DNA of 64,000 nt from Paenarthrobacter sp. Z7-10. GTDB taxonomy: Bacteria; Actinomycetota; Actinomycetes; Actinomycetales; Micrococcaceae. The position numbers and the translations under genes are program-made. Under the pieces are notes generated by a model. That model was given only the letters and a program-made list of their open reading frames with translations. It made no database searches and had not been told where the DNA came from. Below, in pieces: positions 1 through 64,000 of this stretch; position 1 is the stretch's first letter; each line of letters begins with the position of its first letter. The stretch spans positions 1 through 64,000 of the forward strand of contig NZ_JADPVH010000010.1 of the NCBI RefSeq assembly GCF_026932795.1, written 5' to 3'.

Positions 1-2
1 CG

Positions 3-116
3 TTTCTTTGGATTGAAGGCTATTACAACACACGTCGCCGCCATTCAACGCTCGGCTATTTGACGCCAGCCGAAATTGAGTTAGGCTATAAATCTATTCA
101 CGAACTCGCGGCATAA
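3..116 (+). CDS. IS3-family transposase (OrfB), 3' end only
   Basis: The first 37 codons read through to a TAA and contain the block YYNTRRRHSTLGYLTPAE, the conserved C-terminal end of the DDE integrase core in IS3-family OrfB transposases. The family inserts IS elements through a circular intermediate. The 5' part lies outside the window, so it cannot be said whether the copy is complete. About 30 bp after the stop, around 120-148, lies sequence of the kind that often closes such elements (ACAAAAACGGGAACACTCCA), but the opposite end is not visible, so the element boundary is unproven. Assignment is by motif only. Confidence 0.85.
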   Translation, partial: FLWIEGYYNTRRRHSTLGYLTPAEIELGYKSIHELAA

Positions 117-915
117 TCCCGAGTCCACAAAAACGGGAACACTCCACACCACCCCCACCCGGCACACCCCTGACCAACACAGGTCTGAGTGGGTCGCCAC
201 CCAGCACAGGTTTGACAGGATCACCGTCCGGCAAACTTGTCACCCAGCCTCCACCCAGCGCACGCTTCACGGAGCATCAGCCAGCAGGTCTGACACCGGG
301 CGCCGGCCCGAACAGCATCGGGTCAGACTCAAAGGCCTTGCGGCGCTTTGCACACATCAGAGCCCTTCGCACCCGGGGAAGCAACCGAAAGCTCCTCAAC
401 CCAGACGCCAACCTAGCGCTCCGCTGTTAGGCATCGCAGCCGGTCTGGCTGACATCGTCTCCCGACCTGGGTGGCCAGACCTGGTTCTCGACGCCGATCG
501 CCGACCTGCTCCCCACCTGGTTCTCGACACCGGTCGCCGACCTGCTCCCCACCTGGGCCGCCCACCTGGTTCTCGACGCCGGTCGCCGACCTGCTCCCCG
601 CCTGGGCCGCGCACCTGGTTCTCGACGCCGGTCGCCGACCTGCTCCCCACCTGGTTCTCGCGCGGGGCCCCGAACTAGATGTCGACGCGGGTAGTCGGCT
701 TCGGTTGTAAAGTGAGATTGTTGATCGCCATCCTGGTCGCCGAGCAAAAGCAAGGCGGCGCTGGCCGTGGCGATGTATATTGGCCCACGCAATCGCGTCG
801 GTGCCTTACCGGGAGAGGAACCAAACGTGTTGCATTGCGACCGCGGCGCGGCAAAACCGGTGAAGGTCCTGGCGCTGCTGCTGGCTGATATTCCGTTGAC
901 AGCTGCAGTCGTGGC
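117..915. other. gene-free stretch after the IS end
   Basis: About 800 bp with no convincing gene. It begins with the probable IS right end, continues through a low-complexity stretch rich in CACCC and CAGGTTTGAC-like words (about 150-300), then the minisatellite at 481-660. The reading frames here are by-products of the repeats and have no recognisable protein content or good ribosome-binding sites. The last 200 bp would have to hold the promoter of the downstream haemoglobin gene, but no clear -35/-10 pair was found. Confidence 0.6.
481..660. repeat. minisatellite, 36-bp unit with 13-bp insertions
   Basis: Copies of a unit starting CTGGTTCTCGACGCCGGTCG begin at 481, 517, 566, 615 and (partial) 651. 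The spacings are 36, 49, 49 and 36 bp. The two 49-bp units carry an extra 13-bp block of the form RCCTGGGCCGCSC. The two lengths are nested in a symmetric order. The array is not attached to a gene, unlike most other arrays in the window. Confidence 0.9.
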
Positions 916-1386
916 ATGAGCGATGCCGCCTGCCTGGACAAGGCGAACCGTACCGAAGCCATCGACCTGCGGGATCTGCAGGACAGGGCTGATGTAACCG
1001 TATTAGTTCAGGCCTTTTACGCCCGCGCGTTTGCGGATCCGCTGCTGGGCCATATTTTCGTGGACGTGGCACGGATGGATCTGGAACAACATCTGCCCAT
1101 CATTACCGACTTCTGGGAGACGGTCCTGTTCCGCGCGGGTCTGTACCACCGCAATGCCCTGCAGGTGCATGTGGCCCTCAACGCTTCGTTCCCTTTGGGT
1201 GAACAACACTTTGACCGTTGGCGCGAGCTGTGGGCATTGACCGTGAACTCTTCCTTCCGGGGCGAGAAGGCCGAGCTGGCCAAAGTGCAGGCTGACCGCA
1301 TAGCTGGTTCGATCCAACGCCGGCTCGCGGGCCAGACCCCCAGCGAATTTACCTCGATCAGCCGGCGGGAACGTCCGCCGCTTTGA
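916..1386 (+). CDS. group III (P-type) truncated haemoglobin
   Basis: A 156-residue protein of the 2-on-2 globin fold: LVQAFYARAFADPLLGHIF near residues 30-48, then HLPIITDFWETVLF and the HFDRWRELW segment holding the probable proximal His. These are typical of group III truncated globins, which bind oxygen, NO or peroxide at haem in the cytoplasm; the physiological role is not fixed for most members. The C-terminal 20 residues are Arg/Ser-rich. Its last 29 bp overlap, tail to tail, the 3' end of the anti-sigma gene on the other strand. No strong ribosome-binding site is visible before the ATG. Confidence 0.88.
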   Translation: MSDAACLDKANRTEAIDLRDLQDRADVTVLVQAFYARAFADPLLGHIFVDVARMDLEQHLPIITDFWETVLFRAGLYHRNALQVHVALNASFPLGEQHFDRWRELWALTVNSSFRGEKAELAKVQADRIAGSIQRRLAGQTPSEFTSISRRERPPL

Positions 1387-1627
1387 TGTTGTGAATGCGC
1401 TCCAATATGGTCGCTTTCAGGTTGTCCGGAGCAGCTTCCTTGCAGGTCCGCTTGACGGCCGAACGAATAACGCATTCCAAGTCGTGCTCCTGGGCACACT
1501 CCGGACAGGTGTCCAGATGCTCCTTGATCTCCGCGAGGTCATCGCAGGACAAAGCTCCATCCAAATATTCGTAGATTCGCGAAATCCGCGAGTCTTCGCA
1601 GTCGCCCAGACTCTGGCAGTCGCTCAT
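1358..1627 (-). CDS. rsrA: RsrA-type mycothiol-system anti-sigma factor
   Basis: An 89-residue zinc-binding anti-sigma protein. The ZAS motif HxxxCxxC is present as H37, C41, C44, with further Cys at positions 4, 10, 28, 52 and 62. In the family, disulfide stress oxidises these cysteines, releases zinc and frees SigR. The ATG overlaps the TGA of sigR by four bases (ATGA), so the two are translationally coupled and made in comparable amounts. The 3' end runs 29 bp into the convergent globin gene. Identity is firm from motif, size and partner. Confidence 0.93.
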
Positions 1628-2478
1628 TTTTTGCTCTCCTGATTCTTGCTTCCTGTGCCGGCTCCGGCCAGTGTTGCCGTCTCCACCGCCGGGTCATTGG
1701 ATGATGCCGCTGGACCGCCAAAACCACGTTCCTTGGCATAGTCTGCAAGCAGCTCACGCATCATTTTGCGGCCACGGTGCAGACGCGACATGACGGTGCC
1801 AATGGGGGTGTTCATGACGTCTGATATTTCCTTGTAGGCGTAGCCTTCTACATCCGCGAAGTAGACGGCCAGCCGGAATTCCTCGGGAATGGACTGCAGC
1901 GCGTCCTTTACATCCGAATCGGGGAGGTGGTCCAAGGCCTCCGTCTCCGCCGAACGTAATCCGCTGGAGGTGTGCGACTCTGACCGCGCCAGTTGCCAAT
2001 CCTCCACTTGGTCTGAATTGGACTGCAGAGGCTCCCGCTGGCGTTTGCGGTAGAGATTGATGTAGGTATTGGTCAGTATCCGATAGAGCCAGGCCTTCAG
2101 ATTCGTCCCGGGCCGGTACTGATGAAATGCCGAAAAGGCCTTTGTATAGGCCTCCTGCACCAGGTCCTCGGCATCGCTGGGATTCCTGGCCATCCGCATT
2201 GCAGCCGAATACAACTGGTCCACGTACTGCATCGCATCCCGTTCAAAACGGACGCGACGTTCCTCCGCTGACTCGGTCGAAACGTCAACAACCGCCTCGG
2301 GTGATGACTTCGGATCCGGATCCGGGGCTGACGTCCCGTTGCCCTTCCCGGTCTGCGGACCGGCGGAATCTCCGGTGGCCAAGCTGTCGGCGTGTTCGGT
2401 GGTATTCATCAGGGACCAGTCTACTGTTACCGGCCAGGTGCCGACGGCCGGAGGCCGTGTGGCAAGCAGGGTTTCCAT
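1624..2478 (-). CDS. sigR: SigR/SigH-type ECF sigma factor
   Basis: ECF sigma factor for thiol-oxidative stress. Region 2 is visible as [20 protein letters not shown] and [20 protein letters not shown]; region 4 as [20 protein letters not shown] followed by [14 protein letters not shown]. The frame is open to 2574, but an apparent SigR promoter at 2512-2537 would start RNA near 2505, which excludes that start. ATG 2478 (284 aa) has GGAAGGA four bases upstream; ATG 2409 (261 aa) is the alternative. Either form carries an N-terminal extension before the core, reminiscent of the long SigR' isoform known in Streptomyces. It forms a coupled operon with rsrA. Confidence 0.92.
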
Positions 2479-2511
2479 GGAGTCCTTCCGAATTTGTTTT
2501 CCAGCTTCTTC

Positions 2512-2537
2512 AACCCGGCATTCGCAGCAGATATTCC
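2512..2537 (-). promoter_or_regulatory. SigR-type promoter upstream of sigR
   Basis: Read on the minus strand: GGAAT (2537-2533), exactly 18 bases, then GTT (2514-2512). This matches the known SigR/SigH consensus GGAAT-N18/19-GTT. It lies 34 bp upstream of ATG 2478, so the sigR-rsrA operon is very likely autoregulated. It also decides against the longest open frame as the start of sigR. Confidence 0.8.
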
Positions 2538-2627
2538 GGAAGCAGACAAAGCAGTTGGAAAGCAAACTTGCCAAAATGTGGCTTCAGGACAAAGCTGGGA
2601 AAAACACCGCCGACGCAGGAGACGATG

Positions 2628-4307
2628 ATGTCAAGTAATGCGCAACCGAACGGTAGCGTCCCCGAAGTTAAACTGAAGCGGCACCTGGGTCCGATAGGTA
2701 TCCTCTTTGCCGCAATAGGTTCAATTATCGGTTCGGGGTGGTTGTTCGGGGCCTTCAACGCCTCCGTGATTGCTGGACCGGCCGCAATCTTCTCTTGGCT
2801 CATCGCAGGGTTCATGATCATGCTGATCGGCCTGTGCTATGCCGAATTGGGACCCATGTTCCCAATTTCCGGAGGAGTGGTCCGCTATCCGCACCTGGTG
2901 TGGGGATCCTTTGGCAGTTACTCGTTGGGGTTCATCACCTGGATCTCCTCGGCCGCCGTTCCCGCGATCGAGGTTGAGGGCGCCTTGACCTACGCCACCA
3001 AGTTTGCCCCCTTCACTCAAAAGAATGACGTTGGCGGCACGGTGGTGCATACCCTCACTCCGATCGGCATCGTCGTCGCCATCATTTTGATGGCCATCTT
3101 CGTCGTCATCAACTATTTCGGCGTAAAACTTTTCGCCCAAGTAAACAACGTGCTGGTCTGGTGGAAACTCGCCATCATCCTGTTGGTTATTGCGGTCTTC
3201 CTGATCACGGCCCTCGGCACCACCAGCATGGGCACCACGGACAACTTCACCTCGCATGGTTTCGCACCCGGCGGGGCGGCCGGTGTGTTTGTGGCTATTT
3301 CCACCGCCGGAATTACCTTCTCCTATCTGGGTTTCCGCCAAGGCATTGAACTTGCGGGTGAGACGACCAATCCCAAGCGGAACATCCCGATGGCCATTAT
3401 CGGTTCCGTCCTGATCACCTCCGTCATCTACGCGCTGCTCCAGCTCGCGTTTACCCTTGGTGTTCCCGCCCGCATCCTGGGGAGTTCCGGCAGCTGGGCC
3501 AATCTGGTCTTCAACGACGATTTCGGTCCTCTGGCTGCACTGTCTTCACTCGCGGGGCTGACTTGGCTTGCCTACCTTCTATACGCTGATGCGATCATCT
3601 CGCCGGCCGATACCGGTCTGGTCTACACCACCATCGCCTCCCGGGTCTCGTACGCCATGGGCCGCAACGGCAACTCCCCCCGCTGGCTGGCCAAGAACAA
3701 TAAGCAGGGTGTCCCGTACTGGTCCTTGGTGGTTACTTTCCTGGTCGGTATCGTGCTCCTGCTGCCGTTCCCCAGCTGGCAGCAACTGGTGGGCTTTATT
3801 ACCAGCGCCACGGTGATCTCCTTTGGCTCCGGTCCGCTGGTACTTTCGGTTCTGCGGCGCACCATGCCGGAACTGCACCGCCCATTCAACCTGCCATTCG
3901 GGGATACCATTCCGATCCTGGCGTTCTACTGTGCCAATATGATCGTCTACTGGGGCGGCTGGGACACGAACAAAAAGCTGTTCATCACCATCCTCATTGG
4001 CTATCTGCTGCTGATCGTCTTCCAATTTGTTGGAGACCGGAAACTGAAGCCCTCGCTGGACTTCAAGGTTGGCGCCATCTGGGTGCTGCCGTGGTTCGTC
4101 CTGCTGGCCCTGGTGAGCTGGCTGATGGACCCCAAGACGCACCCGGATCTGTTTGGCTGGGCCTTCCTGGTCAACGCCGTCGTCAGCGTCGCCATCTTCT
4201 ACCTCGCGGTGAAGGTGCACCTTCCGCTGGAGAAGATCCGCGAGTACATGCGCGATGCTGAAAACGAGTCGGAAGAAGAGGAACACCTGATGGGAACTGC
4301 CCTGTAG
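2628..4307 (+). CDS. APC-superfamily amino acid permease
   Basis: A 559-residue membrane protein with about 12 hydrophobic segments. The first helix holds GSIIGSGW (residues 31-38), the Gly-rich broken helix that binds substrate in APC transporters, followed by YAELGPMFP. It probably imports an amino acid by proton symport; the substrate cannot be read from sequence. The frame is open far upstream, but AGGAG at 2617-2621 lies six bases before ATG 2628 and the upstream residues are antisense to sigR. The C-terminus is acidic (ENESEEEEH). It is divergent from sigR and followed by a hairpin terminator. Confidence 0.88.
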   Translation: MSSNAQPNGSVPEVKLKRHLGPIGILFAAIGSIIGSGWLFGAFNASVIAGPAAIFSWLIAGFMIMLIGLCYAELGPMFPISGGVVRYPHLVWGSFGSYSLGFITWISSAAVPAIEVEGALTYATKFAPFTQKNDVGGTVVHTLTPIGIVVAIILMAIFVVINYFGVKLFAQVNNVLVWWKLAIILLVIAVFLITALGTTSMGTTDNFTSHGFAPGGAAGVFVAISTAGITFSYLGFRQGIELAGETTNPKRNIPMAIIGSVLITSVIYALLQLAFTLGVPARILGSSGSWANLVFNDDFGPLAALSSLAGLTWLAYLLYADAIISPADTGLVYTTIASRVSYAMGRNGNSPRWLAKNNKQGVPYWSLVVTFLVGIVLLLPFPSWQQLVGFITSATVISFGSGPLVLSVLRRTMPELHRPFNLPFGDTIPILAFYCANMIVYWGGWDTNKKLFITILIGYLLLIVFQFVGDRKLKPSLDFKVGAIWVLPWFVLLALVSWLMDPKTHPDLFGWAFLVNAVVSVAIFYLAVKVHLPLEKIREYMRDAENESEEEEHLMGTAL

Positions 4308-4315
4308 GGATCCGG

Positions 4316-4354
4316 ATACCTTCCGGCCGGGCGGTCCTGCCCGGCCGGAGGGTA
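4316..4354 (+). terminator. hairpin after the APC permease
   Basis: A near-perfect inverted repeat: CCGGCCGGGC, a six-base loop, GCCCGGCCGG, extended outward by pairing ATACC/GGTAT. It lies 10 bp after the permease stop. There is no U-run, as is common for actinobacterial terminators. It separates the permease from the DoxX-aroA operon. Confidence 0.65.
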
Positions 4355-4421
4355 TTCGCGCAAACCGCCGCCGTCAGTGTAAAACTAAGAGAACCACCCG
4401 CGGACCAGCCAGGAGGCCCCA

Positions 4422-4937
4422 ATGTCTATCGTCCGAACGCTCGCCCGTCCCATGCTTGCCTCGTCCTTCATTTTGGCGGGGGTGGATCGGCTGCGCCACT
4501 CCGACCAGACCGTGAATCAGCTCTCCCCCGTGCTGGCCAAGGTCTCTCAGGCCCTGCCGTTCCAAGCGGATGAGAAGATGCTCGCCCGGGTCATGGGCGG
4601 CACACAGGTGGGTGCCGGACTGCTGCTCGCGATGGGCAAGTTTTCCCGCGTCGCAGGCCTGCTGCTGACCCTGACCTCGGCGCTCAACGCCGTCGTCGAA
4701 TTCCGCTCGGCGAATGACAGCACCTCCGAAGACCGTTCACACCGCCGTAACCAGCTGCTGAAGAATCTTTCGCTCTCCGGCGGAGTGCTGCTGGTGGCTG
4801 TCGACACCGCCGGCAAGCCCGGCCTTGCGTGGCGCGCGGAGCACCTCGCGGCGGCCGGCAAGAAGAGCACCAAGAAGCAGTTCAAGCATGCCGACAAGGC
4901 CGTGCGGCGGATCGCCAATGATGTCACAGGTTCCTAG
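4422..4937 (+). CDS. DoxX-family membrane protein
   Basis: A 171-residue protein with hydrophobic segments around residues 10-22, 60-75, 78-92 and 117-130, the four-helix layout of DoxX proteins. The start ATG 4422 has a strong AGGAGG seven bases upstream. Some DoxX proteins are linked to redox balance, but no catalytic role can be assigned here. The tail is Lys-rich (KKSTKKQFKHADKA). It ends six bases before aroA, so it is probably the first gene of a DoxX-aroA-rsgA transcript. Confidence 0.82.
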   Translation: MSIVRTLARPMLASSFILAGVDRLRHSDQTVNQLSPVLAKVSQALPFQADEKMLARVMGGTQVGAGLLLAMGKFSRVAGLLLTLTSALNAVVEFRSANDSTSEDRSHRRNQLLKNLSLSGGVLLVAVDTAGKPGLAWRAEHLAAAGKKSTKKQFKHADKAVRRIANDVTGS

Positions 4938-4943
4938 CACTCG

Positions 4944-6281
4944 ATGAATGCTGGCGCCGTGGGAGAAAATCCCCTCCGTCCTTGGGCCGCTCCGTCGGCC
5001 TCCGCCCCTGTGAATGCCACGGTTGCCGTTCCCGGCTCCAAGTCGCTCACCAACAGGTATCTGATCCTGGCGGCGCTGGCCGACGGGCCATCCCGGCTTC
5101 GCGCGCCGCTGCACTCGCGCGATTCCGCCCTGATGATTGCCGCGCTGAGAGCGCTGGGTGCCGTCATTGAAGTGCTCGACGACGGCGACGGCGGCTTTGG
5201 TCCGGATCTTCGGGTCACGCCGCTGGCCGCCGGGGCCATGCTGCCGGCCGGCGCATCCGTCGATTGTGGTTTGGCCGGCACGGTTATGCGTTTCGTGCCG
5301 CCGGTGGCTGCTCTGACCTCCGGAAGCGTGGTCTTCGACGGCGATCCGCAGGCACGTTCCCGCCCGATGGGACCAGTGATCCACGGCCTCCGGTCGCTCG
5401 GCGTCCAGCTCGACGACGGCGATGCGGGGGGTCTGCCCTTCCGGATCCACGGCAAGGGTGCCGTCCGCGGCGGCCACCTGGTCATCGATGCTTCCGGCTC
5501 GTCACAGTTCGTTTCCGCCCTGCTGCTGGCCGGAGCACGGTTCACGGACGGGCTGCATCTGGAGCACGTTGGCAAGCCGGTGCCCAGCCTGGATCACATC
5601 CGGATGACCGTGAGCGTCCTGCGGGAGGTGGGTGTCGCCGTCGACGATTCCGTTCCGAACAATTGGGTTGTCCAGCCAGGAACGATCCGGGCCTTCGATG
5701 TCCAGGTGGAACCGGACCTGTCCAACGCCGGCCCTTTTCTTGCCGCTGCCTTGGCCGCCGGCGGAACCGTTCGAATTCCGCACTGGCCGGCGGCTACGCT
5801 GCAGGTCGGCGATCGCTGGCGCAGCATTTTCACGGAATTTGGCGCTGAGGTCAGCCTCAATGAAGGAACCTTGACCGTGACCGCGGGACCGGAGATTAAG
5901 GGCGTGGAGCTGGCCGATACCAGCGAGCTTGCGCCCACCGTAGCCGCATTATGCGCCTTGGCCACCGGACCATCCGTGCTCAGCGGGATTGGCCACCTGC
6001 GGGGGCATGAAACGGACCGGCTCGCGGCACTGGCGGCTGAGATCAATCGTCTGGGTGGCTCGGTGACGGAAACTGTGGATGGTTTGGCCATCACCCCCGC
6101 TCCCCTGCACGGCGGGCTGTTCCACAGTTACGCCGATCACCGGATGGCGACGGCAGGTGCGATCCTGGGCTTGGCCGTGCCGGGCGTGGAGGTCGAGGAC
6201 ATCGCGACCACCGGCAAAACGATGCCGGAATTCGTCCAGCTCTGGACAGACATGCTGGCGCCCCAGACTGCCGGCTCCTGA
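4944..6281 (+). CDS. aroA: 3-phosphoshikimate 1-carboxyvinyltransferase (EPSP synthase)
   Basis: A 445-residue enzyme of the shikimate pathway, joining PEP to shikimate-3-phosphate on the way to chorismate. Substrate-binding signatures are visible: PGSKSLTNR (K33, S34, R38), GLAGTVMRF for the PEP loop, [15 protein letters not shown] and the late [14 protein letters not shown]. Length is normal. It starts six bases after the DoxX gene without a clear ribosome-binding site and is followed after two bases by rsgA. The order aroA-rsgA-hisN near sigR is common in actinobacteria; here a permease and DoxX gene intervene. Confidence 0.96.
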
Positions 6282-6283
6282 CC

Positions 6284-7402
6284 ATGGGAAGCAACACGCA
6301 CAATTGGGAGGAATCGGATGTTCGAATCCGCCCCAACAAAAAAGGAAGCCGGCCCCGCACCAAGGACCGGCCCAGCCACGAGGACGCCGTTACCGGACGC
6401 ATCATAACCGTGGACCGCGGCCGCTACACCGCAATCGTGGGCGAGGACACCGGACAGGAACGGCTGGTGGTTGCTGCCCGCGCCCGCGAGCTGCGCCGTA
6501 ATCCCGTCGTGGCCGGCGACTTCGTTGCCCTGGTCGGGGACACCTCCGGCGAACCCGACTCGTTGGCGCGGCTGGTTCGGATCGAGGAACGGCGAACCGT
6601 CCTGCGGCGCAGCGCCGATGACACCGATCCGGTGGAGCGCGTGGTGGTGGCGAACGCCGATCAGTTGGTGATAGTGGTGGCCGCGGCCAATCCGGAGCCG
6701 CGGACCGGCTTCATCGACAGGGCGCTGGTGGCCGCCTACGACGCCGGCATCGCCGCACTGCTGCTGGTTACCAAGGCCGATGTCAAAGATCCGGCAGAGC
6801 TCCTGGCCAACTACACCCACCTGGATCTCACCGTGGTGGTGAGTCGAACCGCCACCAGCGCGGACTCCGGCATCGACGCGCGCAGCGATGACGGCCAGTC
6901 GGCGCTGTTGGCGGGCACCGCCGTCGCCGCCTTGTGGGAACACCTCAACGGCAAGGTCAGCGTGCTGGTGGGTCACTCCGGAGTAGGAAAATCGACCATG
7001 GTCAACGCCCTGACGGGGTCCAAACGAGCCACCGGCGGCGTCAATGCCGTCACCGGGCGTGGCCGGCACACATCGTCATCGGCGCTGGCGCTGCGGCTGG
7101 AAAACGGCTCGCCCGGCAGCTGGATTATCGACACTCCCGGCATCCGGTCCTTTGGGCTGGCCCATGTGGAACCGGACCGCATCCTGCTGGCGTTCCCGGA
7201 TCTGCAGCCGGGTACCGACGCCTGTGAACGGGGCTGCAAGCACGACGACGACGCAGTAAACTGCGGACTGGACCCTTGGGTGGCGCAGGGCCACGCCGGA
7301 GACGCCGGGCCTGCGAGGCTTGCTTCGCTGCGCCGGTTGCTGCGCACCGGAAGCCGAACGGAGGGCCGGGCCGAGGCTAAGGAGCTGGGCACGAATGCCT
7401 AA
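6284..7402 (+). CDS. rsgA: ribosome small-subunit GTPase RsgA
   Basis: A 372-residue circularly permuted GTPase that helps 30S subunit maturation. The motifs appear in the permuted order: G4 TKAD at 163-166, G1 GHSGVGKST at 230-238, G3 DTPG at 283-286. An N-terminal OB-like domain precedes them and a C-terminal zinc knuckle follows (C314, C318, H320, C327). The N-terminus is basic (RPNKKGSRPRTKDRP), as usual in actinobacteria. It starts two bases after the aroA stop, so it is probably translated by coupling. Confidence 0.95.
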   Translation: MGSNTHNWEESDVRIRPNKKGSRPRTKDRPSHEDAVTGRIITVDRGRYTAIVGEDTGQERLVVAARARELRRNPVVAGDFVALVGDTSGEPDSLARLVRIEERRTVLRRSADDTDPVERVVVANADQLVIVVAAANPEPRTGFIDRALVAAYDAGIAALLLVTKADVKDPAELLANYTHLDLTVVVSRTATSADSGIDARSDDGQSALLAGTAVAALWEHLNGKVSVLVGHSGVGKSTMVNALTGSKRATGGVNAVTGRGRHTSSSALALRLENGSPGSWIIDTPGIRSFGLAHVEPDRILLAFPDLQPGTDACERGCKHDDDAVNCGLDPWVAQGHAGDAGPARLASLRRLLRTGSRTEGRAEAKELGTNA

Positions 7403-7497
7403 GAGCAAGCTGGCGCAGTGACCGTTTCCGCTGCCCATCCGGCGCCCATTCGGGGCAGATGCGGGCTGGGCGGGTCAAAGGACGATAGCGTGAACGT

Positions 7498-8310
7498 ATG
7501 AATCTTCCGCCGCAGAGCTACAACGACGACCTCCGCCTGGCCCATGTGTTGGCCGATTCGGTCGATTCGCATACCATGGCCCGCTTTCGCGCGCTGGACC
7601 TGCAGGTGGAAACCAAGCCGGACCTGACGCCGGTAACAGACGCGGACAAGGCAGCGGAGGAATCCATTCGCAGCCAGCTCTCGCGGGTTCGTCCGCGCGA
7701 TTCGGTCCTGGGCGAGGAGTTCGGCAGCACCGGTCACGGATCGCGCCGCTGGATCATCGATCCGATCGACGGAACTAAGAACTTCATTCGTGGGGTCCCC
7801 GTTTGGGCCACGCTGATCGCCCTCGTGGACGAGGACAAGCCCGTCGTCGGCCTGGTCAGCGCACCGGCGCTGGGCAAGCGCTGGTGGGCCGCGAAAGGTA
7901 CCGGCGCCTTCATGGGCAAGTCGCTGGCGGCGGCCACCAGGCTTAAAGTCTCCAATGTCTCACGGCTTTCGGATGCCTCGCTGTCCTACTCATCGCTGAC
8001 CGGCTGGCGCGAGCGTGGAAACCTGGACGAGTTCGTCTCCCTGACGGACCGGGTGTGGCGCAGCCGGGCCTATGGCGACTTTTGGTCCTACGCCCTGGTC
8101 GCCGAAGGGGCGGTCGATATCGCCTGCGAGCCGGAGCTGAACCTGTACGACATGGCTGCCCTGGTGCCGATCGTGCTTGAGGCTGGTGGCCGGTTCACCT
8201 CTCTGGAAGGAGCCGATGGGCCCTTCGGTGGTAACGCGCTGGCCACCAACGGCATCCTGCATTCGGAGGTCCTGCGCGCGCTCAACCCGGACCACGACGA
8301 CCTGCTCTGA
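7498..8310 (+). CDS. hisN: histidinol-phosphatase, inositol monophosphatase family
   Basis: A 270-residue Mg-dependent phosphatase. The metal-site motifs are GEE (72-74) and DPIDGTKNF starting at D88, with the distal [17 protein letters not shown] segment. In actinobacteria the member that follows aroA and rsgA is usually HisN, which dephosphorylates histidinol phosphate in histidine synthesis. Other IMPase-family substrates are possible from sequence alone. It lies 95 bp after rsgA, so it may have its own promoter or share the rsgA transcript. The stop is followed within 80 bp by the riboswitch. Confidence 0.88.
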
Positions 8311-8390
8311 GACGCACCACGCCCGCACGGCCGTCATACGGCAGCGTCATACTCGCCTTGGCCGCCGGAATGCCTTAGCGTATGGGGATA

Positions 8391-8504
8391 GGTCACGAGT
8401 GCCAGTGCTAAGCCCCGGTTTGCTGGCCGGCAACCCTCCTTCGCGGTGGGGTGCCCCGGGTGACGACCTGGCCGGGGCACAAATGTCCCGGCAAGCGCGG
8501 AACC
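8391..8504 (+). promoter_or_regulatory. SAM-IV riboswitch
   Basis: The stretch beginning GGTCACGAGTGCCAGTGCTA and continuing through AAGCCCCGGTTTGCTGGCC, GCGGTGGGGTGCCCCGGGTG and GGCAAGCGCGG matches, block by block, the known mycobacterial SAM-IV aptamer. SAM-IV binds S-adenosylmethionine. Downstream, CCCGG-CAACA-CCGGG can form a small hairpin, and CCTC at 8521-8524 can pair with GAGG at 8531-8534, the ribosome-binding site of the next gene. That suggests control by hiding the ribosome-binding site, which is inferred rather than shown. Confidence 0.92.
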
Positions 8505-8538
8505 CGGCAACACCGGGGTCCCTCCCTTGCGAGGTCCA

Positions 8539-9963
8539 ATGAGTACTTTAACGACTGCCCTGCCCACCCGTCCTCAAGGCCCGGACCAGGCAGATGCCGG
8601 CGCATTCGCCGACAGCACCCCCGGTGCCTTTCCACTGCTGGAGGTGGCCGGAGCGCAGCTGCACGCTCCCTTGGTGAAGGGCGGCAGCGTCCGTTATGCC
8701 AACCTGGATTATGCCGCCTCCACCCCCGCCGCTCAAACTGTTGCTGATTACCTGACCCAGATCCTGCCGTACTACGCCAGCGTTCACCGCGGTGCCGGTT
8801 TCACCTCGCAGGTCAGCACCTCAGTCTACGAAAATGCCCGAACGACCGTGCGCAATTTCGTTGGCGGCCGCCCCGACGACGCGGTGATTTTTACCCGTAA
8901 CACCACCGATTCGCTGAACCTGCTGGCCGGCTGCCTGAGCGGACACGCCGGCGACGTGGTTTACCTCGATATCGAACACCACGCCAACCTGCTCCCCTGG
9001 CAGCGCCTGCCGCACCGCAGCGTCGTCGCCCGCGATTCGCTGGCCGAAACGCTGCGGGTGTTGGAGGCGGAACTCAGCCACGGAAACGTCACCCTGCTGG
9101 CAGTCTCCGGCGCCTCCAATATCACAGGCGAGATCCTGCCGGTCAAAGAGCTTGCCGCGCTGGCGCACCGGTATGGCGCCCGGATCGTGGTGGATGCGGC
9201 CCAGCTTGCTCCGCACCGCAGAATAAACATCGCCGCCGACGACATTGATTACCTCGCGTTTTCGGGGCACAAGCTCTATGCACCCTTCGGGACCGGCGTT
9301 TTAGTGGGGCGTGTTGATTGGCTCGACGCGGGAGAGCCGCATTTGGCCGGCGGCGGGGCGGTGAGGGAGGCACGGCTGGAAACGGTCAGCTGGGCCTCCT
9401 CTCCGGCCAGGCACGAGGCCGGCTCCCCGAATGTGCTCGGTGCCGCCACGCTGGCGAGGGCCACAGAAGTTTTGGCCGGACTGGACCACGCGCAATGGCG
9501 GTCCCATGAGGAAGCGCTTCGCCGCTGCTTGGTCGCCGGGCTGGAGCGGCTGCACGGCGTGAAGGTGCACCGGCTCTTTACCGATGCACAGGACTTCCCG
9601 TCCAGCGGATCCATCGGTGTGGTGAATTTCTCCGTGGCCGGCTACGACGCCGGCCTCGCGGCGGCCTACCTCTCGGCCGAGCACGGAGTTGGCGTGCGGG
9701 ACGGAAAATTCTGCGCCCACCCGCTGCTGCGGCGGCTCGGCCTGCCCTCCGGGTCGCTGCGCGCAAGCTTCGGCATCGGCTCCAGGCTGGAGGACGCGCA
9801 GCGTCTGATCGAGGGCGTCGCGACACTGCTGGAGTCCGGGTTGGGCTGCGACTACATCGTGGATTCCGGCCGCTGGGTACCGGCCGTGGACCAACGCGAG
9901 TACCCCGAATGGTCACCCAACACGCCGGGGACCGCAGGCGCTGCTCCCTGCAGCCAGGACTGA
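8539..9963 (+). CDS. class V aminotransferase, cysteine-desulfurase-like
   Basis: A 474-residue PLP enzyme. The PLP lysine is K245 in SGHKLYAPFGTG, preceded by the cofactor Asp D219 in VVDAAQLAPH. A late FCAHPLL motif places a cysteine where group II cysteine desulfurases carry the catalytic residue. A start at ATG 8539 fits GAGG at 8531-8534; TTG 8527 is the longer alternative. Control by a SAM-IV riboswitch points to sulfur amino acid metabolism, for example sulfur transfer from cysteine, but the substrate is inferred. The N-terminal 35 residues are outside the family core. A methyltransferase gene follows. Confidence 0.88.
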   Translation: MSTLTTALPTRPQGPDQADAGAFADSTPGAFPLLEVAGAQLHAPLVKGGSVRYANLDYAASTPAAQTVADYLTQILPYYASVHRGAGFTSQVSTSVYENARTTVRNFVGGRPDDAVIFTRNTTDSLNLLAGCLSGHAGDVVYLDIEHHANLLPWQRLPHRSVVARDSLAETLRVLEAELSHGNVTLLAVSGASNITGEILPVKELAALAHRYGARIVVDAAQLAPHRRINIAADDIDYLAFSGHKLYAPFGTGVLVGRVDWLDAGEPHLAGGGAVREARLETVSWASSPARHEAGSPNVLGAATLARATEVLAGLDHAQWRSHEEALRRCLVAGLERLHGVKVHRLFTDAQDFPSSGSIGVVNFSVAGYDAGLAAAYLSAEHGVGVRDGKFCAHPLLRRLGLPSGSLRASFGIGSRLEDAQRLIEGVATLLESGLGCDYIVDSGRWVPAVDQREYPEWSPNTPGTAGAAPCSQD

Positions 9964-10022
9964 GCATCGCCGCCGGACGGTACTGTAGAACCGCAGGTTT
10001 TGGCGGAACTTCAAGGAGCGGC

Positions 10023-10799
10023 ATGGCAGCGACCCGGGACGGGCCCAATCTCGACGAACGGCGCCGCCGGGAGCTGGCGGGAAGCTTCCAGGATGGCGGC
10101 GGGCACTACGATCGCGTGCGGCCAGGCTATCCCTCGTCGTCGCTGCAGTGGCTGCTCGCCGGCGGCGGCCGAAGCATCCAGGCGGTGCTGGACGTGGGTG
10201 CCGGAACGGGAAAGTACACGGACCTTTTACTGCGGGCCGGCCTGGATGTCGTGGCCCTTGATCCCTCCCGCGACATGCTCGCCCAGCTCGCACGGCGGCA
10301 TCCGAGGGTGCGGACCATTCATGGTGCGGCCGAGGAGATCGCCCTGCCGGACGCCAACATGGACGCAGCCGTGGTTGCACAGGCTTGGCACTGGTGTGAC
10401 CCGCTGCAGGCCAGCGCGGAGATCTCGCGCGTGCTCCGGCCGGGAGGAACCTTGGGTCTGATTTGGAACCAGTTGGATGTCAGCGTGCCATGGGTCCATC
10501 GGCTGTCGAGGATCATGCACGCCGGCGACGTCCACAGACCCGGCTTCCGGCCGCTGGTGGGCCCCGAATTTTCGTCCCTAGCGGCGCAGGTGACACAGTG
10601 GGAGCAGCCGCTGACTCCGGCTGATCTGCTGGAGCTGGCCCAATCGCGCAGTTATTACCTTGCCGCCGGGGTGGTGGACCGCAACCGGGTCCTTGGCAAC
10701 CTGCGTTGGTACCTGCACGAGCATCTGGGACACGCCGTCGACGATGTCCTGCAGCTGCCATACCTCACGCATACATGGCGGGCGGACAAGCACGTCTGA
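10023..10799 (+). CDS. class I SAM-dependent methyltransferase
   Basis: A 258-residue methyltransferase. Motif I is VLDVGAGTGKYTDLLL, followed by the acidic DPSRDML loop and, later, AWHWCDPLQASAEISRVLRPGG, a layout typical of methyltransf_11 proteins. The frame opens at 9909, but ATG 10023 has AAGGAG four bases upstream and TACTGT, a possible -10, lies 30 bp before it. It sits 59 bp after the riboswitch-controlled PLP gene and probably shares its transcript, which would place a SAM-using enzyme under SAM control. The substrate is unknown. Confidence 0.85.
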   Translation: MAATRDGPNLDERRRRELAGSFQDGGGHYDRVRPGYPSSSLQWLLAGGGRSIQAVLDVGAGTGKYTDLLLRAGLDVVALDPSRDMLAQLARRHPRVRTIHGAAEEIALPDANMDAAVVAQAWHWCDPLQASAEISRVLRPGGTLGLIWNQLDVSVPWVHRLSRIMHAGDVHRPGFRPLVGPEFSSLAAQVTQWEQPLTPADLLELAQSRSYYLAAGVVDRNRVLGNLRWYLHEHLGHAVDDVLQLPYLTHTWRADKHV

Positions 10800-10837
10800 G
10801 CTGTTATCTTGGCGCATACCTGCTTTCCGCGCTAAGG

Positions 10838-10853
10838 TTTAGGTATACCTAAA
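10838..10853. promoter_or_regulatory. DtxR/MntR-type operator before mntH
   Basis: TTTAGGTATACCTAAA is a perfect 16-bp palindrome 50 bp before the mntH start, in the style of DtxR/MntR-family boxes. A weaker second copy, TTAGACATACCTA, follows at 10862-10874. The MntR-like gene two loci downstream is the natural ligand-sensing repressor, so manganese-dependent repression of mntH is the likely meaning. Confidence 0.8.
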
Positions 10854-10903
10854 CTTCAGGCTTAGACATACCTAGATAACCGGGGCAATGCGAAGGGGCG
10901 GCC

Positions 10904-12166
10904 GTGCTGGAGGTAACGACCCATAAGCCGGTTCCGCCGAGGGCCGCCGGCAAGGCCAGGAATCTGCTGCTGCTGATGGGGCCGGCCTTTGTTGCCGCCA
11001 TCGCCTATGTCGATCCGGGAAACGTCGCCGCGAATCTAACCTCGGGCGCGAAATACGGCTACATGTTGGTGTGGGTGCTCGTCGCCGCCAATGCCATGGC
11101 CATGCTGATTCAGTACCAATCCGCCAAACTCGGTGTGGTGACGGGGAAATCCCTGCCGGAACTTCTCGGCGCCAGGTTGCGCACCGGTAATCGCCGCGCC
11201 TACTGGCTGCAGGCGGAAGTCGTTGCCATTGCCACCGATTTGGCCGAGGTAGTCGGCGGGGCCATCGCGCTGAATCTGCTTTTCGGTCTGCCGCTGCCGC
11301 TGGCGGGCCTGATCGTTGGAGTTATTTCCACCCTCATGCTGACCGTGCAAAACCGGCGAAGCCAGCGCACCTTTGAGTCGCTGATCATGGCCCTGCTGTT
11401 GATCATCACGGTGGGATTCCTGGCCGGATTAGTGGTCAGCCCACCTGATCCTGCCGGAGTGCTGGGAGGCCTCGTGCCCCGGTTCCAGGGCGCCGGAAGC
11501 ATCCTCCTCAGCGCCAGCATGCTGGGGGCAACGGTAATGCCGCATGCCATCTACCTGCACTCCGCGCTCTCCCGGGACCGGCACCCGCACGCACGGCGGT
11601 CGGCGGCGACCCTGGACTCGGTGGTCAAGGCAACGCGCTGGGATGTGGTGGGGGCTCTGATGCTGGCAGGCATAGTCAACATCGGCATGCTGCTGCTGGC
11701 GGCGTCCACCCTCGGCGGAGTACCTGGCACGGGCAGCATCGAAGGCGCACACGCGGCTATCGCGGCGAATCTCGGACCCGTGATCGGCGTCATTTTTGCC
11801 ATCGGACTGCTCGCCTCAGGGCTGGCGTCCACCTCAGTGGGCTGTTATGCCGGAGCCACCATCATGGCGGGGCTGCTGAAGATCAAGCTTCCGCTGCTCA
11901 CCCGGCGGGTGGTCAGTCTGATTCCCGCGCTGGCCCTGCTGACCTTCGGCGTGGACCCCACCTGGGCGCTGGTGATCAGCCAGGTGGTCCTGAGTTTCGG
12001 CATCCCATTCGCCCTGATTCCGCTGCTGCGTCTGACCGGAAGCCGGGAGGTGATGGGTAAGTACCGGGACGGTCCACTCCTGCGGATTGCCGCCGTCGCC
12101 AGCGTGTGCCTCGTGGTCGCGCTGAACCTCGTGCTGCTGGCCTTGACCTTTTCGGGACGGAGTTAG
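10904..12166 (+). CDS. mntH: Nramp-family Mn(II)/metal transporter
   Basis: A 420-residue transporter with about 11 membrane segments. Both metal-site signatures are present: DPGN at 37-40 in helix 1 and the helix-6 MPH at 212-214 (GATVMPHAIYLHS). Nramp proteins import Mn(II) or Fe(II) with protons; the MntR neighbour favours manganese. The GTG start has AAGGGG upstream and the promoter region holds the palindromic metal-repressor box. The 3' end is duplicated in a 30-bp tandem array that repeats its stop-codon region. Confidence 0.93.
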   Translation: MLEVTTHKPVPPRAAGKARNLLLLMGPAFVAAIAYVDPGNVAANLTSGAKYGYMLVWVLVAANAMAMLIQYQSAKLGVVTGKSLPELLGARLRTGNRRAYWLQAEVVAIATDLAEVVGGAIALNLLFGLPLPLAGLIVGVISTLMLTVQNRRSQRTFESLIMALLLIITVGFLAGLVVSPPDPAGVLGGLVPRFQGAGSILLSASMLGATVMPHAIYLHSALSRDRHPHARRSAATLDSVVKATRWDVVGALMLAGIVNIGMLLLAASTLGGVPGTGSIEGAHAAIAANLGPVIGVIFAIGLLASGLASTSVGCYAGATIMAGLLKIKLPLLTRRVVSLIPALALLTFGVDPTWALVISQVVLSFGIPFALIPLLRLTGSREVMGKYRDGPLLRIAAVASVCLVVALNLVLLALTFSGRS

Positions 12167-12235
12167 GCTCGGCGCGACTCCCGGTCCGCGGCTTAGGCTC
12201 GGCGGGACGCACGCTCCGTGACTCAAGCTGGCAGG
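12163..12235. repeat. 30-bp tandem duplication over the mntH stop codon
   Basis: TTAGGCTCGGCGCGAC, containing the mntH TAG, starts at 12163 and recurs as TTAGGCTCGGCGGGAC at 12193, exactly 30 bp on. A degenerate third copy (TCAAGCTGGCAGG) sits another 30 bp on, at 12223. It is one of several arrays here that repeat a gene's 3' end with its stop. Confidence 0.75.
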
Positions 12236-12279
12236 TCGGACTTGCCCGACATTCCTGTCCCGATCGCAGGGCCGGTACT

Positions 12280-12999
12280 GTGGAAGCTGTGAAGCCTGCC
12301 GCCACCTCCTCGAGTATCGAGGACTACGTGAAAGTGATTTATGCCTTCACCGAGTGGCAGGACAAACCCATCAGCTCCTCGGAACTGGCCAGTCGGCTGG
12401 GGATTGCAAACTCCTCCGTTTCAGAAATGGTCCGAAAGCTGAAGGATCAGGGCTTGGTCACCCACCGACCTTATGGCGCCATCCGGCTGACGCCCGGCGG
12501 GCTGACTCTGGCCCTTTCGATGGTACGGCGCCACCGGCTGCTGGAAACCTATTTGGTACAGGAACTCGGCTACAGCTGGGACGAAGTCCATGATGAGGCC
12601 GAGCTGCTGGAACACGCGGTGTCCGACACCTTCATTGAGCGGATGTCGGCCAAGCTCGGCCATCCCACCAGGGATCCCCACGGAGACCCGATACCCGGCG
12701 CCGATGGTGCCGTCCTGGTGCCGACGGCGCACCGTCTGAACGAGCTGGATGCCGGACATGCGGGACGGCTCGTGCGGATCAGCGACGATAATCCCGAACT
12801 GCTGCGCTACCTGAGCCGGGAGGGCATCGGCCTCGATTCCTGGCTTAGCGTTGCCGGCCGCAGGCCGTTCGGCGGGGCATTGGTGGTCCGGATAGGCCAA
12901 GCGGAACGGGACCGCGAGATCGACCTCGCGGACGAAGTTACGGCCTCGCTGTGGCTACGTACAGAGGGAACCCACCCGGGCTGCACCCTGTCGGAGTAG
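12280..12999 (+). CDS. mntR: MntR/DtxR-family metal-dependent regulator
   Basis: About 239 residues. The N-terminal winged helix is clear (IEDYVKVIYAFTEW, SSELASRLGIANSSVSEMVR, RPYGAIRLTPGG), followed by the dimerisation/metal domain (RRHRLLETYLVQELGYSWDEV, DEAELLEHAVSDTFIERM) and a C-terminal SH3/FeoA-like domain. The frame is open further upstream, but the family begins just before KPAATSSSIEDYVKVIY; GTG 12280 and GTG 12289 are both possible and neither has a strong ribosome-binding site. It probably represses mntH through the palindrome before that gene. A 17-bp array begins at its stop codon. Confidence 0.9.
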   Translation: MEAVKPAATSSSIEDYVKVIYAFTEWQDKPISSSELASRLGIANSSVSEMVRKLKDQGLVTHRPYGAIRLTPGGLTLALSMVRRHRLLETYLVQELGYSWDEVHDEAELLEHAVSDTFIERMSAKLGHPTRDPHGDPIPGADGAVLVPTAHRLNELDAGHAGRLVRISDDNPELLRYLSREGIGLDSWLSVAGRRPFGGALVVRIGQAERDREIDLADEVTASLWLRTEGTHPGCTLSE

Positions 13000-13120
13000 G
13001 GCCGCACCGGATTACGCGGCGCACCAGATTACGCGGCGCACCAGATTAGGGAGCGCGCCAGAATAGGGACCGCGCCAGAATAGGGACCGCGCCACAATGG
13101 GGACCGCGCCACAATGGGGA
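12998..13120. repeat. 17-bp tandem array starting at the mntR stop codon
   Basis: About seven units of the type GGGACCGCGCCAGAATA, drifting from GGGCCGCACCGGATTA near the gene to GGGACCGCGCCACAATG far from it. The first unit overlaps the TAG, and a related GGGCTGCACC lies just inside the coding sequence. The gradual drift suggests stepwise expansion away from the gene end. It occupies nearly the whole gap to the convergent MFS gene. Confidence 0.85.
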
Positions 13121-13137
13121 CACCCCGCACCAGGCCA

Positions 13138-14517
13138 TCACTGCGCAGGGCGGGTGGTATTGCTGATCCCGATGGCGGAAATCGCGGCACCGGCAAAGAG
13201 CAGCACGGCCGTCACTATGGCGGCGCGGTGCAGCCCCGCAGTATCCAGCGTGCCACCCACTACAACACCCGCGAACGCAATGCTCACCAGCCCGGCGATG
13301 CGTGCCACCGCATTGTTGATGGCTGATCCCATGCCCGCCCGCGCTGGTGCCACCGAGCCCAGGATCGCCGAGGTCAGCGGCGCCACAGTGATGGAAAGTC
13401 CCAAACCGAAAACCAGGATGCCGGGCAATACCGTTAACCAGTAATTGATTGGATGCCCTACGCTCAACAGCAGCAGAAAACCCACTCCGGCGACGGCGGG
13501 CCCGACCGTCATGAACAGCCGCGGACCCCGCCTTCCCGCCAGCGCGCCAAACCGGGAGGACAACGCCAGCAGCGCCATGGTGGCCGGCAGCAGGGCGATC
13601 CCGGCCAGGGTGGCCGGCAGGCCTGCGACTTGTTGGAGATAGATGGTGAGCACGAAAAAACCCAACGACAATGCGCCGTAAATCATCAGCGTGGCCACGT
13701 TTCCGGCGGAGAAATTCCGCACCCCGAACAGCTCCAACGGCATCATCGGCGAAGCAGACCGGCGCTCATGGACCACAAACGCCACGAGCGCCGCGGGTCC
13801 GAGCAGCAGCGGGATCAGCACCACCGGACTGCGCCAGCCGAAGGAACCCTGCTCAATCAGGGCGAACACGGATCCTCCCAGCCCGACGACGGCAAGCACC
13901 GTTCCCAGGATGTCGACGCGTACGCCCGGGTCCCGCGGAGCATCGGTATGACGCAGGGCAGCCAGCAGCGGCATCGAGATCAGCACCGGGATCAAGTTGA
14001 CGAAGAATACGAAGCGCCACGACAGCAGGTCCACGGCCGCTCCGCCCACCAGTGGTGCCACAATAGTGGAGGCCCCGGTCCACGCCGTCCAACGGCCAAT
14101 CGCCTTCGCCTGTGCGTGCCCGGAGAATTCGCTGATAATCAGGGCCAGGGAGCTTGGAACGAGCAGTGCTCCCGCTGCCCCTTGCAGGCCCCGTCCCAGG
14201 ATGAGCATGACGTTATTGACCGCGAAGCCGCAGAGCACGGACATGGCAGCGAATCCGATCAGCCCCCATTGCAGGATGCGGACCCGGCCAAAGAGGTCCG
14301 ACAAAGAACCTGCTACGAGAATCAGTGCACCGAGGGTGAGCAAATAGGCATCGACCACCCACTGCTGGGACAAGATCCCGCCGCCGAAGTCCCGTTGGAT
14401 GGCTGGCAGCGCCAGATTGACCACACTGCCGTCCAGGATAGCGACGAAGGAGGCCAAAATGGTCACCATCAATACCCTGCGCTGATGCGCTGCCAGCCCG
14501 GGTGCATCCAACGACAT
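13138..14517 (-). CDS. MFS transporter, EmrB/QacA (DHA2) type
   Basis: A 459-residue membrane protein with about 14 hydrophobic segments. Motif D1 is visible near the start (VAILDGSVVNLALPAIQRDF), motif A as GSLSDLFGRVRIL, and motif C-like Gly-rich sequence follows (WTAWTGASTIVAPLVGGA). The family exports drugs or metabolites by proton antiport; the substrate is unknown. It starts two bases after the stop of a small acidic protein gene on the same strand, so the two probably form an operon. It converges on mntR across a repeat array. Confidence 0.88.
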   Translation of the reverse strand: MSLDAPGLAAHQRRVLMVTILASFVAILDGSVVNLALPAIQRDFGGGILSQQWVVDAYLLTLGALILVAGSLSDLFGRVRILQWGLIGFAAMSVLCGFAVNNVMLILGRGLQGAAGALLVPSSLALIISEFSGHAQAKAIGRWTAWTGASTIVAPLVGGAAVDLLSWRFVFFVNLIPVLISMPLLAALRHTDAPRDPGVRVDILGTVLAVVGLGGSVFALIEQGSFGWRSPVVLIPLLLGPAALVAFVVHERRSASPMMPLELFGVRNFSAGNVATLMIYGALSLGFFVLTIYLQQVAGLPATLAGIALLPATMALLALSSRFGALAGRRGPRLFMTVGPAVAGVGFLLLLSVGHPINYWLTVLPGILVFGLGLSITVAPLTSAILGSVAPARAGMGSAINNAVARIAGLVSIAFAGVVVGGTLDTAGLHRAAIVTAVLLFAGAAISAIGISNTTRPAQ

Positions 14518-14519
14518 AG

Positions 14520-14732
14520 CTACACCATAGTCTGCGCCCCGGTTCCCGTGTCGTCGTCGTCGCCGCGCCCGTCACCGTCACCGTCACCCGACTGTGCCTC
14601 CGGGTCTTCCTCGGGCTCAAAGGTCGTCGGTTCGGGACCGGCACCCAGGCCCACACCGCGTTGTCCCGCGGGAACGCTGCCGCCGGGTGCCTCGCCGTCG
14701 TCGGGATCCTTGTTGTTCGCCTCAGTGCTCAC
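14520..14732 (-). CDS. small acidic protein, function unknown
   Basis: A 70-residue, strongly acidic, probably disordered protein rich in Glu, Asp and Gly; the tail contains a (GD)n run followed by RGDDDDTGTG. The GTG start is supported by a strong GAGGAGG six bases upstream. It is immediately upstream of the MFS gene (two-base gap), so it is co-transcribed with it. I recognise no domain and assign no function. The frame continues upstream past the GTG, but that part is rejected because the ribosome-binding site fits this start. Confidence 0.7.
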   Translation of the reverse strand: MSTEANNKDPDDGEAPGGSVPAGQRGVGLGAGPEPTTFEPEEDPEAQSGDGDGDGRGDDDDTGTGAQTMV

Positions 14733-14898
14733 GTCGTCCTCCTCGCCTCGCCGGCCCGACCGAGAGACGACCGACCGGTAGGTCAACTGTAGTTCCCGCT
14801 CCAGCACAAAGGAAAGCCTGCTTAGGATGGAGATCAGGGCCCTCCGCTCGCCGACTGGCCCAGCCGGGGCGGAACCTGAATGATCCAGGAGGTCAGGG

Positions 14899-15633
14899 AT
14901 GGGAACTGTGGAGCTGATCCTGATTCGGCACGGCGAAAGCGAGGGCAACGTCGCCGCATCCGCCGCGCAGGCTGCAGGCGCCGAGACGATCGACATTGAC
15001 CTCCGGGACGCGGACGTCCCGCTCAGTGCCACCGGCCGGCGGCAGGCGCAGGCTCTCGCTCCATGGTTGGCCGGCCTCGCCGAAACGCAGCGCCCCACCT
15101 CGGCCTGGTCCTCCCCCTACCTGCGGGCACGTCAGACGGCAGAGGCAGCCAAGTTCGGGCAGCCGAATGCGCTGCGGGTGGATGAACGGCTGCGCGACCG
15201 CGAACTGGGCATTCTCGACCTGCTGACCGCCGTGGGAGTCCAGGCCCGCTATCCGGCCGAGGCGCAGCGGAGGCAGTGGTTGGGAAAGTTCTACTACCGG
15301 CCCCCGGGTGGGGAATCCTGGGCCGATGTCGTCCTTCGCGTCCGGTCGCTGCTGGCAGATCTGGACCGGCGGGACGACGGCGGTCGGGTGGCGTTGGTAT
15401 GCCACGACGCGGTGATTCTGCTCTTGCGCTACGTCTGCGAGGACCTGAGTGAGGAAAACCTGCTTGCCCTCGCCGCCTCGACAGCTGTGCTCAATGGCTC
15501 CATCACCCGGCTGGTCCGCCCGTCCGGCCGGGGCCTGTGGCAGCTTGCATCCTTCAACCAGGTGGATCATTTGGAAGAGACAGGAACCCCCGTGACCCAG
15601 CATGCCGGTGATACAGATGCCCTCCCGCACTGA
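14899..15633 (+). CDS. histidine phosphatase (phosphoglycerate-mutase-like)
   Basis: A 244-residue protein of the histidine phosphatase superfamily. The phospho-accepting histidine is in the RHGESEGN motif (R10, H11, G12, E13), with SSPYLRARQTAE for the second Arg and VCHDAVILLL for the second His. The substrate is not evident. AGGAGG lies eight bases before the ATG. It overlaps the start of the damaged NAD(P)HX dehydratase gene by 17-32 bp, so the two were once an operon. Confidence 0.87.
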   Translation: MGTVELILIRHGESEGNVAASAAQAAGAETIDIDLRDADVPLSATGRRQAQALAPWLAGLAETQRPTSAWSSPYLRARQTAEAAKFGQPNALRVDERLRDRELGILDLLTAVGVQARYPAEAQRRQWLGKFYYRPPGGESWADVVLRVRSLLADLDRRDDGGRVALVCHDAVILLLRYVCEDLSEENLLALAASTAVLNGSITRLVRPSGRGLWQLASFNQVDHLEETGTPVTQHAGDTDALPH

Positions 15634-16371
15634 GGTCACGCCCACGTTGCTGCGTGGTTGGCAATTGTCCAAGGAGGCCCAGGGCAAGGACGTCCGGGGC
15701 ACCGTCCTGGTGATCGGTGGAGCCAGTAAAACACCGGGTGCGGCTATCCTCAGTGGTCTGGCCGCGCTCCGGGCGGGCGCCGGGCGGCTCGTGCTGGCGC
15801 TGGACGAAACCGTGGCGGTCGCGGCGGCCATCGCCGTGCCCGAGAGCGCCGTCGTCGGACTGCCGGCCGGAGCGGACCAGGGCCGGCAGATCGCCGCTGT
15901 GCTTGCCCGGAACTGGCCGCGGCTGACGTCGTCGTCGTCGGACCCGGTCTGGATGACGCCCGGCAAACTACGGAACTGCAGCGGTGCGTCGGCGCCCTGG
16001 CCGGACCCGCAACGCGGCTGGTCCTGGACGCCTATGCCCTCGGTGTGCTGCGCGGGCTCGGTGAAGTTTACGAACCGTGGGCCGGTCGACTGGTGCTGAC
16101 GCCGAACCGTGCCGAGGCCGCGCGCTTACTGGATTCCGAAGGAGTTCCCATGCCGCAGGCTGTTCCGGCGATCGCGGAAAAATACCGGGCGGTGGTAACC
16201 GGACAAGGCATCATTGCCAGCCCCGAGGGGGACGTGTGGACGGTAGCAGCCGGGAACCCGGGACTGGGGACCTCCGGCAGCGGCGACGTGCTGGCCGGTG
16301 CGGTGGGAGGCTTCCTGGCCCGCGAACTGCTTGATGCGATGCCGCAGGTTCTTTCCGAACTGACCTTCTGA
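15602..16371 (+). pseudogene. nnrD: ADP-dependent NAD(P)H-hydrate dehydratase, frameshifted and internally deleted
   Basis: The N-terminal half (GTVLVIGGASKTPGAAILSG, AGAGRLVLALDE) and the C-terminal half (VLTPNRAEAARLLD, GLGTSGSGDVLAGA) belong to NnrD, which repairs hydrated NAD(P)H. The frame breaks near 15910: CCCGGAACTGG would read through as LAR-ELAAADVVVVGPGLDD if one more G were present. In addition, LAGAVGGFLARELLDAMPQVL joins the dehydratase motif directly to the usual protein end, so roughly 40-50 residues in between seem lost. The start is ATG 15602 or 15617. A sequencing error could explain the frameshift but not the deletion. Confidence 0.75.
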
Positions 16372-16496
16372 CAGTGCTGGCTTGGGGCAGGCGAAAAGTA
16401 CTTGCAATGCTGCCAAAACGGCGTAGCTTTCACAGTGAGACTTGAAGAGCCTCGATGGACAGCGGCCCGTCCGGCCACACCCTTAGGGAGCACACC

Positions 16497-16631
16497 ATGC
16501 CTGACAAATCACCTCACCGGCATCTGAACAAAAAACCGGTAAAAACGATCAAGGAAAAACGCGCTGAAAAGCGCTCCACCGGGGCCGCCGACGCCACGAC
16601 CGACGCCGTCGCCCATATCAAGAAGCGCTAG
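16497..16631 (+). CDS. small basic protein, function unknown
   Basis: A 44-residue Lys/Arg-rich protein beginning MPDKSPHRHLNKKPVKTIK and ending VAHIKKR. AGGGAG lies seven to eight bases before the ATG. Small basic proteins of this pattern are common in actinobacterial genomes; no function is known to me, though the charge would allow nucleic-acid contact. Codon use fits the neighbours and the start is well supported, so it is likely a real gene although short. It stands alone between two pseudogenes. Confidence 0.72.
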   Translation: MPDKSPHRHLNKKPVKTIKEKRAEKRSTGAADATTDAVAHIKKR

Positions 16632-16702
16632 GGTTCGAGCCGCTTCACCAACGCACACCTGCTGGTCCAGCTGCGGCGATACCGGGCGGCCAGCTGGAGC
16701 TG

Positions 16703-17080
16703 TCAGCTGTCTTGGAGCACGCTCAGAACGTTGCCCGCCGGGTCCTTGAACCAGGCGATAAGAGGGCCGCCGCCGCGGAAAATTCCCTTTTCGTCCATTT
16801 TGCCGACCATTTGCGGGTAACGCTCGAACTGCACGCCCCGCTCGCCCAAACCGTCCACGGCCGTTCCGATATCGCGCACCGGAAAATTCAGCACGGTGTA
16901 GGACGCCGTAGCGTGGCCCGGGGATGACTAGACCAGGACGTCCGCACCACCGGCCAGATGCAGCCGCAGCATGCCGTTCTCCTCGGTTACGTTCAACCCC
17001 AGCGTTTCAGCGTAAAACGTCCGCGCTGCAGCTATGTCATTGACGGAAAAGCCGCTGAAAGCCTTTGTATCACCCAGCAT
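16703..17080 (-). pseudogene. VOC/glyoxalase-family protein with in-frame amber codon
   Basis: One frame of 126 codons from ATG 17080 to TGA 16703 codes for a complete small glyoxalase-fold protein: [29 protein letters not shown], then [19 protein letters not shown] and [20 protein letters not shown]. It is interrupted by a TAG at 16930-16928, directly after ADVLV, where relatives often carry a tyrosine. The downstream part is unscrambled, so the mutation looks recent. VOC proteins act on small electrophiles or resist drugs. Unless suppressed, only the first 50 residues are made. Confidence 0.8.
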
Positions 17081-17220
17081 GACTCCTACTTTCACCGCGC
17101 CAGAGAACTAATGGCATAACTCTAACCGTCTGAGGGCTGCTGGGAGCGGCGGATCCGGCCCCGGGGCCGCCGGCCACCCCGAGCCGCGGCCTCTCCAAAC
17201 GGAGGGAGCTGAGGGCGGCC

Positions 17221-17338
17221 TGGCGCGGGTCGCTCAGGCGCGGTGCAGGCACGAGCGGCCTGGCGCGGGTCGCTCAGGCGCGGTGCAGGCACGAGCGGCC
17301 TGGCGTGGGTCGCTCAGGCCGGGCGCAGGCACGAGCGG
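17221..17338. repeat. 40-bp tandem repeat, three copies
   Basis: Units start at 17221, 17261 and 17301 with TGGCGCGGGTCGCTCAGGCG; the first two are identical and the third differs by a few bases and ends two bases short. The array lies between the glyoxalase-like pseudogene and the DUF5997 gene and is not attached to a stop codon. The sequence before it (17081-17220) holds nothing recognisable. Confidence 0.9.
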
Positions 17339-17358
17339 GTCGATTAGAGTTAACTACG

Positions 17359-17736
17359 ATGATCAGCAGACGAGATGCAGCCCTTTCCCTTGATATTCCG
17401 CTTGAAATGGCTCAGCGACATGGCATACCCCTGCGGCTGACCGAAACCGAACTTGCCGACATCGAGGCCAATCCGCCGGCATGGCTGGTCCAATCACGGG
17501 CAAACCGCACCGGCAAGAGACCAATCTGGACCCAATTGCGGTGCTACATCTGCGACTACTCCGAAGCCGCACGGCCAAAGAAATGGTGGCCCGCATTCGA
17601 CTACGTGATCTGCGCACAGCACAATCCGGATGAGCTGCCGTCACCGGCCGCGGGCTGCAGCCGCCGCGAATACGAGGGAATCGGCACCCGTTTTGTTGGC
17701 ATTACGGAGCAGCCAGCCCGGCCGCCCCAAGGCTGA
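17359..17736 (+). CDS. DUF5997-like protein, zinc-ribbon pattern
   Basis: A 125-residue protein that I match to the DUF5997 family of actinobacteria by its core LADIEANPPAWLVQSRANR and the segment ARPKKWWPAFDYVICAQH. C62, C65, C85 and H88 form a CxxC...CxxH set that could bind zinc. The function is unknown. ATG 17359 is chosen because the family begins at ISRRDAALSLDIP; upstream codons are encoded by the 40-bp repeat. No good ribosome-binding site is present. The C-terminal 20 residues are probably not conserved. Confidence 0.75.
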   Translation: MISRRDAALSLDIPLEMAQRHGIPLRLTETELADIEANPPAWLVQSRANRTGKRPIWTQLRCYICDYSEAARPKKWWPAFDYVICAQHNPDELPSPAAGCSRREYEGIGTRFVGITEQPARPPQG

Positions 17737-17976
17737 CCCGGAGCTGGCCGCGAACGCGCGCAGCGGCCGCCTGCTGTGCCACCACACCGGCCAACCACCA
17801 TCCCCCGCCACCACACCGGCCAACCACATTCGCTGTGCACCACTTTGGACGGCGAAAAACATGGTTTCCGTGGCGTGTTTACCCGCTACACGCACCTCAG
17901 GTCTTCGAAGTGTTGCAGGAGCATACTTTCCCTCGGCGCCAAGGTCTGGACAGGCGATGATTACGGATCTATCTTG

Positions 17977-17996
17977 AATTCATCAGTTGATGAATT
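17977..17996. promoter_or_regulatory. 20-bp palindromic operator before the ABC-TetR operon
   Basis: AATTCATCAGTTGATGAATT is a perfect inverted repeat (nine-base arms, two-base centre) 23 bp before the ABC ATPase start, in an AT-rich pocket of a GC-rich region. The operon it precedes ends in a TetR gene, so this is the likely autoregulatory operator. Confidence 0.8.
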
Positions 17997-18019
17997 ACTT
18001 TTTTACAGGAGGTGCGCCG

Positions 18020-18799
18020 ATGTCCCATCTCGCCGTTCCTGGGTCCGGGACTCCCCCGCCGGAGCTGGACGTGGGTGTCGACGTCCGCGCACTGAGCGTG
18101 CGGCGCGGGAAGGTCTCGGTGCTTCAGGAGCTGACCTTCGCCATTCCAACCGGACAAATCACGGGCCTGCTGGGACCCTCCGGAAGCGGTAAGACGACCC
18201 TGATGCGGGCCATCGTCGGGGTCCAAATCATCACTTCCGGGTCGGTCACCGTGCTGGGCCGAAGGGCCGGCGACCCTGCACTGCGGCACGAGGTCGGTTA
18301 CGTCACCCAGTCACCGAGCGTCTACCAGGACCTCAGTGTCGAGGATAACGTACGTTACTTTGCAGCTATGCACGGCCGGGGCAGGGAGGCAGTTCGGACG
18401 GCGCTGGAGATCGTGGGGCTTTCCGAACTGGCCAAGCGACGAGCCGCCGACCTCTCTGGCGGCCAATTCAGCCGGGTATCGCTTGCCTGTGCCTTGGTTG
18501 GCAGGCCCAAACTGCTCATACTGGATGAGCCAACAGTTGGTCTGGACCCGGTATTGCGCGCAGACCTGTGGGACCGTTTCGCTTCCTTGGCCGCCGAGGG
18601 CACAACGCTGATCATTTCCAGCCATGTGATGGAGGAAGCGAGCCACTGCGATACTCTGTTGCTGCTGCGTGAGTCGCGGCTTTTGGCTCAGCTGACACCC
18701 GAAGAGCTACGCCGGCGCGGTGCCACGGACGACCTCGAACTGGCCTTCCTGCGGTTGATTCAGGCGGGCCCTGCGGCGGTCCTGGACGGTGCGGCGTGA
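18020..18799 (+). CDS. ABC transporter ATP-binding protein
   Basis: A 259-residue ATPase: Walker A GPSGSGKT (52-59), Q-loop in VGYVTQSPSVYQDLSVEDN, signature LSGGQFSR, Walker B LLILDEPTVGLD and H-loop SSHVMEEA, all intact. With the ABC-2 permease that overlaps its end it forms an exporter of the DrrA type, often for drugs or lipids; the substrate is unknown. AGGAGG lies seven bases before ATG 18020. It is the first gene of a three-gene operon with a TetR regulator. Confidence 0.92.
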   Translation: MSHLAVPGSGTPPPELDVGVDVRALSVRRGKVSVLQELTFAIPTGQITGLLGPSGSGKTTLMRAIVGVQIITSGSVTVLGRRAGDPALRHEVGYVTQSPSVYQDLSVEDNVRYFAAMHGRGREAVRTALEIVGLSELAKRRAADLSGGQFSRVSLACALVGRPKLLILDEPTVGLDPVLRADLWDRFASLAAEGTTLIISSHVMEEASHCDTLLLLRESRLLAQLTPEELRRRGATDDLELAFLRLIQAGPAAVLDGAA

Positions 18800-19551
18800 A
18801 TCCGGCGATGCTGGGCGCGACGACGACCCGCGTGCTGCGCCAGCTCCGCGGGGATCCACGAAGCATCGCCCTTATCCTGGTGGTCCCGGCGGTGCTGTTG
18901 GCCTTCATCTATTACCTGTTCGAAAACGAGACGCTTCCCCCCGGAGCCCCGCGTACCTTCGACCGGGTGGGTCTGATGATGCTCGCCATCTTCCCATTCG
19001 TGGTCATGTTCCTGGTAACGTCCATCACCATGCTCCGGGAGCGAACCTCCGGCACGCTGGAACGCCTGCTTACCACACCCATTCACAAAGCGGACCTGCT
19101 CTTCGGCTACGCTCTTGCCTTCTCCATCATGGCTGCCCTTCAATCGCTGGTAGCCACCGGTGTGGCCTACTGGATTTTTGGCCTGAACATCAATGGCAAT
19201 CCAGCGCTGGTTGTGCTGGTGGCCGTGATCAACTCCGTGCTGGGCGTGGCCCTGGGACTGCTGTGCTCGGCCTTTGCGCGCACTGAGTTCCAGGCAGTTC
19301 AGTTCATGCCCGTGGTGGTCATTCCGCAGATCCTATTGTGCGGTCTCTTCGTGGCCAGGGACCAGATGAACGCGGTGCTGGAATCGCTGTCCAATATCCT
19401 GCCGTTGAGCTACTCGGTGGACGCCCTGCAGGAAATAGCGCGCAGCGCCAGTCCCACCGCTGCCATACTCTCCGACGTGGTTGTCATGGCAGGCTTCGTC
19501 GTGGTGGTGTTGGCGCTGGCATCCCCGACGCTGCGGCGCCGCACCCCGTGA
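18796..19551 (+). CDS. ABC-2 type transporter permease
   Basis: A 251-residue membrane protein with six hydrophobic segments, including IALILVVPAVLLAFIYYLF, FPFVVMFLVTSITML and the family motif LRERTSGTLERLLTTPIHKA that ends TM2 in ABC-2 permeases. A PVVVIPQILLCGLF stretch follows. GTG start overlaps the ATPase stop by four bases (GTGA), and its own stop overlaps the TetR start in the same way, so all three are tightly coupled. It is the membrane partner of the preceding ATPase. Confidence 0.92.
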   Translation: MNPAMLGATTTRVLRQLRGDPRSIALILVVPAVLLAFIYYLFENETLPPGAPRTFDRVGLMMLAIFPFVVMFLVTSITMLRERTSGTLERLLTTPIHKADLLFGYALAFSIMAALQSLVATGVAYWIFGLNINGNPALVVLVAVINSVLGVALGLLCSAFARTEFQAVQFMPVVVIPQILLCGLFVARDQMNAVLESLSNILPLSYSVDALQEIARSASPTAAILSDVVVMAGFVVVVLALASPTLRRRTP

Positions 19552-20150
19552 AGCCGGACCTGCCGCGGCGTGGCCGCCGCAATGGTCCTGACAACAGCCG
19601 CGAGCTGATTCTCTCCAGCGCCAGAGAGCTGTTCTCGGAGCTGGGATACGACGCCACCAGCCTGCGCCGGATTGCCCGCGAGGCAGGCGTCGATGCGGCC
19701 ATGGTGCATCACTACTTTCGGGATAAGGACGAACTTTTCGCCGCCTGCATCGAATTGCCGGCGGATCCACGCAGAGTCCTTGCCAGTGTCGTCTCCACCG
19801 CTCCAGCCGAGCGCGGAGAGGCCATTTTGCGAACTCTGCTGCAGCTGTGGGATTCCCCGGTGCAGCCTGCATTGCTTGCCTTGGTCCGCAGCGCCATAAG
19901 CTCAAAATCTCAGGCCGCCTTGCTGCGGGAGGTGCTGACGCGCCGAATTGTCATCCTGGCCGTGTCGGACCTCCCGGGCGACGCCGGGACGACCCGGCTG
20001 CGCGGGGCACTGCTGGTAAGCCAGCTCATCGGTTTGATGGTCAGCCGCTACATCCTGAAACTGGAACCGCTTGCATCGGCTGGCCACGATGAAGTGGTGG
20101 CGCTGGTGGCGCCGACCCTGCAGCATTATCTGACCGGACCATTGATCTAG
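19548..20150 (+). CDS. TetR/AcrR-family regulator of the ABC exporter
   Basis: A 200-residue regulator. The N-terminal helix-turn-helix is ELILSSARELFSELGYDATSLRRIAREAGVDAAMVHHYF; the rest is a helical ligand domain, with a C-terminal segment typical of TetR_C proteins (LLVSQLIGLMVSRYIL). The GTG start overlaps the permease stop (GTGA). Being in the operon it probably represses, it likely binds the 20-bp palindrome at 17977 and is released by an exported compound; this is inferred. The frame extends upstream but is then antisense or overlapping the permease. Confidence 0.9.
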   Translation: MKPDLPRRGRRNGPDNSRELILSSARELFSELGYDATSLRRIAREAGVDAAMVHHYFRDKDELFAACIELPADPRRVLASVVSTAPAERGEAILRTLLQLWDSPVQPALLALVRSAISSKSQAALLREVLTRRIVILAVSDLPGDAGTTRLRGALLVSQLIGLMVSRYILKLEPLASAGHDEVVALVAPTLQHYLTGPLI

Positions 20151-20169
20151 CTGCTGTCCCGTGTGCTCG

Positions 20170-21060
20170 TCAGAACAAGACTGTGGCGAAGGTCCCCACC
20201 TGGTCGAATCCCACCCGCTGATAGCTTGCGCGGGCGGCCGAGTTGTAGTCGTTGACGTAAAGGCTCGCTATCGGAGCGTGCCGCCTGGCAAGAGAGACGA
20301 CGGCGGCCATATAGCCCGCGCTGAGGCCCAGACCGCGATAGGACGGATCCAGCCAGACGCCCTGGATCTGCGCCACGTCCCGGGAGACGGCACCCAGATC
20401 GGCCTTAAAGATGACCTTGCCTTCGACGTCCAAATGACTGAGGGAATGGCCGTCCCTGATCAGTGCCGCGACGCGGCTGCGGTAGTGCTCCTCACCACCG
20501 AGATACGGAGAGTAGCCCACTTCTTCCTCGAACATGGCCGCCGCCGCCGGCAGGATCTCCGCGAAGTCCTCGGGGCGGCTCGGGACAAGGGCTGGGTTCG
20601 GGGGCACAGCCGGTTCGCCACGCAATTCCAGCAGCGGCTGATTGGCGCGGACTTCAACCGGAGTTGCACCGGAACTCTCGAGCACAGCAAAGATCCCTAG
20701 CACGGCCTCGGCGGGACCGAAAACGGAGGCAAACCTGCGCCGGGAAGCGGCGAGCCAGCGTCCGAAGGCCGGGGCCTGCTCCGACGTGACCTGCACGGGA
20801 ACCACGTTGGCGCCAACCCAGCACGCTGCGGCCAAGATGCCGTCGTCGTCGAAATAGCCTAGTGTGTCGGACCCCAAGGCGGTGGGCACTGCCGTCCCCA
20901 AAGCTTCGAGCTGAGAGGCCATGAAAACATTCGCCACCGGATCCTGCTCCACCAAGTGCTGCAGAGCGGCTGTGTCCTCCGCACCGAGAACCTGGACCCG
21001 CTCCGCCGGATTCTTAGGAGACGTTGACCACGGGGCTACCCTTGACCGTGTCCGCGTCAT
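20170..21060 (-). CDS. GNAT acetyltransferase (DUF4081-type)
   Basis: A 296-residue protein whose C-terminal half is a GNAT domain ([21 protein letters not shown], the acetyl-CoA loop; [20 protein letters not shown], the end of the fold). The N-terminal half ([21 protein letters not shown]) is the DUF4081 arrangement of the mycobacterial gene next to ispG (Rv2867c). The substrate is unknown. Its start overlaps the 3' end of ispG by 47 bp, and no later start exists before residue 47, so the overlap is probably real. Confidence 0.87.
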
Positions 21061-22180
21061 CGGCTCCCCCCATCTCTTCCGCGATCCTCATAGCCTCTTC
21101 GATCAGGGTCTCAACTATCTGGTCCTCGGGAACAGTTTTCACCACTTGGCCCTTGACGAAGATCTGGCCCTTGCCGTTACCGGAGGCAACACCGAGGTCC
21201 GCTTCCCGGGCCTCGCCGGGTCCGTTGACCACACAGCCCATGACGGCCACGCGAAGCGGAACTTCCATCCCCTCAAGCCCGGCGGTAACCTGTTCGGCCA
21301 AAGTGTAGACATCGACCTGCGCCCGCCCACAGGACGGACAGGACACAATTTCCAGCTTTCGCGGCCGCAGATTCAGCGACTGCAGGATCTGGTTTCCCAC
21401 TTTGATTTCTTCCACCGGCGGTGCGGAGAGGGAAACCCGAATAGTGTCCCCGATCCCCTGCGAGAGCAATGCGCCGAAAGCAGTGGCAGACTTGATCGTT
21501 CCCTGGAATGCGGGACCGGCTTCGGTGACGCCCAGATGCAGCGGCCAGTCACCCCGTTCGGCCAGCAGTTCATAGGCCCGCACCATCACGACGGGGTCAT
21601 TGTGCTTAACGGAGATCTTGAAGTCGTGAAAGTCATGTTCCTCGAAGAGCGACGCTTCCCAGACGGCCGACTCGACCAGCGCTTCGGGGGTCGCCTTCCC
21701 GTACTTCTGCATTAACCGCGGATCCAGCGAGCCGGCATTCACACCAATCCGAATGGACGTTCCATGATCCTTCGCCGCCTGCGCGATCTCTTTGATCTGA
21801 TCATCAAATTTGCGGATGTTTCCCGGATTGACCCGCACCGCAGCGCAGCCGGCGTCGATCGCGGCAAAGACATACTTCGGTTGGAAGTGGATGTCCGCGA
21901 TCACCGGAATCTGGGACTTCCTGGCGATGATAGGCAGCGCCTCCGCGTCGTCAGCGGAAGGGCATGCGACCCGGACAATGTCACAGCCGGACGCCGTGAG
22001 CTCGGCGATCTGCTGCAGAGTGGCGTTGATGTCCGTTGTCGGCGTCGTCGTCATGGATTGGACACTGACGGGAAAATCCGAGCCGACCCCCACGGACCCA
22101 ACCTTGATCTGGCGCGTCTTGCGTCGCGGAGCAAGGACTGGAGGTGGTGCTGCCGGCATTCCGAGGCTGACCGAGGTCAA
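21014..22180 (-). CDS. ispG: 4-hydroxy-3-methylbut-2-enyl diphosphate synthase
   Basis: A 388-residue iron-sulfur enzyme of the MEP isoprenoid pathway, converting MEcPP to HMBPP. The [4Fe-4S] ligands are visible in [10 protein letters not shown] and [10 protein letters not shown], and the TIM-barrel half in [16 protein letters not shown] and [12 protein letters not shown]. The TTG start at 22180 has AAGGAG six bases upstream, so the longer open frame to 22237 is rejected. The GNAT gene overlaps its 3' end. dxr and rseP are on the same strand, but three genes separate them from ispG. Confidence 0.95.
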
Positions 22181-22295
22181 AGTATGCTCCTTGTGGCTCT
22201 GTCCGGCCATTTCAGTTCGAAAGGGCCGGTCCGTCATGACCCATAACCTACCCGGTGCGGGCGCGGTTGGCTCACTTCCAGTGTAGGCCGTGGCG

Positions 22296-22589
22296 CTAGC
22301 CTACGTGCGCGCTGAGCGCTCCGATGCCGGGGATCCAGGCAGTGGATTTCAGGCCGGCGATGCCACCGGCGGCGTTGAACGGATCCTGTTTGAGCAGCCC
22401 ATTCAGTGCTTCGTCGTCGTCCGCCTTGAAAATCAGGAGGGCACCGGTGCCGTCCTCGAAGGGGCCGGAGGCAAGGACGTGGCCGTCCTGAACCAGCGAC
22501 GCCAGCCACGTGCGGTGCGCTGGCCGGTGCTCGTCGCGGATCGCCGCCGCATCCGGACCGTATACATACTCCACTGCATAAATGCTCAT
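22296..22589 (-). CDS. YciI-family protein
   Basis: A 97-residue protein of the YCII fold (alpha-beta dimer related to muconolactone isomerase). Recognisable are [10 protein letters not shown] at the start, [26 protein letters not shown] with the family's histidine and Asp, and [20 protein letters not shown]. Family members are mostly uncharacterised; some act as dehydrochlorinases or as domain partners. Freestanding between ispG and a membrane protein gene. Function cannot be stated beyond the fold. Confidence 0.85.
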
Positions 22590-22634
22590 ACCCTCACCCT
22601 ATCCGTCCGGCTCAGGCCGGTGCTATTTCCAACC

Positions 22635-23114
22635 CTAACCAAGGAGCAGCCATCTCACCGGGATGGCCACTCCTGCGGCCCAGAGCATGGAGCTGAGCGT
22701 GCCGATGATGAACCGCTCGCTGGCCGCCGGGGTCTGCTTCAGCTCCGGATAGCGACCCAGACCCTTGATCGCCACGATGTACGCAATGGCCACCGGCTGG
22801 TCGGCAAGAATGGCGACGACGACGGCGAGCCGTTCCAGGATGCCGATGACCATGCCACCTCGCAGCACTCCGGCATCGGTGACTTCCACGGGAGGATCCT
22901 GTGCCGCCGTTTCCGAAGCTGCCTCGGACACCGTCGACGAGGCCTGGGTACCGCGCACATCCGGTCCATGGTCATCCGCGCTATGCTCCTCCGGTCCGGC
23001 TTCAGCGGCGCCGTGCACATCCGCGGTACGGGCCAGCCGCAACACCCCTGCCGTGACGGGCCAGCCGGCCACGGCAGCAACCACTATGACGAGCACAATC
23101 CACAATGCCTGCAT
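22635..23114 (-). CDS. small membrane protein next to satD
   Basis: A 159-residue protein with an N-terminal membrane helix (LWIVLVIVVAAVAGWPV), a polar, acidic linker of about 55 residues, and a C-terminal half with GMVIGILERLAVVVAILADQP and SSMLWAAGVAIPVRWLLL as further helices. No named domain is recognised with certainty. It lies 175 bp downstream of satD on the same strand; the combination of a SatD-like protein and a membrane protein suggests they work together, but this is inference from position only. Confidence 0.7.
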   Translation of the reverse strand: MQALWIVLVIVVAAVAGWPVTAGVLRLARTADVHGAAEAGPEEHSADDHGPDVRGTQASSTVSEAASETAAQDPPVEVTDAGVLRGGMVIGILERLAVVVAILADQPVAIAYIVAIKGLGRYPELKQTPAASERFIIGTLSSMLWAAGVAIPVRWLLLG

Positions 23115-23247
23115 TCAGGCCTCCTCGCTTTCGGACTCCTACAGCGTAGCTCGGCGCACCGACACGTCTGCGACGGAGCGAAACGCTGCAGGAGCCACGT
23201 TGTTAGCGCAGGCTGACAGGCGCTGCGGCCATGGGTGCGGCCGTCAT

Positions 23248-23310
23248 CCAGCCGTCGTTGCGGTCGCTACCCTGCCGTCGTTGCGGCCCCTACCCAGCCG
23301 TCGTTGCCGC
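23248..23310. repeat. 23-bp tandem array over the satD stop codon
   Basis: GCCGTCGTTGC occurs at 23251, 23274 and 23297, a 23-bp period. The copy at 23297 is inside the satD coding end and, read on the minus strand, gives GCAACGACGGCTGGGTAG; the next copy outward also ends GGGTAG. The stop codon and its context are therefore repeated downstream of the gene, as in the mntH and lrp arrays. Confidence 0.85.
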
Positions 23311-23898
23311 GAGAGCGAGCAGTACGGCCGCCGCGTGCCGGCCGGCCTGTTCTTCCTGCCAGCCTGAACGGAGGACCGCCTTGCTGACAGCCTGCGGCGT
23401 TATACCTAAATGGTGCGCGACGGCCCGCTGCTGACCGCGTACGCCGGGCTGCATCTGATCCAGGACCCGCCACTCGGCCGTACTTCGGGCACGTACCAAT
23501 CGGCCAATGAGGCACAGCACAGCCTCGGCAGCCTCGGCAGCCTCCGCCGCGGGCTTAGCTGCCTGCACTGACAGGGGGACGCGGTCCCCGGTTTTTTTGG
23601 CACGGTCTACGGCCCTGCGCGCGGCTACGAATGCCGGTCCGCCGGCAGCGCGCGGATTATCCGGGAGCGGCAGCACAACCGGACCAATGCCAATGCCCAC
23701 GTACCAATCACCGCTGCGCAGCGCCCGCATGACCACTTCGACAACGGCATCCGGGGTTTCAAGCAGCCCCTGTACCTCGTCGCCTACGGAGCGTTCAAAG
23801 CCCAGTCGTGCCGGGATGTCCGATAATGCAGCCAACAGTGTGGGAACCAGATCGGAAGCGCGTTGGCTTCCGCGCTGATCCATAGTCAAGACGAACAT
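23290..23898 (-). CDS. SatD-family protein with C-terminal HTH
   Basis: A 202-residue protein. The N-terminal half (DQRGSQRASDLVPTLLAAL, RSVGDEVQGLLETPDAVVEV, WYVGIGIGPV) resembles the SatD family, named from the streptococcal secretion-and-acid-tolerance locus. The C-terminal half holds a clear helix-turn-helix, QQRAVAHHLGITPQAVSKAV. ATG 23898 is chosen (AAGG upstream); the frame is open to 23934. An inverted repeat lies just upstream, so autoregulation is possible. It has an AT-rich 5' flank and a 3' end amplified in a 23-bp array. The cellular role is unknown. Confidence 0.75.
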   Translation of the reverse strand: MFVLTMDQRGSQRASDLVPTLLAALSDIPARLGFERSVGDEVQGLLETPDAVVEVVMRALRSGDWYVGIGIGPVVLPLPDNPRAAGGPAFVAARRAVDRAKKTGDRVPLSVQAAKPAAEAAEAAEAVLCLIGRLVRARSTAEWRVLDQMQPGVRGQQRAVAHHLGITPQAVSKAVLRSGWQEEQAGRHAAAVLLALAATTAG

Positions 23899-23913
23899 GA
23901 ATCCAACCTTAAT

Positions 23914-23936
23914 GGATTGATAACAAAACATCAACC
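23914..23936. promoter_or_regulatory. imperfect inverted repeat upstream of satD
   Basis: On the plus strand GGATTGAT (23914-23921), eight bases, then ATCAACC (23930-23936), near-complementary arms with one unpaired base. It lies 16 bp before the satD start in an AT-rich pocket (23885-23965). It is a candidate site for the HTH of SatD itself; only the symmetry and position support this. Confidence 0.4.
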
Positions 23937-23964
23937 GATTTAGGCTTATAAAATTAAGTCAACC

Positions 23965-25293
23965 TCAACCAAGGATATTGATGGGCTTCACGATATCCGC
24001 GTAGATCAACAGCGCACCCATCAGCAGCAGCCCGGACGCAACGACGTAGGTGAGCGGCAGCAGTTTCGCAATATCGAAAGGACCCGGGTCCTTCCGCTTA
24101 AACAACCTCGCCAGCGAGCGGCGGACGGCCTCGTACAGTGCTCCGGCGACGTGTCCGCCGTCCAGCGGCAGCAGCGGAATCAGGTTGAAGATGCACAACG
24201 CCAGGTTCACTCCGCCCAGCAACCCGATTAAGGTAGCCAGACGGGCGCTCAAGGGAACGTCCTGCATGGCAGCCACTTCACCGGCTACACGTCCAACGCC
24301 CACCACGGATATGGGTCCATTCGGATCACGGGGTGCACTGCTGAAGGCCGCCTGGGCCACCCCGGCCACCCGCTGCGGCAGATGCAGGACCACGCCGGAA
24401 ATCTTGGCAATATTGTCCCCCACCGCGGGAAGCACAGCCGTGACAGGCTGCCCCACCATGGCCGACGTTGGACCAACACCGATGAAGCCCACTTCCTGTG
24501 TCTGCTGTTTGCCACTGGCGTTCCGCACCGGTACACCTGCCGCGTCCAGCACTGGCCGCGCCGAAAGAACCGGGGTAATAGTGGTCTGGATCCGCCGTCC
24601 GTCCCGGTCCACCGTGAGGGCGATTGGCTTTCCTGCCGAATCCCGGACCCAGGCCGTAAACGCGTCCCAGTCGGCTACCGGCTTCCCGGCAAAGGAAACC
24701 AGTACATCCCCGGGCTTCAAACCTGCCGCGGCGGCCGGAGTCTTCGTGCAGGTGCTCAAATCCGCGGGCGCTGGTTCGCCGTACTTGACCTGGCAGGCAC
24801 TCACCTGAGCCACCGTCGTCGTCGGCTGTGGCGTGCCAAAACCCATCAGCAACACCCCCGTGAGCACGACGCCTATCACCAGGTTCATGAACGGTCCGCC
24901 AAGCATGATGATGATCTTCTTCCAGACCGGAAGCCGGTAAAAGACGCGGTTCTCGTCCCCGGGCCCAACGTCCTCATGCGCCATGCTGCGCGCCTCGGTG
25001 GCCAGGGTCTGGAACATTCCGGTGCTGGAGGGACGAACGCTCCCGTCGCTGCTGTTAGGCGGGTACATGCCGATCATCGACACGAATCCACCGGCCGGAA
25101 TGGCCTTGAACCCATACTCCGTCTCGCCCTTTTTCCTGGACCAGATGGTCGGGCCGAAGCCAATCATGTACTTGGTGACGCGCACTTTGAAAAGCTTCGC
25201 GGGCACCAGATGGCCCACTTCGTGCAGCGCGATGGAGACCGCAACACCTACCGCGACGAAAAGCACACCCAAAATGAAAAGCAGAACTGTCAC
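23965..25293 (-). CDS. rseP: RseP/Rip-type site-2 zinc metalloprotease
   Basis: A 442-residue M50 intramembrane protease. The zinc site HEVGH is at residues 24-28 within the first helix, the distal metal motif is LDGGH near residue 385, and a PDZ domain lies between (GLKPGDVLVSFAGKPV). Such proteases cut anti-sigma factors and other membrane proteins inside the bilayer. It follows dxr after 37 bp, the usual order. Unlike the common arrangement, ispG is not next; satD and two other genes intervene. Confidence 0.93.
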   Translation of the reverse strand: MTVLLFILGVLFVAVGVAVSIALHEVGHLVPAKLFKVRVTKYMIGFGPTIWSRKKGETEYGFKAIPAGGFVSMIGMYPPNSSDGSVRPSSTGMFQTLATEARSMAHEDVGPGDENRVFYRLPVWKKIIIMLGGPFMNLVIGVVLTGVLLMGFGTPQPTTTVAQVSACQVKYGEPAPADLSTCTKTPAAAAGLKPGDVLVSFAGKPVADWDAFTAWVRDSAGKPIALTVDRDGRRIQTTITPVLSARPVLDAAGVPVRNASGKQQTQEVGFIGVGPTSAMVGQPVTAVLPAVGDNIAKISGVVLHLPQRVAGVAQAAFSSAPRDPNGPISVVGVGRVAGEVAAMQDVPLSARLATLIGLLGGVNLALCIFNLIPLLPLDGGHVAGALYEAVRRSLARLFKRKDPGPFDIAKLLPLTYVVASGLLLMGALLIYADIVKPINILG

Positions 25294-25330
25294 AATGATC
25301 TTTCCGGCCCGCCCTTCGGCTGGGCCCCGC

Positions 25331-26572
25331 CTAGTGGCTGATGAGAGCTAAACGCTCGGTGGTCCGGGCCCGTGCCCACTTCTCAGCATCCAATACGGAC
25401 TCGATGGAAAGCTGGGAGAAGGCTGAATGCTCACCGAGCACCGCTTCGATGGTGTCCACAATGTCCAGGAAACCGATCCGGCCGGCATGAAAGGCATGCA
25501 CTGCCTCTTCATTGGCCGCGTTGTACACCGCGGGATAGGTGCTCCCCTGCTTGGCAGCGTCCCGGGCCAGGTCCACAGCCGGAAACGCGGCAGGATCCAA
25601 CGGCTCAAACGTCCAGCTCGTGGCCTGCGAAAAGTCACAGCTCATCGCTGCCCGCGGCACGCGGTCCGGCCAGGCCAGGCCGAGCGCGATCGGCAGCCGC
25701 ATGTCCGGCGGTGAGCACTGGGCTATGGTGCTGCCGTCCACGAACGCCACCATCGAATGCACCACCGACTGCGGATGGACCACGACGTCGATCCGGTCCA
25801 GCGGAACGTCGAACAGCAGATGCGCCTCAATCAATTCCAATCCCTTGTTCACCAGGGTGGCTGAATTCGTGGTGACCATCGGTCCCATGGCCCAGGTGGG
25901 GTGCTTCAAGGCTTCGGCGGGCGTGACCTCCTGCAGTTGGTCCCGGCCGTACCCGCGGAACGGACCTCCAGAGGCGGTGAGAATAAGCCGGTCCACTTCC
26001 GCTTCAGTTCCCGCCCGCAGGCACTGCGCCAACGCGGAGTGCTCCGAGTCAACCGGAACCAGTTGTCCGGGTGCGGCCGCCGCCTTCACCAGGGCTCCTC
26101 CGACAATCAGGGACTCCTTGTTGGCCAGTGCCAGGATGGCTCCGGAAGCGAGGGCAGCGAGGGTTGGGGCCAGGCCAATGGAGCCGGTGATCCCGTTCAG
26201 TACGACGTCGGCACCGCCTTGGGCGTCGGACCAGGCCGCGATGCGCGTGGCGGCGTCGGGACCGGCGAAAATCTCCGGGCTATATTCTGCACGGCCGGCA
26301 GCCCTGGCCGCCTCGGAGATCCTGCGGTGAAGTTCGTCGGACGCTCCGGTGGCAATCCCCACGGCGCCGGCGCCGGTGTGCACGGCCTGCCGCGCCAGCA
26401 GGTCCAGGTTCCCGCCACCCGCGCTGAGCGCGATGACCTCAAAACGCGGGCGTCCGTCCTGAAGCACGGCACCGTCGACGACGTCGAGCGCCTGGCTGCC
26501 GATGGAACCGGTGGATCCGAGCAGGATGATCCTACGCACTCCGCTGGGTTGTCCCGCCTCAGATGTCTGCAT
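25331..26572 (-). CDS. dxr: 1-deoxy-D-xylulose 5-phosphate reductoisomerase
   Basis: A 413-residue NADPH enzyme making MEP in the isoprenoid pathway. The NADPH loop [14 protein letters not shown] is near the start; [20 protein letters not shown] and [20 protein letters not shown] form the metal and substrate site; [16 protein letters not shown] follows. The frame is open to 26809, but the upstream part is repeat-derived (citE array) and ATG 26572 precedes the conserved start by a normal 18 residues. No strong ribosome-binding site is present, so the messenger may be nearly leaderless. Confidence 0.95.
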
Positions 26573-26685
26573 ATAACAAGTATCGCGCATGCCCACCTTC
26601 GCAGACCCGATTCGCCGGGCACTGCAGGAACGCACTGTCGGCGGGGCAGCTCCGGCGACGCCGCTCTGGAAGCCGGGGCAGCTAG

Positions 26686-26769
26686 AGCTGCAGCCGCCGG
26701 CGTCGGCGTCGGCGTCCTGGCCGGCTTCAGCCGCCGGCGTCCTGGCCGGACCGGCTTCAGCCGTCGGCG
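26686..26769. repeat. tandem array over the citE-like gene stop codon
   Basis: CCGGCTTCAGCCGYCGGCG occurs at 26721-26739 and 26751-26769, a 30-bp period, and a degenerate copy (CTGCAGCCGCCGGCG) near 26688. On the minus strand the unit reads GCCGRCGGCTGAAGCCGG, so the TGA stop of the citE-like gene is repeated once and then lost (TGC) in the farthest copy. The array reaches toward the dxr promoter. Confidence 0.75.
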
Positions 26770-27566
26770 CGCCGCAGGGTCTGCTCGGCATGCCGCAGGA
26801 TGGGTCCATCGATCATGCGGCCGCCGAAGGCGAAGACGCCCGCACCGGAGGCTTGTGCCGCCGCGAGCAGCTCGCGCGCCTCGGCGATTTGCTGCCCGGT
26901 GGGCGCATATTCGGAACGGATGGTGGATGCCTGACTGGGATGGATACACGCCGTGGCCCCGAATCCGCAGGCGACGGCGTCACGCACCTCCGCGGCCAGC
27001 CCAGCCAAGTCGGCAATGTTGATGTAGACGGAGTCGATGGCGGTCTTGCCGGACGCTCCTGCCGCCAGCAGCACCGCGGACCGTGCGTGCATGGCCACGG
27101 CCCGGTAACTTCCGTCCTCGTGCCGGCTGGAGCTGCCGCCAAGGGAGGCCACCAGATCCTCGGCTCCCCACATCAGGGCGACGACGTTGGGGGTGGCCGC
27201 GATGGACGGTGCGGCGAGAATTCCGGCCGCGGTTTCGCACAGCGCGACGACGTCGTAGCCGTCCAGAGCCGCCAGGGCGGCCGCACTTTCGGTCTTGGCG
27301 ACCATCACCGTGCGGTACGGGGTGCGCGCCAGTGCCGCCAGGTCCAGGTCACTGTCAGCACTGCCAAGGGCATTGATGCGCACGATGGTGTTCGCCGGGT
27401 CCAGCGGATTATCGACCAGGTGTCTGCGCGCAGCCGCTTTTCCAGCCGGCGCGACGGCGTCCTCAAGGTCGAGGATGACGGCGTCGGCGCGGTCCGCGGC
27501 CTTGGCATAGCGTTCCGGGCGGTCCGCCGGGCAGAAGAGCAATGCAGGCCCCAGTGAAAACGTCAT
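26757..27566 (-). CDS. HpcH/HpaI-type CoA-ester lyase (CitE-like)
   Basis: A 269-residue TIM-barrel lyase. [28 protein letters not shown] and [17 protein letters not shown] are CitE-family signatures for CoA-ester and Mg binding. In M. tuberculosis the equivalent gene (Rv2498c) in an otherwise parallel cluster has been linked to cleavage of beta-hydroxyacyl-CoA esters in leucine breakdown; the same role is inferred here, as no classical HMG-CoA lyase is present. The ATG overlaps the MaoC stop (ATGA). Its 3' end and stop codon are amplified in a 30-bp array. Confidence 0.87.
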
Positions 27567-28096
27567 GCGGCTGGCCCCGTGCTCCCGGTATGACCCGCCC
27601 TGGTCCACATCAGGCAGGTCCGGCTGGCCGTGGCCACCACCACGCCGTCCTGGTTCCGGCCGGTGTGCGCCATGGTGACAATTCCCTGGCCCGGGCGTGA
27701 TGCGGAGAGCCGCTTTTCGCTCACCACAGTTTCCGTATATAAGGTATCCCCGTGGTAGAGAGGGTGCGGAAAGGTCACATCCGTCAGCCCCAGCTGCGCC
27801 ACAATGGTTCCTTGGGTCAGCTGCGCAACGGATTGGCCTACCAGCGTGGCGAGCGTGAACATGGAGTTCATCAGGCGCTGCCCAAAGGGCTGGCCGGCGC
27901 TCCAAGCCGCATCCAGGTGCAGTGCCTGGTTATTCATGGTCATGGTTGTGAACAGGACGTTGTCCGTTTCGGTCAGGGTCCGCCCGGGCCGGTGCGCGTA
28001 GGTGGCGTCCGTTTCCAGCTCATCGAAATACAGCCCGCGCTGCTCGATGACTTTGCCTGCGGCGCCGTTGCCGTCGCGTTCCGCTGCGGTGTTCAC
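27563..28096 (-). CDS. MaoC-family dehydratase
   Basis: A 177-residue hotdog-fold protein with a [20 protein letters not shown] start and the hydratase region [19 protein letters not shown] plus [18 protein letters not shown]. MaoC proteins hydrate enoyl-CoA esters. Its place between the CoA-transferase and the CitE-like lyase matches Rv2499c and makes it the candidate for 3-methylglutaconyl-CoA hydration, a step otherwise without a gene here. GTG start overlaps the upstream stop by four bases; its own stop overlaps the next start. The whole block is translationally coupled. Confidence 0.87.
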
Positions 28097-28770
28097 AGGC
28101 TCGTCTCTATCTGCTCCACCTTGTCCAGCTCAATGATCAGCGTGGCACCCGTGGCGGCAACGACGTCGTCGACCGTTACGCCGGGGGCAACCTCCCGCAG
28201 CACCAGGCCGCCGCCCTCTGCGGCGGGCCGGACATCGATGACCGCCAGGTCCGTGATGATCCGGTCAACGCAGCCCTTTCCCGTCAGGGGCAGGGTGCAG
28301 CTGGGCAGAATCTTCGGTTTCCCGCTGCGGTCCGTGTGGTCCATCATTACAATCAGCCGCTTGGCACCGAAAACGAGATCCATCGCCCCGCCCATGCCCT
28401 TGACCATCTTGCCGGGAATCATCCAATTGGCCAGGTCGCCGTTTTCCGCAACCTCCATGGCTCCGAGCACCGCAACGTCGACGTGGCCGCCGCGGACCAT
28501 GCCGAACGAGGTCGCCGAATCGAAGAAGGCAGCGCCCTTGTTCACTGTCACTGTTTCCTTGCCGGCATTGATCAGGTCCGGATCGACCTGATCGTCTGCG
28601 GGATAGGGACCGGTGCCGAGGATGCCGTTTTCCGAGTGCAGCACCACCTCCACTCCGGCGGGAATGTAATTGGGGATCAGCGTGGGCATGCCGATTCCCA
28701 GATTAACGTATTGGCCGTTGTGCAGCTCCTGAGCCACCCGGGCCGCCAGTTCGTTGCGCGTCAATGCCAT
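28093..28770 (-). CDS. 3-oxoacid CoA-transferase subunit B
   Basis: A 225-residue subunit of a succinyl-CoA:3-ketoacid (acetoacetate) CoA-transferase. The catalytic glutamate lies in SENG (E47), flanked by [15 protein letters not shown] and GILGTGPYP. It forms the active site together with subunit A, encoded two bases upstream. Acetoacetate released from leucine would be activated to acetoacetyl-CoA using succinyl-CoA. Corresponds to scoB in the mycobacterial cluster, although the gene order differs here. The GTG of MaoC overlaps its stop. Confidence 0.92.
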
Positions 28771-28772
28771 CG

Positions 28773-29549
28773 TCAGGCCTCCTGTGCCGGGGTGGAAACG
28801 GTGCGTTTTTCAATCCGCTTTTCGCTGTGCGGCGCCCCTGCGGGCACGTGCACCACGCGCTGGACGTAGATGCCCGGCAAATGGATTTGCTCGGGGTCCA
28901 GCTCGCCCGGTTCAACCAGTTCCTCGACCTCGGCGATGGTGATCCGTCCGGCCATGGCGCACAGCGGATTGAAGTTCATGGCGGTGGCGTGGAAGACGAG
29001 GTTCCCGTGCCTGTCGCCTTTGGCGGCATGGACCAGCGCAAAGTCGGGGTTCACTGATTCCTCCAGGACGTAGTCCTCATCGCCGAAGCTGCGCACCTCC
29101 TTTGGTTCGGAGGCAATCGCGACATGACCCTGCGCATCATAGCGGCGCGGAAGCCCGCCCTCGCTGACCTGGGTTCCCACCCCCGCCGTGGTGTAGAACG
29201 CGGGAATTCCGGCCCCGCCGGCGCGCAGCTTTTCAGCCAGCGTGCCCTGCGGCGTCAGTTCCACCTCGAGCTCTCCGGAGAGGAACTGGCGCGCAAACTC
29301 CTTGTTCTCGCCCACATAGGAGGAGATGGTGCGCCGGATCCGGCCATCCATCAGCAGGATGCCCAGGCCCCAGTCGTCCACCCCGCAGTTGTTGCTGATG
29401 GTCTCCAGCTCTTTGGTGCCTTGGTCGTGGAGGGCGGCAATCAGCGCCACGGGTATCCCGCACAAGCCGAACCCGCCGACGGCGAGGGAGGCTCCATCGG
29501 CTATGTCCCGGACCGCCTCGGCCGGGGAGGCAACAACTTTGTCAATCAT
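28773..29549 (-). CDS. 3-oxoacid CoA-transferase subunit A
   Basis: A 258-residue subunit [21 protein letters not shown] at the start, the glycine-rich [17 protein letters not shown] (CoA/oxyanion loop), and [16 protein letters not shown] in the middle, all typical of the family. It pairs with subunit B two bases downstream. In the leucine pathway the enzyme uses acetoacetate. It is 65 bp downstream of the acyl-CoA dehydrogenase on the same strand, so probably on one transcript, but the gap could hold a separate ribosome-binding site and minor promoter. Confidence 0.92.
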
Positions 29550-29613
29550 TCGTGCACCTTTCTAGGTCTCCGCACGGCCTTGACCGGCCATGGCTGCATC
29601 AATGCGGGCGCTG

Positions 29614-30789
29614 CTAAAGTCCCAGATCCCGGGCGATCACCATGAGCTGAACCTCCGTGGTTCCCTCACCGACCTCCAGGATCTTGGAATCGCGGTAATG
29701 CCGGGACACCGTGAACTCGTTGATGAAACCATACCCGCCGAAAATCTGGGTGGCGTCGCGGGCGTTGTCCATGGCGGCCTCGCCTCCGACCATCTTAGCG
29801 ATGGCCGCCTGGGTCTTGAACGGCTTGCCGGCCAGCATCCGGGCGGCCGCATCGTAGTAGGCCAGCCGCGCGGTGTGGGCGCGGGCCTGCATGCGGGCGA
29901 TCTTGAAGGAGATGGCCTGATATTTTCCGATCGCCTGGCCAAAGGCAAACCGCTCGTGGGCGTACTTAAGCGACTCATCCACGCAGCCCTGGGCGGCACC
30001 GACGGCGAGGGCGGCGATGGCAATCCGGCCCTCGTCCAGGATTGAGAGGAAATTGGCGAAGCCGCGGCCCTGCTGGCCCAGCAGGTTCGCTTCGGGAACA
30101 CGCACATCCTTCAGCGTGAGCGGGTGGGTGTCCGAGGCGTTCCAGCCCACCTTGTTGTAGGCCTTTTCGGCCGTGAATCCGGGAGTATTGGTGGGCACCA
30201 GGATGGTGGAGATTTCCTTCTTCACCGATCCGTCCGGCCGTTCGGAGGTTCCGGTGACGGCTGTGACGGTTACAAGCTTGGTGATGTCGGTTCCGGAGTT
30301 GGTGATGAACTCCTTGTTCCCATCGATGATCCACATCTTTTCGCCGTCCACAGTTTCCAGCCGCGCCCGGGTCTTGGTTCCACCGGCGTCGGACCCGGCT
30401 TCCGGTTCGGTCAAGCCGAATCCACCCAAGGCCTTGCCGGAGGCCAGCAGCGGAAGCCATTCGCGCTTTTGCTCCTCGTTGCCGAACCGATACACCGGCA
30501 TAGCGCCCAGCGACACACCGGCCTCAAGCGTGATCGCCACCGACTGATCCACCCGGCCCAGTTGTTCCAGTGCCAGGGCCAGGGCAAAGTAATCCCCGCC
30601 CATGCCGCCGAACTCCTCCGGGAACGGCAGGCCAAACAGGCCCATGTCCGCCATCTGGGAGACAACTCCATACGGGAAGCTGTGCTCCTCATCGTGCTTG
30701 GCGGACACCGGAGCCACCACCTGGTCGGCGAATTCGCGGACGGTGTCGCTGAGGTTCTGGTAGTCCTCACTCAGTTCAAAATCAGGCAT
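29614..30789 (-). CDS. acyl-CoA dehydrogenase, probably isovaleryl-type
   Basis: A 391-residue flavoprotein. The FAD and substrate segments GGFGLTEPEAGSDAGGTKT and WIIDGNKEFITNSG are intact; the catalytic base is the glutamate E375 in LEVGEGTTEVQL. Note that classic isovaleryl-CoA dehydrogenases use a glutamate elsewhere, so the base position points to the short-chain/2-methyl-branched type. From context it should oxidise isovaleryl-CoA or another branched acyl-CoA made by BKD. It overlaps the carboxylase alpha gene end by eight bases, so it is coupled. Confidence 0.88.
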   Translation of the reverse strand: MPDFELSEDYQNLSDTVREFADQVVAPVSAKHDEEHSFPYGVVSQMADMGLFGLPFPEEFGGMGGDYFALALALEQLGRVDQSVAITLEAGVSLGAMPVYRFGNEEQKREWLPLLASGKALGGFGLTEPEAGSDAGGTKTRARLETVDGEKMWIIDGNKEFITNSGTDITKLVTVTAVTGTSERPDGSVKKEISTILVPTNTPGFTAEKAYNKVGWNASDTHPLTLKDVRVPEANLLGQQGRGFANFLSILDEGRIAIAALAVGAAQGCVDESLKYAHERFAFGQAIGKYQAISFKIARMQARAHTARLAYYDAAARMLAGKPFKTQAAIAKMVGGEAAMDNARDATQIFGGYGFINEFTVSRHYRDSKILEVGEGTTEVQLMVIARDLGL

Positions 30790-33058
30790 TGCCGGTTTCT
30801 CCTTCTGTGTGCTTAGCTGCGGGGGTGCCTGCCGGTTCCGCCGCGTCGGTCATTGCTTGCGTATCTGCCGCTGAAGCGGGATCGGGGACCGCCGGATGGA
30901 TAGTGGCCACCACCTGATCCGCTTTGACCAGATCGCCGGAGCGCACACTGAGGTGCACGGTTCCGGCGACGTTGGCCAGCAGTTGATGTTCCATCTTCAT
31001 GGCCTCCACGGCCAGCAGGGTCTGGCCGGGTTCGACGGCGTCGCCACTGGCCACGCTGACGCTCACCACAGTGCCGGGCATCGGCGAGCGGACCTCCGGG
31101 TCCACGGTGCCTTCCTCCCGGGCCAGCCCGGCCAAAACCGCGGCGAGCTGTTCGGCCCGGCTGCGCAGCCGCAGTTCGGTGCTGAAACCTTCCTCGCCAA
31201 TCCAGAGCGAGGCTCCGCCGGTGGCCAGCTGGATGGTCCGGGTGACGCCGTCGTATTCGATCCGGGCGCCGGTCTCCCCGGACGGCGGGCGGAAGCTGGC
31301 CCGAACCGCTTCCGGGGCGTCCGGCTGTGCGCCATCGCCGGGGTTGGATCCGGCGCTGTCGTTGGGGCTGTCCCCGGATCCGGGCTCAGCCGGTTCAGCG
31401 ACGATGACCACCTCGGCGCTGAGCTGGCCGCCGGCAGTGGCAGGATCGAGCTCAATGTTGGACAGCTGAACCGTGACGGATTCGCCGGCACTGAGCGCAA
31501 AGACATAGCGCACTGGCCGGGGAAGACCCAACCGCCAACCATTCGCAGCCTGCCACGGCCCGTCTTGCCTGCTGGACCCGGCTGGATCCGATCTGCCCGG
31601 CGCCTGGAGCTGCTGCGCATGGACGTGCAAGGCGGCGGCGGCCAGCAGGGCAGAATCCGGCCGCCGAAAAGTCAGCGCCGGCAGCTTGCGCTCGATCATC
31701 GTGGTGTCCAGCCGGCCGGCCCGGACGTCCTCGTCGGTGACAAGCAGGCGCAGGTACTCGATGTTGGTGCCCAGCCCCAGCACCGTGGTTTCCGCCAGCG
31801 CCCGATCCAGCCGCGCCAGCGCCTGGGTCCGGTCCGGCCCCCAGGCAATGACCTTGGAAAGCATCGGATCGTAGTTGGAGCTGATCTGCAGTCCGGCTGT
31901 CAGCGAACTGTCCACCCGGATGCCGTCCCCGGACGGCTCGGCCAAGGCCAGTACCGTCCCGGAGGTCGGCAGGAAGCCGCGTTCCGGGTTTTCCGCGTAT
32001 ACCCTCGCCTCCACCGCATGGCCGGTGAGCAGCACGTCCTGCTGGGCAATGCTGAGCTTTTCGCCGGCCGCGATGCGGACCTGCCACTGCACCAGGTCCA
32101 GACCTGTGACCATCTCGGTGACAGGATGCTCCACCTGCAGACGGGTGTTCATTTCCATAAAGAAGAACTCATCCGGCGCGGCGGCGGAGACCAGGAACTC
32201 CACGGTTCCCGCACCGCTGTAGCCCACGCTGCGGGCGGCATTACAGGCGGCTTCACCGATCCGGGCGCGGGTGGCCGCGTCCAGCAGCGACGAGGGAGCC
32301 TCCTCGATGACCTTCTGGTGCCGGCGCTGAAGTGAGCATTCCCGCTCACCCAGGTGGATCACGTTGCCGTGGTTATCCGCCAGCACCTGGACCTCAATGT
32401 GCCGCGGGGTGGCGATCAGCCGCTCCAGGAACAAGGTGTCGTCGCCAAAGGCGGAGGCCGCAACGCGGCGGGCCGTAACCAGCGTTGCGGCCAGGTCCTC
32501 GGCACGCTCCACCACATGCATGCCTTTGCCGCCGCCGCCCGCCGACGGCTTGATCAGCAGCGGGTAGCCAACGCCGTCGGCCGCCGCCAGCAGCTGGGCA
32601 TCGGTCAGACCCGGTTCGGCGATCCCCGGCACCACCGGCACATCGTGGGTGCGTACGTGATTCTTGGAGCGGATCTTGTCGCCCATCATGTTCAGGGCAT
32701 CCACACCGGGGCCAATGAATGTCACGCCCGCACCGGCGAGTGCCCGCGCGAAACCCTCATTCTCGGAGAGGAAGCCGTAACCCGGGTGGACGGCCTGCGC
32801 CCCCGTGGCCTTGACCGCGGCAAGGATCGCCTCGGTGTTCAGGTAGCTTGCCGCCGCGGCCGCCGGTCCAATGCGGACCGCGACATCGGCCATTGCCACG
32901 TGCCGGGCACCGGCGTCAGCGTCGCTGTAGACCGCCACGGACCGGATTCCCATGGTCCGCAGCGTGGAGATGACCCGACAGGCGATTTCGCCGCGGTTGG
33001 CCACCAGGACGGTGGAGAAGGCCGCCGGAGCGGGAGTTTCGGTAGTTGACGTTGTCAT
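30782..33058 (-). CDS. biotin-dependent acyl-CoA carboxylase alpha subunit
   Basis: A 758-residue protein: biotin carboxylase (VLVANRGEIACRVISTLR at the start, HPGYGFLSENEGFA, GGGGKGMHVV, EMNTRLQVEHPVTEMVTGLD), a middle linker domain with a low-complexity insert, and a C-terminal biotinyl domain with K688 in EAMKMEH. Together with the following carboxyltransferase it forms a methylcrotonyl-CoA-type carboxylase, equivalent to mycobacterial AccA1. An unusual 35-residue Ala/Pro/Asp-rich tail follows the biotinyl domain. It starts four bases after the carboxyltransferase stop. Confidence 0.92.
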   Translation of the reverse strand: MTTSTTETPAPAAFSTVLVANRGEIACRVISTLRTMGIRSVAVYSDADAGARHVAMADVAVRIGPAAAAASYLNTEAILAAVKATGAQAVHPGYGFLSENEGFARALAGAGVTFIGPGVDALNMMGDKIRSKNHVRTHDVPVVPGIAEPGLTDAQLLAAADGVGYPLLIKPSAGGGGKGMHVVERAEDLAATLVTARRVAASAFGDDTLFLERLIATPRHIEVQVLADNHGNVIHLGERECSLQRRHQKVIEEAPSSLLDAATRARIGEAACNAARSVGYSGAGTVEFLVSAAAPDEFFFMEMNTRLQVEHPVTEMVTGLDLVQWQVRIAAGEKLSIAQQDVLLTGHAVEARVYAENPERGFLPTSGTVLALAEPSGDGIRVDSSLTAGLQISSNYDPMLSKVIAWGPDRTQALARLDRALAETTVLGLGTNIEYLRLLVTDEDVRAGRLDTTMIERKLPALTFRRPDSALLAAAALHVHAQQLQAPGRSDPAGSSRQDGPWQAANGWRLGLPRPVRYVFALSAGESVTVQLSNIELDPATAGGQLSAEVVIVAEPAEPGSGDSPNDSAGSNPGDGAQPDAPEAVRASFRPPSGETGARIEYDGVTRTIQLATGGASLWIGEEGFSTELRLRSRAEQLAAVLAGLAREEGTVDPEVRSPMPGTVVSVSVASGDAVEPGQTLLAVEAMKMEHQLLANVAGTVHLSVRSGDLVKADQVVATIHPAVPDPASAADTQAMTDAAEPAGTPAAKHTEGETGNA

Positions 33059-33062
33059 CAGA

Positions 33063-34670
33063 TCACATCCGGAAGAGGCCGAAGGAGGTTTCGGGCAGCG
33101 GTGCCTGGGCGCAGACGTCCAGCGCCAGTCCCAGGATGGTGCGGGTGTCCAGCGGGTCTATTACGCCGTCATCCCAGAGCCGGGCGGTGGAATAGTACGG
33201 GCTGCCCTGGTCCTCGTACTGAGCCTTGATGGGTGCCTTAAAGGCGGCTTCCTCCTCGGCGGACCAGGCACCGCCACGTCCCTCGATCTGTTCGCGCTTG
33301 ACGGTGGCCAGCACCGAGGAGGCCTGGTTACCGCCCATCACCGAGATCCGGCTGGCCGGCCACATCCACAAAAAGCGCGGCGAGTAGGCGCGCCCGCACA
33401 TCGAGTAGTTGCCGGCGCCGAAGGAACCGCCGACGACGACGGTCAGTTTGGGCACGCGCGCAGTGGCCACCGCGGTGACCATCTTGGCGCCGTTCTTGGC
33501 GATGCCGCCCTGCTCGTAGTCCTTACCGACCATAAAACCGGAGAGGTTCTGCAGGAAGATCAGCGGCACGCCGCGCTGGTCACAAAGTTCAATGAAGTGC
33601 GCGCCCTTGAGCGCCGATTCGCTGAAAAGCACACCGTTGTTGGCAATGATGCCCACCGGATGCCCATGCAGCCGGGCGAATCCGGTAACCAGCGTGGTGC
33701 CGTAGTTTTTCTTGAACTCGTGGAAGCTGCTGCCGTCCACCAGCCGGGCGATGATTTCGCGGGCATCATAGGGCGTGTTCAGGTCCGCGGGCACGGCACC
33801 GTAAAGTTCCCCGGGGTTGGCCGCCGGCTCGATGCTGGTGGCAATGTCCCATGCCGGCGCCGCCGGAGCGGGGAACGTGGCCACAATGTCGCGGACAATC
33901 TGCAGTGCATGCTGGTCATTTTCGGCCAGGTGGTCAGTGACCCCGGAAATCCGCGAATGCACATCGCCACCACCGAGTTCCTCGGCTGTGACAATTTCGC
34001 CGATCGCGGCCTTCACCAGCGGTGGTCCGCCCAGGAAGATCGTGCCCTGGTTGCGCACGATCACGGTTTCATCGCTCATCGCGGGAACATAGGCGCCCCC
34101 GGCCGTGCAGGAGCCCATCACGGAGGCAATCTGCGGAATTTTGGCCGCAGACATCTTGGCCTGATTGAAGAAAATCCGGCCGAAGTGTTCCTTGTCCGGA
34201 AAAACCTCATCCTGTTTTGGCAGGAAGGCTCCGCCCGAATCCACCAGGTAGATGCAGGGCAGCCGGTTCTCCAGCGCAATCTCCTGCGCCCGCAGGTGCT
34301 TCTTCACCGTCAGCGGGTAGTACGTTCCACCCTTGACCGTGGCGTCATTGGAGATCACCAGGACCTGCCGGCCATGCACCAGACCAATGCCGGTGATCAC
34401 TCCCGCGCCGGGACTGTCATCGTGATACATGCCGTTCGCTGCCAGCGGTGCGATCTCCAGGAACGGGCTGCCGTCGTCGAGCAGTTGATCAATCCGCTCC
34501 CGCGGCAGCAGCTTTCCGCGGCTTACGTGGCGCGCCCGTGAGCGCTCCGGACCACCCAGCGCCGCCGTCGCCAAGCGGGAGCGGAGGTCTTGGGCCAGCG
34601 CACGCTGCGCGGTCTCGTTTTCGGCGTACGCGTCACTGCCCGTGTCCACGCGGGTTTCGATCGTCTCCAT
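33063..34670 (-). CDS. acyl-CoA carboxylase beta subunit (methylcrotonyl-type)
   Basis: A 535-residue carboxyltransferase. The oxyanion and CoA pockets are visible as [36 protein letters not shown] and [17 protein letters not shown], which are close to MCC beta and to mycobacterial AccD1. It carboxylates 3-methylcrotonyl-CoA together with the alpha subunit. ATG 34670 has AGGAAG six bases upstream, so TTG 34676 is not needed. It is the first gene of the operon and is divergent from the TetR gene across an operator-like palindrome. Confidence 0.92.
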
Positions 34671-34728
34671 CGACAACTTCCTAAAAACATCCTGGGAACT
34701 GTGTCCAACCAGGCTGACCCGCAGCTTG

Positions 34729-34744
34729 GTTAGTACTCACTAAC
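34729..34744. promoter_or_regulatory. palindromic operator between carboxylase operon and TetR
   Basis: GTTAGTACTCACTAAC, six-base arms with a four-base centre, sits between the divergent carboxylase beta gene and tetR. A further half-site GTTAGT is at 34755-34760. The spacing to both starts fits repression of both promoters by the TetR protein. The corresponding mycobacterial regulator of a like cluster is BkaR (Rv2506). Confidence 0.7.
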
Positions 34745-34825
34745 TGAGATTTAGGTTAGTCTGCTTAAACTGTGGTGTCCAACACAGGCGTGGCCACAGG
34801 CAACATCAACCGGCGGAGGGGCGCA

Positions 34826-35539
34826 ATGGCAGGCCCAGCAGAGAACCCGCAGAATTCGGTCAGCCCGGACGGCCGGGAGAAATCTGGCATCCGAGGACCG
34901 GCCCCGGCAGCTGTTGCTTCTCCGGACGCTGCCGATGTGCCCGAGCCCATCCCGCCCAGCCTGCGCAGCCAGGCCAAGGCCAACCGCCGTCAGGCCATGC
35001 TCAACGCCGCGGCGCGGCTTTTTGCCCAGCACGGCTACAACCGCGTCTCGATCGAAGAATTGGGGGCGGCCGCGGGCGTCAGCGGACCGGCTGTTTACCG
35101 GCACTTCAGCGGCAAACAGGCGGTGCTCGCAGCCCTGCTGGTCGGTGTCAGTGAGGACTTGAATACGGGCGGAAGCGCCGTGGTGGCACAGGCCGTCGGC
35201 GACGACGCGGCGCTGCGCGGCCTGATTCGCTTCCACGTCGACTTTGCGCTCTCCAATCCGGACGTGATCCGGGTCCAGGACCGTGATCTGGGCAACCTGG
35301 CCGAGGCCGACCAGAAGTCGGTGCGCACCCTGCAGCGCCACTACATCGACCAATGGGTCGCCGTGCTGGGCCGCCTCCAGCCCGGCTGCACCGGAGCCAC
35401 GCTGCGCCTGAAAGTCCAGGCCACCTTTGGCCTGATCAATTCCACCCCGCACAGCGCGCGCAGCCCGGGCCGCAATGTCGACGCAAGGGCGGCCCGGCCC
35501 GTGCTTGAAGCGATGGCGCGGGCCGGCCTGCTTGCCTGA
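34826..35539 (+). CDS. TetR-family regulator of the leucine cluster
   Basis: A 237-residue TetR protein: helix-turn-helix QAMLNAAARLFAQHGYNRVS, GAAAGVSGPAVYRHFSGKQA, after a 55-residue Pro/Ala-rich N-terminal leader. ATG 34826 has GGAGG upstream; an earlier ATG (34772) would leave too long a leader and little ribosome-binding site. It is divergent from the carboxylase operon and convergent with the BKD operon, so it sits in the middle of the cluster. By position it corresponds to Rv2506 (BkaR), a repressor of branched-chain catabolism. The effector, perhaps an acyl-CoA, is inferred. Confidence 0.88.
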   Translation: MAGPAENPQNSVSPDGREKSGIRGPAPAAVASPDAADVPEPIPPSLRSQAKANRRQAMLNAAARLFAQHGYNRVSIEELGAAAGVSGPAVYRHFSGKQAVLAALLVGVSEDLNTGGSAVVAQAVGDDAALRGLIRFHVDFALSNPDVIRVQDRDLGNLAEADQKSVRTLQRHYIDQWVAVLGRLQPGCTGATLRLKVQATFGLINSTPHSARSPGRNVDARAARPVLEAMARAGLLA

Positions 35540-35646
35540 CGGGGTGCGGCCAGCCGGGGTGCGCCGGCTGCTGACCAACCTGGTTGAGTATACTCTCCTG
35601 CCGACAATTCGAGCCGAATCAACTGCCAGGCATCCGAAGCAGTGAG

Positions 35647-37122
35647 TCAGATCATGGTCAGCGCCATCCCGGGTTCAGCCAGGATGGCACCAATGTCGGC
35701 CAGGAACCGTGAGCCCTGCTCTCCGTCGACCAGCCGGTGGTCGAAGGACAGGCTCAGCGTCATGACCTGACGCAGTGCGACTTCGCCGCCAAACTCCCAC
35801 GGCTGCCGTCGGACGGAGCCGAGCGCGAGGATGGCAGCCTCCCCCGGGTTGAGGATCGGCGTTCCCGCATCGATGCCGAAGATGCCAATGTTGGTGATGG
35901 AGATGGTGCCCCCACTGAGGTCAGCCGGCGCGGTCTTACCCGCCCGGGCAGTGTCCGTCAGAGCGGTCAGTGCGGTGGAAAGCTGCATCAGGTTCATCGC
36001 CTGCGCATCCTTGATGTTGGGTACCAGCAGGCCCCGGGGGGTCGCCGCGGCAATGCCGAGATTCACGTAGTTCATCGTGACAATCTCGTTGTTGTCCTCG
36101 TCCCAGCGTGAATTCACCGACGGCTGACGGCCGGCCGCGATGCACAGCGCCTTAGCGACGAGTGTCAGCGGCGTGAGCTTGTACCCGGCAAAGTCCCGGC
36201 TTGCCTTCAGCTTGGCCAGCAGTTCCATGGTCGGAGTGACATCGACGGTCAGGAACTCTGTGACGTGCGGCGCAGTGAAGGCACTGGCCACCATTGCGGC
36301 CGCGGTGTGCTTGCGGACGCCCTTGATGGCGGTCCGCGTTTCGCGGTCCGCATTCCGGGGTCCGAGATTGGAGACAGCAACGGTGTCCGGGCCGACGGCG
36401 GCGTCCGCACTTTGGTCTCCGGCGGTACCGGTCGACCGGGTTGCGCCCTGGACGTCGTCCCGGGTGATGAGACCGTTCGGGCCGGTGCCGGAAACCGCAG
36501 CCAAATCGATGCCGAGGTCCCGTGCCAGCTTGCGCACCGGCGGAGTGGACCGGGGCCGCTGCCCGGCGGTCGTCCCCAGCCCGCCGGCAGCGGCTTCAGG
36601 ACGCACCACGGTGCCTGCCGCGGCGGGGTCGACGGACGGGGCGGTCGCGCTTGCGGCCGTGCCGTTGGGTGCGAGGGCCGGTGCCGCAGCACTTCTAATT
36701 CGCCGCCGCCTTGCGGGCCGGCCGCCCTTTTCAACTTCGGCGCCGTAGCCGACCAAGGTGGGAATCCGTTTGGCCGTTTCATCCGCCGCCTTGGCATCGC
36801 CGTCGTTCGTCGCGCCAGCTGCCGCATCCGGCGAGCCGTCTGCCGCCGTCGTGCCGCCGTCGTCGTCTGTTTCATGCTCGGAGGCGACCTCGAAGGAGAC
36901 GATCGGCGAGCCAACCTCCACCACGGTGCCGGGCTGCTCGTGCAGTTCGGCGATGATGCCCTCGTAGGGCGAGGGCAGCTCGACGACGGCCTTGGCGGTC
37001 TCGACTTCGGCGATCACCTGGTTGAGAGTGACCTTGTCCCCCACCGCCACCTTCCAGGCGACGATTTCGGACTCAGTCAGTCCCTCGCCGAGATCCGGCA
37101 GCTTAAATTCCTTGATCATCAT
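35647..37122 (-). CDS. bkdC: branched-chain 2-oxoacid dehydrogenase E2
   Basis: A 491-residue lipoamide acyltransferase: a lipoyl domain at the start with K44 in VETAKAVVELPSP, a long Ala/Pro/Asp-rich linker, a peripheral-subunit-binding domain (PPVRKLARDLGIDLAAVSGTGPNGLI), and a catalytic core ending DHRLVDG, with H462 and D466. Transfers the isovaleryl group to CoA. Its ATG overlaps the E1 beta TGA. No E3 gene is in the cluster, so dihydrolipoamide dehydrogenase must come from elsewhere in the chromosome. Confidence 0.93.
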   Translation of the reverse strand: MMIKEFKLPDLGEGLTESEIVAWKVAVGDKVTLNQVIAEVETAKAVVELPSPYEGIIAELHEQPGTVVEVGSPIVSFEVASEHETDDDGGTTAADGSPDAAAGATNDGDAKAADETAKRIPTLVGYGAEVEKGGRPARRRRIRSAAAPALAPNGTAASATAPSVDPAAAGTVVRPEAAAGGLGTTAGQRPRSTPPVRKLARDLGIDLAAVSGTGPNGLITRDDVQGATRSTGTAGDQSADAAVGPDTVAVSNLGPRNADRETRTAIKGVRKHTAAAMVASAFTAPHVTEFLTVDVTPTMELLAKLKASRDFAGYKLTPLTLVAKALCIAAGRQPSVNSRWDEDNNEIVTMNYVNLGIAAATPRGLLVPNIKDAQAMNLMQLSTALTALTDTARAGKTAPADLSGGTISITNIGIFGIDAGTPILNPGEAAILALGSVRRQPWEFGGEVALRQVMTLSLSFDHRLVDGEQGSRFLADIGAILAEPGMALTMI

Positions 37123-38132
37123 CAGCCTTCCAGCCCGCTGAGCGAGTTCGGGCGCCCCATGGCGCGGTCCACGCCATCAAGGATCCGGTCCAAGTCCGGC
37201 AGATGGTGCGATTCCAGCTTGGACGGCGGATACGGAATATCAAAACCGGTGACACGCACCGGTGCGGACTCCAGATAATTGAAGCAGCGTTCGGTCAGGC
37301 TGGCGGCGATCTCCGCACCCAATCCGCCTGACTGCGCCGCCTCGTGGGTGATCACCAGCCGGCCGGTCTTCCTCACCGAAGCCTCGATCGGGGCGAAGTC
37401 GATGGGCGCCAGCGAGCGCAGGTCGATCACCTCCACCGAAATTCCCTCATCGGAGGCAGCGACCGCGGCGTCGCGGGCCGTCGGGACCAGCGGCCCATAG
37501 GTCACCAGCGTGACGTCGGTTCCCTGCGTGACGATGCGTGCGGTTTCCATCGACGGGGCGAGACTGAGGTCGAGACTTTCATCCACCTCGCCCTTGGTGT
37601 GATAGCGGCGCTTGGGCTCGAAGTACAGCACCGGGTCATCGGAGGCGATGGCCTGCTGGATCATGGTGTAGGCGTCCTGCGGATTGGAGACACTGATGAC
37701 CCGCAGCCCCGAGGTGTGTGTGAAGTAGGCCTCCGGTGACTCCGAGTGGTGTTCCGGGGAACCGATGCCGCCGCCAAAGGGGACCCGGATGGTGATGGGC
37801 ATCCGCACCTTGCCCTGGGTGCGGTAGTGCAGTTTCGCCACCTGGCAGACGATCTGATCAAAGGCGGGGTAGATGAATCCATCGAACTGGATTTCGCAGA
37901 CCGGACGGTAGCCGCGGTAGGCAAGCCCGACGGCGGTGCCCAGGATCGCGGACTCGGCCAGCGGCGTATCGATTACGCGGTGCCCGCCAAAATCCTTCTG
38001 CAGGCCGTCGGTGATGCGAAAAACGCCGCCAAGCTTGCCGATATCCTCACCCATCAGGACAACCTTGGGGTCCTCCTCCATGGCCTTGCGCAGACCGGCA
38101 TTAATGGCACGGCCGAATGTCATGGTCGACAT
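37122..38132 (-). CDS. bkdB: branched-chain 2-oxoacid dehydrogenase E1 beta
   Basis: A 336-residue transketolase-like subunit: MTFGRAINAGLRKAMEEDPK, VVLMGEDIGKLGGVFRITDG (cofactor contacts), RVPFGGGIGSPEHHSESPEA, and DLRSLAPIDF. Pairs with E1 alpha to decarboxylate branched 2-oxoacids. ATG 38132 has AAGGAGG six bases upstream; it overlaps the E1 alpha stop by one base (TAATG). The longer frame to 38207 is rejected. Its own stop overlaps the E2 start by the TGATG arrangement, so all three subunits are coupled. Confidence 0.94.
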   Translation of the reverse strand: MSTMTFGRAINAGLRKAMEEDPKVVLMGEDIGKLGGVFRITDGLQKDFGGHRVIDTPLAESAILGTAVGLAYRGYRPVCEIQFDGFIYPAFDQIVCQVAKLHYRTQGKVRMPITIRVPFGGGIGSPEHHSESPEAYFTHTSGLRVISVSNPQDAYTMIQQAIASDDPVLYFEPKRRYHTKGEVDESLDLSLAPSMETARIVTQGTDVTLVTYGPLVPTARDAAVAASDEGISVEVIDLRSLAPIDFAPIEASVRKTGRLVITHEAAQSGGLGAEIAASLTERCFNYLESAPVRVTGFDIPYPPSKLESHHLPDLDRILDGVDRAMGRPNSLSGLEG

Positions 38133-39271
38133 TATTTGCCTCCTTCGGACGCCGTGCTGAAGCCGGCCAGGTAGCGGGAATAGTTCTCGCGCTGGCGGTC
38201 CAGCCACGAGTTGGGGGTGCTGTAAACGTTGGCGAAGACGTCCATGGGCGCCGGGTCCGGAAGGTTGATGCAGCCGGCACGCATTTCCTTGGCGACGGCG
38301 TCGGCCTTGGCCTGCACCGCGTCCTGCAGTTCCGTCGTGAGCAGCCCTTTGCTTTGCAGCAGGGCCGCCACCCGGGCGATCGGGTCCTTGGCGGCCCAGT
38401 CCTCCAGCTCGTTGGCGTCCCGATAGCGGCTGGGGTCATCCGCCGTCGTGTGCGGTCCCATCCGGTAGGTGACGGCCTCAATGAAGGTAGGTCCCCCGCC
38501 GGTGCGTGCGCGCTCAAGGGCAATCCGGGTCGCTGCCAACACCGCGAGCACGTCGTTGCCGTCCACGCGCAGGCTGGGAATGCCGAAGCCGAGGGCGCGG
38601 TTGGCGATCGGCACGTGCGACTGAAGTCCCACCGGCTCGGAAATGGCCCAATGGTTGTTTTGGCAGAAAAAGATCACCGGCGCCTGAAAGCTGGCCGCAA
38701 AGACCATGGCTTCGTTGACGTCGCCCTGGCTGGTGGCACCGTCACCGAAGTAGGCGATCGCGGCCGAGTCGGCGCCGTCGTTCTGGATGCCCATCGCGTA
38801 GCCGGTGGCATGCAGGGTCTGGGCGCCGATGATCACCTGCGGCGTGGCCATGTTGATTTCGAACGGATCCCAGCCGGAGGAGGCGTTGCCGCGCCAGACC
38901 CGGATGATGTCGGTCAGATCGACACCGCGGCAGTACGCCACGCCGTTTTCGCGGTAGCTGGAAAAAACGAAGTCATCCTCCCGCAGGGCACGGCCGGAGC
39001 CGATCTGCGATGCTTCCTGTCCCAGCAGCGGCGGCCACAGGGCCAGTTCGCCCTGGCGCTGGAGATGAGTGGCCTCGGTGTCAATGCGGCGGATCACCAC
39101 CATATCCTCGTAGAGGCCCGTCAGCTGCGCTTCGGTGACATCCGCCACCCACGGATCAAATTCCGGATGGCTGAGCCGCTCGCCGGCTGCACTGATGAGC
39201 TGCACCGTTTCCAAATCCTGCCCGCGTTCGTTCCTGGAGCCTGCGGCCGGGCCCGTTTCGTTCCTCAACAC
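38132..39271 (-). CDS. bkdA: branched-chain 2-oxoacid dehydrogenase E1 alpha
   Basis: A 379-residue subunit with the ThDP motif GDGATSQGDVNEAMVFAASF ending in NN about 30 residues after GDG (PVIFFCQNNHWAIS). HLQRQGELALWPPLLGQEAS and RENGVAYCRG are typical of the family. GTG start at 39271 is preceded at some distance by AAGGAG; TTG 39268 is the next codon and could also serve. It is the first gene of the BKD operon and faces the Lrp-type gene across 237 bp that contain a palindrome. Confidence 0.93.
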   Translation of the reverse strand: MLRNETGPAAGSRNERGQDLETVQLISAAGERLSHPEFDPWVADVTEAQLTGLYEDMVVIRRIDTEATHLQRQGELALWPPLLGQEASQIGSGRALREDDFVFSSYRENGVAYCRGVDLTDIIRVWRGNASSGWDPFEINMATPQVIIGAQTLHATGYAMGIQNDGADSAAIAYFGDGATSQGDVNEAMVFAASFQAPVIFFCQNNHWAISEPVGLQSHVPIANRALGFGIPSLRVDGNDVLAVLAATRIALERARTGGGPTFIEAVTYRMGPHTTADDPSRYRDANELEDWAAKDPIARVAALLQSKGLLTTELQDAVQAKADAVAKEMRAGCINLPDPAPMDVFANVYSTPNSWLDRQRENYSRYLAGFSTASEGGK

Positions 39272-39458
39272 AGTTGCTCGCGCTCCTTAGCACTTTGACC
39301 GACCAGCACATTGTGACGATCGGACCGGAACCTTGTTGTTGCTCCGGCATTGACCCAACCGCGGTTTGTGGCCGCCGGTTGGGTGTGGGCTCCCTTGCCC
39401 ATATGTACTGTGACGATACTCACAAGGATCAGGAGGCACAACCGATCCTTTTCAAACT

Positions 39459-39471
39459 GAGCATTATGCTC
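39459..39471. promoter_or_regulatory. palindrome between bkdA and the Lrp-type gene
   Basis: GAGCATTATGCTC, a perfect 13-bp palindrome with one central base, 38 bp before the Lrp-type start and 188 bp upstream of bkdA. It lies in an AT-rich part of the shared intergenic region. A binding site for the adjacent Lrp/AsnC protein is the simplest reading; size and position support it, nothing else. Confidence 0.5.
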
Positions 39472-39508
39472 TATTTCGGCCCGAACCACCGTGCTAGTCT
39501 TGCGCACT

Positions 39509-39985
39509 ATGCAACCCCTTGATGGCACCGACACCAAGCTCCTGCTTGCCATGGCCCAAGATCCCCGGCGCACCGTCGTGGCATTGGCGCAAAAGCTGGG
39601 ACTGTCCCGCAATACAGTGCAGGCGCGGATGGCGTCGCTGGAGAAAAGGAATGTGTTCCTCTCCTTCGAACGCCGCATTAATCCTGCGGTGCTGGGGTAT
39701 CCACTAATGGCCTTCATCTCGGTGCATGTCCAGCAGCAAAAACTCGCGGCGCTGGCCGACTCCTTGGCCAAAATCCCGGAGGTCCTGGAGGCCTACGGTC
39801 TGACCGGGCAGGCCGATCTGCTGGTGCGGGTGGTATCCACCGATGCGGAGGACCTGTTTCGGATCAACGGAAAAATTCTCGCCTGTGAGGGCGTGGAACG
39901 CACGGACACATCCTTGGCGATGGGCGAACTGATCCCGTTCCGGCTGGAACCGCTGCTGCTTAAAGGGCCGCGCACCGCGGGTTAA
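39509..39985 (+). CDS. Lrp/AsnC-family regulator
   Basis: A 158-residue regulator: winged HTH DGTDTKLLLAMAQDPRRTVV, LAQKLGLSRNTVQARMASLEK, then the RAM effector domain (GYPLMAFISVHV, VLEAYGLTGQADLLVRVVS). It is divergent from bkdA, so it probably tunes branched-chain 2-oxoacid oxidation in response to an amino acid, as BkdR does elsewhere; inference. ATG 39509 has no strong ribosome-binding site; a -10-like TAGTCT lies about 14 bases upstream, so the messenger may be leaderless. The C-terminus and stop are amplified in a 22-bp array. Confidence 0.87.
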   Translation: MQPLDGTDTKLLLAMAQDPRRTVVALAQKLGLSRNTVQARMASLEKRNVFLSFERRINPAVLGYPLMAFISVHVQQQKLAALADSLAKIPEVLEAYGLTGQADLLVRVVSTDAEDLFRINGKILACEGVERTDTSLAMGELIPFRLEPLLLKGPRTAG

Positions 39986-40070
39986 AGGGCCGCGCACCGC
40001 GGGTTAAAGGGCCGCGCACCGCGGGTTAAAGGGCCGCGCACCGCGGGTTAAAGGGCCGCGCACCGCGGGT
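39961..40070. repeat. 22-bp tandem array over the lrp-type stop codon
   Basis: Five identical or near-identical 22-bp units TAAAGGGCCGCGCACCGCGG + GT start at 39961, 39983, 40005, 40027 and 40049. The first unit encodes the last residues of the Lrp-type protein (KGPRTAG), and the TAA that ends the gene is the first codon of unit two. Every unit therefore repeats the stop. The perfect copies indicate recent expansion. Confidence 0.95.
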
Positions 40071-40152
40071 TAAACGGCCGAAGCTGGACGTTCGCCGGGA
40101 AAAACTTCGATGTACACCCATCCAGCACCGGGCAGGCGGCGAATTACTGCTG

Positions 40153-40173
40153 AAAGCTCCGCTGGGGAGCTTT
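40153..40173. terminator. hairpin between the lrp array and the DUF4383 gene
   Basis: AAAGCTCC, five bases, GGAGCTTT: a perfect eight-base stem ending in TTT. It may end transcription from the Lrp-type gene or lie in the leader of the next gene. No U-run beyond three. Confidence 0.45.
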
Positions 40174-40231
40174 AGACATCCCGGGCCGTCCCTTAGCGGA
40201 GGTATCCGGTGAACAACGAAAGGTTCGAATC

Positions 40232-40654
40232 ATGCGTACCTCACCCAACAGGCTGCTCGCCACCGTATTCGGCGTCGTGTACCTCCTGGTCGGTGTCCTG
40301 GGGTTCTTCGTGACCTCCGGCATCGGCTTCTTCGCCACCGAGGGCCACGACCTCATTGTCTTTGAGGTTAACCCGCTGCACAACGTGATCCACCTGGCCA
40401 TCGGCGCCGCACTCCTGATCGCCGGCTTGAAGTCCATCCCGGCGGCCCGCTCCGTCAACCAGACCGTTGGCTTCGTCTACCTGCTGGTAGGCATCCTGGG
40501 GCTGTTCCTGCTGAACAGCTCGCTGAACATCATCGCCCTGAACGGTGCGGACAACGTCCTGCACCTCGCCAGCGCGATCCTGCTGCTCGCAGTTGGCATT
40601 TCGCAGGACAAGAGCGCGCACCGCGGTTCAGTTTCGGCTGGCCGGACGGTCTAA
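40232..40654 (+). CDS. DUF4383-family membrane protein
   Basis: A 140-residue protein with four hydrophobic segments and the internal duplication typical of DUF4383: LATVFGVVYLLVGVLGFF near the start is echoed by TVGFVYLLVGILGLFLLN, and NPLHNVIHLAIGAALLIAG by GADNVLHLASAILLLAVG. Function unknown; such genes are often stress-induced in actinobacteria. AAAGG lies upstream of the ATG. It is followed after two bases by another membrane protein gene, so the two are an operon. Confidence 0.87.
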   Translation: MRTSPNRLLATVFGVVYLLVGVLGFFVTSGIGFFATEGHDLIVFEVNPLHNVIHLAIGAALLIAGLKSIPAARSVNQTVGFVYLLVGILGLFLLNSSLNIIALNGADNVLHLASAILLLAVGISQDKSAHRGSVSAGRTV

Positions 40655-40656
40655 TC

Positions 40657-41406
40657 ATGGCAACCGCCATTGGCAATCCGGCACGGGGGACAGCCTCCCC
40701 CGTGCCGGGCTCTGCCGCAAAAGCAAGTCGGGCGCCAAGGGTGACGGCGGCACACGGCGCCCGGGCCTTGCGTGCCCGGAAAATGCGCAGCGACTCGGTC
40801 AGTCTTTTTGTTTTTATCTCCGGCTTCGGCGCCGCGATCCTGGTCTTCGCCCTGAGCGCGAACCTGGTGACGGCCGGCCGGCACGGACAATCCCCCGCGC
40901 TGGCCTTCGCCGCAGGATTGATTGTGGGGGCCTGGGCCCTGTTCCTGCTGCTCTGGACAATTCAGTCGCTGCGCGGCACTACACCTGCCTGGCCGGCCGT
41001 TATGGTCCGGTTGCTGCCGGCGGCCACCGCAGTCCAGCTGGCCGCAGTGCTTTATGGTCTGTGGAAGCTCCCGGCGGCCAACCGCAGTTTCGACCTGACC
41101 GCGGCGTGCGCCGTCGTCCTGGAGTTGGTCATGCTGGCTGCGCTGGGTTGGCTGCGTCGACAGCCGGCTCGGTTCCTGCAGCCGGGCCCAGCCGCCGAAA
41201 CGACCGTCGCGAAGGCCACCGAACCGTCGTCGGACGCCCTTCCGGCCGGCCGGCTGCTGGCCGTGATGTTCATCTCCGCTGTGCTGGTCGCGGGAGTCAC
41301 GACTCCCGGCCTGGCAGCCAGCACCGCAGGTCAGTCGGCAGTTCCGCACGGCAGCCACGGAAGCCATACCCCGGTCCTGAACGACCCGGCGCAGCACCAC
41401 CACTGA
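40657..41406 (+). CDS. membrane protein with His-rich tail, function unknown
   Basis: A 249-residue protein: a basic, Ala-rich N-terminus of 45 residues, four hydrophobic segments between about 48 and 166, one more near 208-225, and a short C-terminal tail HGSHGSHTPVLNDPAQHHH. The His-rich tail could bind metal, but this is only a possibility. Starts two bases after the DUF4383 gene. Its final codons and stop are the first unit of a 31-bp array. I recognise no named domain. Confidence 0.75.
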   Translation: MATAIGNPARGTASPVPGSAAKASRAPRVTAAHGARALRARKMRSDSVSLFVFISGFGAAILVFALSANLVTAGRHGQSPALAFAAGLIVGAWALFLLLWTIQSLRGTTPAWPAVMVRLLPAATAVQLAAVLYGLWKLPAANRSFDLTAACAVVLELVMLAALGWLRRQPARFLQPGPAAETTVAKATEPSSDALPAGRLLAVMFISAVLVAGVTTPGLAASTAGQSAVPHGSHGSHTPVLNDPAQHHH

Positions 41407-41556
41407 GAGCTCCCGTCCCGCGCAGCACCACCACTGAGAGCTCCCGTCCCGCGCAGCACCACCACTGAGAGCTCCCGTCCCGCGCAGCACCACCACTGAG
41501 AGCTCCCGTCCCGCGCAGCACCACCACTGAGAGCTCCCGTCCCGCGCAGCACCACC
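41391..41556. repeat. 31-bp tandem array over a membrane-protein stop codon
   Basis: Units begin GCAGCACCACCACTGAGAGC at 41391, 41422, 41453, 41484 and 41515, with a partial at 41546: five full 31-bp copies, almost perfectly identical. The first copy is coding (QHHH followed by TGA), so each copy repeats the last four codons and stop. It fills the gap to the convergent DivIVA-domain gene. There are no spacers, so it is not a CRISPR array. Confidence 0.95.
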
Positions 41557-41568
41557 GGGCGGGGGTTC

Positions 41569-42150
41569 TCAGTCGATGGAGGCCATCAGTTCCACGGCGC
41601 GGTCCATGAAGGCATCGACCTGGTTCTCTTCGTAGCCTTGCCTGCCCTGCGCCGGTGCAAATACAGCCCGCCTGACCACGTCCACGCTAAGCGGCTTGTC
41701 TGATTCCAGATAGGCCAGCAGATCCCCGCACAACCGGTCCACGTCCACCACGCTGTAGCTGCGGACGTTGCGCTTAGGCCGTCGGAAACGTTTTCCGTCG
41801 CTCCGATGCAAGCGGCCGCGCAGAGCCGAGGAGATCTTTCCAATCTGAAGCAACCACGCCTCCTCACCGGACTCGGTAACGAGGCGGTCGCGTTCCCGCT
41901 TGGCAAACACATCCTCCAATCGATCCAGGGCTGCATCGACGGTCTGCGTCTCGTAGCCGCCCTTGGCCGGATCAAAGGTCACGGACCGAACACCGTGGCT
42001 GGTGAGGGCCTTCGCCGACGTGTCTTCGGAGCTGTAGTAGTCGTGGGCACGGGCCAGGAACTGGTCCACCTGCTTGACGTTGTAGCCAAGTTCCTGTCGT
42101 GCTACCCGGGCAAAAGGCGTGCCCAGCCGCTGCTGATCTTCCAGGGTCAC
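41569..42150 (-). CDS. DivIVA-domain protein
   Basis: A 193-residue protein made of three DivIVA-like pieces: PFARVARQELGYNVKQVDQFLARAH, VTFDPAKGGYETQTVDAALDRLEDVF and AVFAPAQGRQGYEENQVDAFMDRAVELM. Each has the F...GY....VD.F pattern of DivIVA-domain repeats, but there is no long coiled coil as in DivIVA/Wag31 itself. Role unknown; cell-envelope or division linkage is suggested by the family. GTG start has AAGGAA upstream. It lies downstream of cdsA on the same strand and may end that transcript. Confidence 0.85.
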   Translation of the reverse strand: MTLEDQQRLGTPFARVARQELGYNVKQVDQFLARAHDYYSSEDTSAKALTSHGVRSVTFDPAKGGYETQTVDAALDRLEDVFAKRERDRLVTESGEEAWLLQIGKISSALRGRLHRSDGKRFRRPKRNVRSYSVVDVDRLCGDLLAYLESDKPLSVDVVRRAVFAPAQGRQGYEENQVDAFMDRAVELMASID

Positions 42151-42240
42151 AGTGTCGTTCCTTGCTGGTGCTGCTGGTCGGAATGGGAAATTGTCGATGC
42201 TGTTGGGATCCGGAACACATCGTACGCGCGGTCGTGGCGG

Positions 42241-43215
42241 CTAGGGTTGAAACACGGTAAAGATGATGAAGGCGGACGGCGCGGCGAAGAGAATCGAGTC
42301 CAGCCGGTCCATGACTCCCCCGTGCCCCGGCAGGATGCTGCTCATGTCCTTGACCCCCAACTCGCGCTTGACCATGGACTCCGCGAGGTCTCCGGCTGTG
42401 GAAGAGGCGACCATTCCCACGGCGAGGACCAGACCCAGCCACCAGGGCTGGTCGAGGAGGAATACTGTTGCCGGAACGGCGACAAGAACGGCGCCGGCCA
42501 GCGATCCGCCGAATCCTTCCCAGGACTTCTTGGGACTGATCTTGGGCGCCATCGGATGCTTACCGAAGAGCGCCCCCACCAGATAGCCGGCCGTGTCGTT
42601 GGATACCACCAGCAGCAGCATCACGGCCACCTGCAGTGCCCCCACATTGATGTCCGTCCAGTCCCAGGTGATTCCCGTCGTCGGCCCCTCCGTCCCGCGC
42701 AGCTGCAGGAAGACGAAGCTGATCAAAAATGGAATCCAAGTCAGTGCAAAGAGACCCGCAAAGATGCTTTGGATGGCGCCTGCCGCGGAGTCCAGGGACC
42801 GCCACACCAGGACGGCAGCGGAACTGGCCACCAGGGCAAACAACAGACCTTCACCGCCGGCGAAGTACGCCGATGCCGGCATGGCGATGGTGCCGATCAT
42901 CACCGGTGCCAGCGGAACGCCGATGCCGCGCTGCAGCAGCGCCCGGCTGACTTCTGCGACGCCAATGACGGCGAAAACCGTCACGATGAGCACGAAGGCG
43001 ATGGGATAGATCAGCAGGCCCACCAGCACGATGACCAACATGGCCAGCCCCACCACGATGGCCGCCGGCAGGTTACGCCCGGCCTTTGAGACCTTTTCCG
43101 CAACGACCGCTGGCTCTTCGATCGGGGGTTGAGGCGCACTACCCGGAGCCGCAGCCTCCTGCCGGTCAGGTCCGGTGGGCACAGGACCGGCCGGTGGTGG
43201 CTGTGAATCGCTCAT
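42241..43215 (-). CDS. cdsA: phosphatidate cytidylyltransferase
   Basis: A 324-residue membrane enzyme making CDP-diacylglycerol, precursor of phospholipids. The family signature is complete: KRELGVKDMSSILPGHGGVMDRLDS near the C-terminus, with KKSWEGFGGSLAGA before it. About eight hydrophobic segments. The N-terminal 50 residues are Pro-rich and polar. Its ATG overlaps the frr stop (ATGA), so the ribosome recycling factor and lipid enzyme are coupled, the usual actinobacterial order. Confidence 0.94.
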   Translation of the reverse strand: MSDSQPPPAGPVPTGPDRQEAAAPGSAPQPPIEEPAVVAEKVSKAGRNLPAAIVVGLAMLVIVLVGLLIYPIAFVLIVTVFAVIGVAEVSRALLQRGIGVPLAPVMIGTIAMPASAYFAGGEGLLFALVASSAAVLVWRSLDSAAGAIQSIFAGLFALTWIPFLISFVFLQLRGTEGPTTGITWDWTDINVGALQVAVMLLLVVSNDTAGYLVGALFGKHPMAPKISPKKSWEGFGGSLAGAVLVAVPATVFLLDQPWWLGLVLAVGMVASSTAGDLAESMVKRELGVKDMSSILPGHGGVMDRLDSILFAAPSAFIIFTVFQP

Positions 43216-43772
43216 CAGACCTCGAGGAGTTCCGTTTCTTTGCGCTTAAGCAGTTCATCGACGTTGTCGGTGTGCGCTTTGGTCAGCGCATCGAGTTCCT
43301 TTTCCGCGCGCGCACCCTCATCCTCACCGGCGTCGCCGTCTTTGACGATCTTGTCCAGCTCGTCTTTGGCCCGACGGCGGATATTGCGGATGGAGATCTT
43401 GGCGTCCTCGCCCTTGCTGCGCACGATCTTCACGTATTCACGGCGGCGTTCCTGTGTCAGCTCGGGCATCACCACACGGATCACATTGCCGTCATTGGAG
43501 GGGTTGGCGCCGACGTCGGAATTGCTCAGTGCCCGCTCAATGTCATTGAGCGAGGTCCGGTCAAAGGGGGTGATCAGCAACGTCCGCGCCTCCGGCACCG
43601 CAAAGGAAGCCAGCTGCTGCAGCGGCGTGGGCGAACCGTAGTACTCCACCAGTACCTTGGCGAAAAGGCCTGGATTGGCACGGCCGGTCCGGATCGAAGC
43701 GAAGTCCTCTTTGGCCACCTCGACGGCCTTGTCCATCTTTTCCTCGGCCTCGAGCAAGGTATCTTCGATCAC
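43215..43772 (-). CDS. frr: ribosome recycling factor
   Basis: A 185-residue protein that splits post-termination ribosomes with EF-G. Family sequence is clear: [62 protein letters not shown], and the coiled-coil tail. GTG start with GGGAGAG upstream. It follows pyrH by about 100 bp, which contain a small hairpin (ATTCGCC/GGCGAAT), and overlaps cdsA by one base of the ATGA type. Confidence 0.96.
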
Positions 43773-43871
43773 GATCTCTCCCTAACACGTCGGTACTCAA
43801 TTCGCCCGGTTCGCACGGCGAATATCCTTTCCTTCATCCTAGCGTGGCACCCACCGAACCAGGACCGACCG

Positions 43872-44660
43872 CTAGGGCGTGACCAGGGTTCCGAGCTTGT
43901 CCCCCCGGATGGCCCGGGCAACGTTGCCCTCCCCCTCCATGCCGAAGACCAGCATGGTGACGTTGTTGTCCTTGCACAGGCTGAAGGCGGTTTGATCAAT
44001 CACCCGGATATCGCGCTGCATGGCGTCGCCGTAGGTCAGCGTGTCCAGCTTGTGCGCGTTCGGGTCCTTTTTTGGGTCGGCGGTGTAAACGCCGTCGACG
44101 CCGTTTTTCGCCATCAGCACGATGTCTGCGTGCACTTCCAGCGCGCGTTGGGCAGCAACGGTGTCGGTGGAGAAATAGGGCAGCCCGGCGCCGGCTCCAA
44201 AGATTACCACGCGGCCCTTTTCGAGGTGGCGAATGGCACGCCGCGGAATGTAGGCCTCGGCGATCTGACCCATCGTGATCGCACTCTGCACGCGGGTATC
44301 AACGCCTGCCTGCTCGAGGAAGTCCTGCAATGCGAGGCAGTTCATCACGGTCCCGAGCATGCCCATGTAGTCCGCGCGGGAGCGGTCCATCCCGCTTTGG
44401 GACAGTTCGGCGCCGCGAAAGAAGTTGCCGCCTCCGACGACGATCGCCACCTCCACCGTGCCCTTGGTGCTGGCGATTTGCTCGGCGATGTCCCGAACGG
44501 TGTCCAGGTCGACGCCGACGTTGCCGCCGCCAAAGACCTCGCCGGAGAGTTTAAGCAGCACACGCCGGCGGGGCGTGCGAGGTTCCTGATTCGGCTGCGC
44601 CAGGGCCGCGGTTGCGACACGGTCCGGGACTTCACCGGAAATTAGATTGTCGATGCTCAT
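43872..44660 (-). CDS. pyrH: uridylate kinase
   Basis: A 262-residue UMP kinase of the amino acid kinase fold: [14 protein letters not shown] (ATP loop), [53 protein letters not shown]. Makes UDP for pyrimidine nucleotides. ATG 44660 has GGGAAGG upstream; the open frame to 44780 is not used because it contains the tsf terminator. The N-terminal 35 residues are a non-family leader. Downstream of tsf in the usual rpsB-tsf-pyrH-frr order, but behind a terminator, so partly independent. Confidence 0.95.
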
Positions 44661-44751
44661 GTGGCCTTCCCGTTGGCGCAATGGCCGTCGAACCGAATGG
44701 AAATACTGTCTGTGGAAATGGGGATCTTTCCGGTCTCCAGCAGCAGGAACA

Positions 44752-44784
44752 GAAAAAGGGGTGGTCACCGCGGTGACCACCCCT
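44752..44784 (-). terminator. Rho-independent terminator after tsf
   Basis: On the minus strand: AGGGGTGGTCACCG directly followed by its complement CGGTGACCACCCC, then TTTTTC. A perfect 13-14-bp stem and U-run, about 75 bp after the tsf stop. The clearest intrinsic terminator in the window; separates rpsB-tsf from pyrH-frr-cdsA. Confidence 0.9.
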
Positions 44785-44860
44785 CAAACACTACCTGCTG
44801 CGGTATTCATCGCGCACGGTTCTGTCCGGACGCAGCCGGACATCACGGCGGCAGGTGTTG

Positions 44861-45697
44861 CTAGGCTCCTACCCGGAAGCGGGCGAACGCACTCGCCTTG
44901 ACTCCGGCTTCGTCCAGCACCTGCGCCACGGACTTTTTGGCGTCCTTGGCGAACGCCTGGTCAACCAGCACGCCCTCCTTGAAGAACCCGGTCAGCCGGC
45001 CTTCCACGATTTTCGTCAACGCGGCTTCGGGCTTGCCCTCGGCGCGCGCGGTCTCGTCCGCGATCCGTCGTTCGTTCTCGACCAGCTCGGCGGGAACGTC
45101 GTCCCGGCTGAGGTAGGTAGGAGCAAACGCGGCAATGTGAACAGCGATGTCGTGAGCGGCGGTGGAGGCAGAATCACCCTCGCCGTCGACGGCGAACAGC
45201 ACGCCGACCTGCGCGGGGAGGTCCTTGGACGTCTTGTGCAGGTAGGCATCGACGGTTTTTCCCTCGACGCGTGCGATGCGGCGGACGGCCACCTTTTCAC
45301 CCAACAGGGCGCCTGCTTCGATCACGAGCTCGGAAAGAGGCTTGCCGTCCACGGTGTGGGCCAACAGGGCGTCAACGTCGCTGGCCTTGGATTCAACAGC
45401 GGCCGCCAGGACTTTGTTGGAGAATTCAATGAACGGGGCAGCTTTGGCCACGAAGTCGGTCTCGCAATTAACCTCCACCAGAACGCCTGCGCCGTCTTTG
45501 ACGGCCGCCGCGACCAAGCCCTCGGCTGTGGAACGGCCTTCACGCTTCGTGGCGCCCTTCAGCCCCTTGATGCGGATGAACTCCAGCGCCTTCTCGGCGT
45601 CGCCGTCGGCCTCGTCGAGAGCCTTCTTGACGTCCATCATGCCAGCGCCAGTGCGCTCGCGCAGAGCCTTAATATCAGCGGCGGTGTAGTTCGCCAT
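44861..45697 (-). CDS. tsf: elongation factor Ts
   Basis: A 278-residue nucleotide exchange factor for EF-Tu. Clear motifs: LRERTGAGMMDVKKALDEADGD, AEGLVAAAVKDGAGVLVEVNCETDFVAK, and the dimerisation domain with HIAAFAPTYLSRDDVP. Length fits actinobacterial EF-Ts. It follows rpsB by about 120 bp that hold a strong hairpin, and is followed by an intrinsic terminator. Confidence 0.97.
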   Translation of the reverse strand: MANYTAADIKALRERTGAGMMDVKKALDEADGDAEKALEFIRIKGLKGATKREGRSTAEGLVAAAVKDGAGVLVEVNCETDFVAKAAPFIEFSNKVLAAAVESKASDVDALLAHTVDGKPLSELVIEAGALLGEKVAVRRIARVEGKTVDAYLHKTSKDLPAQVGVLFAVDGEGDSASTAAHDIAVHIAAFAPTYLSRDDVPAELVENERRIADETARAEGKPEAALTKIVEGRLTGFFKEGVLVDQAFAKDAKKSVAQVLDEAGVKASAFARFRVGA

Positions 45698-45740
45698 ATG
45701 AACCCCTCAGTTTTAGATTGTGAAGTTGTGGGTGAAGTGA

Positions 45741-45779
45741 CCGGCAGGACGGAGCGGGATCCGCCACCGTCCTGCCGGC
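45741..45779 (-). terminator. hairpin between rpsB and tsf
   Basis: CCGGCAGGACGG, 14 bases, CCGTCCTGCCGG: a perfect 12-bp stem in the intergenic gap. No U-run. It could lower read-through from rpsB to tsf or protect the rpsB end; which one is not decided by sequence. Confidence 0.5.
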
Positions 45780-45815
45780 ATCCATGTTCCCGGGCAGGCC
45801 AGGGAACGGAAGGTC

Positions 45816-46760
45816 TTACTTCTCGTTGACGCCCTCAGCGGCCGGCGCCTCGACAGCTGCGGTTTCATCAGCAGCGGGCGCAGCCGAAGTTTCCTCAGGG
45901 GCAGGCGCGGCCGGAGCCTCGTCAGCGGCAGGCGCAGCCGGAGTTTCCTCAGCAGCAGGCGCGGTCGGAGCTTCCTCAGCGGTTGCACTCTCGGCAGGAG
46001 TCTCGAGCAGTTCGCGCTCCCACTCAGCCAGCGGCTCAGCCGGGGCTTCTTCGTTTCCGCTTGCCTTATTGTTGCGGGCGATCAAACCTTCAGCAACAGC
46101 GTCGGCGATGACCCGGGTCAGCAGGTTCACAGAACGAATCGCATCATCGTTGCCCGGAATCGGGAAATCGACCTGGTCCGGATCGCAGTTGGTGTCCAGG
46201 ATGGCAACGACTGGAATGTTCAGCTTCTTGGCCTCGTCGATGGCGAGGTGTTCCTTCGGGGTGTCAACAATCCAGACCACGGACGGAGCCTTAGTCAGGT
46301 TGCGGATGCCGCCGAGGTTGGTGGTGAGCTTCGTCAGTTCACGTCGCAGAAGCAGCAGTTCCTTCTTCGTGTGACCGGAGGAGGCAACGTCGTCGAAGTC
46401 GATTTCTTCGAGTTCCTTCATCCGCTGGATACGCTTGGACACCGTCTGGAAGTTCGTGAGCATTCCACCCAACCAGCGCTGGTTCACATAAGGCTGGCCA
46501 ACGCGGGTGGCCTGCTCGGCGATGGCGCCCTGAGCCTGCTTCTTGGTTCCAACGAAGAGGACCGTGCCGCCATGGGCAACGGTGGCCTTAACGAACTCGT
46601 AGGCGCGGTCAATGTAGGACAACGACTGCTGGAGGTCGATGATGTAGTTGCCGTTGCGTTCCGTGAAGATGAATCGCTTCATCTTCGGATTCCAACGACG
46701 GGTCTGGTGTCCGAAATGGACGCCATTGTCAAGCAATTGGCGCATGGTGACGACGGGCAT
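45816..46760 (-). CDS. rpsB: 30S ribosomal protein S2 with long acidic tail
   Basis: A 314-residue S2. The core to about residue 235 is canonical ([51 protein letters not shown]). It is followed by about 75 residues of Glu/Ala/Pro/Thr with an irregular repeat of the type [16 protein letters not shown]. Such tails are common in this phylum and likely disordered; their function is not known to me. ATG with AAGGAGCG upstream. First gene of the rpsB-tsf unit. Confidence 0.96.
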
Positions 46761-47232
46761 GCCGGCGCTCCTTCTGTATTCAACGGTTATTAGCCTTTGG
46801 CCCCGGCAGATGATTCAGCGGGGATATGCTCCTGGTGCCCCTTGAGCCCCTCACCCGCGGAGTCTGAGAAGAAGACTTCCAACGGACCGAAAGAGGCACA
46901 ATCCACCGTCATCCGATAACTCGGCTGCCATGGGCTGGGCACGCGTAGTCAGTCTGCACATGGCAGACCGCTCTTCCTATGCTACTACAACGGTGACCGG
47001 GGCTGCGGCACTGCGCGGATCGGACGCCCGGCGTCCATTTGAGACCCGCGATCCGATACCGGATCGGCGGCTGAGTCCTCCTGCACAGCCCTAGGGCGCG
47101 CCTTCGCCGGCCACATTGCGCGTCCGTTCGCTTCCGCTCATCGCCGGACCACGGCAGGCTCATGGCATGGCACTTCACCGAACGGCACGACGGCGGCAGT
47201 TGGCTCAGCCGCAGATCGAAGCCAGGAGCAGC
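46761..47232. other. gap between rpsB and the M23 peptidase gene
   Basis: About 470 bp between divergent genes. It must contain the rpsB promoter and leader, but no clear promoter pair was recognised. A GTCTGC/GCAGAC mini-hairpin lies around 46953-46970. The frames here show no protein likeness. ATG 47167 could extend the M23 protein by 43 residues, but that stretch is basic and repeat-derived. Confidence 0.5.
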
Positions 47233-47294
47233 GTCAGGAGCGGAGTTCGGAGAGGAGTTCGGCGCGGTGTCAGGAGCGGAGTTCGGCGCGGTGC
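47233..47294. repeat. 36-bp imperfect repeat before the M23 peptidase start
   Basis: GTCAGGAGCGGAGTTCGG occurs at 47233 and 47269 (36-bp offset), with shorter GGAGTTCGG echoes between. If translated it gives a VRRG/VRSG repeat. It lies directly upstream of the most likely start of the peptidase gene. Confidence 0.7.
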
Positions 47295-47295
47295 G

Positions 47296-47811
47296 ATGAT
47301 GCTGCGGTACGCCGTTATTGCGGTGCTGACGGTGCCGGCAATGCTGGCTGCCGGTTCCGGCTCCACGGCGGCGCAGCCAGTTCCCACATCACGGTCTGAC
47401 TGGCTGTGGCCGCTGTCCCCGCGTCCTGTCCTGATCCGCGGGTTCGAGCCGCCGCCTCAACCATGGATGAGCGGTCACCGGGGCGTTGACCTGCTGGCCG
47501 CGGCAGGAGCACACATTCGTGCCCCTGCTGCCGGCCACATAGTTTTTGCCGGATGGGTGGTGGACCGCCCCGTGCTGACAATAGCGCAGGCAGGCGGCAT
47601 ACTAAGCAGTTTCGAACCTGTTACCAGCTCGCTGACCGTCGGTACGCCTGTGACAGCGGGCCAACTATTGGGGACCGTGGTTTTGAACCGGCACTGTCCA
47701 CCCTCCAGCTGCCTGCATTGGGGCGTCCGCCGTTTGGGTCTTTACGTCGACCCGCTCCGATTCATCCTGGATCGGAGGCCATCAATCCTCCTGCCGCTGG
47801 TTTCACCTTAG
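47296..47811 (+). CDS. M23-family peptidase, secreted
   Basis: A 171-residue protein. A signal-peptide-like start (LRYAVIAVLTVPAMLAAGSGSTAAQ) is followed by an M23 domain: HRGVDL (zinc-binding His/Asp), IRAPAAGHIVFAGWV, GTPVTAGQLLGTV and the distal LHWGVRR. Such enzymes cut or bind peptidoglycan outside the cell. The domain is short and lacks part of the usual core, so it may be a weak or non-catalytic member. Start 47296 is chosen for the signal peptide; the frame is open from 47116, with ATG 47167 possible. Confidence 0.78.
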   Translation: MMLRYAVIAVLTVPAMLAAGSGSTAAQPVPTSRSDWLWPLSPRPVLIRGFEPPPQPWMSGHRGVDLLAAAGAHIRAPAAGHIVFAGWVVDRPVLTIAQAGGILSSFEPVTSSLTVGTPVTAGQLLGTVVLNRHCPPSSCLHWGVRRLGLYVDPLRFILDRRPSILLPLVSP

Positions 47812-47849
47812 CCGCCGGGCTGGACGGCGGTTATCTGGCCGGGGCCCAC

Positions 47850-49040
47850 TCAGACGATGGCCGAGACTCCCGTAATGGCCCTACCCGTGACGAGCGTATT
47901 GATTTCGTAGGTCCCCTCGTAGGAGTAGATGGCCTCCGCGTCCGAAAAAATCTTGGCCATCTCATAGTCTGTGACAATTCCATTGCCGCCCAGAATACTG
48001 CGGCCCAGGGCGACGCTTTCACGCATCCGGGTGGTGCTGAACGCCTTCCCCAAAGCGGACTGTTCATCTTTGGCCACTCCGGCGTCCTCCAGCTGCGCGA
48101 GTCGGACCATCATGCCCATCGACGAGACTGCATTGCCCAAGATCTGAACCAACTGCTCCTGGACCAGCTGGAAGGACGCGAGCGGGCGTCCGAACTGATG
48201 GCGCTCCACGGCGTAGCGCCGGGCCACGTCGAAGGCGGCCAACTGTTGACCAACGGCCTGCCAACCAACTCCAAGCCGCGTCACTTTCAGGACCTTATTG
48301 GTGTCACGGAAGCTGTTGGCGCCAGCAAGTTTGAATTCTTCGGGAACCACCACATTGGTCAGCGTGATGTCCGCATTCTGCACAGTGCGCAGCGATATCT
48401 TGTTCTCAATCTTGCTGGCGCTGTAGCCCTCAGTCTTCGTGTCAACGAGAAATGCCTTGACCTGGTCGTCGGCTACATCGCGGGCATAAATCAGGACCCA
48501 GTCGGAGAAGGTGGCATTGCCGATCCAACGTTTCGCACCATTGAGGATCCAGTTCCCACCCTCGCGCCGCGCCGTTGTCCTGGTGCCGCCGGCCACATCG
48601 GAGCCTCCCAGCGGTTCAGTCAGGCCGAAGGCGCCGATTTTCCGCATCGCGTAGATGTCTGGCAGCCATGCCGCCTTCTGCTCCTCGGAGGCGAGAAGCT
48701 CTATGGAGCCCGTGAACAGCCCATCGTGGACGCCCATGAAGGTCGCAATGGAGGTGTCCGCTCTGGTGAACTCGGCATGCATTATTCCGGCAAAAAGATT
48801 CGAGTGACCCTGACGGCGCACCGGCGAGATGATGTCCAGCTCGGCAAGTTTCGGAATGAGGTCCATCGGGAATTCCGCGCGGTTCCAGTAATCCACCGCG
48901 ATGGGCCTGACCTCTTTTGCCAGCCAGTCGCGAACCTCTCGCAGCCGCTCACGCTCCGGTCCTGAGAGCAACTGCTCAAATCCGTAGAAATCACCGTCGG
49001 CATAGGGCAGGTTGTTGAGGTCGATTGCCGCCTTGGGCAT
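47850..49040 (-). CDS. acyl-CoA dehydrogenase, glutaryl-CoA-dehydrogenase-like
   Basis: A 396-residue flavoprotein. FGLTEPLGGSDVAGGTRTTA and WILNGAKRWIGNATFSD are the FAD and substrate segments; the catalytic base is E375 in AIYSYEGTYEIN, the pattern of the glutaryl-CoA branch of the family. It would oxidise and perhaps decarboxylate a dicarboxylic acyl-CoA, as in lysine or tryptophan breakdown, but no pathway partners are adjacent. A 16-bp palindrome lies 62 bp upstream of its start, suggesting local repression. Confidence 0.87.
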   Translation of the reverse strand: MPKAAIDLNNLPYADGDFYGFEQLLSGPERERLREVRDWLAKEVRPIAVDYWNRAEFPMDLIPKLAELDIISPVRRQGHSNLFAGIMHAEFTRADTSIATFMGVHDGLFTGSIELLASEEQKAAWLPDIYAMRKIGAFGLTEPLGGSDVAGGTRTTARREGGNWILNGAKRWIGNATFSDWVLIYARDVADDQVKAFLVDTKTEGYSASKIENKISLRTVQNADITLTNVVVPEEFKLAGANSFRDTNKVLKVTRLGVGWQAVGQQLAAFDVARRYAVERHQFGRPLASFQLVQEQLVQILGNAVSSMGMMVRLAQLEDAGVAKDEQSALGKAFSTTRMRESVALGRSILGGNGIVTDYEMAKIFSDAEAIYSYEGTYEINTLVTGRAITGVSAIV

Positions 49041-49101
49041 ATGGTTCCTTTGCTCGTTCCGGGATTCAGTTCACGGGCGGCTCCCCGAGCAGCGCCCACT
49101 A

Positions 49102-49117
49102 GTTACTCGTGAGTAAC
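49102..49117. promoter_or_regulatory. palindrome upstream of the glutaryl-CoA-dehydrogenase-like gene
   Basis: GTTACTCGTGAGTAAC, seven-base arms with a two-base centre, 62 bp before the start on the minus strand. Shape and size fit a TetR- or GntR-type operator. It shares only a loose ACT/AGT theme with the palindrome at 34729, so the same regulator cannot be claimed. Confidence 0.55.
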
Positions 49118-49232
49118 ATATCGTATTTGCCTCCTGCAGGCAATGAGCTGTCCTTCTGGCTTACTTCCCCGGTCTGCGGGGCCAAATCCCCGCTGGCCAG
49201 GACACAGCTGTTGGCTCGGCCACACGGCCAGG

Positions 49233-51293
49233 CTATGGCGTACCTCCGGTTCCGGAGGACGTGCGCACCGTTGGCTGCGCACCGGCACAGGACGAGAGCT
49301 TGTAGAGCTTGGCGTGACCCACCTGCGCCACCAGCGAGAACGCGCCGGAGTTGGCAGCGAGGTCAATTCCCGGAAAGGTCACAGTGGCGGACTCTTGCGC
49401 TGCAATAAAATCCGTGCCGAAATCCAGTAGATAGGTAACCCCCTTGTGCCGCGCAGCAGCACACACCGCCGGGTCGAACCCGACCATATTGAGCCCCTGG
49501 CTCAGCAGGACCAGGTCCTCGTCGTAGGCACTCATCGAACTGTAGGGGAACAGCATTGTCCGGTGCGCCAGCGACATTGCCAAGGCGGAGCCGTTATACG
49601 GATTGTTGGCAAGCACGTCATCCTCCGTGGTGTACTGATCCAACTCGCTGATCAGCGCCAACTCGTCCGAATCCAGCTGGGCCTGGGGTTCCGGCTCGGA
49701 AGGCACACGGTACGCGCCCGTCAGGGATGCCTTCATCTCGCCAAGCGTGGGGTTGAAAATGGCCAACGCCACGACGGCCACTGAGGCCACCGCAGGCGCA
49801 GCATAGCGGCGGGCGGAGCCAAAGGTCCGCGCGAAGACGTGAGCGATCCCGGGGGCGCGTTGCACCAGCCCGGTGCACAGCCAGCCCAGTCCCACCGCAG
49901 CCAGCGGAACCACCAGCAGCGGCAGCAGTGCCGCAATCCGCTCGGGGTTATCCCACCAGGGTGCCAGCAGCGAATTTGCGATCTTGTTATTGGTTCCGGC
50001 CGACAGCGCGTAGACCAGCACGGTCAATGCCAGGCTGGCAATCAACCATCGCTGCCGGTAGCGGAGCACCACAATGACCAGCCCCAGCAGCATCAGCACG
50101 GTCAGGGCCCAGGCGGGTGCATGCATGGGATCGGGGGCCTGCGTGAGATTGCTCCAGATCGCCTGCCGCACCGTCATGGACTTCGGGCTCGTCCAATGAA
50201 ACAGGCTGCGGAACTGACGGATGGAAAAGAGGATGGCCGCTGCCGTTGCGGCCGACCCAAACAGCAAGCCCAGTCGGAACAGGCCCCGGCGCGTGGAAAG
50301 GTGAAACCCACCTTGGATCCAGCGATAGGCCACGGCGATCAGCGCGGGGGTCAGGACCAAGGCGATGGAAAAAATGCTGTTGGGTTGTGCCAAGGCCGCC
50401 CCGGGCAGGAAAAGCACCAGCAGCACCAGCGTCAGGCTCTTGGATCCAACGGCGGTGCGGAATTGACGGATCAGAAGGACCACCAGGCCCAGGCCTGCGG
50501 GCACCAAGGCGTTGGCCAGCGAATTTGGATAAGCGCTGCCGTAATACAGCAGCAGATACGGGAATGCGGGAAAGACTGCGGCCAACCCGCCGGCGGCGAT
50601 GAGCGTCGCGCTCCCCCGACCGGTAAGGACGTGCACGAAGAAAATGCATCCGGCCGGCCAGAGCACGCCGGCACAGATCAGCCAGACAACATTAGTTGCC
50701 GCAGGTATGCTCACCCCGGTCAACTGGACCAGGAGCGCCACTATGGCATGCCATGCGGCCGGATAGAACGCCGTCCGTGAGTCCGGAAGAAGGAACGTGG
50801 AAATGCCAAAGGATGAAGCGTTTCCCTGCTCCAGCGCGTACTGAACGGCATTGAGGTGGAATACAGTGTCGTAGCCCTGCGTGATTTGCTCAGGATTCCC
50901 CGCCACCGAGGCCAAAACGGCAAACGTAATCAGGAATCCCAACAGCACACCGAGCCCGGTGCCCATTGATTGGCGCCACCACCAACGCCACCGCCGCGGG
51001 TATCGACGCCTCCCAACGCGTTGAACGCGCAGGACTGGAACAAGGCGCTGAAGCAGCAGAATCACGACGACGACGACGGCGGTACCCAGCGCTGCCACTC
51101 CCCATCCCCACCGCAAACCCAGAAACGGGCCGACAATGGCACTGACCGCAAGAATGGAAACGGAGATTGCAGGGGCAAGCCCCACCGCCAACCACGGACG
51201 GAGCCTGAGTGCGCCGACCACCACTGCGCCGGGAGTGGCGATGATCAGCAACGCTGCCAGCATGGCCGGTATGGCTGCAAGCCAGGATGTCAC
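49233..51293 (-). CDS. large polytopic membrane protein (DUF6541-like)
   Basis: A 686-residue protein with about 13-15 hydrophobic segments and a soluble C-terminal region of about 160 residues (from PSEPEPQAQLDSDELALISE). Layout and motifs such as YDTVFHLNAVQYALEQG and DSRTAFYPAAWHAIVALL fit DUF6541 proteins and GT-C-type glycosyltransferases, with D and H in the first long loop. A role in cell-surface glycan transfer is therefore possible but unproven. GTG 51293 has AAGGG five bases upstream; the frame opens at 51332. A GT4 gene lies just upstream, beyond a tRNA. Confidence 0.75.
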   Translation of the reverse strand: MTSWLAAIPAMLAALLIIATPGAVVVGALRLRPWLAVGLAPAISVSILAVSAIVGPFLGLRWGWGVAALGTAVVVVVILLLQRLVPVLRVQRVGRRRYPRRWRWWWRQSMGTGLGVLLGFLITFAVLASVAGNPEQITQGYDTVFHLNAVQYALEQGNASSFGISTFLLPDSRTAFYPAAWHAIVALLVQLTGVSIPAATNVVWLICAGVLWPAGCIFFVHVLTGRGSATLIAAGGLAAVFPAFPYLLLYYGSAYPNSLANALVPAGLGLVVLLIRQFRTAVGSKSLTLVLLVLFLPGAALAQPNSIFSIALVLTPALIAVAYRWIQGGFHLSTRRGLFRLGLLFGSAATAAAILFSIRQFRSLFHWTSPKSMTVRQAIWSNLTQAPDPMHAPAWALTVLMLLGLVIVVLRYRQRWLIASLALTVLVYALSAGTNNKIANSLLAPWWDNPERIAALLPLLVVPLAAVGLGWLCTGLVQRAPGIAHVFARTFGSARRYAAPAVASVAVVALAIFNPTLGEMKASLTGAYRVPSEPEPQAQLDSDELALISELDQYTTEDDVLANNPYNGSALAMSLAHRTMLFPYSSMSAYDEDLVLLSQGLNMVGFDPAVCAAARHKGVTYLLDFGTDFIAAQESATVTFPGIDLAANSGAFSLVAQVGHAKLYKLSSCAGAQPTVRTSSGTGGTP

Positions 51294-51354
51294 GAAAACC
51301 CTTGCCTTGTCGTTGAAATGCGGTGCCGACAACTCAGTGTTGCGGCAAATGCCG

Positions 51355-51393
51355 AAGGTCCTGCCGCACGGTTTGACCGTCCGGCAGGACCTT
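51355..51393 (-). terminator. long hairpin after the tRNA
   Basis: On the minus strand AAGGTCCTGCCG, then a nested ACGGT/ACCGT hairpin, then CGGCAGGACCTT: a perfect 12-bp outer stem eight bases after the tRNA. No U-run. Likely transcript end or processing signal of the tRNA. Confidence 0.65.
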
Positions 51394-51400
51394 TGCCCGG

Positions 51401-51474
51401 TAGGGCTACTCGGACTTGAACCGAGGACCTTAGGATTATGAGTCCCGCGCTCTAACCAGCTGAGCTATAGCCCC
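51401..51474 (-). tRNA. tRNA with CAT anticodon (tRNA-Ile2 or elongator tRNA-Met)
   Basis: A full cloverleaf: acceptor GGGGCTA/TAGCCCT, D-arm GCTC...GAGC, anticodon loop CTCATAA (CAT), five-base variable loop, T-arm CTCGG TTCAAGT CCGAG, discriminator A followed by CC but not a full CCA. Weak points are a G-U first acceptor pair and a C-A mismatch plus a G-U pair in the anticodon stem. The CAT anticodon can be elongator Met or, after lysidine modification by TilS, Ile; the sequence features I can judge do not separate the two. Confidence 0.9.
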
Positions 51475-51512
51475 ATGCGCACGCCATTCCCGGGGAACGT
51501 GACCATGCCATC

Positions 51513-52718
51513 CTAATGGTCTTTGGGAGCAACCATGTGATCCTCGTAGCTGCCGCCACGGTACAGCGCCTCAAAAGTGTCCAACGTTCCTTCCAAGCTG
51601 TGCTTACCGACCATGGCGAAAGACGCCTGACCCATCGCCCGACGGCCGGCCTCGGACAGGTCAAGGATGGCGGTGATTTTTTCCGCCAGGTCGGTGCTGT
51701 CCATTGGCCGGAAGAGGTACCCGTTCCTGCCGTCCTGAACCAGGTGGGGCAGGGCCATGGCGTTGGCCAGTACCACCGGGGTCGAGGCGCTCATGGCCTC
51801 CAAGGTCACCAGCGACTGGAGTTCGGCCGTGCCCGGCATGCAAAAAACGTCTGCCCGAATATACGCCTTGCGCAGTTCCTCGTCACTGGCAAGGCCAAAA
51901 AACTTCACCCGGCCGTCCAGCCCGAGCCTGGCCACCTGCGCCTTGAGCGCGGCCTTGACCTCACCGCCGCCAATGATTTCCAGGTGCACATTGAGTCGGA
52001 CCGGCGTTTTGGCTACGGCGTCGATCAGCACGTCCACATGCTTTTCTTCGGCCAGCCGGCCAGCGAAGAGAACAGTCGAAAATTCGTTCGCTTTCACCGC
52101 TTCCCCGGGCCGGAGGCTGTAATCAGAGGATTCAATCCCGTTGGACAGCGGCAGGACATTGCCCAAAAACGCGTGCTCGCGCATCGCCTTGGCCGCCAAC
52201 GGCGTGGGCGTGGTGACCACATCGGCCCGTCCCATCACCTTCCCCATGTCGCGCCAGGAGACTCTGCCAATGATGTCCTTGAGCCACTGCGGGAAGGGCA
52301 GGAAGGGGTTCAGGTTTTCGGGCATGAAATGGTTCGTGGCGACGATTCGCACGCCGCGCTTCTGCGCCTCGTACACCACATGCTCCCCGATCATGTAATG
52401 GCTCTGCACATGGACCACGTCGGGTTGGACCCGGTCGAAGAGCAACGATATTTCCTTCTTGATCTCCCACGGCAGGCAGACGCGGAAATAGACGTGTGTC
52501 GGCACGGAGTGGGAATGCAGGCGATGCACCGTTCCCTCGGGAAGGAACTCCGTGTAGCTTTTTCCGTTATCACCACGGGGGGCCAGCACGTGCACATCGT
52601 GACCGCGGGCCGTCATGCCTTTGGCGAGGCGGTAACCGAACTGTGCTGCGCCATTGACCTGCGGCGCGTAGGTATCCGCGGCGATCAGGATGGTCAGGGG
52701 ACTCTGGGGCGATGTCAC
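51513..52718 (-). CDS. GT4-family glycosyltransferase
   Basis: A 401-residue GT-B enzyme: ILIAADTYAPQVNGAAQFGYRLA at the N-terminus (acceptor domain), FAGRLAEEKHVDVLIDAV, and the EX7E motif in PGTAELQSLVTLEAMSASTPVV. It uses a nucleotide-sugar to extend a lipid or polysaccharide; exact acceptor unknown, though actinobacterial members of this look are often mannosyl- or glucosyltransferases acting on lipids. It lies directly upstream of the tRNA. Confidence 0.88.
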   Translation of the reverse strand: MTSPQSPLTILIAADTYAPQVNGAAQFGYRLAKGMTARGHDVHVLAPRGDNGKSYTEFLPEGTVHRLHSHSVPTHVYFRVCLPWEIKKEISLLFDRVQPDVVHVQSHYMIGEHVVYEAQKRGVRIVATNHFMPENLNPFLPFPQWLKDIIGRVSWRDMGKVMGRADVVTTPTPLAAKAMREHAFLGNVLPLSNGIESSDYSLRPGEAVKANEFSTVLFAGRLAEEKHVDVLIDAVAKTPVRLNVHLEIIGGGEVKAALKAQVARLGLDGRVKFFGLASDEELRKAYIRADVFCMPGTAELQSLVTLEAMSASTPVVLANAMALPHLVQDGRNGYLFRPMDSTDLAEKITAILDLSEAGRRAMGQASFAMVGKHSLEGTLDTFEALYRGGSYEDHMVAPKDH

Positions 52719-52817
52719 TGAAAGTTACTCCTGGTGGCTTCTTCCGCAGCAGGCTCCCGCCTTGCCGCGCGCGCTGGGCTGTGGACTCCGGCGATGGTCC
52801 TGGCCCGATTTCCGGAC

Positions 52818-53771
52818 CTACCGTCCGGCCGCTTTCCTGGCGTCCTTTCGGGCGGCTTTCTTCGACTCGTTTCGGCGTTCGACGACGTCCGGATGGTGTC
52901 GGGAGAGCGTCACGACTCCCACGATAGCAAGCAAAGCCGCCCCAGCCATGGCAATCGCAATTACGGCGGGCACGTCGGGTCGCAGCTCACCGAGGATGGT
53001 GATGCCGATGGCGATCCCCACCATCGGATCGATGACGGTCAGCCCCGCAATGACGAGGTCCGGCGGTCCACTGGCGTAGGCGCTCTGCACGAACCATGAT
53101 CCGAGCCCACCTGCAACCGCGATGGCCAGGATGGAATACCACTGCAGATTGAGCAGGAACAGGCCATTCGGGTCAAAGAGCTGCTTGGAAATGATCCGCG
53201 TCAGCACCGCCACGAAGCCGAAGAGCACACCGGCGCCGAGGATGTAAAAGAAGGCTTTGAGCCGATGCTTCCAGAGCACCAGGCAAGTGCCGAACACGGC
53301 GACGACGATGGCCAGCAGAAGCACGATGGTCAACTCCTCCTGCACCGTGACAGCCGTGTTTTCCTTCACCACATTGACCGCGAGCAGGACAAACAGGCCG
53401 CTGCCACTGACGCAGGTCGAGATTGCGACGACCGTTCCGCGGTTGAGCCGTATTCCCTGGTCCTTGGAATTAACGACAGTGGTAATGACGAGCGCGATGG
53501 CGCCAATCGGCTGGATCACGGTCAGTGTCCCCAAGGTCAACGCGACCACATTCAATGCCATGCCGGCGCCAAGGAAAAGCAGCCCCAGCACCCAGCGGGG
53601 ATTGCGCAGCAGCCTGAGGAAACCATTGCCGCCCAGCGCCAAGCCTCCAGTATTGGCTTGAACGGCGCTGCCTTGGCGCTGGGCACCGAAGGCCAGGAAG
53701 AACGCGCCGGCCACGGCACAGGCAACCGCTAGCCAGACCACGCGGTTCCGCCCGCAGAAAAGCCGGCGCAC
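52818..53771 (-). CDS. DMT/EamA-like transporter
   Basis: A 317-residue protein with about 9-10 hydrophobic segments in the DMT arrangement (VVWLAVACAVAGAFFLAFGAQRQ, LGTLTVIQPIGAIALVITTVVN, VIDPMVGIAIGITILGE, AIAMAGAALLAIVGVVTL). The middle segments LNVVALTLGTLTVIQPIG are typical of EamA-like exporters in actinobacteria. Substrate unknown. The GTG at 53771 has no ribosome-binding site; GTG 53741 would fit the family start better. The C-terminus is Lys/Arg-rich (RRNESKKAARKDARKAAGR). A GCCCTTCC/GGAAGGGC inverted repeat lies upstream. Confidence 0.8.
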   Translation of the reverse strand: MRRLFCGRNRVVWLAVACAVAGAFFLAFGAQRQGSAVQANTGGLALGGNGFLRLLRNPRWVLGLLFLGAGMALNVVALTLGTLTVIQPIGAIALVITTVVNSKDQGIRLNRGTVVAISTCVSGSGLFVLLAVNVVKENTAVTVQEELTIVLLLAIVVAVFGTCLVLWKHRLKAFFYILGAGVLFGFVAVLTRIISKQLFDPNGLFLLNLQWYSILAIAVAGGLGSWFVQSAYASGPPDLVIAGLTVIDPMVGIAIGITILGELRPDVPAVIAIAMAGAALLAIVGVVTLSRHHPDVVERRNESKKAARKDARKAAGR

Positions 53772-53884
53772 GTCCGACGGTCAGTGCGTAGTACCAACGG
53801 ACGCCCTTCCCTTCGTTCGTACCTTCGGATCCTTCCGGTTCCATCAACCGTTGGAAGGGCACGCATTCCCTGCGGCGTTTTGCG

Positions 53885-54733
53885 CTAGCGGGCGGCGAGC
53901 TTGCGCAGCAGAATGACCAGAGCCGCTGCCGAGATGGCCAACACTGTCAGCGGTGCCCAGCGTTCCTTGGCCGCGGTCATCATCTCCGCGGCGGGCTGGC
54001 CAAGCCGTCCTGCGCCTGGGTTGCCGCTTCCGGTGATCTTCCGGCCGGTCCTGCCTGCGGCGTCCAGCAGGGCCTTTGCCTGCTGCCTGACTGCCAGTCG
54101 CTCCACCAAAGCCATCCGGAGGGCCAAAAGGTGTTGGCGCCTGTCGCCCAATCGAACCTGCAGCTGTTCCTCGGTGGGAGCCGGGCCCTGCTGAGCCTCC
54201 TTTGCCTCCCGTGCAGCCTTGGCCTTTTCGGACTTTTGCGCCTTGCGCGCCTTGGCCTCGGCACGGCTGAGTTGCGTGGCACGAAGCGAGGCCGGATCGA
54301 AGTCCCGGCCTTCCTTGAGCATTCCCAAATCGCGGCGCAAACCCAGGATGGCGTGTTCAGGCTTTAGCGGCATGGCCTTGCTGAGCTTCATCTTCCCGAT
54401 CAGCGCGGCCACCAAAGCGATCAGCAGGAAAGCGGCGGAAATCAGCAGAGCCGCCAACCACGCCGGCATGATCGTAGCCAGACCCATGATCGCCGCGACG
54501 ATGAGACCCACCAGCAGAAAAGCGAGAAAGATCAAAGCCACCACCAGGATCGCCACCGCGATGCCGAGGGCAATACCCTTTCGCTTCAGCTCCGCCTTGG
54601 CGAGCGATATCTCATCATTGAGCTGCTTCGGTGCCAACCGGGAGAACAGCTTCACCGCCCCAACAAGGGACGAGTTGCCCACCGCGGAACTACTCTGCAT
54701 GGGACCTGCCTTAGCGTGTCGGGCACTACTCAT
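53885..54733 (-). CDS. phage-holin-family-like membrane protein
   Basis: A 282-residue protein: a segment KLFSRLAPKQLNDEISLAKAEL followed by a double membrane hairpin (LGIAVAILVVALIFLAFLLVGLIVAAIMGL and LAALLISAAFLLIALVAALIG), then a Lys/Ala-rich coiled region, and a final single helix (LTVLAISAAALVILLRKLAAR). The first part is the putative holin superfamily pattern of actinobacteria, where it does not indicate a prophage. ATG 54733 is preferred; 54748 and 54700 are alternatives. Function unknown. Confidence 0.75.
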   Translation of the reverse strand: MSSARHAKAGPMQSSSAVGNSSLVGAVKLFSRLAPKQLNDEISLAKAELKRKGIALGIAVAILVVALIFLAFLLVGLIVAAIMGLATIMPAWLAALLISAAFLLIALVAALIGKMKLSKAMPLKPEHAILGLRRDLGMLKEGRDFDPASLRATQLSRAEAKARKAQKSEKAKAAREAKEAQQGPAPTEEQLQVRLGDRRQHLLALRMALVERLAVRQQAKALLDAAGRTGRKITGSGNPGAGRLGQPAAEMMTAAKERWAPLTVLAISAAALVILLRKLAAR

Positions 54734-54877
54734 CGGGACCGCCTTCATTCCTTGGGCTCTCAACGCGCGTGCGGCTGCACGCATTCGAAAACGCCGCCGT
54801 CTCCGGCGAACTCACCTGACAAAATTACCATTGTGCCGACCGTTACCAGCCGCTGGGACACGTCTTTGTCCATCCAC

Positions 54878-56329
54878 TCACGCCCTGGCCAGCTTGTCCC
54901 TGTCCTCCAGCTCGCGGCCGCTGACCTCGGGCATCTTCGTTTTGACAAACCAAAATGACAGCAGCGCAAAGAATGCGAAACCGGCATAAACATATCCAAG
55001 GCCGATTCTGGCGTTGAGGATCGGAAACAGCAGTGTCACAATGAAGTTGAAAATCCAGTTCACCATGGCGGTCAGCCCCAGGGCCATGGAACGGATGCGG
55101 TTCGGGAAAATCTCTCCCAGCACCACCCACATAACCGGCCCCCACGTGGCTGCGAAGGCGATGACGAAGACGTTCGCACCGACCAGGGCGATGGCTCCCC
55201 ACGGCGCGCCTAGCTGGACATTATCGCCGCTGCCGGTGGCCTGCGAAAAGGAGATGGCCGCCGCGACCAGGCCAATGAACATGCCCACGGAACCAGCGAG
55301 CAGCAGCTTGGTACGGCCTACTTTATCGACGAAGAAGATGGCCACAAACGTCAGCGCCACGTTGATCACCGCGGTAATCACCGAGGTTATGAATGAGTCG
55401 GCCTCGCTGAAACCGACGGACTGCCACAACGTGGTGGAGTAATAAAAGATGGCGTTGATTCCCACCAGCTGCTGCAGGGCGGCCACCGCCATCCCGACCC
55501 ACAGGATTGGCTGCAGCCCGAGCATCGGCCCACGCAGTTCGCGGAAGGTCGACTTGTCCTCACGTTCAAAGCTTTCCTGGATTTCCTTGACGCGCGCGTC
55601 CGGGTCCGGGTCCGGAGAGCCAACCACCGTCCTGATGACTTCGCGGGCAGCATCCAGCCGGCCATTGCGGATCAGGTACTGCGGCGACTCCGGAATGCCC
55701 AGCGATAGGATGCCGTACACGGCCGCAGGGATCACTCCCACCAGCAGCATCCAGCGCCAGGCGGGAAGTCCCGCCCACAACTGATCCATGGCACTGCCCG
55801 CGGATTTGGCCAGAAAGGCGTCGGAGAGCAGCGCCAGGAAAATCCCGGTCGTAATCGCCAGCTGCTGCAGCGAACCCAGAGCCCCGCGAAAGCGGGCGGG
55901 TGCCACCTCGGCAATGTAGGCCGGCGCGATCACGGATGCCACCCCGATGGCCAACCCACCGATGAACCGCCAAATCATCAGGTCCCAAGCGGCGAAGGCC
56001 AGACCGGCACCAATCGAACTTGCCACGAACATCACCGCGGCCAGGATCATTACCTTTTTGCGGCCCCACACGTCCGCCAGTTGACCGGCGAACCAGGCGC
56101 CCGCCGCACAACCGAGCAGAGTGACAGCGACGACAAAACCGAGCACAGCGGGATCCAAATTAAATTCTGACCGGATGGCTTCATTTGCGCCGTTGATAAC
56201 CGCTGTGTCGAAGCCGAAGAGCAACCCTCCTAGGGCAGCGGCGATCGTGACTCCTATAACTTTGCCCCTCTTGGGGGCCGACGCGCGCTCTTCGGGTCTC
56301 AAACTAACTCCTTTGCTGGTCCGGGCCAT
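54878..56329 (-). CDS. MFS sugar porter
   Basis: A 483-residue 12-helix transporter with sugar-porter signatures: GLLFGFDTAVINGA (TM1), GQLADVWGRKKVMI, PESPQYLIRNGR, and QQLVGINAIFYYS in TM7, the sugar-binding QQxxGxN motif. It imports a hexose or pentose by proton symport. Start ATG 56329 gives a normal N-terminus. It is divergent from the Bcr/CflA-type gene. Confidence 0.92.
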   Translation of the reverse strand: MARTSKGVSLRPEERASAPKRGKVIGVTIAAALGGLLFGFDTAVINGANEAIRSEFNLDPAVLGFVVAVTLLGCAAGAWFAGQLADVWGRKKVMILAAVMFVASSIGAGLAFAAWDLMIWRFIGGLAIGVASVIAPAYIAEVAPARFRGALGSLQQLAITTGIFLALLSDAFLAKSAGSAMDQLWAGLPAWRWMLLVGVIPAAVYGILSLGIPESPQYLIRNGRLDAAREVIRTVVGSPDPDPDARVKEIQESFEREDKSTFRELRGPMLGLQPILWVGMAVAALQQLVGINAIFYYSTTLWQSVGFSEADSFITSVITAVINVALTFVAIFFVDKVGRTKLLLAGSVGMFIGLVAAAISFSQATGSGDNVQLGAPWGAIALVGANVFVIAFAATWGPVMWVVLGEIFPNRIRSMALGLTAMVNWIFNFIVTLLFPILNARIGLGYVYAGFAFFALLSFWFVKTKMPEVSGRELEDRDKLARA

Positions 56330-56453
56330 ACCATTGAATCTTCACCACAGAAGTTCGAGATCCTCGAACGACGCCCGGCGAACAGCCAACAAGCCAAGCA
56401 TACTGACCATGGTGGGCTCAGCCGTGAGTGAACTAGTCAACCGAGGAAATCTT

Positions 56454-57674
56454 TTGAGTACATCCACCCATCCCGGGGACGCGCTGTCACGCCGGCAGAA
56501 GCTGGTCTACATCCTCATTTTGGGCATGCTGACGGCGCTGGGACCCTTCACGGTGGACCTCTATCTGCCAGCCTTTCCCATCCTGGAAAAAGATCTGCAT
56601 GCCAGCGCCACGGCCGTGCAGCTCACACTCGCTGCCACAACCATCGGCTTTGCCCTCGGGCAATTGGTGGTGGGCCCGTTCAGCGACAAGATGGGCCGGC
56701 GCACTCCCCTGATTCTGGCGACAGCAGTGCACGTTCTCGCTTCCTTGGGCGCGGCGCTGTCCACCGATATCGCCATGCTGGGAATCTTCCGCGTGCTTCA
56801 AGGCATTGGTGCCGCCGGGGGCGGCGTCGTGGCGATGGCCATGGTGCGGGACCTTTTCAGCGGCTACCCGCTGGTGCGCATGTTTTCACGACTGGCACTC
56901 GTAAATGGCATGGCACCAATCTTGGCTCCTGTCATTGGATCGCAGCTGCTGGGTATCATGGCCTGGCCCGGAATCTTCTGGTTCCTTGCCGCCTACGGGC
57001 TGGTGGTGCTGCTGGCCGCCCTGTTCCTGATTGTCGAAACGTTGCCCGCAGAGCGGCGTCGAAGCTCGAGCTCAACCATTTTCCAGCGCTACCGGGCCGT
57101 CTTCGCGGACCGGACATTCCTGGGCACACTGCTGGTGGGGGGTCTGAACTTCGGAGGCCTGTTCACTTACCTGTCCGCCTCCCCTTTCCTTTTCCAGAAC
57201 GTCTACGGCTTTTCGCCGCAGCAATATGGACTGCTCTTCGGCGTCAACTCCCTGGGCATTGTGGCGGGTGTCCAGGTTTCGGCCAGGCTGCTGCGCCGTA
57301 TCGGCCCCCAATGGGTTATTGCCGGCGCCAGCGCCATGCAGCTGCTCATGTCCGTGCTGATTGTGATCCTGGACCGCGCTCATCTTGGCCTGTGGGGGAT
57401 CATAATCCCGCTGTGGTTTTACATTCTCTCCACCGGGTTCGTGTTTCCGTGCATCCAGGTACTCGGTTTGGCCAGGCACGGTGCCCAGGCCGGAACGGCC
57501 GCTTCACTGCTGGGCGCAGCCACCTTCGGGTTCGCCGGAATACTCTCCCCGCTGGTGGGCTTATTTGGTGTTAAGAGTGCCACGCCCATGGGCGCCATTA
57601 TGGCCTGCTGCATTGCATTGCTGATTGCCTCGCTCTGGTTGGTGGTCAGGCCCAGGACCGTGCCCGCCCTCTGA
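56454..57674 (+). CDS. Bcr/CflA-family MFS exporter
   Basis: A 406-residue transporter with 12 hydrophobic segments. FTVDLYLPAFPILEKDL and GPFSDKMGRRTPLILA (motif A) match Bcr/CflA drug-resistance transporters, which export bicyclomycin, sulfonamides or cysteine-like molecules. The frame is open from 56121, but TTG 56454 has GAGGA six bases upstream and gives the family length. It is divergent from the sugar porter and followed by a hairpin-rich gap. Confidence 0.87.
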   Translation: MSTSTHPGDALSRRQKLVYILILGMLTALGPFTVDLYLPAFPILEKDLHASATAVQLTLAATTIGFALGQLVVGPFSDKMGRRTPLILATAVHVLASLGAALSTDIAMLGIFRVLQGIGAAGGGVVAMAMVRDLFSGYPLVRMFSRLALVNGMAPILAPVIGSQLLGIMAWPGIFWFLAAYGLVVLLAALFLIVETLPAERRRSSSSTIFQRYRAVFADRTFLGTLLVGGLNFGGLFTYLSASPFLFQNVYGFSPQQYGLLFGVNSLGIVAGVQVSARLLRRIGPQWVIAGASAMQLLMSVLIVILDRAHLGLWGIIIPLWFYILSTGFVFPCIQVLGLARHGAQAGTAASLLGAATFGFAGILSPLVGLFGVKSATPMGAIMACCIALLIASLWLVVRPRTVPAL

Positions 57675-57785
57675 TCGTTCCAACACCCGGACGTCAGCGT
57701 GGCTGGAGGTAATCGCTCGGCCTTGTGCCAGCCGATAGGCACCGGCCTCTGTTCGGGAACAAAGCCGGCGGGATAAAATTCAATT

Positions 57786-58193
57786 ATGCTCGGATGGCAG
57801 GCATCAGATTCTCTTCCAGCAACGTGGTTGCGTTTGGACGCTGGTATTTTACCGCTGTGGTGGGATCGCCTGTCGGCCAACACCAGCCGTGAATCTGCTG
57901 CCCTTTATGCCGCCGGACTCTTTACCGAGGACCGCCGCAGGCCCATCGCTCAGTGGTTCAACCCGGCGCTGGATGCGGCCCTGCTGGTGGCTCCGGAGAC
58001 TTCCCCGGAGTGGCCGGTACAGCGTTTTGGCATCTTCTACGCCCCTCCCGGAGACGGGTTTGAACGGGTGCATTCCGCTCCACACGAGTGGCATCCCAAG
58101 TCTCCGCGGCAGTCACCTACCGAAGAGGAGTCCTTCGCGGCAGCCATAGCCGAAGCTGAACGCTTCCTGCGGGTCGAAATGGATTTTGTCTGA
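57786..58193 (+). CDS. conserved hypothetical protein
   Basis: A 135-residue soluble protein without a recognised domain: LPLWWDRLSANTSRESAALY, QWFNPALDAALLVAPETSPEW, FGIFYAPPGDGFERVHSAPHEWH. The aromatic/Pro-rich composition looks like a real globular protein and codon use fits. TAAAAT lies seven bases before the ATG, so a leaderless messenger is possible, as often in actinobacteria. Convergent with the HemK-like gene (24-bp gap). No function assigned. Confidence 0.65.
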   Translation: MLGWQASDSLPATWLRLDAGILPLWWDRLSANTSRESAALYAAGLFTEDRRRPIAQWFNPALDAALLVAPETSPEWPVQRFGIFYAPPGDGFERVHSAPHEWHPKSPRQSPTEEESFAAAIAEAERFLRVEMDFV

Positions 58194-58216
58194 CGGACGA
58201 GCCGGCCCCCTGGGCA

Positions 58217-59044
58217 TTATTTGCTTCCGGCTTTGGTTCCGATAACGACCGTGGCATCGAACGCAGCCGAACTGACCTGCCGGGTACCGAATCCGTTCCG
58301 CGCAAAGATCTCCATGCTGGTGGACGCTTGGCCAGCACTGGTCTCCAGCAGCACAGTCCCTCCGTGCGCCAGCCACGGGCCAGCACCGGCGGCGACCCGC
58401 CGCTGGACATCACATCCATCCCCACCACCATCAAGTGCCACATGGGCCTCGTGCAGACGTGCCTCTCGCGGCATCATGGCGATCGCGTCCGTTGGTACAT
58501 AGGGCGCGTTGGCGACCAGGACGTCAACCTGGCCAAGAAGCGCAGCGGGCAGCGGCTCAAAGAGGTCCCCTGCGAAAACCTGACCGCCGCCGCCAGCGAG
58601 GTTGCTTCCGGCACACCGGACCGCAGCGGGATCGATATCGGTGGCGTACACGCGTGCCCCCGGAACGATGGCCTGCAGCGCGGCCCCCACCGCGCCGGAC
58701 CCACAGCACAGATCGACAATCACCGCACCGGGTCGGGCGAGATCCGCGGCCTGCCGGACCAAAAAGCCGGTGCGGCGCCGGGGCACGAAGACCCCGGCGT
58801 CCACGGTGATCCGCAGGCCGCAGAACTCCGCCCAACCCAGAACATGCTCCAAGGGCAAGCCGGCTACGCGCCGGTCCGCCATGGCGGCAAGGTCGGCCGG
58901 ATTCTGTGCGGCCGCAAGCAGCAGCTCCGCCTCATCCTCGGCAAAGACGCAGCCGGCAGCCCGCAGCTTGCCGATGAGGACCGAACGAAGCAGAGTTGAC
59001 TCAAACGATGAAATGAACAGGCCTTCCCTTCGGCCGATGGGCAC
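58217..59044 (-). CDS. HemK-like protein N5-glutamine methyltransferase
   Basis: A 275-residue SAM-dependent methyltransferase: VFVPRRRTGFLVRQAADLA, motif I VDLCCGSGAVGAALQ, and NAPYVPTDAI in place of the NPPY of canonical PrmC/HemK. The variant NAPY suggests a relative rather than PrmC, which normally sits next to prfA. It may methylate a glutamine or another planar nitrogen. The start is uncertain; GTG 59044 has GAGGCGG upstream, and the frame is open to 59125, where it would overlap the divergent GNAT gene. Confidence 0.78.
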   Translation of the reverse strand: MPIGRREGLFISSFESTLLRSVLIGKLRAAGCVFAEDEAELLLAAAQNPADLAAMADRRVAGLPLEHVLGWAEFCGLRITVDAGVFVPRRRTGFLVRQAADLARPGAVIVDLCCGSGAVGAALQAIVPGARVYATDIDPAAVRCAGSNLAGGGGQVFAGDLFEPLPAALLGQVDVLVANAPYVPTDAIAMMPREARLHEAHVALDGGGDGCDVQRRVAAGAGPWLAHGGTVLLETSAGQASTSMEIFARNGFGTRQVSSAAFDATVVIGTKAGSK

Positions 59045-59096
59045 AACCCGCCTCACCCTGGTCCGATGAAGCGCACAGCAGGGATAAAGGATATCC

Positions 59097-59573
59097 ATGA
59101 ACAATAGCGGAGACCACAGCATCACCGCGGATTACAGCCTGCGGGCTGCGGTGATCACCGATCTGCCCATGATCTACCGCGGCGAGCTGAGCTATATGCG
59201 CGAGTTTGAGCCCGCCAGCGAGCCGGCATGGACGCGAGCCCTGGACCGGAACCTCGAAATGTGGGTCACCAACATCGATCGTGCAGCGATTATTGAAATT
59301 GACGGGTTGCCGCTGGGCTACTATCTGTGGATGGACGACGGCGGCAAGGCCGTTTTGGCGACGATTCATGTGCTGCCCACCTGGCGCGGACGGGGGTTGG
59401 GTACCATCCTGCTGATGTCCTTCATCAGCCAGGCGCACTCCGGCGGCTTCGGGACCCTGACTCTTGGTGTGCACCGAAAAAATCCTGCCCAGCACATGTA
59501 TTCCCACGCCGGATTCACCCAAACGCACAGCGACGCGGACTATCTGTTTTATTCACTCAGCGGGCTCAGCTGA
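59097..59573 (+). CDS. GNAT-family N-acetyltransferase
   Basis: A 158-residue acetyltransferase: SLRAAVITDLPMIYRGELSY at the start, LGYYLWMDDGGKAVLATIHV, VLPTWRGRGLGTILLMSFI (acetyl-CoA loop RGRGLG), and LGVHRKNPAQHMYSHAGFTQ, the usual end of the fold. Substrate unknown. AAAGGAT precedes the ATG. Convergent with the PhzF-like gene by a 34-bp gap. Confidence 0.88.
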   Translation: MNNSGDHSITADYSLRAAVITDLPMIYRGELSYMREFEPASEPAWTRALDRNLEMWVTNIDRAAIIEIDGLPLGYYLWMDDGGKAVLATIHVLPTWRGRGLGTILLMSFISQAHSGGFGTLTLGVHRKNPAQHMYSHAGFTQTHSDADYLFYSLSGLS

Positions 59574-59607
59574 ACCGGCAGCGGAAGAGCGCCGTTTCCG
59601 CCAGGCA

Positions 59608-60444
59608 TCAGAAACTCACCGTTCCGGCAACGCACGTCGTGGTGTTGCCTCCAATCCAGATGTCCGCACCGACACGGTCGATGTGAACGCGCCCGTCACG
59701 TCCCAGAACTGTGCCCTGACGAACCGTATATGAGTCCGGGGCGGCGCCTGCGCCAATCAGCCATTGGGCGAGACCCGCGTTTAGGCTTCCCGTCACCGGA
59801 TCCTCATTTACGCCCAGATCGGGAACGAAGGCACGCACCTCGTAGTCCGCCGTCGACCCGGCCGGATGAGGACCGATCAGCCCTATCTTCATTCCCCGCA
59901 TGGCCGCAAAATCGGGCCTTACGGCCAGCACAGAGGCCGCCGAATCGAGCAGCAGCCCGAACCAGCCGGGCCCGTTATCCACCCACTGTTGGTCCAGAAC
60001 CTGAGCCGGTGCGATGCCCAGACTCCGGACGGCGCGCTGCAGCGTTTCCTGCTCCAGCGGGCCGGTGCGCCGCAGCGGGGGCGCCGCGAAGGCGAGGCGG
60101 CCGGCATCGTTGCGAATCCGGACTAGCCCCGCACCGCATTCCTGCACGATGGTACTGGCCGCCTGTGGCACGTTTCCCGAGGAGAGCCAAGCGTGACAGC
60201 TGCCCAAGGTCGGATGCCCGGCGAACGGAAGTTCCCCGCCCGGCGTAAAAATGCGCAGGCGGTAATCGGCTTTCGGCTGCGTTGGCGGCAGCAGGAAGGT
60301 TGTCTCCGACAGGTTAGTCCAGCGGGCGAAGGCCGCCAGCTGATCATCTGGCAGGTCATCGGCGTCGAAGACGACCGCCACCGGATTGCCTTGGAAGGGA
60401 ATTTGACTGAAGACGTCAACCTGAGAGAAATTTTTCGCGGCCAC
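59608..60444 (-). CDS. PhzF-family protein
   Basis: A 278-residue epimerase-fold protein: QVDVFSQIPFQGNPVAVVFD, TNLSETTFLL (catalytic Glu), LRIFTPGGELPFAGHPTLGS, and EDPVTGSLNAGLAQWL near the end. PhzF proteins isomerise small ring compounds; most are uncharacterised, and no phenazine genes are near. GTG 60444 gives the conserved start; a possible -10 TATCCT lies seven bases before it, so a leaderless messenger is possible. The frame opens earlier at 60522 within the radical SAM gene end. Confidence 0.88.
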   Translation of the reverse strand: MAAKNFSQVDVFSQIPFQGNPVAVVFDADDLPDDQLAAFARWTNLSETTFLLPPTQPKADYRLRIFTPGGELPFAGHPTLGSCHAWLSSGNVPQAASTIVQECGAGLVRIRNDAGRLAFAAPPLRRTGPLEQETLQRAVRSLGIAPAQVLDQQWVDNGPGWFGLLLDSAASVLAVRPDFAAMRGMKIGLIGPHPAGSTADYEVRAFVPDLGVNEDPVTGSLNAGLAQWLIGAGAAPDSYTVRQGTVLGRDGRVHIDRVGADIWIGGNTTTCVAGTVSF

Positions 60445-60518
60445 GATTGAAGGATACAAGACCACCGTGCCACATCTCTGCCCGCTGTCCCTGCCCGCTG
60501 TCTCTGACCTGTCGGCCC

Positions 60519-61949
60519 TCACACGCTGGCCGGTGAGGTGAGCGTCGCTGATGAGACGGGTCTGATGGGCAACATTTTTCGCAGTCCGGCGTTTTCGGCT
60601 TGATCAAGGGCTGAATGCTGGACGCAGGCCGGGACCAACCGTCCGGTCTCAGGATGGCTCATCGCGTACATGCAGGAGCCGAGGCGCTCATGGGTCTCCC
60701 GGATCTTGGGGTCATCGCTGACCACTCCCTGCTCCATGAGTGTCCAGGCCGGTTGCACCTCGGCAGCGACCATGAAGTTATGCACCACAAACGTTTTAAA
60801 GCCCAGCCGTCTTCCGTATGCCGCCGCCACCACACGGCGCGGACCGCCGGCACGTTTGAGCATGCGCGCGGCGAACCGGATCAGAACTGGGACGTCCTCC
60901 AGGTGCCCCAGCACGGCGCGCACAATTTTGACCGTGACAACGGTTTTAGGTGCGCCCCCGAAAATCATTCCTCCGAAGTGCTCAAGGACCCGGTCGCGGG
61001 CCGCAAGGTCTGCGGGGTCTTCCGGATCCAGCAGAGGGGTGAAAGCCGCTCCGACCCGCAGTCCCACCGACGTCCTGTTGCAGCGCACATCTCCAAACTG
61101 GGTGCCTTGCCACGGGAGACGCTGTCCCGCGCCCGCCTCAATCCGGGACCAGACGGCGTCGATGGTGACGTCACCAAAATCTTCGGTCCACCTGCGATCG
61201 TCCCCGATGTAGGCCGCCGGCTGAAAGGACAGCATGTCGTATGGCATCTCCAGTACGGCCCGGGTCACCTCTTCAACCTGATCGACGTTGGACGGGGTCA
61301 CGGTCATGTTGTGGGCGATGTAGGAGCTGATGCCATAATCGCGCTTGAGGTCGACGAACATGTCCGCGAACCGTGCACGGAACGGGTTGAGTTCGGCCTC
61401 GCTGTGCGGGCGCACTGCTCCCCGACGCCCCCGCATCAGCGAATCAAAGTGGGCGGCGAATGATACTTTGCCAAAGCGTGGCTTACCGTCCCCGTCGAGT
61501 GCGACATCCAGCAGGTACTGATAGTCGAAGTCTCCGTGTGTCATGGACATCGGCTCACGTCCGTTGGCACGCATCGCGAGCAGCGCGGCGGCATGGTCTT
61601 GCGCCGGGAGCAGGCTGACCTCTCCGCCGATCAGCTGCGCGTGTGCCCGCGGCCCGCGGACGCTGCGCAAATACTCCATCTGATCCCTGACCGCCCTGAC
61701 CGTGTGACTGCCGTCGACCCTAACCTTGTTCGCGTCGGCCGAGTGATAGCAGGGCGAACAGGTCAGGTTGCATTTGGGGAACACTCCGTGCGTACCTTCA
61801 CACCCCACCGCTGCCTTCCCCAAAAGCTGGCCCGGCGTTTTAACGTGATCCGGCAGTTCCGCCCACCGCCGAGCCAGCGCAGTCCTGCTTTCCGGATGGA
61901 TCGGCCGGGTCGCCAGCTCGATGCGTCGCAGGAACGCTGCAATGGTCAT
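60519..61949 (-). CDS. radical SAM protein of unknown function
   Basis: A 476-residue protein. The cluster motif is CNLTCSPC (C60, C64, C67; CxxxCxxC), preceded by VGCEGTHGVFPK and followed by QLIGGEVSLLPAQDHAAAL, the usual SAM-binding GGE element. Additional Cys sit at RCNRTSVG and in the C-terminal SCMYAMSHPETGRLVPACVQ, which could bind a second cluster. I do not recognise the specific family. A 25-codon ORF overlaps its ATG (ATGA). On the same strand, upstream, lie two further small ORFs and a methyltransferase. Confidence 0.82.
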   Translation of the reverse strand: MTIAAFLRRIELATRPIHPESRTALARRWAELPDHVKTPGQLLGKAAVGCEGTHGVFPKCNLTCSPCYHSADANKVRVDGSHTVRAVRDQMEYLRSVRGPRAHAQLIGGEVSLLPAQDHAAALLAMRANGREPMSMTHGDFDYQYLLDVALDGDGKPRFGKVSFAAHFDSLMRGRRGAVRPHSEAELNPFRARFADMFVDLKRDYGISSYIAHNMTVTPSNVDQVEEVTRAVLEMPYDMLSFQPAAYIGDDRRWTEDFGDVTIDAVWSRIEAGAGQRLPWQGTQFGDVRCNRTSVGLRVGAAFTPLLDPEDPADLAARDRVLEHFGGMIFGGAPKTVVTVKIVRAVLGHLEDVPVLIRFAARMLKRAGGPRRVVAAAYGRRLGFKTFVVHNFMVAAEVQPAWTLMEQGVVSDDPKIRETHERLGSCMYAMSHPETGRLVPACVQHSALDQAENAGLRKMLPIRPVSSATLTSPASV

Positions 61950-62023
61950 GATTTCTCCTGCTCGTCAAGTTTTTTTAGGGCTGCGGCAGCCAAGACCCGA
62001 CGCAGCATGGTTGCCGGGGTCAT
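61946..62023 (-). CDS. possible 25-residue peptide coupled to the radical SAM gene
   Basis: ATG 62023 to TGA, overlapping the radical SAM start as ATGA. The peptide is basic then acidic (MLRRVLAAAALKKLDEQEKS after a five-residue start). There is no ribosome-binding site before the ATG, so it would need re-initiation. Radical SAM enzymes are often preceded by short substrate peptides, but this ORF could also be chance. Listed because of the exact overlap. Confidence 0.3.
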   Translation of the reverse strand: MTPATMLRRVLAAAALKKLDEQEKS

Positions 62024-62042
62024 GGGAGGTTAGGGCATGCTG

Positions 62043-62180
62043 TCATCGATGGGTGCCGCTTCCGCTGTCGAAGGCGACGTGAGATCTGATCCATCTGGCC
62101 AGCGGCGAGGGCCAGGGATAGGACCAAGCAGCGTTCCGGACTTGGCGGTCACCGGCGCGGGCACGGTAGGAATCGCTCAT
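62043..62180 (-). CDS. possible 45-residue protein, ATGA-coupled
   Basis: ATG overlaps the stop of the next upstream small ORF (ATGA at 62180-62177). The product, starting MSDSYRARAGDRQVR and ending VAFDSGSGTHR, has a Trp/Pro patch (WSYPWPSPLARW). No domain is recognised. It is 19 bp upstream of the 25-residue ORF. Confidence is low; the chain of overlaps is the only support. Confidence 0.3.
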   Translation of the reverse strand: MSDSYRARAGDRQVRNAAWSYPWPSPLARWIRSHVAFDSGSGTHR

Positions 62181-62254
62181 GACGAACTCATGATGACGGG
62201 CACAGCCACCAAACCCAGAATAGCGCCACACAACATGCGTCCCATCATGCCCAA
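62177..62254 (-). CDS. possible 25-residue membrane peptide
   Basis: TTG 62254 has AAGGGGG six bases upstream. The peptide is almost wholly hydrophobic (MLCGAILGLVAVPVIM), a single membrane span. Its TGA overlaps the ATG of the 45-residue ORF. It lies about 70 bp after the methyltransferase stop, which itself is inside a TGAGCG/CGCTCA hairpin. Better supported than the other two small ORFs because of its ribosome-binding site. Confidence 0.4.
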   Translation of the reverse strand: MGMMGRMLCGAILGLVAVPVIMSSS

Positions 62255-62326
62255 TAAGAGCCCCCTTTGGTAGTTCTTCCGACCTCCGACGGTATGGCTC
62301 GCCAAGACCTGGATGAGCGTTTGCGC

Positions 62327-62983
62327 TCAAATTACCGGCGCCTCCGGCATGTCTCCGGTCCGGATCTGGAGGTGACCACCCCGGGCAGAGCCGCGAAGAA
62401 CGTTGACACATTGTTGCTCTATTGCGCGCCACGGGGCCGCAGTGATGTCGGATCCTCCGAGTGCACACGCAAGCCGCGCCGACGGTATCAACCAGCGGGC
62501 ACCTCCCACCGGATCCTGCAAGTCCACCACCCCCAGGCGGCCGCCTGGTCCCAGTAATGCCGTCATATTCGCCCAGGCCCGCGTCCAATCCCCCATCAGC
62601 GACAGAGAGTACGTTGCCAGAGCGGCATCCGAAGCTGCCGATCCCCCGCTCTCCTCAATGCGGGCAGCGATCGATCTGGGATCCAGAAGTACCATGTCGG
62701 CTTGGACCAGGATGACGTTGTTCCAGCCGCGCGCTGTGGCCCGCCGCCGCGCCATGTTAAGCATGTCGGCGCTGCGGTCGATGCCGACTATGGTCCCCGA
62801 CGTGCCGACCCGCTGCTGCAGCAGGGAAAAATTCAGCCCGGTTCCGCATCCAACATCCAGCACCTGCTGGCCCGTGCGCGGCGCCAAAGCGGTGATACCG
62901 AGCACCCTTCCGGCATGATAGACAGGGTATTCGCCGGACAGCAGGTCATACAACCGGGCAAAGTGCGTGTATTTGTCGCCGAT
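62327..62983 (-). CDS. class I SAM-dependent methyltransferase, start unusual
   Basis: A methyltransferase of about 218 residues: YTHFARLYDLLSGEYPVY, motif I VLDVGCGTGLNFSLL, DRSADMLNMARRRA, LGPGGRLGVVDLQDP; it resembles UbiE/lipid methyltransferases. The only standard start (TTG 62953) cuts off the conserved N-terminal YTHFAR segment. An ATC at 62983 has a perfect AAGGAG six bases upstream and restores it, so an ATC start or an ATG-to-ATC change is likely. It shares the strand with the radical SAM gene and is divergent from the flavoprotein. Confidence 0.75.
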   Translation of the reverse strand: MGDKYTHFARLYDLLSGEYPVYHAGRVLGITALAPRTGQQVLDVGCGTGLNFSLLQQRVGTSGTIVGIDRSADMLNMARRRATARGWNNVILVQADMVLLDPRSIAARIEESGGSAASDAALATYSLSLMGDWTRAWANMTALLGPGGRLGVVDLQDPVGGARWLIPSARLACALGGSDITAAPWRAIEQQCVNVLRGSARGGHLQIRTGDMPEAPVI

Positions 62984-63067
62984 GGCGGACTCCTTCGGGA
63001 TAGTTTCGGAGGCTCAGTTTCGCCGGCCTCAAATCTGGCATTGCCGGTCGAGCAGGAGGAGTCCATC

Positions 63068-64000
63068 ATGGCAGCCGGGAACAAGATCATTGATTTGCTG
63101 GTCGTGGGCGGGGGCACCGCGGGGATCGTGGGGGCCAAAACCGCGGCCGGCTTCGGCGCGGGCACTGTCCTTGTCGAACGATCCCGCACTGGCGGGGATT
63201 GCCTGTGGACAGGCTGCGTGCCCTCCAAAACCCTCCTCGCCGTGGCCGAACACGCCAGGACCATGCGTGCCGTCACCGGGCAACCACCGGCATTCAACGC
63301 CGTCCAAAAGCGCATATCCGCCGCAATCAACACCATTGAACCCGTCGATTCTCCGGCGGCCCTCGACGATGCCGGTGTGCGGGTCATCAAAGGCAACCTG
63401 ACATTCCGTGCACACGGTGTCGCAGAAGTCAACGGGAGGACCATCCACTTCCGGCAGGCACTGATCGCTACCGGAGCAGCCCCGGCCGCCCTGCACGTCC
63501 CGGGCTTGGCCCCTGGGGTTACCTTCACCTCGGAGACGATCTGGGAGCTCGACACCCTTCCCGCCCGGCTGGCCATTATTGGTGGCGGTCCTATCGCCTG
63601 CGAACTTGGCCAGGCCTTCGCCCAGCTTGGATCGGTGGTGACCATGATCGCCCGCTCCCGGATCCTGGGCAAGGAAGAACCGGACGCTGCGGCCCTGGTG
63701 CGGGTAAGTTTGAAATACGACGGCGTGGCCATCCTGGAGAACACCACGATCGCGGACGCCGTGGGCACGGACGCGGGGTGCCGGCTCCGACTGCGCGACG
63801 GAAAAGTCGTTGACGCGGACGCAGTCCTGTTGGCTACCGGACGCACACCCCGAACCGCAGGCCTTGGTCTTCAAAGGGTCGCAGTCACGGTGAACCGGGC
63901 CGGTCACGTTGTGACGGATAAGCGGATGAGGACCTCCAACCCACTCATCTGGGCTGCCGGAGACGTGACCGCAAATCCTCAGTTCACCCATCTGGCCGGT
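63068..64000 (+). CDS. mercuric-reductase-like FAD disulfide oxidoreductase, 3' end outside
   Basis: The first 311 codons are present. The FAD loop VVGGGTAG lies at 12-19, the redox-active cysteines at C45 and C50 in GGDCLWTGCVPSKTLL, a second nucleotide loop in AIIGGGPIACELGQAFAQLG, and AAGDVTANPQFTHLAG at the edge. The CLWTGC spacing is that of the mercuric-reductase/Lpd family; no N-terminal HMA domain exists and the metal-binding C-terminus is out of view. AGGAGG precedes the ATG. It is divergent from the methyltransferase over an 84-bp shared gap. Confidence 0.88.
   Translation, partial: MAAGNKIIDLLVVGGGTAGIVGAKTAAGFGAGTVLVERSRTGGDCLWTGCVPSKTLLAVAEHARTMRAVTGQPPAFNAVQKRISAAINTIEPVDSPAALDDAGVRVIKGNLTFRAHGVAEVNGRTIHFRQALIATGAAPAALHVPGLAPGVTFTSETIWELDTLPARLAIIGGGPIACELGQAFAQLGSVVTMIARSRILGKEEPDAAALVRVSLKYDGVAILENTTIADAVGTDAGCRLRLRDGKVVDADAVLLATGRTPRTAGLGLQRVAVTVNRAGHVVTDKRMRTSNPLIWAAGDVTANPQFTHLAG

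Follow-up and report, generated by a model that had tools for sequence, protein, structure and literature searches.

An apparently worn copy of a conserved radical SAM gene cluster in Paenarthrobacter sp. Z7-10 and its possible link to arsenosugar phospholipids

The last genes of a 64,000-nucleotide stretch of Paenarthrobacter sp. Z7-10 DNA (the window) raise the question of what a radical SAM enzyme (rSAM), a methyltransferase, small open reading frames and a flavoprotein have in common, and whether they act on a lipid, a metalloid or a peptide, as a sequence-only reading had proposed. That reading correctly recognized an open rSAM gene and a divergent mercuric-reductase-like flavoprotein gene running past the window (Table 1). 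Its "up to three coupled small ORFs" were not confirmed, however, as they are what is left of the 3' portions of two genes, both of which contig C79 carries intact. One tail corresponds to the DUF427 gene of C79 (3' part; tblastn E 1.8e-16), its Pfam match covering the last third of the DUF427 model. The other is the 3' terminus of a gene for a membrane protein, matched in C79 (tblastn E 1.3e-5) and at loci L057 (E 6.1e-7) and L016 (E 2.7e-6), with a blastn alignment of 91 bases at 73.6% identity (E 7e-12). About 0.9 kb between the two tails in C79, including a gene for a Crp/Fnr-type regulator, is missing from the window. Judged from its sequence, the window holds a worn, reduced copy of a conserved actinobacterial cluster, the other copy of which lies on C79. 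Five genes common to both copies have dN/dS values of 0.10-0.22, which together with recurrence at other loci indicates that the gene set is more than a chance association.

Table 1. Features of the cluster at the end of the window
Feature	Position	Strand	Remarks
Radical SAM (rSAM) gene, unnamed family	60519..61949	-	476 aa, open ORF; CxxxCxxC; seven invariant Cys
DUF427 (PF04248) gene remnant, 3' part	62055..62207	-	tblastn vs intact C79 gene, Pfam
Membrane-protein gene remnant, 3' end	62180..62254	-	tblastn/blastn; intact C79 gene ~189 aa
Class I SAM methyltransferase	62327..62983	-	probable ATC start 62983-62981
GAAGGAG ribosome-binding site, methyltransferase gene	62990..62996	-	sequence
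Mercuric-reductase-like FAD/NAD(P) oxidoreductase	63068..64000	+	first 311/476 codons; ends at contig position 64498

The cluster partners of greatest information lie outside the window. Neighbourhoods were counted in those 54 named loci whose sequence extends 8 kb to either side of the rSAM gene, and a flavoprotein (50 loci), a CDP-alcohol phosphatidyltransferase (48), a YnjB-type importer protein (47), a DedA-type protein (40) and a methyltransferase (28) were found nearby. Co-occurrence in most of these loci supports the earlier view of the genes as a functional set, and the association is found in other genomes. The actinobacterial cluster comprises a YnjB-C-D-type importer, a YnjF-type transferase, a TVP38/DedA-type protein, a MerA-like oxidoreductase and the rSAM, with or without the methyltransferase. 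Importer genes in Z7-10 adjoin the C79 copy, where the YnjB-type protein scores 446 bits against PRK11622 (cut-off 203); the structural neighbours of the predicted binding-protein model are sugar-, UgpB- and sulfoquinovosyl-binding proteins. The CDP-alcohol phosphatidyltransferase beyond the window scores 37.3 bits against PF01066 (gathering score 22), and an AhpD-like protein encoded in the C79 copy shows a weak match (E 6e-5) to the arsenosugar-associated peroxidase model. COG0398 DedA proteins are described, in passages of one study, as proposed phospholipid flippases (PMC10127716).

The rSAM reached no named family at its cut-off, and thus did not fall into a known family of unrelated function; PF04055 itself was matched at E 9.9e-5, under the gathering score. 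The "extra C-terminal cysteines" noted previously are C290, C426 and C442, which are invariant in all 27 aligned sequences (window copy included), as are C50, C60, C64 and C67. The window copy deviates in four columns of at least 90% identity (P350L, D394V, Q420H and V447A), such deviations ranging from 0 to 7 across the 27 sequences. The best NCBIfam match is the TrsS radical SAM (seleno)protein (NF045646), but at 19.9 bits against a cut-off of 490, and only around the SAM motif, the enzyme is not a member; TrsS was matched by 27/27 family members, viperin likewise. Likeness to Tes is mainly structural. The predicted structure (pLDDT 81.8) has the tetraether lipid synthase Tes / GDGT-MAS as its best solved match (PDB 7tol; Z 23.4, 304 residues, rmsd 3.4, 18% identity), with 7tom at Z 22.0 and the next unrelated rows at Z 14.7, and Tes was not among the best 50 Foldseek matches listed. 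The three C-terminal cysteines align with Tes-like proteins, as does the FMD motif of the family, which reads FMV in the window copy; C426 and C442 apparently correspond to C455 and C470 of the Tes-like protein L096 and may relate to the C-terminal auxiliary-cluster motif of Tes. In contrast, L096 and L098 seem to carry a C-terminal CC where the rSAM has one Cys, L096-L098 possess an additional N-terminal CxxxCxxC with no counterpart in the rSAM, and the score against Tes (NF045702) is only 12.9 bits (cut-off 450), so the rSAM is not a Tes member. Profile comparison gave a match at prob 95 (E 2e-8, 331 columns) when five Tes/TrsS-like proteins were used, whereas with three Tes-like proteins the match fell to prob 51, no better than a MoaA control (prob 66, 84 columns).

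The methyltransferase, previously called UbiE-like, is confirmed as a class I enzyme (PF13649 E 5e-15, PF01209 E 7e-12). UbiE and ArsM are also class I SAM methyltransferases, but the window protein scores 46 bits against UbiE/MenG (PRK00216; cut-off 216) and 48 bits against ArsM (NF008823; cut-off 263) and is a member of neither; its best NCBIfam matches are CpaM (54 bits; cut-off 180) and the DVU_1556 family (53 bits; cut-off 155). Translation likely starts at an ATC codon preceded by GAAGGAG, the TTG of the ORF list lying further downstream, and in relatives this motif precedes ATC, ATT, GTG or TTG. ArsM has conserved arsenite-binding cysteines. In the window methyltransferase family only C46 is conserved in 95% or more of the 41 aligned rows, 39 of them distinct, and no cysteine is conserved outside motif I, which counts against an arsenic reading. 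The flavoprotein (Pyr_redox_2 E 7e-57; 373 bits against PRK06370.1-3, cut-off 620) shares with mercuric reductase MerA its fold and, in sequence, the redox CxxxxC, but is not a member of that family (TIGR02053, 344 bits; cut-off 454). MerA also has a C-terminal vicinal cysteine pair, while the tail of the window flavoprotein has no Cys at all, again counting against an arsenic reading.

The strongest clue to a substrate is the occurrence of ArsM-like and arsenosugar-type glycosyltransferase genes (GT_a and GT_b) around the rSAM gene in six of seven named loci titled Streptomyces, which are close relatives and not independent. A gene for an MTAP-like phosphorylase adjoins the rSAM gene in all seven, and an Rv1681-type rSAM is present in five. 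At locus L084, GT_a and GT_b score 170.6 and 238.7 bits against TIGR04282 (cut-off 134) and TIGR04283 (cut-off 182), both named arsenosugar biosynthesis glycosyltransferases in NCBIfam. Loci L087 and L091 unite ArsM-like, importer, transferase, TVP38, flavoprotein, rSAM, MTAP-like and glycosyltransferase genes in one cluster, the ArsM-like gene directly following that of the importer ATPase on the same strand, and L091 additionally has an ArsR/SmtB regulator (78 bits; cut-off 55), AhpD-like and DUF427 genes. At 198 bits, the ArsM-like proteins of Streptomyces stay under the ArsM cut-off of 263, and three weaker ArsM matches (27-31%) were taken as the UbiE-like gene and left out of the count of six. 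Among 79 named loci, arsenic genes near the rSAM gene are found in this genus only (ArsM-like in six, MTAP-like in seven). An rSAM relative in Cupriavidus is grouped with ArsM-like, ArsS, GT_b, GT_a, MTAP-like and DUF547 genes, and one in B. glumae is near ArsS (450 bits; cut-off 300), DUF547 and DUF427. The arsenosugar biosynthesis set (ArsM, ArsS, TIGR04282, TIGR04283) is likely linked to the cluster, its genes adjoining the rSAM homologues in Streptomyces, but none of it exceeds the cut-offs in the Z7-10 genome: best scores were 39.6 bits for ArsS (TIGR04167; cut-off 300), 97.9 for TIGR04282 and 49.7 for TIGR04283. A Streptomyces ArsM-like query found only generic methyltransferases there, the best being the window methyltransferase itself (E 4.7e-8).

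The importer, transferase and DedA-type protein also have homologues in the E. coli ydjXYZ-ynjABCD/ynjF region (YnjB 38.5%, YnjF 33%, YdjX 33%, YnjD 37%; E-values, including 4e-24 for the C79 transferase against YnjF, refer to nine proteins). YdjZ likewise has a homologue in the cluster and YnjC a weaker match, whereas ydjY and ynjE have none among the called ORFs and YnjA shows a resemblance of only E 0.02; conversely, the E. coli region has no rSAM, methyltransferase, MerA-like or DUF427 gene. Passages of one study report direct activation of ydjXYZ-ynjABCD by FNR, i.e. without oxygen (PMC3688515), which may be set beside the Crp/Fnr-type regulator of the C79 copy. A literature search on the purpose of the ynj genes gave passing mentions or nothing. 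In 7/7 inspected plasmid loci with an SBP match the importer adjoins the CDP-alcohol transferase, and no annotated arsenic genes were seen near this pair in the inspected E. coli and plasmid stretches.

Two of the three substrates proposed earlier are thus supported, a lipid by the CDP-alcohol transferase, the DedA-type protein and the Tes-like fold, and a metalloid by the genes of ArsM-like and arsenosugar type that surround the homologues in Streptomyces; the two may belong to one pathway. We tentatively propose, at somewhat short of an even chance, that the cluster imports or makes an arsenosugar-like compound and attaches it to a phospholipid. In this scheme ArsM would methylate arsenite, an rSAM step would add a 5'-deoxyadenosyl group, a phosphorylase would take off adenine and glycosyltransferases would complete the arsenosugar; alternatively, the importer would bring in the compound or a precursor, the presumed route in Z7-10 via the importer beside the C79 copy. 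The YnjF-type enzyme would then join a phosphatidyl group to the compound, the resulting lipid would be shifted between leaflets by the DedA-type protein, and the flavoprotein may hold thiols or arsenic in a reduced state. Addition of the 5'-deoxyadenosyl group is ArsS chemistry, and the cluster rSAM need not replace ArsS, because the Cupriavidus relative adjoins a true ArsS. To our knowledge no enzyme is known for placing arsenosugars on phospholipids, and the Streptomyces arrangement would tie such an enzyme and the purpose of E. coli ynj to one gene set. An extension that would make an arsenolipid system of the whole Ynj core, E. coli included (YnjBCD importing arsenosugars, YnjF making arsenosugar phospholipids, and a separate Tes-like rSAM branch in actinobacteria adding a further carbon-arsenic or carbon-carbon step), is rather unlikely. 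Against the arsenolipid reading, Z7-10 and nearly all other loci are without ArsM, ArsS and arsenosugar glycosyltransferases, and the Streptomyces loci may just be a meeting place of two adjacent systems.

Several other explanations were weighed. A combination of rSAM, methyltransferase and small ORFs resembles a cluster for maturation of a RiPP (ribosomally made peptide), and SkfB was the top Foldseek match listed for the predicted rSAM structure. With the candidate precursors being tails of deleted genes, and no conserved small ORF emerging beside the rSAM gene from the 306 that lie outside called genes at a distance of up to 1.5 kb (the widest similarity group, exemplified by an arginine-rich frame, spans 11/68 loci), a peptide substrate is unsupported and RiPP maturation scarcely credible. 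Protection of the envelope by the flavoprotein, AhpD-like and Msr proteins under redox or reactive-chlorine stress would fit the MsrA/B genes adjoining the Metabacillus cluster, the recurrent AhpD-like genes and flavoprotein scores of 173 and 179 bits against the RclA and hypothiocyanite-reductase models. Those models have cut-offs of 740 and 650, however, and MerA scores higher; AhpD-like genes occur in only 8/54 loci, and FNR activates the E. coli operon without oxygen, making this very improbable.

A pathway that degrades or detoxifies arsenosugars or other organoarsenicals, with the importer scavenging, the rSAM and flavoprotein cutting or reducing the arsenic group and the transferase serving another end, would fit the finding that most loci keep importer, rSAM and MerA-like reductase but lack ArsM, MTAP-like and glycosyltransferase genes. 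Since the transferase is among the most constant partners yet has no role in breakdown, and no arsenite efflux gene was recognized among the recurrent neighbours covered by the family searches, we regard this as quite unlikely. The main rival retains the import-and-attach lipid pathway and removes the arsenic: an imported polar alcohol would be joined to a phosphatidyl group, the Tes-like rSAM would alter a lipid tail or head group, and the Streptomyces arsenic genes would be a local addition. It draws on the importer and transferase core found without annotated arsenic genes in the inspected stretches of E. coli, Metabacillus, Cetobacterium and Rhodobacterales, on the predicted fold nearest to Tes, on the profile match to five Tes/TrsS-like proteins and on the neighbours of the binding-protein model. 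That profile match weakens with three Tes-like proteins, however, and in Streptomyces, Cupriavidus and Burkholderia the rSAM or a relative has arsenosugar-type genes as neighbours; we judge an arsenic-free pathway to be unlikely, though a serious contender. Should arsenic play no part, the next candidate would be a phospholipid of common bacteria that has so far been overlooked.

The radical SAM gene (rSAM) is present in four of 246 genomes of the class, our own counted, and a scan of named genomes gave 79 loci, which are the best of 166 rSAM relatives, so that close relatives predominate in the sample. Genera represented include Arthrobacter, Microbacterium, Microcella, Cryobacterium, Geodermatophilus, Rhodococcus and Streptomyces, and one locus (L047) is from a non-actinobacterial record titled Planococcus. 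Among the 54 loci with at least 8 kb on each side, tblastn (E 1e-5, 45% of the query) found the MerA-like flavoprotein in 50, the YnjF-type CDP-alcohol phosphatidyltransferase in 48, the importer binding protein and each permease in 47, the importer ATPase in 48 (at least one generic match, L019, included), the TVP38/DedA-type protein (TVP38) in 40, the UbiE-like methyltransferase in 28, DUF427 in 14, Crp in 12, the membrane protein in 10 and the AhpD-like protein in 8; 46 of the 54 combine binding protein, transferase and flavoprotein. Three loci (L019, L058 and L093) gave no binding protein, transferase, flavoprotein or methyltransferase in this search, though L093 has an MTAP-like phosphorylase gene. 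Clustering of called ORFs of at least 70 codons recovered the same partner set along with additional neighbours. Family search with one example per cluster assigned these, among others, to the ECF sigma factors (11 loci), the MerR-type regulators, the isochorismatase-like proteins and, at 170 bits against a cut-off of 125, the type II haloacid dehalogenases (13 loci). Gene order varies from genus to genus; across the 79 loci, the methyltransferase and flavoprotein are divergent in 32 of the 38 having the former, and the transferase and flavoprotein are convergent in 56 of 62.

Coordinates of the cluster genes and of related features (window and contig positions refer to NZ_JADPVH010000010.1 unless C79, another contig of the same genome, is named; L numbers are homologous loci or plasmid stretches)
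Feature	Position	Strand	Remarks
ORF taken to be PhzF-like	window 59608-60522	-	first start codon overlaps rSAM stop
rSAM gene	window 60519-61949	-	ORF list, 476 aa
DUF427 remnant	window 62055-62207		counterpart of last part of C79 gene
Membrane-protein remnant	window 62180-62254		counterpart of end of C79 gene
Class I methyltransferase	window 62327-62983	-	upstream of rSAM
Apparent methyltransferase start	window 62981-62983	-	ATC, immediately after AAGGA site
Flavoprotein	starts window 63068	+	divergent from methyltransferase; own ribosome-binding site
CDP-alcohol phosphatidyltransferase	contig ~64480-65145	opposite flavoprotein	3' of flavoprotein, beyond window
TVP38/DedA-type protein	contig ~65099-65770	opposite flavoprotein	after transferase, beyond window
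Two-base gap, C79 flavoprotein	L004 ~9763-9830		near 5' end
Rv1681-like rSAM, C79	L141 7548-8843 (C79 ~21548-22843)		
Repeated block, Arthrobacter sp. H14	L026 10001-20940		
Streptomyces superclusters	L091 380-19977; L087 378-16548		ArsM-like, importer, transferase, rSAM, MTAP-like and arsenosugar-type glycosyltransferase genes together
Ynj core, Salmonella p22437-1	L123 3101-16035		conjugative IncC plasmid
ECF sigma factor sites	L084-L091 and others; L094 1437-2230; L123 14054-14581		near rSAM or relatives

As anticipated from the sequence, the flavoprotein runs past the window end, and its whole ORF encodes 476 aa. A second copy of the cluster on contig C79 (78% DNA identity in rSAM) has the order ABC transporter (ATPase, permeases, binding protein), rSAM, AhpD-like, DUF427, Crp/Fnr-type regulator, 189-aa membrane protein, methyltransferase, divergent flavoprotein, CDP-alcohol transferase and TVP38. 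What had been taken for coupled small ORFs in the window are the tails of the DUF427 and membrane-protein genes that are intact in this copy; the ~0.9 kb lying between the two matches in C79, including the regulator, is absent from the window, and the AhpD-like gene had no significant match in the window stretch searched. Between the copies dS is 0.8-1.2 for the five shared genes and dN/dS is 0.13 for rSAM, 0.18 for the methyltransferase, 0.10 for the transferase, 0.22 for TVP38 and 0.21 for the flavoprotein, which speaks for selection on both, although the window rSAM protein is altered at four conserved columns (see below). The C79 flavoprotein is shifted in frame by a two-base gap relative to the window copy, either genuinely or through assembly error, and past the gap its frame is open and conserved. 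The apparent ATC start of the methyltransferase is shared by L004 (the C79 copy), L036 and L066, with ATT in L051 and GTG or TTG in L016 and L057; that so rare a start codon is conserved is suggestive of translational control. This methyltransferase scored under the family cut-offs for ArsM and UbiE, as did the flavoprotein for MerA, and membership of these families was rejected on that ground; a single generic methyltransferase-domain match to PADLOC mad2 (E 5e-14) was read as a shared fold.

The rSAM protein matches the Pfam radical SAM domain at E 9.9e-5, under the gathering score, and seven of its cysteines are shared by all 27 sequences of the alignment. NCBIfam models for TrsS and viperin matched all 27 and that for Tes 26, all far under cut-offs and because of the SAM motif, and membership of TrsS or Tes was rejected. 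Searched genome-wide, the Tes model matched 114 of 119 genomes and the TrsS model 57 of 60. No match exceeded its cut-off, and those translated were largely MoaA-type by length and motif; the window rSAM was not among the matches listed for its own genome. A sequence profile search of the PDB returned two aldolase rows (E 0.34). The structures nearest to an AlphaFold2 model (pLDDT 81.8) are those of Tes, 7tol (Z 23.4 over 304 residues) and 7tom (Z 22.0 over 342), followed by MoaA and viperin at Z 14.7, while Foldseek ranks SkfB first and has no Tes in its best 50 rows. A profile of five Tes/TrsS-like proteins aligned with rSAM at prob 95 (E 2e-8) across 331 columns, placing C290, FMD, C426 and C442 in register; with three of the five the match drops to prob 51, and MoaA gave prob 66 over 84 columns. 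Lipid-tail coupling by bacterial Tes homologues is reported to lack experimental confirmation (PMC11868695). The proposed placement in a family tree gave a single rSAM clade (100/100) with a Burkholderia/Cupriavidus pair as sister (100/99), a result limited in value by long branches that group together and by the tool's own warning of spurious joins. The window protein departs from the alignment at 4 columns with at least 90% identity, including D394V of the FMD motif (range 0-7 among the 27 sequences).

The importer, transferase and TVP38 have clear homologues in E. coli K-12 ydjX-ydjY-ydjZ-ynjA-ynjB-ynjC-ynjD-ynjE-ynjF, but this stretch has no counterparts of rSAM, the methyltransferase, the flavoprotein, DUF427 or Crp. 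Searched against these nine proteins, the binding protein matches YnjB (38.5%, E 2e-73), the transferase YnjF (33%, E 4e-24), TVP38 both YdjX (E 3e-30) and YdjZ (E 1e-23), the ATPase YnjD (E 9e-25), one permease YnjC (E 3e-6) and the AhpD-like protein, weakly, YnjA (E 0.02). We take TVP38 and YdjX to be members of COG0398. Bacterial DedA proteins of that group are proposed phospholipid flippases, fused most commonly to pyridine nucleotide-disulfide oxidoreductases and tied by the authors to aerobic metabolism (PMC10127716). The binding-protein model (pLDDT 90) retrieved sugar, UgpB and sulfoquinovosyl binding proteins in its best 50 rows (Z 25.2-27.8), the top row having no named ligand, so that this assigns no more than a class; a PDB sequence search gave 0 matches. 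The model nearest to the transferase is archaetidylinositol phosphate synthase, far under cut-off. Plasmid records matched the binding protein (97) and the transferase (59), and in seven of seven binding-protein loci picked among the stronger matches (Metabacillus, Salmonella IncC, Aliiroseovarius, Pseudoalteromonas, Roseivivax, Cetobacterium and Klebsiella) a CDP-alcohol transferase adjoins the importer genes or lies one gene off. Klebsiella keeps the E. coli chromosomal order and Cetobacterium has the core alone. The same pairing appears in two stretches found via the transferase, one of which lies on another plasmid of that Pseudoalteromonas strain and encodes the same proteins. As a plasmid tblastn query, rSAM matched 46 records (25% among the 40 matches listed). 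In published tables the E. coli operon is entered among those that FNR activates directly (PMC3688515) and shows mild, perhaps indirect, BaeR induction (PMC2731931). Searches of open-licence full text returned no report joining ynjF with phosphatidyltransferase, TVP38 with radical SAM and either phosphatidyltransferase or arsenosugar, or radical SAM and mercuric reductase with CDP-alcohol phosphatidyltransferase.

In all seven Streptomyces-titled loci the MTAP-like gene immediately follows rSAM; six also have two glycosyltransferases and an ArsM-like methyltransferase. In five an Rv1681-type rSAM is joined to a protein that we read, from its sequence, as phosphatase-like. The L084 glycosyltransferases exceed the cut-offs of TIGR04282 (170.6 bits, 134) and TIGR04283 (238.7 bits, 182), both arsenosugar-type families, while its ArsM-like protein, at 198 bits, stays under the arsenite methyltransferase cut-off of 263. 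L087 and L091 run from ArsM-like, ATPase, permeases, binding protein, transferase and TVP38 to flavoprotein, rSAM, MTAP-like and glycosyltransferase genes, L091 continuing with Crp, ArsR/SmtB regulator, AhpD-like and DUF427 genes, so that almost all Micrococcales cluster genes meet the arsenosugar-type set in one locus, the sole exception noted being the UbiE-like methyltransferase. Distant rSAM relatives in Cupriavidus and Burkholderia glumae lie near ArsS, with DUF547 (also in the Pseudoalteromonas Ynj cluster), and the Cupriavidus neighbourhood further contains ArsM-like, MTAP-like and glycosyltransferase genes. Against this link, our own genome has no ArsM, ArsS or either glycosyltransferase at the thresholds tested, and the MTAP-like gene is missing, within the stretch examined, from all 72 remaining named loci. 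Outside Streptomyces the ArsM query gave weak matches in L018, L048 and L050 (27-31%), falling on the UbiE-like methyltransferase, and the query with the TIGR04283-type glycosyltransferase gave five weak matches (32-40%). C79 does have, ~9 kb beyond the second copy, an rSAM that shares 45% identity with the Rv1681-type protein of the Streptomyces clusters across 242 aa.

We favour arsenic readings because the family search of neighbour clusters revealed these Streptomyces genes. The leading one, offered tentatively as possible rather than probable, is that the cluster handles an arsenosugar-like compound and attaches it to a phospholipid. Gene content, homology, recurring order, selection and predicted folds are results of the analysis; the ligand, donor, acceptor and reaction order are inferred, as is what rSAM, the methyltransferase and the flavoprotein each do. 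The same lipid chemistry free of arsenic we consider unlikely, and organoarsenical breakdown improbable. A redox stress module, which the flavoprotein and AhpD-like genes might suggest, has a very slim chance. RiPP maturation was rejected as scarcely credible since the small ORFs are gene remnants and a search within 1.5 kb of rSAM gave no conserved small ORF.

Next to the window rSAM, the PhzF-like ORF was not recognised among the recurrent neighbours from ORF clustering of rSAM loci. In Arthrobacter sp. H14 an rSAM, AhpD-like, Crp and membrane-protein block occurs twice in 11 kb at near-equal identities. ECF sigma factors also lie close to the B. glumae and IncC relatives. On the Salmonella IncC plasmid the Ynj core stands beside DUF692, DUF2282 and DoxX genes and includes a TVP38/FAD fusion, an AhpD-like gene and a type II haloacid dehalogenase of the type found in the 13 rSAM loci.
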